DNA of 38,928 nt, from NCBI GenBank assembly GCA_001804065.1, contig MHFG01000040.1, forward strand, positions 1-38,928, in the 5' to 3' direction. The notes below the pieces were generated by a model, which had not been told where the DNA came from, made no database searches, and was given only the letters and a program-made list of their open reading frames with translations. The translations under genes were made by a program, and so were the position numbers. Position 1 is the stretch's first letter; every line of letters begins with the position of its first letter. Of the stretch, positions 1-38,928 are shown piece after piece. Source of the stretch: Omnitrophica bacterium RIFCSPHIGHO2_02_FULL_46_20. GTDB taxonomy: Bacteria; Omnitrophota; Gorgyraeia; 2-01-FULL-45-10.

Positions 1-127
1 GAGATTATCTTAAAGGTTGTTGATTTTATATTCATAGAAACTCTTCCCGTATTATCTATAGAAAGAGTGTATCACACGTTTTCATATTTGTCAAGAAAAA
101 TTTGATTTTTCATCAAATAAGACGGGC

Positions 128-205
128 GTGCATAATTCATAACACGTCATTGCGAGGACTGCGAGCGAAGCGAAGCAGGACGAAGGAATTATGCACACTG
201 CTCAA
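128..205. repeat. Palindromic interspersed repeat (GTCATTGCGAG...GCGAAGCGAAGCAGGACGAAG) bounded by GTGCATAATTC / GAATTATGCAC
   Basis: GTGCATAATTC 128-138 is the reverse complement of 186-196; GTCATTGCGAG core recurs inverted at 1402-1412. Confidence 0.75.
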
Positions 206-236
206 ATAACTAACGCGGGAGTTTTTTGCGGGGAGG

Positions 237-1304
237 TTAAACGTTGAATCTAATACTTAATATATCTCCGTCTTCTACTATATATTCTTTGCCTTTAAGA
301 TAAAATTTGCCCTGGGCCTTGACCGCGTCTTCGCCTCCTAACTTCTTGATGTCATCGAACTTAATAAGTTCGGCCCTTATAAACCCCTTCTGCAAGTCCG
401 AATGTATTGCGCCGGCGGCCTCGACAGCCGTAGAGCCGGCCCTGACGTTCCACTGCCGCACTTCATCCGGCCCGACTGTAAAAAAAGATACGAGTTTAAG
501 CGCGCCGAGACACAGGCGTGTTAATATGTTTATGGCCGGTTCATCAATACCGAGCGCGGCCAGAAATTCCTTCCTCTCCCGCTCGGACTCCAGCCCTGCT
601 ACTTCAGCCTCAACCTTTGCTGAAACCCGCATTGTGTTCGCCGTCGCGGCTTCATCCATCGATCCCTTTACCAGCTGCCTTTCCTTTAGCTGGCCTTCCG
701 ACACATTTAATACCCTTATCATCTCCTTACGTGTCAGAAACGGATAACCGGCAATCGCCTTCTTCTCGTCCGCGTTAAGCTCCAATAACCTTAAAGGCAG
801 TTCCTTGTCAAGGTGCGCTTTTAATTTGGCAAGCAGGCCCTTTTCCTTTATGGACGCCTCTTCCTTTGTCTGCTTGACCTTCTTATCCAACCTTTCAGAC
901 CTTTTTTCGATAAATATGAGGTCATGCAGTATAAGTTCAGAGTTTATCGCGTCTATGTCGCGACTCGGATCGACTGAACCGCTTACATGGTATATTGACT
1001 CGTCTTTAAACGCCCTTACCACATGGCACAGCGCGTCTAGCTGCGCGATGTCTTCGAATATCTCGCCTTTAGAGATCGCGTCTTTCTCTATTTTAGGCAA
1101 TAGCTCGATCTCTATCCTCGCCCTGACCTCTTTCTTCGGCTTATACATTCCTACAAGGTAATCGAACCGGCTATCGCGTATTTCAGCGATGCCGTGTATA
1201 GGTTTGCCGGAGGCGACTTCATTCTCTGAAGGCTTGTGCCCCGTGAGAAGCTCGAATAATGCCTTCTTCCCTGTTTGCGGTAATCCGATAATTCCAATCT
1301 TCAT
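237..1304 (-). CDS. YchF/Obg-family GTPase-like protein with TGS-like C-terminus; nucleotide-binding motifs degenerate
   Basis: C-terminus AGAIHSDLQKGFIRAELIKFDD...GKEYIVEDGDILSIRFNV is typical of YchF; N-terminus MKIGIIGLPQTGKKALF resembles GLPNVGKSTLF but has Lys in place of Ser/Thr. Confidence 0.88.
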   Translation of the reverse strand: MKIGIIGLPQTGKKALFELLTGHKPSENEVASGKPIHGIAEIRDSRFDYLVGMYKPKKEVRARIEIELLPKIEKDAISKGEIFEDIAQLDALCHVVRAFKDESIYHVSGSVDPSRDIDAINSELILHDLIFIEKRSERLDKKVKQTKEEASIKEKGLLAKLKAHLDKELPLRLLELNADEKKAIAGYPFLTRKEMIRVLNVSEGQLKERQLVKGSMDEAATANTMRVSAKVEAEVAGLESERERKEFLAALGIDEPAINILTRLCLGALKLVSFFTVGPDEVRQWNVRAGSTAVEAAGAIHSDLQKGFIRAELIKFDDIKKLGGEDAVKAQGKFYLKGKEYIVEDGDILSIRFNV

Positions 1305-1334
1305 ATGTAAAGATTATAACTTAAAAACTATCAT

Positions 1335-1363
1335 TTGCGCAATGTTTAATAGTCGATTATAAT
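1335..1363 (+). promoter_or_regulatory. Sigma70-like promoter for dus; TTGCGCAA may also be the -35 of a divergent ychF-like promoter (-10 ATTATA at 1313-1318)
   Basis: TTGCGC-17 bp-TATAAT on +; TTGCGC-18 bp-TATAAT on -, sharing TTGCGCAA 1335-1342. Confidence 0.5.
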
Positions 1364-1365
1364 AA

Positions 1366-1412
1366 TGGGGTTGCTTCGTCCCGCCACCTTCGGTGGCGAG
1401 ACTCGCAATGAC
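1366..1412. repeat. Palindromic repeat copy (TTGCTTCGTCCCGCCACCTTCGGTGGCGAGACTCGCAATGAC)
   Basis: Hairpin CGCCACC-TTC-GGTGGCG and CTCGCAATGAC inverted relative to 146-156. Confidence 0.7.
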
Positions 1413-1433
1413 AGTTTTTCAGCAATCTCTTTT

Positions 1434-2402
1434 ATGATTAAGATAGGCAGCGTTAATATAGACACAAATATGCTTCTGGCGCCGCTTGCCGGCTGTTCGG
1501 ACTTGCCTTTCAGGCTCATCTCCCGCGAGCACGGCGCGAGATTCTGTTTCTACGAAATGGTCGATTCTAATTCTTTGATCTACAAGCGCCGAGAAAGCTT
1601 TGGCATACTCAAAACAGATAGAAAAGACTCGCCTATAGCCGCCCAGCTTTTGGGAGCAGACCCGTCAGCCATGCTCGATGCCGCGCAAAAACTTTTTCAA
1701 CTCGTAGACGTGCCGTTCCTTGATATAAACTGCGCCTGCCCCGCTAAAAAAGTCATAAAGAAAAAAGCCGGCGCTCACCTATTGCGTGATACGCCGCGAT
1801 TATACAAAATATTAAAAACGCTTATCTCTTCTCTCCCCCTGCCTATTACGATAAAGATACGAACCGGTTATGACACAAAGGACTTAAACCATATCATAAC
1901 AATGGCCAAGCACTGCGAATCTTTAGGCGCGGCCGCGATATTTGTCCACGGCCGGCTCATGACACAGGGCTACGCGGGCGAGATCGATTACGATTCCATA
2001 AAGAGGATAAAAGATTCTGTCAATATCCCGGTCTTCGGCTCAGGTAATATTTTCTCGCCTGAGATGGCGAAAAAGATGTTCGACGAAACAGGTTGTGACG
2101 GCATACTGGTCGCCCGGGGCGCTCTCGGCAACCCTTGGATATTTAAAAAAATAGAAGAGTATCTGAAAAACGGCGGGGGATCAGATGAGGTATCTCTCGA
2201 GGAGAAAAAGAAAGTCTTAAAAAAGCATCTATGCTATGTAGATAAATATAAAGCCATAAGCCCATCCGGCAAGATAGGCATCATGCGCAAAATAGCCATC
2301 TGGTATCTAAAAAATATTCCACACGCCGCCCGAGTCCGTTCGCAGATTACCTCCGCCAAATCCTACACCGACCTGTTGGAAGTAATTGAGCAGTGTGCAT
2401 AA
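1434..2402 (+). CDS. dus: tRNA-dihydrouridine synthase (Dus family); ORF opens at 1365 but the start is probably ATG 1434
   Basis: APLAGCSDLPFRLISREHGARFCFYEMV, DINCACPAKKVIKKKAGAHLL, TIKIRTGYD, FVHGRLMTQGYAG motifs; the first 23 codons are repeat DNA. Confidence 0.9.
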   Translation: MIKIGSVNIDTNMLLAPLAGCSDLPFRLISREHGARFCFYEMVDSNSLIYKRRESFGILKTDRKDSPIAAQLLGADPSAMLDAAQKLFQLVDVPFLDINCACPAKKVIKKKAGAHLLRDTPRLYKILKTLISSLPLPITIKIRTGYDTKDLNHIITMAKHCESLGAAAIFVHGRLMTQGYAGEIDYDSIKRIKDSVNIPVFGSGNIFSPEMAKKMFDETGCDGILVARGALGNPWIFKKIEEYLKNGGGSDEVSLEEKKKVLKKHLCYVDKYKAISPSGKIGIMRKIAIWYLKNIPHAARVRSQITSAKSYTDLLEVIEQCA

Positions 2403-2408
2403 TTCTAT

Positions 2409-2510
2409 CGTCATTCTCAAGGAGCGATAGCGACGAAGAATCTAAACAATTGAGATTCTTCGCCCCGGAGTTTACACTGAGCGAAGCGAACGTGGGGCTC
2501 AGAATGACGG
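2409..2510. repeat. Palindromic interspersed repeat, CGTCATTCT...AGAATGACG
   Basis: CGTCATTCT 2409-2417 / AGAATGACG 2501-2509; CGAAGAATCT 2434-2443 / AGATTCTTCG 2453-2462. Confidence 0.85.
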
Positions 2511-2519
2511 TGGAAGGTT

Positions 2520-3140
2520 TTACAGCTTATACTTTTCCATGCCCTTATTCACTTCTCTCAGCTCCTCGGACAACTTATCCACGATATCCTTCAGTTGAGA
2601 GCGGCTTATCGCGCCCGACTCCGCGATGCCTTTAAGTTCTTCTAAGAAAAAAGCCGCTTTTTCGAGATGCGTCTTTTCTCCCTTAAGCGTCTCTTTAAGG
2701 CTGCCCAAAACGCGGTTTATGCCGTTAACCAGCGATACAAGCTCGTCGTTTCTTCTCAATGTCAGTATCGATGAATAATCGCCTTTTGCCATATTATTCA
2801 GAAATTTTTCTATCCTATATATGGGGCCCGCTATCTTGTGTGAGGCGAATATTCCGATAGTGACTACAAGCGGCGCGATCAGGATCAAACTCAAAAACAT
2901 TCTAAAATTTACCATCCTGACTATAGAGATGAGCCGCCCCTGAGGATAGACATTCGCCAGTTTATCTCCCAGGTTAAGCATCATTGTATAATAGACAACG
3001 TAGGAACAAAGCGCGCCTACCAAGAATACGAGGAGCAATATTAAACCGATGTATTTTAACTGAAACCTTGCCGCTATTAAATACCGCGTCCTTCGGTATT
3101 TAGCTGTCTCCGCCATCATTATCCCCCTTGTTTTCCCCAC
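2520..3140 (-). CDS. Two-TM HAMP-domain membrane protein without an obvious output domain
   Basis: TM segments YIGLILLLVFLVGALCSYVVYY and MFLSLILIAPLVVTIGIFASHKIAGPIYRIEKFL followed by HAMP-like and coiled-coil sequence. Confidence 0.75.
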   Translation of the reverse strand: MGKTRGIMMAETAKYRRTRYLIAARFQLKYIGLILLLVFLVGALCSYVVYYTMMLNLGDKLANVYPQGRLISIVRMVNFRMFLSLILIAPLVVTIGIFASHKIAGPIYRIEKFLNNMAKGDYSSILTLRRNDELVSLVNGINRVLGSLKETLKGEKTHLEKAAFFLEELKGIAESGAISRSQLKDIVDKLSEELREVNKGMEKYKL

Positions 3141-4144
3141 ATGACAACTTCTCTTTGTAATACCAAACTAACCGTATTACCTTTTGATTTTTTGATCAGC
3201 TCGATTGCTCTTTTAAGAGCCATATAACGGGTAGAGTTCCCGCTTATTTCTACTATAAGATCATCCTGCTTCACGCCCTCTCCGGCCGCGGGGCTATCCT
3301 CTTTAACCGCGGATACCGTAAGGCCGTCGAATCGCATGTTTAAGGTTATCCCTACAAGGTCGTTAGTATTCGATAATAAATTTCTATTCTCATTTATCCT
3401 GATGTCAACCTTGCGGCTTATCGTGCATTTGGTCTCCAAGGATGTCTTTTCCAGGATGGTTTCCGCAACCTCGCTTAATGTAAGATACCCGACGAGCCTG
3501 CCCCAGACCGCTATCAATACATCGCCCGGCCTGATCCCGGCCTCATGCGCCGGAGAACCTGTCCCGACGCTGTCGATCTCCGTGACGCCGTCTTTTAACT
3601 TAAGCGCGAGGCCTGCCGTGTCCCGCAATTTCGCTATATCGCTTTTGAGCTTTTCCTCTTCGTTTCTGACGGCTGTTTCCGGTTTCGCGCCGAATTGCTC
3701 AAATTCGTTGTGGCGCTTTACAGCCTCTTCTTTTTGCGCCATGTCTTTTTTAAACATGTAGCCCTGCAGGAATACAATGCCGTCCTTCGCCTGTTTTGAA
3801 TTCGGGTTCAATTTAAACGCCTTGTCGTAATAGATGAACGCCTTTGTAAGATCATCCCTGTCTCTGGCTTGTTCGGCAAGCTTGACAAGGTTCTGTTCTT
3901 CGGTATCATAATATAATTCCTTTACGTCTGTTTTCATTATCGTCTGCTCGCCGTCTACCGTAGAAAATATCACCCTATCCTTGTAATCCTCGACCACGAT
4001 ACCCTTCAATTCTTTATTATCCCTGGTATAAATGGTATCGGCTATAGAGCCGCGGGACACAAGCTGCAAGCCATAAGCTGTAAAAAAAATAATAAGTATT
4101 GTTCGCTTCATCTTATACCTCAACAGCTTTTTTTGCCTCTTCAT
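3119..4144 (-). CDS. Secreted or periplasmic TPR + double PDZ domain protein
   Basis: N-terminal hydrophobic segment, TPR-like AFIYYDKAFKLNPNSKQA, PDZ-like GSPAHEAGIRPGDVLIAVWG and DSPAAGEGVKQDDLIVEISG. Confidence 0.8.
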   Translation of the reverse strand: MKRQKKLLRYKMKRTILIIFFTAYGLQLVSRGSIADTIYTRDNKELKGIVVEDYKDRVIFSTVDGEQTIMKTDVKELYYDTEEQNLVKLAEQARDRDDLTKAFIYYDKAFKLNPNSKQAKDGIVFLQGYMFKKDMAQKEEAVKRHNEFEQFGAKPETAVRNEEEKLKSDIAKLRDTAGLALKLKDGVTEIDSVGTGSPAHEAGIRPGDVLIAVWGRLVGYLTLSEVAETILEKTSLETKCTISRKVDIRINENRNLLSNTNDLVGITLNMRFDGLTVSAVKEDSPAAGEGVKQDDLIVEISGNSTRYMALKRAIELIKKSKGNTVSLVLQREVVMWGKQGG

Positions 4145-5402
4145 AAACTCTTTTAAGCGGCACTTTTTTTGCCCTGGCTATACGAGCGCATTCTTCGTAT
4201 TCAGGCGCTACGGTCAGGATATTATCCGGCCCAGTGCTTAATTTTACCTTGATAGCGCCATATTGTGTATTAACTTTTACTATTTTTCTATCGAGCTTGA
4301 ACCTGTTAGATTCATGGTACCTTATTCCTATGGATGTCGTTTCGCTAAATATTATCGAGCACATCTCCTCCAATTTTGCCTCGTCGCATAGCACCGTTAG
4401 TTTAAAGGCCGGCCTTGCTTTCTTCATCTGGATAGACTCTGTGTAGGCGTCTAACGCGCCTTCTTTGAATAATTTTTCTAAAGTGTATTCGAAATTCTGC
4501 GGATTCATGTCGTCAATATTCGTTTCTATGATAAGTATTCTGTCTTCCTTAAAAGCGCGTTTCCGCTCGCCTATTATAACTCTCAGCATGTTCGGTATTT
4601 CGTTAAGTTCTTTCGCGCCTGCGCCGTAGCCTATATCTGATACCTTCATTTGCGGCATTTCACCGAAACCTTTTGACAGGGCATTCAATATGCCGGCGCC
4701 TGTCGGAGTGACTAACTCTGCCTCGATATCCGATATCCTTATTGGCGCGCCTTTGAGCAGCTCGAGACTTGCCGGACTGGGCGTTGGCAATGCCCCGCCC
4801 CTTGTATTGATAATGGTTCTGCCAAAATTAATAGGAGACGAATAAATCTTGTCTATGCCGAGTTCATCAACCGCTATCGCCATGCCGACTATATCGATTA
4901 TAGAATCAATGTCGCCAAGCTCATCAAGAAAAATCTGCCCTGCGGGCATAGGCTTTTGGTAGATTTTTCTTGATCCTGACCCCGCTTTGGCGGGGGAAGG
5001 ATCTAATATAGGCAACCGAATATAATTTCCCTTGCCATCGAGATGGAGGTCTTTCTTGTCTTGCGCGCCGTGAATCTTGCCCTCTACCCTGCCTATCGCG
5101 TTGAATATATTTTTAGCCGTTTCTTTCACCCTATTATTTAATGAACTTTCATCTATGAGTTTTAATATTTCATTAAGCGATCTATGCGCGTGTTTATCTT
5201 GGCATCCCTTTACCAGGCAGTCGAATTTTGTCCCTACAAGCTCCCCGCGTCTGACCTTGCTTCTCTTGAGTTCGTATCCTTTTAGATTTAATTTTTTCAG
5301 TTCTTTGGACAATACTGCCATATCAAGGCCGGCATCGAGCAATGCGCCCAGGGCCATGTCGCCCGCTATGCCGCTGAAACAATCAAAATAGGCTATTCTC
5401 AC
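4113..5402 (-). CDS. larC: LarC, nickel-pincer cofactor biosynthesis protein, with an internal insertion
   Basis: MRIAYFDCFSGIAGDMALGALLDAG, DIDSIIDIVGMAIAVDELGIDKIYSSPINFG, ETNIDDMNPQNFEYTLEKLFKEGALDAY. Confidence 0.93.
   Translation of the reverse strand: MRIAYFDCFSGIAGDMALGALLDAGLDMAVLSKELKKLNLKGYELKRSKVRRGELVGTKFDCLVKGCQDKHAHRSLNEILKLIDESSLNNRVKETAKNIFNAIGRVEGKIHGAQDKKDLHLDGKGNYIRLPILDPSPAKAGSGSRKIYQKPMPAGQIFLDELGDIDSIIDIVGMAIAVDELGIDKIYSSPINFGRTIINTRGGALPTPSPASLELLKGAPIRISDIEAELVTPTGAGILNALSKGFGEMPQMKVSDIGYGAGAKELNEIPNMLRVIIGERKRAFKEDRILIIETNIDDMNPQNFEYTLEKLFKEGALDAYTESIQMKKARPAFKLTVLCDEAKLEEMCSIIFSETTSIGIRYHESNRFKLDRKIVKVNTQYGAIKVKLSTGPDNILTVAPEYEECARIARAKKVPLKRVYEEAKKAVEV
4923..5003. 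repeat. Pair of hairpin repeats inside larC
   Basis: ATCAAGAAAAATCT 4923-4936 / AGATTTTTCTTGAT 4961-4974; GATCCtgaCCCCGCtttgGCGGGGgaaGGATC 4972-5003. Confidence 0.85.
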
Positions 5403-5426
5403 AAGTTACCTCGTCGCCCTTATCTA

Positions 5427-5478
5427 TGGCGTAACTTGCGGGGGCGTTGCTGAAGCAACTACCCCGCAAGTTACGCCA
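5427..5478. repeat. Long perfect hairpin between larB and larC
   Basis: TGGCGTAACTTGCGGGG 5427-5443 / CCCCGCAAGTTACGCCA 5462-5478, inner GTTGCT/AGCAAC. Confidence 0.9.
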
Positions 5479-5540
5479 ATAGTTGAGACCTGTCCCCTTG
5501 GGACCTGACCCCAATCAAAAAGAGAAACTCCCCCGAGGGG

Positions 5541-6281
5541 TCAATTATTTATCATCGACGCGAAATACGCCGCGCCGAAACCATTGTCGATATTTACAAC
5601 CGCCACGCCAGGCGAACAGGAATTCATCATAGTGAGCAGCGGCGCTATTCCTGAGAAAGAAGCGCCGTAACCAACGCTTGTCGGCACTGCTATGACGGGC
5701 TTCGATACAAGGCCGCTGACTACGCTCGCTAACGCGCCATCCATACCGGCTATCACTATGATAACGCTCGCCTTCTCTAAACTATCTTTCTTGTCCAAAA
5801 CCCTATGCAGGCCCGCGACGCCTACGTCGTAAAGAGCCTCTACTTTATTGCCCATCAATTCCAGCGTAACTCTCGCTTCTTCCGCAACCGGCATATCCGC
5901 TGTCCCCGCCGTCACTATCAGAACTATTCCTTTTTTAGGGACAGCCAGTTTTTTTCTAAGATATATTATATTTGCCTTTTCTTCGAATACAGCCTTCGGA
6001 TAGATTTTTTTTAATTTTGAGCAGACTTTCTTATCGGTTCGCGTAATCAGCAATGTTCCGTCATGCGAGACTATTTTTTTGGCGATACTTATTATCTGCT
6101 CGGCAGTCTTGCCCTTGCCGAATATGACCTCCGGGAAACCCCGCCTCAAGGTTCTATGATGATCGACTTTCGCGAATCCAAGGTCCCTATAAGGTAATTC
6201 TTTTAATAGCTTAAGCGCCCTATTCAAAGAGATCCGCCCTGCCTTCACGCCCTTTAACATCCCCTGTATTCTTTCAGACAT
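5541..6281 (-). CDS. larB: LarB, nickel-pincer cofactor biosynthesis (PurE-like)
   Basis: FAKVDHHRTLRRGFPEVIFGKGKTAEQI, GTADMPVAEEARVTLELMGNKVEALYDVGVAGLHR, VPTSVGYGASFSGIAPLLTMMNSCSPGVAVVNIDNGFGAA. Confidence 0.95.
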   Translation of the reverse strand: MSERIQGMLKGVKAGRISLNRALKLLKELPYRDLGFAKVDHHRTLRRGFPEVIFGKGKTAEQIISIAKKIVSHDGTLLITRTDKKVCSKLKKIYPKAVFEEKANIIYLRKKLAVPKKGIVLIVTAGTADMPVAEEARVTLELMGNKVEALYDVGVAGLHRVLDKKDSLEKASVIIVIAGMDGALASVVSGLVSKPVIAVPTSVGYGASFSGIAPLLTMMNSCSPGVAVVNIDNGFGAAYFASMINN

Positions 6282-6285
6282 GGCG

Positions 6286-6684
6286 TTAGGATCTCAAGAT
6301 TATGAGAAGAAGCGCCGCTATGATTATTGCGGAAAGTATGTAGAAATCGTTATAGTAAAGAAAATCTTGTATCTTCTCCGCAAGATTATAATCATACTGC
6401 CGCGCCGCGGGTATTTTACGTTTGGCGTATTTCTCGCTTTCCGTGTAAACGTGAGTCTGTCGGCCTTTAGCGTCCAACTTCACTTCAACGCGGTTGGGGT
6501 CCTTCTCCTCTACGTCGGAGATCTCTTGCTTAACGGCATCGATCTGCTCTTTACGGAATCTTAAGAATGAATCGCCTATCTTGTAAGCCGGTATCTCGCC
6601 TATATCGACTAGGCGCTTCACTTCCTCTTCTGAGACACCAAGATACTCCGCCACTTCTTTAATATTCAACAGATGTTCCGGCAT
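6286..6684 (-). CDS. N-terminal excisionase/MerR-type HTH protein with C-terminal transmembrane anchor
   Basis: LLNIKEVAEYLGVSEEEVKRLVDIGEIPAYKIGDSFLRFRKEQID; C-terminal FYILSAIIIAALLLIILRS. Confidence 0.85.
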   Translation of the reverse strand: MPEHLLNIKEVAEYLGVSEEEVKRLVDIGEIPAYKIGDSFLRFRKEQIDAVKQEISDVEEKDPNRVEVKLDAKGRQTHVYTESEKYAKRKIPAARQYDYNLAEKIQDFLYYNDFYILSAIIIAALLLIILRS

Positions 6685-6695
6685 TCTTTACCTAT

Positions 6696-7232
6696 TCACT
6701 TTATCTTTCCCGATGCTACCCACTCCTCAATTCTCGAACGTTCGAATTTCCAGGAATTCCCATCTCGAATCCCGGGAATCTTTCCGGAGTTCGCCCATTC
6801 ATGGACGAGACTCATGTCCACCTCGAGATATTTCGCGAGTTCCTCCGGCGTCATCGCAGCCTGGCCCTGATCGGTTCCTTTAGAATCCGCCAGCATCCTG
6901 CAGCTGCCGTCGAATGTGGCGCCCTCGGCTATGCTCAATAGGGGGGCCCGTATGTCCCCAACCACGCGGGCGGGCGATATTAGTTTAAGCTCCTTAAGAG
7001 CGTTGACATTTCCCGTCACCTTACCCGCGATGATGATAGATTCCCCGATAATGTCGGCATTCACTACGGCTTCCTCGCCGATCATCAGGTTCCCTTTTGT
7101 GTTCAATACGCCTTCGAAACTGCCATTAATCTTCAAATTAACCGAATCCTTAAAGATGAGAGTGCCCTGCATCGAAGCGTCAACATCTAAAACTTTTTCA
7201 CCTTCATGCTTTTTATCCCTTCTCGTCATCAT
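6696..7232 (-). CDS. Bactofilin (polymer-forming cytoskeletal) fused to a C-terminal excisionase-type HTH
   Basis: SMQGTLIFKDSVNLKINGSFEGVLNTKGNLMIGEEAVVNADIIGESIIIAGKVTGNV beta-repeat; C-terminal MTPEELAKYLEVDMSLVHEWANSGKIPGIRDGNSWKFERSRIEEWVASGKIK; strong SD AAGGAGGTG before ATG 7232 (ORF track start 7289). Confidence 0.9.
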   Translation of the reverse strand: MMTRRDKKHEGEKVLDVDASMQGTLIFKDSVNLKINGSFEGVLNTKGNLMIGEEAVVNADIIGESIIIAGKVTGNVNALKELKLISPARVVGDIRAPLLSIAEGATFDGSCRMLADSKGTDQGQAAMTPEELAKYLEVDMSLVHEWANSGKIPGIRDGNSWKFERSRIEEWVASGKIK

Positions 7233-7273
7233 ACAAATCACCTCCTTAAAGAACGCGAAGCAAATTAGCTCCC

Positions 7274-7945
7274 CTATTCCGCTTCCCACTTAACGCTCTT
7301 GATACCTTCTAAATGAGCCATCTCCTGTATCAACTGAGCGTTATGTCGGGCTGTGGAAAGTTTTATCCCCACTTTCAAAACCATATTAGCGCCGTCCTTT
7401 GAGCGCTCGACTTCAAAATCGGTTATTTCACTGTCGTATTCTGACAAGACATCTCTTATACCTTTTAATTGTTCCATACCGTCTTTCATCTCTACCACGA
7501 CCGTCTTGTACCAGTCCTTTCTTATCATCACATGCTCTAATCTGCCAAAGAACATGAGCGCTATGACGGCTATGCCCGTAGTAACGATAGCGCCGAAATA
7601 CAATCCTGTCCCGACTGCAAGGCCTATGCCTGTGACAACCCAAAGACTTGCCGCCGTAGTTAACCCTCTCACCGAAGCCTTGTAGCGCATAATAGTGCCC
7701 GCGCCTAAGAAGCCTATGCCTGTGACAACGCCGGCCGCAAGCCTGGCGGGGTCGAACGTCGCCCGGCCTGAATATGCGTCAAATATATGCATTGATGCAA
7801 GCATGATCAATGTTGAACCGACGCACAGAAGGATGTGCGTCCTGAAGCCGGCTGCCCGGCCATGAAATTCCCTTTCAAAACCGACTACTCCGCTTAAGAC
7901 CGCGGCCAATACAAGACGAAATAACACAATCCATTCGTTAAGCAT
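7274..7945 (-). CDS. MgtC/SapB family membrane protein
   Basis: SGVVGFEREFHGRAAGFRTHILLCVGSTLIML, GVVTGIGFLGAGTIMR, VRGLTTAASLWVVTGIGLAVGTG. Confidence 0.93.
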   Translation of the reverse strand: MLNEWIVLFRLVLAAVLSGVVGFEREFHGRAAGFRTHILLCVGSTLIMLASMHIFDAYSGRATFDPARLAAGVVTGIGFLGAGTIMRYKASVRGLTTAASLWVVTGIGLAVGTGLYFGAIVTTGIAVIALMFFGRLEHVMIRKDWYKTVVVEMKDGMEQLKGIRDVLSEYDSEITDFEVERSKDGANMVLKVGIKLSTARHNAQLIQEMAHLEGIKSVKWEAE

Positions 7946-9002
7946 TCGCCACCTCCAAATTCGGCTCGGCGCTCAAATAAAGGTCAGATCTATATCCTCG
8001 CTTATACAATTCTTCTCCCAGAACGCCGATCATGGCCGCATTATCCATGCAATATTCTTTTTTCGGGAAATACGCTTTTATCCCGCCGGAAAATTTCGCG
8101 GCATTCTCAAATTTTTCTCTCAGCCTGGAATTGGCGGCAACGCCCCCGCCCACAACTATCCTTCTAACCTTATAAAGTTCGGCCGCCAAAAATGCCTTAT
8201 CCACCAATGAATCTAATACTGTTTCCTGAAACGAGTAACAAATATCATTAATCTCTTGGCGCCTGGCCCTGCCTGTTCCTCTAATCCCGAATGGCGAGAG
8301 GGGAGCCCCTGGCGCCAAAGCCGGCATGCCTCTCACGTAATATAATACCGCAGTTTTAATCCCGCTGAAACTAAAATCCAGCGAATCTTTCCCAAGATAA
8401 GCCTTCGGAAATTTTATCTTATTTCGATTTTTTGAAAGTTGAGCGCTTTTTTCAATAACAGGCCCCCCCGGATAACCTAGTTTCAATATCTTAGCGACCT
8501 TATCGTAAGCCTCTCCTGCGGCATCATCCTGTGTCTGGCCTAATAGTTTCTGTTTATAACCATCGCTGCAATAGAATAATGCCGTGTGCCCCCCGGATAC
8601 TACAAGCCCCACAAATGGATATTTCGGCGCTTTTTCCTCGCTTAAGAAAGCGCTGTACAAATGAGCGAGGACATGATTTACGCCTATAAGCGGCACGGAT
8701 AAGCTGTAGCTTAAAGACTTCGCTAATGATATTCCCGTAAGCAGCGCGCCGACCAGTCCGGGGCCATTCGTCGCGGCTATCAATCTTATATCTTTTATCT
8801 CTTTTCGCGCGGACTTTAATGCCTTTGTCAACGCTCCTAAAATATACTCAACATGAAATCTCGAAGCTATCTCAGGCACTACCCCTCCGTACTTTTTATG
8901 AAGATGGACGCTTGACGAAACTATGTTTGAATAAATAAGCCTGCCTGACGTAACCGAGACGCCTGTCTCATCGCAGGAAGTCTCTATGCCTAAAGTGAGC
9001 AT
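7938..9002 (-). CDS. tsaD: tRNA N6-adenosine threonylcarbamoyltransferase TsaD, with internal insertion
   Basis: LGIETSCDETGVSV, GVVPEIASRFHVE, NGPGLVGALLTGISLAKSL, GVNHVLAHLYSAFL, VSGGHTALF, FSFSGIKTAVLYY. Confidence 0.96.
   Translation of the reverse strand: MLTLGIETSCDETGVSVTSGRLIYSNIVSSSVHLHKKYGGVVPEIASRFHVEYILGALTKALKSARKEIKDIRLIAATNGPGLVGALLTGISLAKSLSYSLSVPLIGVNHVLAHLYSAFLSEEKAPKYPFVGLVVSGGHTALFYCSDGYKQKLLGQTQDDAAGEAYDKVAKILKLGYPGGPVIEKSAQLSKNRNKIKFPKAYLGKDSLDFSFSGIKTAVLYYVRGMPALAPGAPLSPFGIRGTGRARRQEINDICYSFQETVLDSLVDKAFLAAELYKVRRIVVGGGVAANSRLREKFENAAKFSGGIKAYFPKKEYCMDNAAMIGVLGEELYKRGYRSDLYLSAEPNLEVANA
8256..8328. repeat. Palindromic insertion within tsaD
   Basis: TTGGCGCC 8256-8263 / GGCGCCAA 8311-8318 flank CGAATGGCGAGAGGGGAGCC, which resembles GAATGGGCGAGAGGGGAC at about 14608-14625. 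Confidence 0.65.
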
Positions 9003-9003
9003 T

Positions 9004-9846
9004 TTATTTAACCATATCTGATAAGCGCACGAACACGATCCCGTCAGCCGCCAGTTCCGGCATCATTTTGCTTAAAACGGCTATGGTATTTTTTCTATCA
9101 TGACAAATCGCTATAGCGCGTCCATTTTTAAAAGCAAATTTTCGTAATGCCAGGGCTTGCCTCTCTATGTAATCCGCGGAATTTGTGTTATCCAGGAACA
9201 TATCCCTCTTGGCGTAAGGTACGCCTAGGGCGGCGGCAACATCACGGCATATTGATTTTTGGGTTACTAAGCTGTCGAAAAAGAATAAGTTTCTTTTCTT
9301 TAGATCTTTTAGGATGATCGTCATCAAGGCCTTGTTCTCTGTGGCCTTTGAGCCCTGATGATTCGAAGTTCCTCTCAAGCCTGTAATATTTTCTATATTC
9401 TTTTCCAGAATAGCGATAACTTCTTTCTCATCCATGCCGGTCTTTATTGTGCCTGCTTCCAGAGGAGCCGATTTATCATTTGCCTCCAAAGGCAAGTGTA
9501 ATATCACTTCGTAGCCTTTCGAGCTGGCGAGTTCAGCCAAACGGCGGGAATAAGGCAAGTTCGGCAATATTGAAAAGGTTATCGGGCTCTTCGCGGCAAA
9601 TAACTCTTCGAGGTCATTCATATTGTAGCCAAAATCGTCCATTACGATAACGACTTTTGGGTGAGGGTGTTTTTTTTGTATGGACGGCAGGACGCTTTTC
9701 TTTATGGTTTCTTTGATAACAGCGCGCTTTGGGATTACAACTTTTTTTCCCGGAACATGCGCCCAGCGCCAATAGATAAGTCCTATCGCGGTAGTTAGAA
9801 TTAAAATTACTGCGGCAGTGATTATTATTATTATTTTAGTTTTCAT
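9004..9846 (-). CDS. Divergent polysaccharide deacetylase family protein (YibQ-like)
   Basis: PKVVIVMDDFGYNMNDLEELFAAKSPITFSILPNLPYSRRLAELASSKGYEVILHLPLEA, GLRGTSNHQGSKAT. Confidence 0.88.
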   Translation of the reverse strand: MKTKIIIIITAAVILILTTAIGLIYWRWAHVPGKKVVIPKRAVIKETIKKSVLPSIQKKHPHPKVVIVMDDFGYNMNDLEELFAAKSPITFSILPNLPYSRRLAELASSKGYEVILHLPLEANDKSAPLEAGTIKTGMDEKEVIAILEKNIENITGLRGTSNHQGSKATENKALMTIILKDLKKRNLFFFDSLVTQKSICRDVAAALGVPYAKRDMFLDNTNSADYIERQALALRKFAFKNGRAIAICHDRKNTIAVLSKMMPELAADGIVFVRLSDMVK

Positions 9847-9866
9847 ATCTTATCACTTATCTCTTT

Positions 9867-11150
9867 TTACTGATTACTTTTTCTATAGATCTTTAGCGCT
9901 TTCATTAAATCGACGGCCCTCTCCAGCTGGCTGTCGCGCTCAATCTCCTCTTTTGCTTTAGGCCGCTTTTCTTCTAATTTAGCCGCGTTTTCTCCCCCTA
10001 TCTTCTCAAAAATATCCGATGGCGATTTTTTCTTATCTTTTAACTCGTAACGCTCAACTATAAGATCAGGCATAACGCCCTGGTTCATTATACTCTTCCC
10101 GCTGGGTGTAAAATATGCCGCCGTTGTGAGCTTTAATGCTGAGGAGTCCTTTAGCGGAATAACGGTCTGGACGGATCCTTTTCCGAAAGTTTTTGCGCCG
10201 AGGATCACAGCGCGCTTGTTATCCTGCAATGCGCCTGCCACTATCTCGGAAGCGCTTGCAGAACCTTCGTTCACGAGTACGACGATAGGATAATTTGGAT
10301 GTTGGGAATTTACCTTAGATTTATAAAGCATGTCTTGTGATGCTTTTCTGCTTTTTGTGGAGACAACCGCAGTATCTTTGGGCAGGAATTTCTCGCAAAC
10401 CTCGATGGCGGAATCGAGCAGGCCCCCGGGATTATTCCTTAGATCAAGGATTAGCGAATCCATCCCTTGCGCCTCAAGTTTTTTCAAAGCCCCTTCCAGT
10501 TCTTGCGCGGCTTTTTCCTGAAATTCGATAAGTTTTACATAGCCTATTTTTTCGTCTATAAGATATGCGTCTTTGACGCTGTTTATTTTAATGATGGCGC
10601 GTTTTACCGGAATATCGAAAACCCTCTCCTCTTTTTCTCTCCATACAGTAAGCGTCAACTGCGTCCCAGGGTCGCCGCGCATCATCTTCACAGCGTCATT
10701 CAAAGTCATATCTTTTGTAGTCTTGCCATTTATTTTAACTATCCTATCGCCGGATTTTATGCCGGCCGCGTCTGCCGGTGTGCCGGCCATTGGAGCGATT
10801 ATGGTAATGATGCCGTCTTTCGATGTTATCTCAATGCCTATACCACCGAACTCTCCCTTCGCTCCGACCGTTATCTCTTTATATTCATCCGGGTCCATGA
10901 ATTGACTGAAGTCATCGAGCGATGACAGCATACCCCTGAGGGCTCCATATATCATCTTCTTCGAGTCAACCTCACCGACATAATCATTTCGTATAGCGCT
11001 TATGGCGTCTGAGAATAATTCGACCTGATTATAGAGGTCCTCCTTGGATTTGGCCTTGCTATCCTTCTGGGCCTCATAACCGCCCATCGTCAAAGAAGAG
11101 ATTAGTATGGCCGCTGTGACAAGAAAAGCTATTCTCAGCCTTTTTGACAT
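9867..11150 (-). CDS. S41-family carboxy-terminal processing protease
   Basis: PDZ GTPADAAGIKSGDRIVKINGKTTKDMTLNDAVKMMRGDPGT; catalytic LDLRNNPGGLLDSAIEV, VNEGSASASEIVAGALQDNKRA, TFGKGSVQTVIPL. Confidence 0.95.
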   Translation of the reverse strand: MSKRLRIAFLVTAAILISSLTMGGYEAQKDSKAKSKEDLYNQVELFSDAISAIRNDYVGEVDSKKMIYGALRGMLSSLDDFSQFMDPDEYKEITVGAKGEFGGIGIEITSKDGIITIIAPMAGTPADAAGIKSGDRIVKINGKTTKDMTLNDAVKMMRGDPGTQLTLTVWREKEERVFDIPVKRAIIKINSVKDAYLIDEKIGYVKLIEFQEKAAQELEGALKKLEAQGMDSLILDLRNNPGGLLDSAIEVCEKFLPKDTAVVSTKSRKASQDMLYKSKVNSQHPNYPIVVLVNEGSASASEIVAGALQDNKRAVILGAKTFGKGSVQTVIPLKDSSALKLTTAAYFTPSGKSIMNQGVMPDLIVERYELKDKKKSPSDIFEKIGGENAAKLEEKRPKAKEEIERDSQLERAVDLMKALKIYRKSNQ

Positions 11151-11154
11151 AAGG

Positions 11155-12591
11155 TCATTCCGCTAAATGTTTTTTGAGTATCTCATTGACAATGGACGGA
11201 TTGGCCTTGCCTTGAGTCTGGCGCATTACCTGCCCCACTAAAAACGTCATTGCATTCTTCTTTCCATTTTTATAATCATTGACCGATTTTCCATTTTTGG
11301 ATAAAACATTTTTTATTATCTGATCTATTCTTTCTCTATCGCTGATCTGCAACAATCCTTTTGACTCCACTATCTCATAAGCGTTTTTTTTAGTTTCAAT
11401 CATCTCGATTAATACGTCTTTTGCCGTCTTACCGCTTATCTCTTGACTATCGATCATCTCTAACAGCCCGATAAGGTTTTTAGACAGTACGCCGAGTTCT
11501 ATTATGCCTGAATTTTTAATATTCATCTGCGCCATGATGTCGCATGTGATCCAGTTTGCGATCGTCTTTTTATTTTCATATTGTTTAGCGCACTCTTCGA
11601 AATAATCGGCCAGATCGATCTGGCTCGTAAGTATCTTCGCGTCATATTCAGAGAGGCTGTAATCCTTTACGAATCTATTCGTCCTGGCCTCCGGAAGTTC
11701 GGGCAAAGCCTTCCTTATCTCTTCTATAATAGTCTTTTCTACCATAAAAGGGACCAGGTCCGGCTCCGGGAAATATCGATAATCCTGGGCCTCTTCTTTC
11801 GACCTCATGGAAATAGTCGCCATTTTTCCGGCGTCCCAAAGCCTCGTTTCCTGAATTATATTTTCTTTCGCTTCAAGCAGAGAAACCTGCCTGTCGGCCT
11901 CATACTGCAATGCCTCCCTTACCCATCTGAAAGAATTCATGTTCTTTACTTCGACCTTGACGCCGAGCTTCTTCTCGCCGGACTTTCTTATAGACGCATT
12001 TGCGTCGCACCGCAAACTGCCCTTCTCCATATCGCAGTCCGATATCCTAAGATATTGCAGTATGGCCTTTAAGGCTGTGAGGTAATCGTAGGCCTCTTGA
12101 GGAGAGCTTATATCAGGCTCCGTAACGATTTCGAGCAGCGGCATGCCCGCTCTATTAAAATCTACGAGGCTGTAACTAGCTTTGGCGGGATGCGTTAGTT
12201 TGCCGGCATCCTCTTCCAGATGGATGCGCTTTATCCTCACTCTTTTTCTATCGCCGCCGGAAGTTATCTCGAGCGATCCGTTATACGAAAGCGGCATATC
12301 ATATTGAGATATCTGGAAGTTCTTGGGCAGGTCAGGATAATAATAATTCTTCCTGTCGAATTTTACCAAACTCTGTATGGCGCAATTCAACGCAAGAGCG
12401 GCTTTAATAGAATAAAGAAAAGCTTTCTCATTCAGGACCGGTAATGAGCCCGGGAACCCCAGACACACCGGGCAGGTCTGGCTGTTAGGCCTTGAACCGA
12501 ATTTTGTAGAACAGCCGCAGAACACTTTTGTTTCAGTCCGAAGTTGAAGGTGAACCTCTAATCCTATTACTGTTTCATAAGTTGTGTTCAT
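11155..12591 (-). CDS. gatB: Asp/Glu-tRNA amidotransferase subunit B
   Basis: [65 protein letters not shown]. Confidence 0.97.
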
Positions 12592-14024
12592 AGTTTCGGA
12601 TTTTCCCTGTGAAAGCCCGTGCTTTGCTCAAAAGTGTAAGCGGCCCTGAACAGCGTCTCTTCATCGAACGGTTTAGCTAATATCTGCAGTCCTATCGGCA
12701 GATTGCCTTTCGTAAATCCGCATGGTATAGAGATAGCCGGAATTCCCGCAAGATTCGCGGATATCGTGAATATATCCGATAAATACATGCTTAACGGATC
12801 ATCCATCTTTTCGCCTATCTTAAAAGCCGCTGTCGGAGAAGTAGGGGTGATTATACAGTCGCAATTTTTGAATGCGTTGTCGAAATCCTCTTTTATCTTC
12901 GTCCTTACCTTCTGCGCCTTGAGATAATAGGCGTCATAGTAGCCGGTAGACAGGCAATATGTCCCTAAAAGGATCCTCCTCTTAGCTTCGTTACCGAATC
13001 CTTTTGAACGTGTTTTTATATACATGTCGATGAGGTCGCTCGCATTTTCAAATCTAAATCCGTATTGCACACCGTCGAACCGCGCCAGGTTCGAGCTTGC
13101 CTCCGCAGGCGCCACTATGTAATATGTGCTTACCGCGTATTGAGTATGAGGCAATGATATCTCTACGATCGTAGCGCCGAGATCCTTTAAGAGAAAGACC
13201 GCCTTTTTGACGCTCGACTCAACTTCTTTATCTATTCCCTCTATGAAATATTCCTTCGGGACGCCGATGCGTAAACCCTTGATATCTTTGGTTAGCGATC
13301 TTGTGTAATCCGGAACAGCTATGTCGACGGACGTCGAGTCCATCTCATCGTAACCGGCTATTGTATTCATCATAAGAGCGGCGTCTTGGACATCTTTTGT
13401 GATAGGGCCTATCTGGTCCAGGCTGGATGCAAAAGCTATCAAGCCGTATCGCGAAACTCTGCCATAAGTTGGCTTCAATCCTACGACCCCGCAGAGGCTC
13501 GCTGGTTGTCTTATCGATCCGCCTGTATCCGACCCGAGCGCTAAGATAGTTTCGTCGCTAGCGATAGCCGCGGCAGAGCCTCCGCTTGAACCGCCGGGTA
13601 TCCTTTCCAGATCCCACGGATTTTTAGTCGGGCCGTAGCAAGAGGTTTCACATGAGGAACCGAAGGCGAACTCGTCCATGTTAGCCTTGCCGATGGGTAT
13701 AGCGCCCTCATCTTTAAGCCTCTTTATGACAGTGGCATCGTAGGGAGGTTTAAAACCTTTCAGTATCTTCGATCCACAGGTAGTTTCTTCATCCTTGACG
13801 CAGATATTATCTTTTACTAGAACAGGAATGCCGTATAATTTACCTTTTTTATTTTCCGGAATCTTCAAAATACATTCTTCATTCAATCTTACAAAAGCTT
13901 TTATCCTTTTATCTAAATCTCCTATCCTTTTGAAAAGACTTTCCAGAATTTTAGAAGGGCTGATTTCGTCCTTACCTATCTTGGCCTGCAGTTCGTGAGC
14001 CGTTAATAAATACGGTTCTTGCAT
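12588..14024 (-). CDS. gatA: Asp/Glu-tRNA amidotransferase subunit A
   Basis: [90 protein letters not shown]. Confidence 0.97.
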
Positions 14025-14320
14025 TATTTACACTCTATGATCTGCGGAACCTTGAAGGAGTCCCCTTCCTTAGAAGGAGCATTCTTCAACACATCATCAA
14101 GCTCAAGAGATTTTTTCAATATATCTTTTCTGAAAACATTTTTAAGCGCGGCCATAGGATGGCTTGTCGGCGGGACGGTCTTGGTGTCTATTTCCTTTAA
14201 TTTGTTTATATATGATACTATAGACGCTAATTGCCTGGAATAAATCTCTAATTCCTTCTCATCCAATTCTATCCGCGAGAGAAAGGCGACGCTCTTAACT
14301 ATCTTTTTATCAATGCCCAC
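14024..14320 (-). CDS. gatC: Asp/Glu-tRNA amidotransferase subunit C; likely GTG start at 14320
   Basis: [56 protein letters not shown]-track start 14374 would include a palindromic repeat. Confidence 0.9.
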
Positions 14321-14331
14321 GCGCGTAACTC

Positions 14332-14351
14332 CCTGCCTGCCGGCAGACAGG
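14332..14351. repeat. CCTGCCTGCCGGCAGACAGG palindrome at the gatC 5' end
   Basis: Near-perfect palindrome seen directly. Confidence 0.75.
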
Positions 14352-14565
14352 CTTATTTTAATATAACTTACCACACGTCATCAACTTTGTCAAATCATCG
14401 CTTAGCCCCCGCAGCATTTCTACGATCAGGCGTTTACTTTTGTGGCTGGCCACAAAAGTTCCGCCAAATCAATATACAAAAGACTCACTCGCGTCACCCG
14501 TAAAATCTTGCACCAGGTACAGAATTACGATGCAACCTGTCCCTAAATTAAGCTTCAACCTGTCC

Positions 14566-14757
14566 CCATGGAAAATTCGAGGGGTGACACTGCTATAGCC
14601 TTTTGGTGAATGGGCGAGAGGGGACTATCGGCTAAAAGACTTGCTACCTATGATCTATGGACAAGCTACTAAAGCTAAAATTGGATGAACACTGCCACCC
14701 TCGAGCCCTAAAAACAAAAGGCTGTAGCAGTGGCAGGACCCCTCGAATTTTCAATGG
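14566..14757. repeat. About 190-bp intergenic element with long terminal inverted repeats
   Basis: GAAAATTCGAGGGGT 14571-14585 / ACCCCTCGAATTTTC 14738-14752, then ACTGCTataGCCTTTT / AAAAGGCtgtAGCAGT. Confidence 0.8.
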
Positions 14758-14762
14758 CCCTT

Positions 14763-14813
14763 CGGCACCTATGCTTTGCTCGGTGCCGATGGTGAGCATA
14801 GTCGAACCATCGG
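14763..14813. repeat. Two adjoining hairpins
   Basis: CGGCACC 14763-14769 / GGTGCCG 14782-14788; CCGATGGT 14786-14793 / ACCATCGG 14806-14813. Confidence 0.8.
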
Positions 14814-14836
14814 CAGGCTTGAGAGCCCGTGAAATC

Positions 14837-15676
14837 TTAACTCAATTCGTTTGAAATTTTTGCGAAGGATTGGAGCGGCATATCCTCGGGGCGGGAGTGA
14901 GGATCGACGCCTGCCTTACTAAAAATATCGGCCAATTCCTTCTTCGTAACGGCTAAAACTTCTTTACGCGACAAAGAATTGATGATGGATTTGCGCTTCT
15001 GATTAAAAGAGCCCCTTATTATTTTAAAAAACAACTCTTCGTTCTTAACGCTGACCGAAGGCTTGTCGAGAATGACGAGTCTCACCAAGCTCGAATCGAC
15101 TTCCGGCGCGGGATAAAATGAGCCGCGTTTTATCGTATAGATATAGCGCGGCTTCGTATAATACTGGACAAAACAACTGATAGAGCCGCGATCTTTCAAA
15201 CCCGGCTGCGCAAGGAGCCGATCCGCGACCTCTCTTTGCATCACGATTAGAATCGAATCTATTAAATGCCCATTCTTGATTAAATATTCTATTATCGGCG
15301 TTGTAATATAATAAGGAAGGAGGCCTATGACCTTTATCCTTTTCTTTCCCGATATTATTTTTAGATCGAATTCCAGGATATCATCGTTAAAAAGTTTTAG
15401 GTTTGGATAATCATCCCTAATCAGCTCTTTAAGGATCGAGAAGGCCTTTTTGTCTTTCTCTACGGCAAAAACCTTCGCGCCGGACGAAGCAAGGTCTATT
15501 GTAAGCGCGCCGAAACCCGGGCCGATCTCCAGAACCGTATCGCCTTTTCCTATATAGGCCTCGCTGATAATCTTATCCTTGATATTCCCGTCTATGAGAT
15601 AATTTTCGCCGAGCCTCTTCAGGGGTGAGAAGTTATAAATTGAGAACAGCTCTTTTAGCTGGTTTTGTGTAAGCAT
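14837..15676 (-). CDS. rsmA: 16S rRNA (adenine1518/1519-N6)-dimethyltransferase
   Basis: LGENYLIDGNIKDKIISEA, VLEIGPGFGALTIDLA, VIGLLPYYITTPIIEYLI, FNQKRKSIINSL. Confidence 0.94.
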   Translation of the reverse strand: MLTQNQLKELFSIYNFSPLKRLGENYLIDGNIKDKIISEAYIGKGDTVLEIGPGFGALTIDLASSGAKVFAVEKDKKAFSILKELIRDDYPNLKLFNDDILEFDLKIISGKKRIKVIGLLPYYITTPIIEYLIKNGHLIDSILIVMQREVADRLLAQPGLKDRGSISCFVQYYTKPRYIYTIKRGSFYPAPEVDSSLVRLVILDKPSVSVKNEELFFKIIRGSFNQKRKSIINSLSRKEVLAVTKKELADIFSKAGVDPHSRPEDMPLQSFAKISNELS

Positions 15677-15677
15677 A

Positions 15678-16631
15678 TTAATTTTCAGAAAGCCGGCATG
15701 CTAATAGGATGGCCTCTTTCATTGAGGCGGGATCGGCGATACCCTTTCCCGCAATATCGAAGGCTGTGCCGTGGTCAGGAGAAGTCCTTATGAATGGCAG
15801 GCCCAAAGTCAGATTCACTCCGTCTCTAAAATACAGCGTCTTGAACGGCGCAAGCCCCTGGTCATGATACATCGCGATAACAGCGTCAAACTTACCTCTA
15901 ATCGCCTCGTAGAATATCGCATCCGGCGAAATCGGGCCGTAAATGTTCTTTATATCCCCGAGAGACAATTTTATCCCCGGTATTATTACCTTTGCCTCTT
16001 CATCACCGAACAATCCGTTGTCTCCCGCATGAGGATTTAAGCCTGCTACGCCTATCTTGGGATCCTTGATCTTGAAATATTTTCTTAAATAGCCCGCGGC
16101 AAGCATTATCGTTTTGTGGACGGAGTCTGTCGAGATAGAACGCGAAACATCCTTTAGCGCGACGTGGCGTGTAACAAGCGCGACCTTCAGCCTCTTTCCG
16201 ACGAACATCATGGCAAATTCCTTCGTATCCGTCTTAGCCGCAAGATATTCTGTGTGGCCCTTAAAATCATTGAACCCTGCGCTGCGGACAGAGGTTTTAT
16301 TGATAGGGGCCGTGACAAGCGCGTCCGCTTCTCCCTTCTTTAGCATTGTAACGGCTCTATCGATATATTCTACCGCTGCTCTTCCGAAAGAAGGTTGATG
16401 TTGGCCATAAGAAAAATTATTTTGCGGAACGTTGGACAAATCTAAAAGAGACAGCTCCGGCTTTGTCCCTAAATCTTTTTTGCTCTTTTCTATTATGAAA
16501 CGGTCTCCTATAACCGTAATATTGGCGAGGCGCGAAAATATTTTATCGGAAAGCGCTTTAACTATAACCTCCGGACCAATGCCGGAGGGGTCTCCCATGG
16601 TAATTATGACGCGAGGCTTATTTGAATTCAA
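15678..16631 (-). CDS. pdxA: 4-hydroxythreonine-4-phosphate dehydrogenase
   Basis: ITMGDPSGIGPEVIVKAL, VTAPINKTSVRSAGFNDFKGHTEYLA, VAGLNPHAGDNGLFGDEE, YHDQGLAPFKTL, TSPDHGTAFDIAGKG. Confidence 0.97.
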   Translation of the reverse strand: MNSNKPRVIITMGDPSGIGPEVIVKALSDKIFSRLANITVIGDRFIIEKSKKDLGTKPELSLLDLSNVPQNNFSYGQHQPSFGRAAVEYIDRAVTMLKKGEADALVTAPINKTSVRSAGFNDFKGHTEYLAAKTDTKEFAMMFVGKRLKVALVTRHVALKDVSRSISTDSVHKTIMLAAGYLRKYFKIKDPKIGVAGLNPHAGDNGLFGDEEAKVIIPGIKLSLGDIKNIYGPISPDAIFYEAIRGKFDAVIAMYHDQGLAPFKTLYFRDGVNLTLGLPFIRTSPDHGTAFDIAGKGIADPASMKEAILLACRLSEN

Positions 16632-17592
16632 TGTAGGCGCTTTTGGCGAGAGAAGATATCCAGCCCTTTAATTTCTCGTTTGCCTTTTCTCTATACAGAT
16701 ATTCTTCTATTTCCTGGCGCACTTCGGAAAATTCTTTACTCCTCGGCGCCCTCTTTTCTTCCACTTTGAATATATGGTACCCGAGCTGTGATTGTATAAT
16801 ACCGCTTGTCTGTCCTTCTTTCAGATTATATACTATGCCCTCTATCTGCGGGAGAAGGTCGCCTTTTTTTACATAGCCCATTAATCCGCCTTCGCCGGCC
16901 CAGGGGCCGTCAGAGTATTCTTTCGCAAGGCCTTCAAAGTCACAGCCCTCTTTAAGCCTCTTTAATATATCTCGCGTAAGTTCGAGCGATTTCACGCTCC
17001 CGCCTTCTTGTTCATTCTTTGGTTTTATCAATATAGCCCTTAATTTAATCTCTTCCGGCTGCAAGAATTCGTCCTTATGCGCATTATAAAAATTCTTTAC
17101 TTCTAACGGGGTGATGATGATCTTGGCGCCTACCTTCTGGTCTATGAGCTTACGAATGATTATCTTTTCTTTGTAGCGCTCGGACAGCTCCTTCAGCGTG
17201 AGGTTCTGCTCATTAAGCATATTCTCAAGATCTCCTTCGGAGCCCATCTTCTTTTTTAATTCATTTATTTTAGCGTCGACCTCTTTTTGCTCGACGGCTA
17301 TATTTTGTTTCTTCGCCTCGCTTAAGATGAGCCTGTCCTCTATAAGCTGCTTCAATATCAGCTCCCGCGCCTCTTCAAGCCTTCGTATGAGCTCCTCGCC
17401 TTTGTACGTTGTCCTGTACTGCCCGTAGATTGGCGACAGTATAACGTCTATTTCGCGCTGCGTTATAATTTCATTGTTGACGACGACTACAATCTTGTCT
17501 ACGACCTCGGCATCAGTTGCCTTCGCTATACACGCAAAAAGCGCGCAAAATAAAATTATTAAAAATAAAAACTTCTTCATAAATCCATTCAT
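16618..17592 (-). CDS. SurA-like periplasmic peptidylprolyl isomerase (SurA_N + parvulin)
   Basis: VDKIVVVVNNEIITQREID; GCDFEGLAKEYSDGPWAGEGGLMGYVKKGDLLPQIE...SQLGYHIFKVEEKR. Confidence 0.9.
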   Translation of the reverse strand: MNGFMKKFLFLIILFCALFACIAKATDAEVVDKIVVVVNNEIITQREIDVILSPIYGQYRTTYKGEELIRRLEEARELILKQLIEDRLILSEAKKQNIAVEQKEVDAKINELKKKMGSEGDLENMLNEQNLTLKELSERYKEKIIIRKLIDQKVGAKIIITPLEVKNFYNAHKDEFLQPEEIKLRAILIKPKNEQEGGSVKSLELTRDILKRLKEGCDFEGLAKEYSDGPWAGEGGLMGYVKKGDLLPQIEGIVYNLKEGQTSGIIQSQLGYHIFKVEEKRAPRSKEFSEVRQEIEEYLYREKANEKLKGWISSLAKSAYIEFK

Positions 17593-18461
17593 TCCTTGAA
17601 TTTCTTTTTTGCGTCTATCGCCCCAAGGGTCTTCATGGCATCATCCTCCACCCTGACGCGATATTTATGCTTGAGGTCTAAAACCAGCTTTTCGAAAAGT
17701 TCATTTCTTTTCTTTAGTTTTAGCTCATTTTCCATCATAGGCCTTGCCTCTTCAAACGATTCCACTGCCTCGCTCTTCTTGTCAGTCAATCTTATTATAT
17801 GATATCCGAATTGTGTGTGGACGATCGAGCTGGTCTCGCCTATTTTCAAATTGAAACATGTATTTTCAAATTCCGGTATGACCTGCCCTTTTCTAAAATA
17901 TCCGACATCGCCGCCCCGGCTGGCAGTGGCATCAATCGATTTCTCTTTAGCGAGCTCTCCGAAATCATTACCCTTGGAAAGCTCAATTAAAATATTCTCG
18001 GCCTCGCCCTCGCTTGCAACCAATATATGGGAAGCGCGCCACATCTCGGGCTTCTTAAAATTATCCTTATGCTCCTCATAAAGCTTTTTTATGCTCTCTT
18101 CGGAGATCTTGACCTTGTCGTCGACCTCCGTCTTTACATATTTCGCTATTATTATTTTCTTCCTCGCCTCTTCCAGTATCTCCCGTATTTCTTTGTCCCG
18201 GTCTATACTCTTTCTAATGGCGTCTTCAAGAAACAGCGACTCCACTATCATGTCGTCGAGGAGTATTTTCTTGTTATTGTCCGCCATCCCCTGATAATAG
18301 GAGGGCAGCCGTGAGAGCTTATGCTTGAATTCGTTGAGTGTTATGAATTTATTGGCTACGGCGGCAAGTATCTTATCCTGCGAAAAGGGCTTGGCACCGC
18401 AACCCTGTAAACTTAGCGAAGAAACCGCCATGAGTAATATAATATATCTTAATCTATGCAT
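17589..18461 (-). CDS. PrsA-like peptidylprolyl isomerase, probable lipoprotein
   Basis: Lipobox-like SLSLQGCG; ASHILVASEGEAENIL; GNDFGELAKEKSIDATASRGGDVGYFRKGQVIPEFE...TQFGYHIIRL. Confidence 0.9.
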   Translation of the reverse strand: MHRLRYIILLMAVSSLSLQGCGAKPFSQDKILAAVANKFITLNEFKHKLSRLPSYYQGMADNNKKILLDDMIVESLFLEDAIRKSIDRDKEIREILEEARKKIIIAKYVKTEVDDKVKISEESIKKLYEEHKDNFKKPEMWRASHILVASEGEAENILIELSKGNDFGELAKEKSIDATASRGGDVGYFRKGQVIPEFENTCFNLKIGETSSIVHTQFGYHIIRLTDKKSEAVESFEEARPMMENELKLKKRNELFEKLVLDLKHKYRVRVEDDAMKTLGAIDAKKKFKE

Positions 18462-18689
18462 AAATTCATATTATTATAACATAAGGCGCGTATCTCTTCA
18501 ATCAAGTATCTCTCTCTCAACACGGAGCGCTATCGCGAAGCGCATAGCCGGGACTTTTGCGGCTCACCGTAAATTTTTACGGGTGACGCTGGATAAAGCC
18601 TTTTTCTTATGGGGGCACTATGGCGCGGTGGTAACGTATGCCGCCAACTAATATCGCTGTGCATTTTGCCGCGCTTATCGATGGTGGAG

Positions 18690-18856
18690 CTTGCGGGGCG
18701 AGTTGCTGAAGCGGCGTTGAAAATTTTGACACATTATGGCGATTTAGAAAAGAATTTTAAATTCCTGAAAGAAGTTAAAATTCTGTCAAAATTTTTCCGA
18801 ATAAATTGGCATGCCCAATGCCAATTTATGTCCGCGGAGGCAACTCGCCCCGCAAG
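18690..18856. repeat. Nested multi-hairpin intergenic element
   Basis: CTTGCGGGGCGAGTTGC 18690-18706 / 18840-18856; AAAATTTTGACA / TGTCAAAATTTT; AGAATTTTAA / TTAAAATTCT; ATAAATTGGCAT 18801-18812 / ATGCCAATTTAT 18818-18829. Confidence 0.85.
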
Positions 18857-18924
18857 TTTCACCTATCTCGCGGATTGCGCTATGCCTCGGCTCATTGATG
18901 CTTCGGCAGGCTCAGCATCAACCC

Positions 18925-20820
18925 TCAAGCTTTTGCCTTATAAGTTTCAATGGCGCTTTTCAATAATCTGCAATATAAGTCGAACCCGACTGAATATATG
19001 TATCCATGCTGTTCAACGCCTAAAATGTTGCCTGCGCCGCGCAATTCCAGATCCTCCATTGCGAGCTTGAAACCCGAGCCCAGCTCCTGAAACTTCTTTA
19101 TCGCATGCAATCTTCTTTGCGACTCCGCGCTCAATACGAATTGTTTCGGTATCAATAGATACGCGTAGGCTGCTCTCGTAAATCGGCCCACCCGGCCGCG
19201 CAGTTGGTATAGATCCGCAAGGCCGAACATGTCAGCCCTGTTTATTATAAGCGTATTCGCATTCGGTATATCTATGCCGGATTCGATTATCGTAGTCGAA
19301 ATAAGGCAATCTACCTCGCCTTTTATGAATTTCATCATGGTATCTTCGAGGATCTTCTCGGGCATTCTCCCATGTCCTACGGCGATTTTTACCTCCGGCA
19401 CTAATTCAGAAATTTTTTTCGCTATTTTTTCTATGCCTTTTATCCTGTTGTGGACGAAGAAAATTTGCCCGCGCCTTCCCTTCTCTTTTAGTATCGCATC
19501 CCGTATAAGCGAATCACTGTAATAGGCAACGCGCGTCTCTACGGGGAGCCTGTCTGATGGAGGAGTATTTATTATCGATATATCCCGCCCGCCCATAAGC
19601 GCTAAATACAAGGTTCTTGGTATTGGCGTTGCGGTTAAAGTCAGGACGTCGACACTAAGATGGATTTTTTTAAGATACTCCTTGTGGCGTACTCCGAAAC
19701 GCTGTTCCTCATCTATTATTACAAGGCCGAGATCTTTAAATTTTATATCTCCCGACACAAGACGGTGCGTCCCGATGACCACATCTACATTACCTTCCGC
19801 TATCCCTTTAACTATATTGATCTGTTCGGGCTTACTCCTGAAACGAGAGAGCATCTCTACCCTTATCGGATAAGCCTTCATCCTGTTAGAAAAAGTATTG
19901 TAATGCTGTTCGGCCAAGATCGTCGTAGGAACTAATATGGCCGCTTGTTTATTATCCATTACAGCTTTGAATGCCGCCCGCAGCGCCACCTCGGTCTTAC
20001 CATATCCGACATCGCCGCACAAGAGCCTATCCATAGGCTTGGTAGATTCCATATCTTTTTTGACTTCTATGGTAGAGCGCGCCTGGTCAGGCGTCTCCTT
20101 ATAGGGAAACTCTCTTTCAAACCTTTCCTGCCACTCGGTATCGGAGGAAAATTTAAAACCTTGAGCCGCGGAGCGCTTCGCCTGTAATTCAAGAAGTTCA
20201 ACCGCCATTCTTTTTACGCCTGACCTTACGCGCTCCTTGGCATTCTTCCATAGCTTCGTCCCGAGTTTATAAAGCTTGGGCGGCTTTCTTTCAAAGCTCA
20301 CATATTTCTGGACCTTATTCAGGTCCGCGAATGGGACATAAAGTTTGTCGCCGGCGGCATATTCTACTACATAGTGCTCGATATATTGCTTCTCAATCTT
20401 AATCTTTTCGATGCCCAGGTATTTGCCTATGCCATGATCCACGTGTACGACATAATCTCCCGGCTCGATATCGACAAAGTTGCCTATGGGCGGCTCCCCG
20501 CCTGCCTCCAAAATCCTTTTATTCAATTTTCTCTTCGCGATCCCTCTTAGGGGAAGGATTATAGCCGCGTTGTGTTCCTCTATGGGATCGTATGTGACAG
20601 GGTCGAGGCTCCGTATCCTCGCGACTTTGGTATCTTCCAGCTCGAGCCTTAATGGGTACGCGAAAGTGAGGGGATATATCGTTATCGTATCGCCGAGCCT
20701 CGCAAAATCGCCTTCCTCGGAAACGCGAGAACAGGCGCGGTAACCGTACTCGACGAGGCCGGCCAGCAATCTTTCGATATCGATTTCTTCGTTGAGATAA
20801 ATTTTTATAGTTTCAAACAT
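18925..20820 (-). CDS. mfd: Truncated-architecture transcription-repair coupling factor (Mfd): partial domain 1B-like region, RID and translocase only
   Basis: PGDYVVHVDHGIGKYLGIEKI...EHYVVEYAAGDKLYVPFADLNKVQKYV (RID), LLCGDVGYGKTEVALRAAFKAVMDNKQAAILVPTTILAEQH, DEEQRFGVRHKE, LTATPIPRTLYLALMGGRDISII, LYQLRGRVGRFTRAAYAYLL; 631 aa versus about 1150 in canonical Mfd. Confidence 0.9.
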   Translation of the reverse strand: MFETIKIYLNEEIDIERLLAGLVEYGYRACSRVSEEGDFARLGDTITIYPLTFAYPLRLELEDTKVARIRSLDPVTYDPIEEHNAAIILPLRGIAKRKLNKRILEAGGEPPIGNFVDIEPGDYVVHVDHGIGKYLGIEKIKIEKQYIEHYVVEYAAGDKLYVPFADLNKVQKYVSFERKPPKLYKLGTKLWKNAKERVRSGVKRMAVELLELQAKRSAAQGFKFSSDTEWQERFEREFPYKETPDQARSTIEVKKDMESTKPMDRLLCGDVGYGKTEVALRAAFKAVMDNKQAAILVPTTILAEQHYNTFSNRMKAYPIRVEMLSRFRSKPEQINIVKGIAEGNVDVVIGTHRLVSGDIKFKDLGLVIIDEEQRFGVRHKEYLKKIHLSVDVLTLTATPIPRTLYLALMGGRDISIINTPPSDRLPVETRVAYYSDSLIRDAILKEKGRRGQIFFVHNRIKGIEKIAKKISELVPEVKIAVGHGRMPEKILEDTMMKFIKGEVDCLISTTIIESGIDIPNANTLIINRADMFGLADLYQLRGRVGRFTRAAYAYLLIPKQFVLSAESQRRLHAIKKFQELGSGFKLAMEDLELRGAGNILGVEQHGYIYSVGFDLYCRLLKSAIETYKAKA

Positions 20821-20847
20821 CTTTTCGGTAAGAGTTGATACTTAAGA

Positions 20848-22530
20848 CTACATCTTCTTAGGGAGGGAAACTCCGAGAAGTTTAAGACCGTTCGCCAAGA
20901 CTATCCTGACACAATCCACTAAGATCAACCTTGCCTTCGCAAGGCCAGGCTCGCCGCACACAACCCTATGTTTCGCATAGAACGAATGAAATGCCCTCGC
21001 GAGGTCCTCCATGTACTGAAGGACAGTGTAAGGTTCCAGTGAATTCGCGCTCAAGACGACTATCAACGGGAATTGGCGCAATATCCTGAGCATATCCAGC
21101 TCTTCCTTTTCTTTAAGAAGATCGGACTTGAATCCTGAAGAAAGACTGGCTTTCTTACTATATTCAAGTATAGACCATATCCTGGCGTGAGCGTACTGTA
21201 TGTAATATACAGGATTTTCCATGGATTGCTCTTTAACCTTGTAGAGGTCGAATTCAAGATGGCTAGACACTCTTCTCATGAGAAAACAGAACCGCGCGAC
21301 ATCTTTGCCGACTTCATCGATGACTTCGCGAAGCGTGACAAATTCACCGGCTCTCGTCGACATTGAAACTAGTTTGCCTCCTTGATAAAGGGTAACAAGC
21401 TGCGCTATCAAGACCGACAGCGAAGACTTCTCATATCCCAGCGCCTGCACTGCCGCCTTTATCCGCGGTATATAACCGTGGTGGTCGGGCCCCCATATGT
21501 CTATGATCGTTTTAAATCCGCGCCTATATTTATCGAGATGGTATGCTATGTCTGGAGCCAAGTATGTATAAGAACCGTCTGATTTTATTATGACCCTATC
21601 CTTATCATCTCCGAAATCGGTAGAGCGGAACCACGCCGCGCCTTCTTTCTCATATATATAGCCCTTGTCCTTGACTATCTGGAGGGCCTTATCTATCTTG
21701 CCTGATTTTCTGAGGGCTTTCTGGCTATACCAAACATCGAAATTCACGCCGAAATCTTTTAAATCCTTTCTTATGTCATTAAGTATCCATTTAAGCCCGA
21801 ATTCCCGGAAAATCTTTATATCCTTCTCTCCGACATATTTTTTACCTAACTTTTCCTTGAAATCCTTTGCTATGTCGATAATATACGCGCCCTTGTATCT
21901 ATCGGCGGGAAATTCCTCTTTTATTCCACAAAGTTCACGATAGCGCGCCCTTATGGAATTTCCCAGAATATTCATCTGGGTGCCCTCGTCATTTATATAA
22001 TATTCGCGTTTAACCGCACAGCTTAAGAAAGATAATATCCTGGCAAGTGAGTCTCCTATGGCTGCCTGCCTGCCATGCGCGATGGTCAGCGGGCCCGTAG
22101 GATTCGCGCTCACAAACTCTATCTGCATAGTCTTGCCCCGGTATATACTGCTCCTGCCATAATTATGTTTTTCCCGCTGTATCGCTAATAAAACCTTATA
22201 TAGATGAGAACTGCTTAAAAAGAAATTTATGAAACCTGGATTTTTTACCTCGATCTTCTCTATGTCATTTTTTATTGGTGACGAGGGGAGCGCGGCATTC
22301 ATCTTATCCCAGATCGATATAGCAAACCGCATCGGAGGCATTGAAACCAATCTAGACGCTTTCATGGCGATATTCGTGGAGATGTCGCCGTGGGTTCTCT
22401 CTTTGGGAATTTCTAATTCTGGTATTATTTCGCGGGATCTGGCGGCGGGTTTTTTAAGGTCAAAAAGTACTCCCTTTACGGATTTTTCAATAAACGAAAC
22501 GAGCTCTTTTTCAATTCCGCCATGATGCAT
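20848..22530 (-). CDS. argS: Arginyl-tRNA synthetase
   Basis: EFVSANPTGPLTIAHGRQAAIGDSLARIL, YYINDEGTQMNILGNSI, DIWGPDHHGYIPRIKAAV, MSTRAGEFVTL. Confidence 0.97.
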   Translation of the reverse strand: MHHGGIEKELVSFIEKSVKGVLFDLKKPAARSREIIPELEIPKERTHGDISTNIAMKASRLVSMPPMRFAISIWDKMNAALPSSPIKNDIEKIEVKNPGFINFFLSSSHLYKVLLAIQREKHNYGRSSIYRGKTMQIEFVSANPTGPLTIAHGRQAAIGDSLARILSFLSCAVKREYYINDEGTQMNILGNSIRARYRELCGIKEEFPADRYKGAYIIDIAKDFKEKLGKKYVGEKDIKIFREFGLKWILNDIRKDLKDFGVNFDVWYSQKALRKSGKIDKALQIVKDKGYIYEKEGAAWFRSTDFGDDKDRVIIKSDGSYTYLAPDIAYHLDKYRRGFKTIIDIWGPDHHGYIPRIKAAVQALGYEKSSLSVLIAQLVTLYQGGKLVSMSTRAGEFVTLREVIDEVGKDVARFCFLMRRVSSHLEFDLYKVKEQSMENPVYYIQYAHARIWSILEYSKKASLSSGFKSDLLKEKEELDMLRILRQFPLIVVLSANSLEPYTVLQYMEDLARAFHSFYAKHRVVCGEPGLAKARLILVDCVRIVLANGLKLLGVSLPKKM

Positions 22531-22599
22531 TTTGCCTCTATATCCTTAAAAGACGAGACTACCTTAAACTAAGGCAATCTCGTCTTATAAGTAAAGTGA

Positions 22600-22986
22600 T
22601 TATTTATACCGTTTCCTTTTCGTGGCGCGGGGACTCTTGACCGCTTTTAAACGTTTCTTTCTCGGCTCCACGAACTTCTCCTGCGGAACATCGCCCCAGA
22701 GTCGCTCTAATTCGTAAAATTTACGCGTTTCATCAATAAATACGTGGGCTATAACATCTCCGTAATCAAGTAGTATCCAAAGAGCTTCGCGCTCGCCCTC
22801 CGCGTGCCGGAGCTTCTCACCCTTTATTTTCAGCTTTTCTACTATATTATCGGCTATAGCCTTGGCCTGCGTAGTAGATGTGCCGCTTACAATAACAAAA
22901 TAATCGGAGACACTCGGGATCTTCCGCATATCTAAAATCACTGCATCGAGCGCCTTTTTGTCTGAAGCGGCCTTAGCTATGACCAA
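22600..22986 (-). CDS. rsfS: Ribosomal silencing factor RsfS; actual start may be upstream (about 23007)
   Basis: KKALDAVILDMRKIPSVSDYFVIVSGTSTTQAKAIADNIVEKLK...EGEREALWILLDYGDVIAHVF. Confidence 0.93.
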   Translation of the reverse strand: MVIAKAASDKKALDAVILDMRKIPSVSDYFVIVSGTSTTQAKAIADNIVEKLKIKGEKLRHAEGEREALWILLDYGDVIAHVFIDETRKFYELERLWGDVPQEKFVEPRKKRLKAVKSPRATKRKRYK

Positions 22987-23037
22987 GGCCTTCGACTTAG
23001 CTTCTATAAACCTTCACCTCTTTCCAAAAAGAGAATG

Positions 23038-23181
23038 CTACTTTATTATCTTATACATCCCTGTGTTGCAAGTGGTGCATTTCCCCTTCATAGCCTGTCT
23101 CTTGTTCTTCATCGTAACATTCTGTGTATCTTTCATCTCTTTCTTGGATTTACACTTTACGCAATAGCCTACTTCTGCCAT
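23038..23181 (-). CDS. 47-aa zinc-ribbon protein (DUF5679-like), not in the supplied ORF track
   Basis: MAEVGYCVKCKSKKEMKDTQNVTMKNKRQAMKGKCTTCNTGMYKIIK; two CxxC pairs; strong SD AAAAGGAGGTGAAATAAATG. Confidence 0.87.
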   Translation of the reverse strand: MAEVGYCVKCKSKKEMKDTQNVTMKNKRQAMKGKCTTCNTGMYKIIK

Positions 23182-23255
23182 TTATTTCACCTCCTTTTAT
23201 CCACGCGCCTGACGCGTATGGTATTATTCCGCGCACAGAAGTGCGGGTTTGACAA

Positions 23256-23284
23256 ATTATACACTACAAAACGCGCTTGGTCAA
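23256..23284 (-). promoter_or_regulatory. Sigma70 consensus promoter upstream of the zinc ribbon/rsfS/argS/mfd series
   Basis: Minus strand TTGACC-17 bp-TATAAT. Confidence 0.7.
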
Positions 23285-23301
23285 GGTTACCACTATAGAT
23301 A

Positions 23302-23346
23302 GAGTCAGCTAAGCTTCGGCAACATTTATTTATGAGGCATTAGGTA
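23302..23346. mobile_element. Relic of an IS right end overlapping the 3' end of nadD
   Basis: 38/45 identity with the right end of the intact IS at 38294-38338. Confidence 0.75.
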
Positions 23347-23914
23347 GACGATATAGATTGTGCTCCAATATATATTTACGCACCTTCTCAGAAACTAGAT
23401 ACCGTATCGACCTGCCTTCTTTGAGGCGTTTTCTTATATCTTCTGAAGATACTTCTATGGGGGTTATCACTACGGTATCGGCCTCTTTTGGGATATCCTT
23501 TAAGGGATAACCCGGCCTATTCGCGACTATGAATTTGGAAATCTTGAAGATATCATTTATATTTTTCCAAGAGAATAAGTCTTTAAGCGAGTCCGAGCCC
23601 GTTATAAAACAAAGCTGCGCGTCATCTCCATAGATCTTCCGAAATTCTTTCAAGGTGTCTATCGAATATGATTTCTTCTTAGAATCTACCTCATATGTCG
23701 ATATCTCAAAAGCGGGATTATCTTCTATAGCAAGGCGTACCATCTCGAGCCTGTCTTTAGCATCTATTACATCTGATGTGTTCTTGTGGGGGGGCATGAA
23801 CGCCGGCACTAATATCAGTTTATCCAGCCTCAGCTTGAAGCGAGCCTCTTCTGCCAGTATAAGATGTCCGATGTGGATCGGATTAAAAGTACCGCCGAGT
23901 ATTCCTATACGCAT
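23330..23914 (-). CDS. nadD: Nicotinate-nucleotide adenylyltransferase
   Basis: RIGILGGTFNPIHIGHLILAEEARFKLRLDKLILVPAFMPPHK, FITGSDSLKDLFSWKNI, ISSEDIRKRLKEGRSIRYLV-like tail. Confidence 0.95.
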   Translation of the reverse strand: MRIGILGGTFNPIHIGHLILAEEARFKLRLDKLILVPAFMPPHKNTSDVIDAKDRLEMVRLAIEDNPAFEISTYEVDSKKKSYSIDTLKEFRKIYGDDAQLCFITGSDSLKDLFSWKNINDIFKISKFIVANRPGYPLKDIPKEADTVVITPIEVSSEDIRKRLKEGRSIRYLVSEKVRKYILEHNLYRLPNAS

Positions 23915-23939
23915 AGTGCTCCGTTAACTTAATTCTTAT

Positions 23940-25190
23940 CTATTTTCTTATTTGCCCTTTTCCGTATATAACGTACTTATATGACGTGAGTTCCTCAACG
24001 CCCATCGGGCCGCGAGCGTGTATCTTATCAGTCGATATCCCTATCTCCGCGCCTTTCCCGAATTCGCCTCCGTCGGTAAACCGCGTCGAGGCGTTTACAT
24101 ATACGCATGCTGAATCCACTTCATTCAAAAACTTTTCGGCCATTTTTTTATTTCTAGTAACTATGGCGTCGGAGTGGCGAGAACCGTATTTCATGATATG
24201 TCCTATCGCCTCATCAATATTGTTTACTATTTTCACCGACAGTATCAGATCCAGATACTCTTTATACCAGTCATCCTCGCACGCTCTTTTTATATCTGTT
24301 ATTATCTTCATTGTTTCGCCGCAGCCGCGAATCTCGACGCCTGCGGCCTTGAATCGCTGTATCATGGGAACTAAGAATTTTTTCGCTATCATCCTATTTA
24401 CGAGCATAGTTTCCATGGCGTTACAAACACCCGGCCTCTGAACCTTTGCGTTGAAACATATATCTTGCGCTATTTTCAGGTCCGCCGATTCGTCAACATA
24501 GGTATGGCATACGCCCTTATAATGCTTTATAACTGGGATTCTGGAATTTTTCGACACCTCCCTTATCAAGGACTCGCCGCCTCTAGGCATTACAAGGTCT
24601 ATCAAGCCTTCTTGCATGAGAAGCTCGCTCACGACGTTCCGATCCGTGCCCTTGATAATCGTTATAACACCGTTGGGGAGCTTATGTTTTAAAACCTCTC
24701 TTTCCAAAGTTTCGAATATAGCGATGTTGGAATGTATAGCTTCGCTGCCGCCTCTCAATATTACACAATTACCGGCCTTTAAACAAAGGGCTATGCAATC
24801 GCTTGTCACATTGGGCCGCGATTCATAAATTATCAAGATTACGCCGATGGGCACCCTGACCTTTTTTATCACCAGGCCGTTAGGCCTAACCCTGGTTTCT
24901 AATATTTCTCCTACGGGATCCTTCAATTTTGAGATTTCAAGAATCGAATCCGCCATTCCCTTTATCCGCTTTCTATTTAATAATAACCGATCGATAAGCG
25001 CTGCCGACAGCTTATCCCTTCGGCCATATTCAATGTCTTTTTTATTTTCTTCTATTAGGTGCGTTGAATTAGCCATGAGGGCCTTTGCCATATCTTTAAG
25101 CGCTCTTTCCTTCGCCTTCGAATCGACGATCGCCATTTCGCGTGAAGCCTGATTAGCCTTCCGGCATAAACTTTTTATATAGGCGCTCAT
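23940..25190 (-). CDS. proA: Glutamate-5-semialdehyde dehydrogenase
   Basis: RPNGLVIKKVRVPIGVILIIYESRPNVTSDCIALCLKAGNCVILRGGSEAIHSN, KGVCHTYVD, VYVNASTRFTDGGEFGKGAEIGISTDKIHARGPMGVEELTSYKYVI. Confidence 0.97.
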   Translation of the reverse strand: MSAYIKSLCRKANQASREMAIVDSKAKERALKDMAKALMANSTHLIEENKKDIEYGRRDKLSAALIDRLLLNRKRIKGMADSILEISKLKDPVGEILETRVRPNGLVIKKVRVPIGVILIIYESRPNVTSDCIALCLKAGNCVILRGGSEAIHSNIAIFETLEREVLKHKLPNGVITIIKGTDRNVVSELLMQEGLIDLVMPRGGESLIREVSKNSRIPVIKHYKGVCHTYVDESADLKIAQDICFNAKVQRPGVCNAMETMLVNRMIAKKFLVPMIQRFKAAGVEIRGCGETMKIITDIKRACEDDWYKEYLDLILSVKIVNNIDEAIGHIMKYGSRHSDAIVTRNKKMAEKFLNEVDSACVYVNASTRFTDGGEFGKGAEIGISTDKIHARGPMGVEELTSYKYVIYGKGQIRK

Positions 25191-26338
25191 AGTATCACCA
25201 AATTATTTTTATGGACGACCTCATCTTCGCGCTTTTCGCCTAACGCGCCTTTTACCTGGCCCGTCTTAAGGCCCTTTATTTTTAAGAGTTCGAACGACGA
25301 GTAATTGGCTAAGCCCCTTGCAAACTCCTTAAGGTTTTTGTCGGTAATTTTAATGACGTCGCCTATTACAAAGTCTCCGTCTACTTCAACGATGCCGGAT
25401 GCAAGCAGGCTCTTATTCTTATTTGAGAGCGCGTCTTTCGCGCCATTATCTACAATTATAGTCCCTTTAGGATTTGATGAAAAGGCTATCCATCTCTTCC
25501 TGGCAATAAGTTTTGCGCCTGAACTTCCGAACCTTGTCCCGACCTTTCCCCCGTTCACGATATCGATGATCACATCCTTGGCCTTGCCATTTGCTACAAC
25601 GCACTCGATGCCTGAGGCCGTTGCCCTTTTAATAGCCTCCAATTTTGAGCACATGCCGCCTGTCCCAAACTCACACTCACTAGACTTGGCTAATCTTAGA
25701 ACCTTTGAATTAATATCGTCGACAAAATCTATTACATCGCCCTTTTCGTTTAGAAGTCCGTCCACATCAGTTAAAATTATCAAAAGATCAGCGTGACACA
25801 GGTCGCTTACGAGAGTTGAGAGCCTGTCATTATCTCCGCATTTTATCTCTTCAGTGGATACCGTATCGTTCTCGTTTATTATGGGGACTGCCTTGTGATG
25901 AAACAATGTCTGAGTAGTATATTTTATATTTAGGTATCGCATTCTGTCGTTAAAATCTTCCTGTGTAAGCAGGAACTGCCCGACGAGATATCCGCGCTTC
26001 TTAAAATAATGACTATACAACTGCATCAGGGCGCTCTGGCCTATGGAAGCTGCCGCCTGAAGTTCCCGTAATTTAATAGGCCTCTTCTTTAGGCCTAACA
26101 GCCCCATACCCGCGCCGATAGCGCCTGATGTGACTATGACGACCTTCATGCCCCTGTCGAGCACATCGGCAATATTATTGACTATGCTCTTCAACCTGTC
26201 CTTGTCAATCCCTCGACGCGCTTCGTCCCTCGACTTCGCTCGGGATTGATCCTGATCTCTTGCCGAAGGAACGAGCGTCTTGCCAGACGAGGCCATAACC
26301 TTCGTTCCGATCTTTATAACTATTGTCCTATTTTTCAT
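25187..26338 (-). CDS. proB: Glutamate 5-kinase with PUA domain; carries an internal repeat-derived insertion
   Basis: IVIKIGTKVM, VIVTSGAIGAGMGLLGL, QLLTQEDFNDRMRYLN-type motif, PIINENDTVSTEEIKCGDNDRLSTLVS, GTGGMCSKLEA. Confidence 0.95.
   Translation of the reverse strand: MKNRTIVIKIGTKVMASSGKTLVPSARDQDQSRAKSRDEARRGIDKDRLKSIVNNIADVLDRGMKVVIVTSGAIGAGMGLLGLKKRPIKLRELQAAASIGQSALMQLYSHYFKKRGYLVGQFLLTQEDFNDRMRYLNIKYTTQTLFHHKAVPIINENDTVSTEEIKCGDNDRLSTLVSDLCHADLLIILTDVDGLLNEKGDVIDFVDDINSKVLRLAKSSECEFGTGGMCSKLEAIKRATASGIECVVANGKAKDVIIDIVNGGKVGTRFGSSGAKLIARKRWIAFSSNPKGTIIVDNGAKDALSNKNKSLLASGIVEVDGDFVIGDVIKITDKNLKEFARGLANYSSFELLKIKGLKTGQVKGALGEKREDEVVHKNNLVIL
26205..26272. repeat. Palindromic repeat inserted within proB
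   Basis: TCAATCCC 26205-26212 / GGGATTGA 26242-26249; encodes VPSARDQDQSRAKSRDEARRG between KTL and DKDRLKSIV. Confidence 0.75.
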
Positions 26339-27302
26339 ATTGCACTATTTTTTTATACACAGCGCTTAATAATTCCTTTACGCCTTCCCCTGTAACCGCT
26401 GATATAGGATATACCTTCTTGCCGCGTAAATGTTTTTTGAACTTCTTTATATTCTCTTTTGCCTGCTCTAAATCGCTCTTATTTAAGGCTATGAATTGGC
26501 CTTTTCTTATCAGCGCTTTGCTATAAAGCCCTAATTCTTTATTTAAACCTACGTAATCCTTATACGGGTCGCGGCCTTGGCATACAGCGATATCTACAAG
26601 ATGTATCAGGACCTTGGTTCTCTCTACATGCCTTAAAAATCTGTCGCCTAAGCCCTTGCCGAGGTGGGCGCCTTCTATCAGGCCCGGTATCTCTGCCACA
26701 ACAAAAGCTGCTCCGCTGTAAATCTTAACTACGCCCAATACGGGCGCCTTTGTCGTAAACGGATAATCGGCTATCTTAGGCCTTGCGCTGGATATCTTCG
26801 ATATAAGCGTCGATTTTCCCGCGTTCGGGTAACCGACTATCCCGACATCGGCTATCAGCTTTAATTCTAAAAGAACTATTTTTTCTTCACCGGGCGAGCC
26901 GGGTTCTGCCGAGCGGCCTCTTGAATTGCCTTTACCGCCTGCGCCGCCTTTAGCGACAATAACATGGTCTCCGGGCTTTATCAACTCTCTAAGAACAAGG
27001 CCGCTTTGGGCGTCCTTTATCACTGTCCCTTGAGGCACTTTTATATGAAGATCCTCGCCATGCCCGCCCTTTTTATGATTGGAGCTGCCGTGGATTCCCC
27101 GTTCGGCCACAAAATGTTGACGGTATTGAAAATCCAACAGAGTATGGATATTTGGGTCGGCTTCGAAGATCGCATCCCCTCCCTTACCGCCGCCGCCGCC
27201 GTCCGGCCGGCCGTACCTATGATACCTGTCGCGGTACATGCTATTACAACCGTCGCCGCCGCCGCCGGCCTTGACATTGATTTTGGATTGATCTACGAAC
27301 AC
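26328..27302 (-). CDS. obgE: Obg-family GTPase
   Basis: MFVDQSKINVKAGGGGDGCNSMYRDRYHRYGRPDGGGGGKGGDAIFEAD, VGYPNAGKSTLISKIS, YPFTTKAPVLGVV, VAEIPGLIEGAHLGKGLGDRFLRHVERT. Confidence 0.97.
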   Translation of the reverse strand: MFVDQSKINVKAGGGGDGCNSMYRDRYHRYGRPDGGGGGKGGDAIFEADPNIHTLLDFQYRQHFVAERGIHGSSNHKKGGHGEDLHIKVPQGTVIKDAQSGLVLRELIKPGDHVIVAKGGAGGKGNSRGRSAEPGSPGEEKIVLLELKLIADVGIVGYPNAGKSTLISKISSARPKIADYPFTTKAPVLGVVKIYSGAAFVVAEIPGLIEGAHLGKGLGDRFLRHVERTKVLIHLVDIAVCQGRDPYKDYVGLNKELGLYSKALIRKGQFIALNKSDLEQAKENIKKFKKHLRGKKVYPISAVTGEGVKELLSAVYKKIVQYEK

Positions 27303-27326
27303 TCTATTTTATCCGATCGGGATCAC

Positions 27327-27554
27327 TTACTCTGAAGATATGACGCTCACGATCCTTCGCGGATCAAATTCTATCTTTCCATCGACGAGAGCGTATAGTG
27401 TGTGGTCTTTTGAGACGCCGACGTTTGAGCCCGGCTTGAAATGCAATCCCCGTTGTTTTAAAATTATATTTCCAGCCCTGACCGTTTGGCCTTCAAACTT
27501 CTTAACGCCGAGTGTTTTTGGCTGGCCGTCGCGGCCATTCACTACGTGTGCCAT
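27327..27554 (-). CDS. rpmA: 50S ribosomal protein L27 with shortened N-terminal tail
   Basis: [58 protein letters not shown]. Confidence 0.95.
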
Positions 27555-27597
27555 GATATCTACCCCTTTTTAAGACTATCGAAAAAACAACACATTT

Positions 27598-27912
27598 TCA
27601 ATTTATTTCTATTGATTTTATTTTAAGCTTCAATAGATTCTGACGATGCCCGATCTTCTTCTTCTCGCTCTTGCGCTTTTTGTACTTATAGGCTATTATC
27701 TTATCATCGCGCACAATACCTAACACTTCGCAATTGACATGCGAGCCTTTTAGATACGGCGTTCCTACATGAACTGAATTGCCTTCTTTCACGAGAAGAA
27801 CCTTGTCTAGTTTCACGGCGCCGCTTTCTTTGGCCTCCAGCTTCTCTATGAAGATTATGTCGTCTTTGGCCACCTTATATTGTTTACTGCCTGTTTCGAT
27901 TACAGCGTACAT
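27598..27912 (-). CDS. rplU: 50S ribosomal protein L21
   Basis: MYAVIETGSKQYKVAKDDIIFIEKL...VLGIVRDDKIIAYKYKKRKSEKKKIGHRQNLLKLKI. Confidence 0.96.
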   Translation of the reverse strand: MYAVIETGSKQYKVAKDDIIFIEKLEAKESGAVKLDKVLLVKEGNSVHVGTPYLKGSHVNCEVLGIVRDDKIIAYKYKKRKSEKKKIGHRQNLLKLKIKSIEIN

Positions 27913-28002
27913 CTAGAACCTCCGTATAGTTAATAGGCGGTATAATATATCACACCGCTCCGATTCCGTCAAGCCTCCCAACAAATCCATCCTTCCAACA
28001 AA

Positions 28003-29508
28003 TCACCGCTTCTCATCGATCTTTATCTCTTCTATGTGTTGGTTGGGATCTTCGATGATGCGCACATACTTCCTGAATCGCTTTTCAAGCGGTTTTATCA
28101 TATTTTTATCAGGCGCGAGCACATAAGTCGCTACGTCCGGATGGAGCGATACGAATATTTCTCTGCCCTTCGTCTCCGATAAAATATGCGCTAACTGCCG
28201 CGCAAGGTCAGTTGCTATCGTAGAGGGCGATTTTATAGTGCCCCTGCCGCTGCAATAAGGACATTTCTGATAACTTTTAGCTTCAATGCTGCGCCTGGCC
28301 CGTTGTCTCGTCATCTCAACAAGGCCTATGCTCGATATATTAAGGATCTTCGTCTTGGCTTTGTCGTTCTCAAGGGCTTTCTCAAGCGCATTGAACACAG
28401 CCTTCCTGTGTCCGTGCGATTCCATATCTATAAAATCTATGATTATGATGCCCCCGATATCGCGAAGCCTAAGCTGCCTTGGTATCTCCTCCGCGGCCTC
28501 CATGTTTGTCCGAAAGGCAGTCTCTTCCAGATTCCTATGCCCTACGGATTTACCCGAATTCACATCGATAGCGACTAAAGACTCGGTCTCATCGAACACC
28601 AGATATCCTCCGCTCTTTAGCTGTATGATCCTATTATATACCTTATCTATCTGGCGCTCTATGTCATATCTTTCGAATATCGGCGTTATTTCTCTATATA
28701 GCTTTAGCCTGTTTCGTAAGTGGGGCGAGGTCATTTTTAGAAATCTCGATATCCTTTTAAAGTCGTTCTTCGAATCTATTTCCAATTTATTAACATCGTT
28801 GGTGAACATGTCACGGCCTGCCCTCAATATAATATCGTATTCCTGATGAATGATCTGCGGCGGCTTGGCCTTCCTTGCCTTATATCTTATGTGCTGCCAC
28901 AATCTGATGAGATAGCGCGTCTCGCAAAAAAAGTCCTTTTGGCTTGCGCCGATAGCAGCGGTCCTTATTATAAAACCCATGTCCTTGGGCAGTTTTAATT
29001 CCTCTATTATCTTGCGGATCCTGTCGCGCTCTTTCGAATCTTCTATCCTTTTCGATAAACCTATACGGTTGTCGAAAGGCATCAACACAAGAAATCTGCC
29101 TGGGATAGATATATGCGTAGTCAGCCTGGCGCCTTTAGAGCCGATAGGTTCTTTTACTATCTGGACTAAAACCTCATCTGCCTTTTTCAAAACTGTGCTT
29201 ATCGATCGTTTTTTCTCATCTCGCGTTTTTTCGGCATATTCACCCGCTTCCTCGGCCAATAATCTGTCGAAGTCCGACGCGTTCTTCTCTACGTCTGAGA
29301 CATAAAGAAAGCCGTTTTTTTCTATCCCTATATTTACAAAAGCCGCGTCTATGCCTGGCAGAACGGACTCGATTTTTCCTTTATAAATATTTCCTACCAG
29401 ATTAAAGGAATCTGCCCTCTCTACGTAGAACTCCTCTATCTTCTTATTATCGAGCACTACGACTCTTTTCTCATGAATATCAACATTTATATATATATCT
29501 TTTGACAT
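28003..29508 (-). CDS. rng: Rne/Rng family ribonuclease
   Basis: GNIYKGKIESVLPGIDAAFVNIGIEKNGFLYVSDV, GGYLVFDETESLVAIDVNSGKSVG, IGGIIIIDFIDM, CPYCSGRGTI. Confidence 0.95.
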   Translation of the reverse strand: MSKDIYINVDIHEKRVVVLDNKKIEEFYVERADSFNLVGNIYKGKIESVLPGIDAAFVNIGIEKNGFLYVSDVEKNASDFDRLLAEEAGEYAEKTRDEKKRSISTVLKKADEVLVQIVKEPIGSKGARLTTHISIPGRFLVLMPFDNRIGLSKRIEDSKERDRIRKIIEELKLPKDMGFIIRTAAIGASQKDFFCETRYLIRLWQHIRYKARKAKPPQIIHQEYDIILRAGRDMFTNDVNKLEIDSKNDFKRISRFLKMTSPHLRNRLKLYREITPIFERYDIERQIDKVYNRIIQLKSGGYLVFDETESLVAIDVNSGKSVGHRNLEETAFRTNMEAAEEIPRQLRLRDIGGIIIIDFIDMESHGHRKAVFNALEKALENDKAKTKILNISSIGLVEMTRQRARRSIEAKSYQKCPYCSGRGTIKSPSTIATDLARQLAHILSETKGREIFVSLHPDVATYVLAPDKNMIKPLEKRFRKYVRIIEDPNQHIEEIKIDEKR

Positions 29509-29515
29509 ATTTTAT

Positions 29516-29821
29516 TTAAAACTCCTCTACCCTTTTGATCCTTATGCCGTTAGGCAAATTTTTATTTAACGACTCTATAAAGAAGTTTTGTTCGATTCTT
29601 TCCGCCATGCAAACATCCAATTCCTCGTTCTCGCTTTCGATCCCAAGCCTTAGCGCCCTTTTAACGCTGACTTTAAGGCGCGGGCTGAAGCCCTTTGTTA
29701 TCCTTACAGGCAGAACGGCCCTGCGCAAAGCTCTCGAAAAAAGCCGCATGAGGTCTAAGTGCGAAATGAAACGCATGTCGCCTGATTTTGAAAATGTCGC
29801 TCTTATCTTCATAAAAATCAT
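29516..29821 (-). CDS. Half-length DUF2344 (radical SAM-linked) protein
   Basis: MKIRATFSKSGDMRFISHLDLMRLFSRALRRAVLPVRITKGFSPRLKVSVKRALRLGIESENEELDV. Confidence 0.8.
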   Translation of the reverse strand: MIFMKIRATFSKSGDMRFISHLDLMRLFSRALRRAVLPVRITKGFSPRLKVSVKRALRLGIESENEELDVCMAERIEQNFFIESLNKNLPNGIRIKRVEEF

Positions 29822-29871
29822 CGCCGGTACCTTATGATACCGGCATAAGAAGACATAAGCCCCAAACTCTA

Positions 29872-31542
29872 TTATTTAATCTTCCTCTTCTTAACCGTCT
29901 TCGGCCATTCTTCCTGAGTCAGGTCATAGTTAGGGACATATGATTTACTTGCAAGCGGAACGTCTGATAATTCCGTTCCCTTCCTCATAAGTCTTACGGT
30001 AACGAAGAATATGAGCTCGGTCTTCCGTTTTGTTTTTTCTTTCTTGCTAAATAATAATCCTACGCCCGGCACATCTCCGAGCAAGTCTCCTATAAAAGGC
30101 ATGGGCTTTTTAACATCGATAATATTTTCCTTTATGAGCCCGCCGATAAATATCGTGTCGCCGTCTTTTATCATGACCTTCGTATTGGCCTGCCTTGAAG
30201 AAAAGACAGGCGCTACAATGCCGTTTGCCGGATCGATCATGTCGTATCTGACAAGATCGCTTATTTCCGGGGCAAGCTCTATGACTATCTCTTCTTTCTC
30301 GTTTATGTGGGGCGTTACCTTTAATTTTATTCCAAGGTTCTTCGCCTCATAGCCGGTTATCTCAATCTTTCCTGTCGCAGAGTTCCTTTCGTATTTAGGC
30401 ATATTAAATGTTTGCCCTACGAGCATATTAGCCTCCGTATTATTCAGCGTGGCTATGCGCGGATTTGAAACGATGTTCGTATCAGACCTCTGTTTTAACA
30501 TTTCCAAAATAGCGCTGAATTGCGAAAAATCGAGCGTTCCGAATTTAAATGTATCTTTAAACATATCCTGGGCAAAGTCAACGAAAGGAAAGCCTTTGGC
30601 GTAATTAGTAGCGGCAGGAGATGTGGGATAACCCGCTGGCGTCGTTGTTGTTGTAGTATCAGTGCCGGCCACAGGAGTAGTCGCTACACTGCCTGTCTGA
30701 ACCAGGGGCGTATACTGGTCTAGAAACCTCATTCCTGTCCCACCAAAATAGTTGAACGGGAAAGTAATCGGCCTTTTCGCGCCGCTTATCTCAAACTTTA
30801 GGTTCCAGTCTATGCCGAGTTTTTCATCATCGCCTAAGGTGGTTTCCAAGATGCGCGCTTCTATTAAAACCTGACTGGTCTCCTTATCGAGTTTTTCTAT
30901 GATCTGCCCTATCTTGTATACGCTCGTAGGGATATCCGTGACGATGACCATGTTGGTCCTGTCGTCGTATTTGATCTTACCTCTGCCGCTTACAATCTTC
31001 TTTATGGAAGCGACGACATCTTTTGCTTTTCCATAATTTAGGCTGAACGTCTGAGTAACGACCTCTTCCTGTTGTAGCTTATCCAATGTGACTACGCGGA
31101 TTATATCGCCTTCTCTCTCGTATGCAAAGCCATGGTTTCTGACTATTATGTCGAGCGCCGCTTTCCACGGCTTATCCGTTAGCTTCAGATCAATAGCCCC
31201 TTTAACGTCGGGAGCGGCTACTATATCTACGCCCGCCACTTCTGAAATATAAGCCAGCACTACCCTAATGTCCGCGCCTCTAAAATTCATTGTAACATTA
31301 CCCGGCGTGAGATCAGCTGTCTCTTCCGCTTCTTTCTGCTGCTCCGGAGAAGCAGCGCCCGTTTCTTCGGGTTTTTGCGCCGGAGCGGATTGCCCTACTT
31401 GCTGTATCTCGGTTTTAGCAGATTGCTCTTGGACATTTTCAGATGGAGCAACGGACGCCCCTTTTTCCTCCTCCGAAAAAGTGTTTAGAGATAATGCTGT
31501 CAATGCTATAACTATGGACAATATTTTATATTCAAGTCTCAT
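29872..31542 (-). CDS. PilQ/GspD-like secretin, downstream paralogue
   Basis: VTMNFRGADIRVVLAYISEVAGVDIVAAPDVKGAIDLKLTDKPWKAALDIIVRNHGFAYE; DTIFIGGLIKE; secretin C-terminal core. Confidence 0.93.
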   Translation of the reverse strand: MRLEYKILSIVIALTALSLNTFSEEEKGASVAPSENVQEQSAKTEIQQVGQSAPAQKPEETGAASPEQQKEAEETADLTPGNVTMNFRGADIRVVLAYISEVAGVDIVAAPDVKGAIDLKLTDKPWKAALDIIVRNHGFAYEREGDIIRVVTLDKLQQEEVVTQTFSLNYGKAKDVVASIKKIVSGRGKIKYDDRTNMVIVTDIPTSVYKIGQIIEKLDKETSQVLIEARILETTLGDDEKLGIDWNLKFEISGAKRPITFPFNYFGGTGMRFLDQYTPLVQTGSVATTPVAGTDTTTTTTPAGYPTSPAATNYAKGFPFVDFAQDMFKDTFKFGTLDFSQFSAILEMLKQRSDTNIVSNPRIATLNNTEANMLVGQTFNMPKYERNSATGKIEITGYEAKNLGIKLKVTPHINEKEEIVIELAPEISDLVRYDMIDPANGIVAPVFSSRQANTKVMIKDGDTIFIGGLIKENIIDVKKPMPFIGDLLGDVPGVGLLFSKKEKTKRKTELIFFVTVRLMRKGTELSDVPLASKSYVPNYDLTQEEWPKTVKKRKIK

Positions 31543-31578
31543 ATTTTTATATCCGATGATGCGAAACCCTGCCGCTTA

Positions 31579-33234
31579 CTATTTAATCTTCCGCTTCTTA
31601 ACGGTATCCTTCCATAATTCCTGACTTAACTTATAGTTAGGTTTATATGCCTTACTTGCGACAGGGATATCTTTCAACTCTCTATCTCTCTTCATAAGTT
31701 TAACGGTTATGAAGAATATCAACTCTGTCTTCTCTCTCGTCTTCTCTTTTTTTGTAACCAATAACCCGACATACGGTAGATCGCCGAGCAAATCTCCGAC
31801 AAATGGAAGCTTTTTCCTGCTCTCAACTATATCCTCTCTTATTAATCCGCCTATAAATATGGTATCGCCGTCTTTTATCATGATCTTTGTATTGGCTTGA
31901 CGAGATGAAAATATGGGCGCTACTACTCCGCTGGCAGCGTCAAGCGTATCGTATCTTAAGAAATCGCTTATCTCAGGCGCCAATTCAACCACTATTTCAT
32001 CTTTCTCGTTTATATGCGGCGTCACTTTCAATTTTATACCAAGATCCTTTGCCTCATAGCCGGATATCGACATCTTCCCCGTGGTAGAGTTTCTTTCGTA
32101 CTTAGGGAGGTTTATAGTCTGCCCAACCATGATATTCGCCGGATTATTATTTAGCGTGGCTATGCGCGGATTAGAAACGACGCTGGTATCGGATCTCGAC
32201 TTTATCATCTCTAAGACTGCTTTAAACTGCGAAAAGTCAAGCGTTCCAAATGTAAAAGTGGACTTAAATATATCTTGAGCAAAATCGACATAGGGGAAGG
32301 CCTTGCTTCCGTCAGCGCCCGCAGGATATCCTCCGGCAGTTGTAGAGCCTGTAGCGCCGCCAGATGTTGTAGTAGTAGTGTTTGCCCCTGTTTGCACTAA
32401 GGGATAATAGTTTTTAAGAGTCTGACTATCTGCCTTGAAATAATTAAACGGCGCCGTTATAGGCCTCTTCGCCCCGCTCGCCGCAATCTTTACGTTCCAG
32501 TCTATCCCGATCTTTTCTTTGTCACCCAAAACAGTCTCCAAAATCCTTGCCTCGATAAGGACCTGGTCAGTCTCCCTGTCCAGCCTTTCTATGATCTGCC
32601 CTACCTTATACGCGTTTGTCGGGATATCAGTTACTATAACCGTATTTGTCCTGTCGTCGAACATCACGCTGCCTCTTTCTCCGACATTGTCTTCTATCAC
32701 ACTTGCTATCTCTTTCGCTTTTCCATAGTTAATGGGGAAAGTCTGCGTTATGACCTCTTCCTGTTTCAGCTTATCCAATGTGACTACGCGGATTATATCG
32801 CCTTCTCTCTCATATGCAAAACCATAGTTTCTGACTATTATGTCGAGCGCCACTTTCCATGGCTTATCCGTTAGCTTCAGATCGATCGCGCCTTTAACGT
32901 CGGGAGAGGCTACAACGTCGATACCGGCTACTTCGGAGATATAGGCTAGGACGGTCCTGATATCCGCGTCTTTAAAGTTTACGGTTACATTGCCGGGTTT
33001 AGCCGCTTCTTCTGGAATGGCTTCAGGCTCTTTATCAGCTTCCGTTGCCTCCAATAGGCTTGCCGGAGCGTTCTCTTCCGTTTCTTTAGCCGGCGCTGGT
33101 GTCGGAACCTGTGTTTGGGCCTCGATAGGCTCAGGCGCAGCCTTTTCTTCCGCAGATAAAGCATTTACAGGCACCATTACGAAAAAAAGAAATAAAATCA
33201 ATAGTCTATAGAGAAGGGCTTTTTTATTCACCAA
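31579..33234 (-). CDS. PilQ/GspD-like secretin, upstream paralogue
   Basis: VTVNFKDADIRTVLAYISEVAGIDVVASPDVKGAIDLKLTDKPWKVALDIIVRNYGFAYE; DTIFIGGLIREDIVESRKKLPFVGDLLGDLPYVGLLV. Confidence 0.93.
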   Translation of the reverse strand: MVNKKALLYRLLILFLFFVMVPVNALSAEEKAAPEPIEAQTQVPTPAPAKETEENAPASLLEATEADKEPEAIPEEAAKPGNVTVNFKDADIRTVLAYISEVAGIDVVASPDVKGAIDLKLTDKPWKVALDIIVRNYGFAYEREGDIIRVVTLDKLKQEEVITQTFPINYGKAKEIASVIEDNVGERGSVMFDDRTNTVIVTDIPTNAYKVGQIIERLDRETDQVLIEARILETVLGDKEKIGIDWNVKIAASGAKRPITAPFNYFKADSQTLKNYYPLVQTGANTTTTTSGGATGSTTAGGYPAGADGSKAFPYVDFAQDIFKSTFTFGTLDFSQFKAVLEMIKSRSDTSVVSNPRIATLNNNPANIMVGQTINLPKYERNSTTGKMSISGYEAKDLGIKLKVTPHINEKDEIVVELAPEISDFLRYDTLDAASGVVAPIFSSRQANTKIMIKDGDTIFIGGLIREDIVESRKKLPFVGDLLGDLPYVGLLVTKKEKTREKTELIFFITVKLMKRDRELKDIPVASKAYKPNYKLSQELWKDTVKKRKIK

Positions 33235-33628
33235 TCCTATTTTCCTCTTCGGGTTTAGGGAGTTCCAATGTATAATCTTTCCCCTCTATTGAAAGCTGAA
33301 CTGTACTTTGTGAGATATTCTTTATGCGAAGCACGCCGAACAAATCATTATCCTTCACCATTCGGCCGTTCAGTATGGCGGCTTTCTTTCCGCCGGCGCC
33401 CATCGCTATACCCTCAAGCCTTATGTCTTCGATAGAAGTAATATCTTCTAATCCGGAAATTTTTTTTGCCTTTTCCTGCCATATTAAAGAAATGAATGGG
33501 TCGCGTTTTCCGCTAGATTCGTATTCAAACGCGACACCAGCCGGCTTCTCGCCATATGCATAAGGCGCGCTCAAGCCCTTGGCAATTAAATAGAGCGCGA
33601 TAATAATGGGTATTATTATTTTACGCAT
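33224..33628 (-). CDS. PilP-like small secreted protein
   Basis: GKRDPFISLIWQEK...EDIRLEGIAMGAGGKKAAILNGRMVKDNDLFGVLRIKNISQSTVQLSIEGKDYTLEL; position between pilO and secretin. Confidence 0.7.
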   Translation of the reverse strand: MRKIIIPIIIALYLIAKGLSAPYAYGEKPAGVAFEYESSGKRDPFISLIWQEKAKKISGLEDITSIEDIRLEGIAMGAGGKKAAILNGRMVKDNDLFGVLRIKNISQSTVQLSIEGKDYTLELPKPEEENRIGE

Positions 33629-33635
33629 ATATTTT

Positions 33636-34253
33636 TTATTTCTCCTTAAACAATATATAGGTGCATACTGTCAACTCAATGTCGTGTTGTTTCGGAGAAG
33701 TTTTATTTGACTTTATCCCTATATTAGTAACCTTCATAAACCTGTTTGAATTTTCGAGATTGCTCAAAAAACGTCCCAACTCGTGGTAGCCGGATCTTGC
33801 GGTTATGCGTATGGGTATCTCCTGATACATTTTACTTTGCCGCTGGGCGTTATTTTCCCGCGCCGCCGGCGCCGGCATTATACTAGTAATCTTTATATTC
33901 GAGGATTTAGCCATATCCGAGAGATTTTCCAGCAGATTCGGTATCTCCTGTTCTACCGGAAGCTTCTTCTCATACCATTCTACTTTTTCATTATACTCCA
34001 CGAGTTTCTTCTTCAGCCCTTCCATTTCCGCGCTCGTAGATTTTGCTGACTTTAGCTCAGCCGTTATCTTGCCTACCTTTCCTAAGAGCGTTGAAACCCT
34101 CGCGATCTGCGGCACAAATACAAAATATAAATAGAGCACAAAGGCTATTAAAAAAATAAGCCATATAGCTAATGTCTGTTTCGTCTGGATATTCTTAAAA
34201 TCTATGCTTTTAAAGTCGAGCGGGATTTTTATCATTTTATTTTGAATAAGCAA
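33636..34253 (-). CDS. PilO-like type IV pilus assembly protein
   Basis: Single N-terminal TM, coiled coil, PVEQEIPNLLENLSDMAKSSNIKITSIMP, YHELGRFLSNLENSNRFMKV. Confidence 0.85.
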   Translation of the reverse strand: MLIQNKMIKIPLDFKSIDFKNIQTKQTLAIWLIFLIAFVLYLYFVFVPQIARVSTLLGKVGKITAELKSAKSTSAEMEGLKKKLVEYNEKVEWYEKKLPVEQEIPNLLENLSDMAKSSNIKITSIMPAPAARENNAQRQSKMYQEIPIRITARSGYHELGRFLSNLENSNRFMKVTNIGIKSNKTSPKQHDIELTVCTYILFKEK

Positions 34254-34927
34254 GTTATAGTGAATTTCATAACCTCTTGCTCGTCTACCTTCTCCCTTGT
34301 TATAGTCCCAAGCTCTATATCGCTAAAGTCCGAGTAGAACTCGCTATTTGATTTTAAACTCTTCATAAAGCGGCCTATCAATGCGGTCCCCTCCTCGCCC
34401 ATGCTTGATGCCATACCTGATATTGTAAGATATCTTAAGGCAACCTTCTCGACAAGCGGCGCAACCTCAACGCCGGGCTTTTGCTTCAATAGATTTATTT
34501 TTACAGGTCTTGATATTTCACCGAGTTTTTCGTAATAACCCAATTCGGTGAGCCAAGTGCCGGGCGTCATCGATTCGCTTAAGTCGCTAAGTTTCTTCAT
34601 CCAGCTGAGCCGCTTCACCATGAGTTCGTCTATGGCGATCACCTTTTTACTCATGTTATCAGCCTGCAATCTTAATTTTTCTGTTTCCTGCTTTCTCGGC
34701 AGGATCTCTTTGTAGTTTTTTTCTAACATACTATAATTTGTGCCGTATATAACGCCTGCTATGAATACCATTAGTTGTATCGCGAGAAGCCCGATAACGG
34801 CTATGGCGGCTATCTTAAGAAACGGAAGATTCTTCAAGCTTATCTGAGATATGGCCGTTGACGCTGCTTGGCGCTTCTTCTTTCCAAGTTCTTCCGGTAA
34901 AAGATTTATCTCTATCATAAAACCCAT
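34232..34927 (-). CDS. PilN-like type IV pilus assembly protein
   Basis: MIEINLLPEELGKKKR, single TM, LSWMKKLSDLSESMTPGTWLTELGY. Confidence 0.85.
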   Translation of the reverse strand: MGFMIEINLLPEELGKKKRQAASTAISQISLKNLPFLKIAAIAVIGLLAIQLMVFIAGVIYGTNYSMLEKNYKEILPRKQETEKLRLQADNMSKKVIAIDELMVKRLSWMKKLSDLSESMTPGTWLTELGYYEKLGEISRPVKINLLKQKPGVEVAPLVEKVALRYLTISGMASSMGEEGTALIGRFMKSLKSNSEFYSDFSDIELGTITREKVDEQEVMKFTITCLFKIK

Positions 34928-35001
34928 ACCTTTATAGGCACGATACCTTTATTTATCCGCCGTAGTCTTCTTGCTATCGCATGTTGAAGACGTAGGCGGA
35001 T

Positions 35002-36033
35002 TTATCTCAAAGCCAATCCTGCCGCTATGGCGAAAGAGCCCTTGATCTTCTCTGATATATCAGCATCTGTGTTCGGCGCGCTTTTATCCAAAAATTGTAA
35101 TGGGTCCCAAAAACACGGACTCGAATCGAAAGCATCCTTAAATAATGCCTCTAAGCCGACAAGGCCCGCGCTGCCGCCTGAGATATAAATCTTGTCGACA
35201 CTGCAGCCAGACTGGTTCTCATAGTAGCTGAATGACAGCCTCATCTCGTCTAATAGATTATTGACGACGCCCTTTGAGCAGTTTACAATATCCTGCTCTC
35301 TTTCCTTCGGACAGATTTTTATGCCCTCTGCCGATCTTGCATCGATATTTAATGCCTTTGAGATGACGCCATCAAAATCGTCGCCGCCTATTGTTATATC
35401 TCTCAAAAAGCAGAGCGTGCTATCTTTAATAATGCTTACATTGGTAAGAGTGGCGCCTATATTGATAAGCGCCGCTGCCTTATCAGTATTGGCGGAAGGA
35501 AGATTTTTCAAGAATGCGTTTGCCGCCGCGAAACCATCGACATCGATGAGGCTTACCAAAAACCCTGCCTCTTCGACGATCCGAACCCTCTCTAGCACAA
35601 AAGCCTTTCTTACCGCAACAAGAAGTATGTCCAACTTGCCTTCTTTCTCATTTTTCTTCAACACCTGATGATCAACTATGCAATCGTTAATGGGAAAAGG
35701 CACGTATTTTTCCGCTTCGAAACGCATAGCGCTCTTTAGCTCATCGTCCTTCATCTTAGGCATTGAGACGAACCTTACAATAACAGACGGCCCGGAAACG
35801 GATATGTTGACATCTTTCGTGGTAATCTTGATCTCTTCTGCCAATGACCTTATCGCTCCTATCAAAGTCTCGCGCACAGCGCTTGGCGCGTTTTTTAAAC
35901 CCATACATACTAATGATGGCTTATCGCCGAGCATAGATACCTCGAGCATCTTTATCGCGGAACTGCCGATATCGAGGCCTATTTTATTTTTCGGCTTGGC
36001 TTGAAATCTTTTCTTTATATCGAAATCTAACAT
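35002..36033 (-). CDS. pilM: PilM-like type IV pilus assembly ATPase
   Basis: IGLDIGSSAIKMLEVS, MRFEAEKYVPFPINDCIVDHQVL, NIGATLTNVSIIKDSTLCFLRDITIGGDDF, ISGGSAGLVGLEALF. Confidence 0.93.
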   Translation of the reverse strand: MLDFDIKKRFQAKPKNKIGLDIGSSAIKMLEVSMLGDKPSLVCMGLKNAPSAVRETLIGAIRSLAEEIKITTKDVNISVSGPSVIVRFVSMPKMKDDELKSAMRFEAEKYVPFPINDCIVDHQVLKKNEKEGKLDILLVAVRKAFVLERVRIVEEAGFLVSLIDVDGFAAANAFLKNLPSANTDKAAALINIGATLTNVSIIKDSTLCFLRDITIGGDDFDGVISKALNIDARSAEGIKICPKEREQDIVNCSKGVVNNLLDEMRLSFSYYENQSGCSVDKIYISGGSAGLVGLEALFKDAFDSSPCFWDPLQFLDKSAPNTDADISEKIKGSFAIAAGLALR

Positions 36034-36036
36034 TTT

Positions 36037-36222
36037 TTAAAAGCGCGCTCTAAGGTAGTTTATGCCCTTCGTCCTCTCAAGATTGGTTATGCGCACCGTC
36101 TTCTGGGAGGCCTTGGCTGATTTGAGATCATTAGGGATAGCTGCGGCGAGAATAATCGCGATTATCATAACCACGATCATCGCTTCGAATAAGGTAAACG
36201 CTCTACGGAAAATTATAACCAT
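36037..36222 (-). CDS. 61-aa mini-pilin-like protein with type III signal/TM and almost no globular domain
   Basis: FRRAFTLFEAMIVVMIIAIILAAAIPNDLKSAKASQKTVR. Confidence 0.65.
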   Translation of the reverse strand: MVIIFRRAFTLFEAMIVVMIIAIILAAAIPNDLKSAKASQKTVRITNLERTKGINYLRARF

Positions 36223-36300
36223 ACTTTAATATATATATTGCATACGAATTTATCATAATAATATAGCTTTGTCAAGGGCAGCATCAGATTTAAAAACAAA

Positions 36301-36348
36301 ACCCCGCATATTCTTCAAATAAATTGAGCGTTGAAGAATGTGCGGGGT
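36301..36348 (-). terminator. Intrinsic terminator downstream of the pilin gene
   Basis: ACCCCGCAtATTCTTCAA / TTGAAGAATgTGCGGGGT followed on the minus strand by TTTTGTTTTT. Confidence 0.85.
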
Positions 36349-36375
36349 AAACTGCTCTTTCCAAACGTCATCAAA

Positions 36376-36708
36376 TTAAAGCGTGTGGTCCGCAACGCTA
36401 TTCGGACAAACCGGGTCCGTATCAACATCCGCAGCTACCGCATAAGCCGTGCCTTTACACTTCGGCCATGACTTTACATAGTTTGGCGTCAGGTCGCTTG
36501 TGGCTGGCGTATCGGTGCCGGCCTTATTGCCGTCCAGCGCCCAGACCTGGATCGCGCCCTGAATCTGCTTCAGGTTAGCTATACAAGCCTGCTTCTCGGC
36601 TGTCTGCCTAGCTTTGATGAAATTCGGAATGGCTATCGCCGCCAATAAACCTATAATTGCTACTACTATCATTATTTCAACGAGCGTAAAACCTTTCCGT
36701 CTTAACAT
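36376..36708 (-). CDS. Type IV pilin/pseudopilin major subunit-like protein
   Basis: MLRRKGFTLVEIMIVVAIIGLLAAIAIPNFIKARQTAEKQACIANLKQIQGAIQVWAL. Confidence 0.93.
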   Translation of the reverse strand: MLRRKGFTLVEIMIVVAIIGLLAAIAIPNFIKARQTAEKQACIANLKQIQGAIQVWALDGNKAGTDTPATSDLTPNYVKSWPKCKGTAYAVAADVDTDPVCPNSVADHTL

Positions 36709-36969
36709 GTTAACTCACCCCCCTCCTCCGCTTCTGAATATATTTTCTTTCGGGTCCAATCTTGGAGAATATATATACAAAAAATCCCCCAAAAGACCCA
36801 TTATTGCATTCTTACTTTTTCTTCTCTTGCCTTTACAGGTCTTGCTGGAGATTCACACCTACCATAAGTATTTATTATGGCAATTTAATATTATTCTCCT
36901 CTCCAAGACCACTACTATAAAGTGTACCCTATAAATCGGCCTTTGTCAACCCCGCGCATAGCAAACGAA

Positions 36970-38332
36970 TTGACTCACATTAAATGTTACCGAACGTAGA
37001 TCCGGAATGCTTCGTTGACTCATAATTGATGTTACCGAATAATATAGCCCTCTAAGGGGGGTTATATCATGAGTCCCGAGGCAAGAATGGAATGCGTTGA
37101 GTCTATTTATCTACGCTATAAAAGAGCGTCTCGTAAAGAGAAGTCGCTGATACTGGATGAATTCTGCGCCACTTGCGGCTATCATCGTAAACACGCTATA
37201 CGGGTATTAAAGAACTTTAAGCGATTTACCAAGCCGAAGCCAAAGAGACGCGGAGCGCCATCAATATATAATAAGCCGTCTATCACAGAGCCACTTAAGC
37301 GTATATGGCTTGCCGCGAATCTGCCCTGCTCCAAACGGCTAAAGGTTATAATAGGCTTATGGATGCCGGGCTATGTCAAAGAATACGGTGCGTTAACGCT
37401 TGATGCCATAAAAGCTCTTTACAGAATATCGCCGCCTACCATCGATAGAATACTTAAGCCGCTGAGAGCTAAATATAGATTGAGAGGCCGGTGCACGACA
37501 AAGCCCGGAACTTTACTCCGTAAACAGATACCGATCAAGACCGATCAATGGAACGAATCCAAGCCAGGATTCGTGGAAGCCGATACTGTCGCCCACTGCG
37601 GAGATAAGATTGAGGGCGACTACGCGAATACTGTAGACCTCGTCGATATAGCCACGGGGTGGACCGAGCAAGGAGCGGCTTGGGGCAAGGGCGAGACCGG
37701 CGTATTGGCCGCTCTTAAAGACATGGAGTCGCGTATTCCCTTCCCCGTTCTTGGCTTTGACGCCGATAACGGAGGCGAGTTCATCAATCATCATCTTTGG
37801 CGCCACTTCGCCGACAGGGTTAAACCTGTCCAGTTTACACGCTCTCGTCCTTACCACAAGGACGATAATGCCCATGTCGAGCAGAAGAACTGGACTCATG
37901 TCAGGCAGTGGTTCGGATACCACAGGCTCGATAAGAAAAGGATTGTCGATATGATGAATGAGCTATATCGAAGCGAGTGGAGGCTCTATCACAACTTCTT
38001 CCAGCCTTCTACGAAACTCATCGAGAAGAAAGTTATTGCCTCAAAGACAGTCAAGCGATATGATAAGCCAAAGACGCCTTACGAGAGGGTATTAGAATCG
38101 AAGCACATCGATCCATCCGTTAAGCGGTCTCTCAAAGAACAGCTTGAAACGTTAAATCCCTTCCAATTACGGAAGGCTATTGAGGCCAAGATGAAGAAAA
38201 TATTCGACTATCTGAACCGATGAATTATCCACAGTATCAAAGTTATTCACAAAGAGAAAGAGTCGTCCAAAAAGAGAAAATTACTACTACTAAGAGTCAA
38301 CTAAGCTACGGTAACATTTAGCTATGAGTCAT
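36970..38332 (+). mobile_element. Insertion sequence with DDE transposase and TGACTCA...ATGTTACCG terminal repeats
   Basis: Left TTGACTCACATTAAATGTTACCGAA 36970-36994 plus a second copy 37015-37040; right end reverse complement ATGACTCATAGCTAAATGTTACCG at 38309-38332. Confidence 0.8.
37069..38223 (+). CDS. DDE/integrase-core transposase
   Basis: Catalytic-type motifs FVEADTVAHCG, LGFDADNGGEFINHHL, RPYHKDDNAHVEQKNWTHVRQWFGYHR. Confidence 0.93.
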   Translation: MSPEARMECVESIYLRYKRASRKEKSLILDEFCATCGYHRKHAIRVLKNFKRFTKPKPKRRGAPSIYNKPSITEPLKRIWLAANLPCSKRLKVIIGLWMPGYVKEYGALTLDAIKALYRISPPTIDRILKPLRAKYRLRGRCTTKPGTLLRKQIPIKTDQWNESKPGFVEADTVAHCGDKIEGDYANTVDLVDIATGWTEQGAAWGKGETGVLAALKDMESRIPFPVLGFDADNGGEFINHHLWRHFADRVKPVQFTRSRPYHKDDNAHVEQKNWTHVRQWFGYHRLDKKRIVDMMNELYRSEWRLYHNFFQPSTKLIEKKVIASKTVKRYDKPKTPYERVLESKHIDPSVKRSLKEQLETLNPFQLRKAIEAKMKKIFDYLNR

Positions 38333-38385
38333 TAGGCAAAAACGTTTAAGAAGGGGCCAAGCTCAAGGCAAGCGCCAATAGCCTA

Positions 38386-38928
38386 TTACCCGCCCATCAC
38401 TGAAGTTATCTTGAATATCGGAAGGAACATACATATAACTATGGAGCCTATTACAATACCGAGAAAGGCTATTATAAGCGGTTCGATAAGGCTTGTAAGA
38501 GAGCTGACTGAGACGTCTACCTGCTCATCATAAAAATCCGCTATTTTTGAAAGCATCTTCTCAAGTTCCCCGGACTGCTCCCCTACCGAAACCATCCTGA
38601 CGACCATAGGAGGAAATAATTTTGATTTAGCGAGAGGCCCGGCAACGCTTTCCCCTTCCCGAACGCTAGCCCTGACTGTCTCAACAGCCATCTCTATGGC
38701 CTTATTGCCCGCGGTCCTGCCTACTATCTCGAGCGAGGTGAGGATCGGAACGCCGCTCTTTATGAGGGTTGATAATGTCCTGGTAAATTTACTTATCGCG
38801 ACCTTTTTAAATAAAATACCGAATATGGGCAATTTTAACAGAAATGAATCATATCGAAGCCGGCCTTTTTCGGTCTTACTATAACGTATCGCGAAAAACA
38901 TGATCACTGCAAGAGCAACTATTAAATA
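38386..38928 (-). CDS. PilC/GspF inner-membrane protein, partial (continues beyond window)
   Basis: LPIFGILFKKVAISKFTRTLSTLIKSGVPILTSLEIVGRTAGN, VSVGEQSGELEKMLSKIADFYDEQVDVSVSSLTSLIEPLIIAFLGIVIGSIVICMFLPIF. Confidence 0.93.
   Translation of the reverse strand, partial: YLIVALAVIMFFAIRYSKTEKGRLRYDSFLLKLPIFGILFKKVAISKFTRTLSTLIKSGVPILTSLEIVGRTAGNKAIEMAVETVRASVREGESVAGPLAKSKLFPPMVVRMVSVGEQSGELEKMLSKIADFYDEQVDVSVSSLTSLIEPLIIAFLGIVIGSIVICMFLPIFKITSVMGG

Follow-up and report, generated by a model that had tools for sequence, protein, structure and literature searches.

The larC gene carried by the window, that is the whole 38,928-nucleotide stretch of DNA analysed here (contig MHFG01000040.1 of Omnitrophica bacterium RIFCSPHIGHO2_02_FULL_46_20), very probably contains a short non-autonomous mobile palindromic element, MITE-like and resembling the Rickettsia palindromic elements (RPE) in behaviour, which belongs to a family scattered in one class of Omnitrophota and is translated as a loop of 38 residues. 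We propose that the element would have inserted into larC at a linker site encoding Leu-Asp (CTtGAT) and that the cell would translate it as an unstructured 38-residue loop; three properties would make the insertion tolerable: the element starts with CTT-GAT, a single sense frame of it is free of stops, and its length is a multiple of three at a place that leaves room for a longer loop. When the element lies outside genes, its terminator-like right hairpin and the terminal CTTGACA would stand between the transcript coming from upstream and a promoter that takes its -35 box from the element end. Mobilisation in trans, production of a working LarC and termination of transcription by the hairpin are inferences of ours. 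The features concerned are as follows:

4113..5402, minus strand: larC, encoding the nickel pincer cofactor biosynthesis protein LarC, with LarC1 and LarC2 in a single ORF of 429 aa (Pfam, NCBIfam and open ORF)
5541..6281, minus strand: larB, the adjoining Lar cofactor gene, in which no insert is seen (NCBIfam LarB 2.2e-89)
about 4925..5038, minus strand: the inserted element, 114 nt or 38 codons, from LarC comparison, its ends uncertain by a few bases
5004..5042, minus strand: left arm of the element, 39 nt, sequence CTCGATGGCAAGGGAAATTATATTCGGTTGCCTATATTA, family form CTTGATAGCAtAGGAAATTATAT..., aligned with copies on contigs C82, C8, C84, C44, C76 and C15 and in genome G047
4972..5003, minus strand: hairpin B, GATCCTTCCCCCGCCAAAGCGGGGTCAGGATC, with variants class-wide
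4923..4974, minus strand: hairpin C, TCAAGAAAAATCT...AGATTTTTCTTGA, with arms at 4923-4936 and 4961-4974, forming the right end of the element, which is conserved in other copies
4936..4948, minus strand: intrinsic-terminator-like core TGCCCGCAGGGCA followed by GATTTTTCTT, in the sense direction of larC (terminator scan)

The host gene is recognised by Pfam as Ni_insertion (1.8e-131), NCBIfam scores both the LarC1 and LarC2 domains far above their cut-offs, and the nearest named relatives of the protein are from Candidatus Omnitrophota MAGs. LarC matches were found in 31 other genomes; most are broken into two pieces, typically covering residues 1-121 and 159-429, and next to nothing separates the pieces. 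In an alignment with 53 other LarC rows from Omnitrophota and other phyla (about 46 distinct sequences, as some genomes are in both collections), the 38 extra codons are present in none, and the insert is thus not conserved in LarC of distant taxa. Together, the two-piece matches and the alignment define an insert of 38 codons and 114 nt, encoding GKGNYIRLPILDPSPAKAGSGSRKIYQKPMPAGQIFL plus one Asp and including the stretch GNYIRLPILDPSPAK. A first, sequence-only reading of this DNA had noticed about 38 extra residues, which the LarC comparison turns into exactly 38, and had placed the element at 4923-5015; both hairpins do lie within that interval, but the extra DNA is larger, because the 39-nt left arm, not singled out earlier, also belongs to it. 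The exact ends cannot be fixed to within a few bases, since CTCGAT or CTTGAT flanks both sides, and homology to other copies spans 4924-5042. The empty larC site is deduced from other genera, none of the same genus being available for this gene.

The insert sits at Leu-Asp (CTtGAT), in the linker that follows the helix with the conserved E-x3-H at its end and precedes the conserved (H/D)E-x-G motif, and nothing native appears to have been lost there. Near-invariant residues stand on both sides (E107 and H111 before; E161, G163 and D170 after), and at the insert an Asp stands in place of the His found in most LarC proteins. This position and this replacement point to a possible effect on LarC, the activity of which may be reduced. 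An AlphaFold2 model based on 19 LarC sequences has a mean pLDDT of 81 and a mostly confident core; residues 114-160 have pLDDT below 50 and no secondary structure, one helix ending at 110 and the next starting at 165. These values suggest that the insert is most likely an unstructured loop. The same surroundings could also be read as those of a larC gene turning into a pseudogene, in which the element would have landed recently, LarC would be inactive or crippled and the open frame would be due to luck and recency; besides the near-invariant neighbours and the lost His, the divergence of the larC copy by 8% from its nearest relative has to be counted here. We consider this unlikely, as there is no other lesion in 429 codons, as both LarC domains score so far above cut-off, and as like insertions keep an open frame in several diverged species (in a TonB-like gene) and in uvrA, as described below.

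The element itself consists, as had been read from the letters, of two consecutive hairpins in an ORF that stays open across both of them: an arm ATCAAGAAAAATCT at 4923-4936 has its complement at 4961-4974, and the second hairpin, GATCCtgaCCCCGCtttgGCGGGGgaaGGATC, occupies 4972-5003, the GAT at 4972-4974 being common to both. Members of the family are built from the left arm CTTGATAGcAtAGGAAATTATAT and hairpin C (TCAAGAAAAATCTgcc...ggcAGATTTTTCTTGA), with hairpin B (GATCCTTC-variable stem-TCAGGATC) as an optional part between them, and their outer ends are given as CTTGATAG...CTTGAC; hairpin B is a separable module, since the copies on contigs C76 and C15 have the left arm and hairpin C alone. 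Changes in one arm can be matched in its partner, as with TCAAGTAAAATC and ATTTTACTTGA in the copy at C82:34776. The RNA of the larC strand folds with -45.8 kcal/mol, compared with a mean of -30.4 for shuffled sequences (z -4.4; none of 200 shuffles as good). RNAalifold returned no common pairs on a 10-copy alignment, because hairpin B is variable or missing, and the search model was therefore made sequence-only. The outer ends are CTTGA in direct orientation and the inverted complementarity is internal, so that the terminal inverted repeats expected of a MITE are absent. An Rfam search over the region had no match at the element and yielded only weak, sub-threshold microRNA or sRNA matches to a neighbouring hairpin (5427-5478).

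Pattern, BLAST and model searches, which may yield an incomplete census, were used to collect copies. In the home genome, a draft of 92 contigs, BLAST of a 136-nt region recovered a full 115-nt copy with 92% identity (C82:11078-11192, E 3.8e-42) and some eight further copies, full or partial, that lie outside genes; the home-genome copies lie on contigs C8, C82, C78, C44, C76, C84 and C15, and a model built from ten copies gave the same set. The hairpin-B pattern occurs at four places of this genome with at most one mismatch, and its reversed control at none. Recognisable copies are present in 25 of 246 genomes of the class, many of them in family f20, and within the window's own family this 246-genome search picked out the window genome alone. 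The hairpins are thus not confined to larC, and the idea that a palindromic element had inserted in frame is supported by a dispersed repeat with related copies in frame in three unrelated genes. An ordinary lengthening of a LarC loop, or an artefact of assembly in a genome so fragmented, is on these grounds hardly credible, as the DNA is a dispersed repeat of which other genes and genomes hold independent copies in frame, and as frame and homology are kept on both sides of the join.

Two further observations were made in the home genome. Two predicted proteins have C-terminal tails that consist of partial copies, ...LDPSPAARRYIHRGGIRIKSRPH and ...SRKIRPAGREALK (C26:24782-24851, locus L134, and C76:921-950, locus L131). 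A sister element, composed of hairpin B and CAATTTTGCTTCGCAAAATTG, is found at seven places (C91, C11, two on C76, C77, C39 and C68; L198-L204, L159) and is followed by GGAGG, mostly right before a start codon (e.g. on C77), which makes ribosome-binding sites a second kind of landing place.

Four in-frame cases are known in the class, in larC, in uvrA, in a gene with a TonB C-terminal domain and in a gene for a HydB/NuoF-like subunit. The uvrA and TonB-like inserts occur in one genus, of which 12 genomes were searched. In genome G044, the uvrA insert LDNIGNHGTKDPSAYRPQDQEKSSKISAKGEIFLGK lies inside the UvrA interaction domain and splits the Pfam match into two stretches; G218 has a diverged copy of the element, so that the site is filled in two of the ten genus members with sequence. 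Six members of the same genus (G134, G226, G209, G099, G197 and G247) show the empty site, VISLDEKIKLDKFKKH, also given as LDEKIKLDKFKKH. The uvrA genes of G119 (L236) and G264 (L238) carry a different hairpin-like insert, of 24-28 codons, in the same loop, so that a single UvrA loop has taken up two unrelated inserts within one genus. The TonB-like gene has the insert LESVGSYIAEVPSAYRSQDQEKSIRNFRPKKIFLEN in G226, G218 and G099 and lacks the element in seven other genus members and in all other genera checked. The HydB/NuoF-like subunit of G252 has exactly 47 extra residues between DAIS and GEKKKP when compared with the solved HydB 7q4w; they sit between two 4Fe-4S motifs, nothing native appears lost, and the inserted DNA recurs at 93% identity at another place of G252 and at 88% in G185. 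About six native residues are missing or replaced in uvrA and roughly nineteen in the TonB-like gene, so that either insertion or later trimming removed DNA and the event is not always a clean addition. Weak peptide-profile hits in other long ORFs (G381, CTP-synthase-like; G119, LysM-like; G242, G090 and G254) were judged on inspection to be chance or unrelated matches.

The left arm of the family, CTT GAT AGC ATA GGA AAT TAT, encodes Leu-Asp-Ser-Ile-Gly-Asn-Tyr in one frame; the two remaining frames are interrupted by TAG or TGA. This LD-x-x-G-N-Y frame is the one used in larC, uvrA and the TonB-like gene; HydB uses a different one, and its copy is without the CTTGAT start. Of five non-genic home-genome copies tested, four are free of stops in the LD frame and have 1-4 stops in each of the other sense frames; stops in the LD frame are present in the home-genome copy on C76 and often in copies of other genomes. 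The net additions are all stop-free multiples of three (larC +114 nt, HydB +141, uvrA +81, TonB-like +45). This use of frame and these lengths favour plain translation over splicing or bypass by the ribosome. That the hairpin segment stays untranslated, being removed from the mRNA or skipped by the ribosome, would suit the strong hairpins in the coding strand and has a likeness in the bypassing hairpins that occur in some yeast mitochondria; we nevertheless hold it to be very improbable, as skipped DNA would have no need of staying in frame, while the four genic additions do so and non-genic copies have other lengths and often stops. A dN/dS estimate for the TonB-like insert, made on 34 codons from 3 species, carries too much noise to be proof of selection.

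In copies outside genes, the right hairpin is similar to an intrinsic terminator. Among 28 non-genic right ends, 20 continue the terminal CTTGA with C and 14 with CA, and a -10-like hexamer (at least 5 of 6 positions of TATAAT) stands exactly 17 nt further on in nine, compared with three or fewer at any other spacer; in 2000 shuffles at most 4 such hexamers fell at this spacing and none reached the observed 9. The 17-nt spacing indicates that the element end CTTGA(CA) serves as a putative -35 box, which the element may either bring along or have landed in. Two home-genome copies (C8:2858-2989 and C15:1452-1512) lie directly upstream of CIRCE-like heat-shock regions (groES-groEL and hrcA, respectively; CIRCE was recognised by eye), with the element end at the -35 position. 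This location of the right hairpin at transcription boundaries, together with a stem and T-run resembling a terminator on the sense strand of larC, might suggest that the larC copy has been domesticated as a regulatory hairpin, a sense-strand terminator tuning LarC output by translation. We find this improbable, since the element is in larC of the window genome only, with no conservation that would point to regulatory selection, and since a translating ribosome should normally mask the terminator.

As regards movement, a cognate transposase was not found among the three Y1 transposase genes of the home genome, none of which is flanked by the element; an origin from a RAYT was rejected, as the palindromes beside these three genes, placed like those of RAYT genes, are other sequences (GGGGACAGACACC, GGTGACAGTCACC and GGGGTCAGGTCCC). 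CTTGA stands at both ends of the element, and the empty sites of uvrA and the TonB-like gene, where native codons are missing from filled copies, contain or resemble CTTGA at the left. The repeated CTTGA fits either a target-site duplication or an element end. Together with the left TTGAT, the subterminal hairpins and an inner TCAAG, which could pair with either element end, it recalls by analogy the single-strand transposition of the IS200/IS605 type; short-homology repair would also fit, given that uvrA and the TonB-like gene have had some of their native codons replaced.

Other palindromes are present in the window. A 26-nt palindrome between larC and larB (GGGGTCAGGTCCCAAGGGGACAGGTC, 5487-5512, minus strand) recurs without a mismatch upstream of a RAYT-type Y1 transposase gene on contig C37 (L123), and the genome therefore has at least one REP/RAYT pair. 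Also between larC and larB, a near-perfect hairpin with 25-bp arms (5427-5478) has CTTGCGGGG..GTTGC in common with two inverted 24-nt arms that lie 133 nt apart (18683-18863); these two probably represent another palindromic repeat family. Finally, 20-nt inverted arms CCATGGAAAATTCGAGGGGT, 152 nt apart (14566-14757), lie in a stretch without a long ORF and are MITE-like.

Protein-coding palindromes have so far been regarded mainly as a peculiarity of Rickettsia that goes with reduced intracellular genomes. With elements behaving in this way in four unrelated genes from uncultured Omnitrophota, and with filled and empty sites within one genus, there is a second system for dating and comparing insertion, tolerance and loss, and the two different inserts in one UvrA loop allow one to ask whether tolerance rests on the loop or on the element. 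We put forward tentatively, and with less than even confidence, that a single Omnitrophota family has ends suited to two landing places, providing a terminator and a restored -35 box between genes and, inside genes, leading through CTTGA (Leu-Asp/Glu) into a single stop-free frame, so that insertion would be survivable in either; protein-coding palindromes would then have arisen a second time, independently, and would still be segregating within a genus. A literature search of partial coverage found no earlier description of such elements in Omnitrophota.

Among known systems, REP/BIME sequences with their RAYT (PMC2817692) share palindromes dispersed outside genes, and the home genome has its three Y1 genes, but the palindromes beside these differ from the element. 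ISDra2, of the IS200/IS605 type, inserts 3' to the target 5'-TTGAT (PMC2806898); the Omnitrophota element likewise has TTGAT as left flank in most copies and subterminal hairpins, although no gene with ends matching it was found. Correia/NEMIS elements of Neisseria are small dispersed palindromes, both intergenic and in ORFs, with 24 bp terminal inverted repeats and a TA duplication (PMC2229807), whereas the ends described here are CTTGA direct repeats. ERIC/RU-1 and other small mobile repeats of enterobacteria are MITE-like and have open frames that fuse in frame to genes (PMC2759123, PMC2229807); their terminal inverted repeats and TA duplication are not seen in the Omnitrophota element. According to the reviews, ERIC/RU-1, Correia and Coxiella elements are looser parallels beside the RPEs (Ogata et al. 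2000, 2002), which are the outstanding case of in-frame palindromes: hairpin-forming elements of 100-150 nt, in and outside genes, found in frame in unrelated conserved proteins, several of which have the reading frame in common, tolerated there as inserted peptides and with an unknown mobilising enzyme (PMC10969869, PMC2229807). The Omnitrophota family differs in its host, in its two-hairpin and left-arm modules, in its terminator-like end with a -35 box and in the far fewer genic copies found so far; it is not filed as RPE because it comes from another phylum and has its own architecture, and it is likened to them by behaviour. The Rickettsia parallel drawn in the sequence-only reading is borne out in this sense of working alike, not of membership: the element has a similar size (114 nt) and long stem-loops, its copies lie inside and outside genes, the inserted peptide would be tolerated, and it stands in frame in unrelated genes, three of the four (larC, uvrA and the TonB-like gene) sharing one frame and HydB using another.
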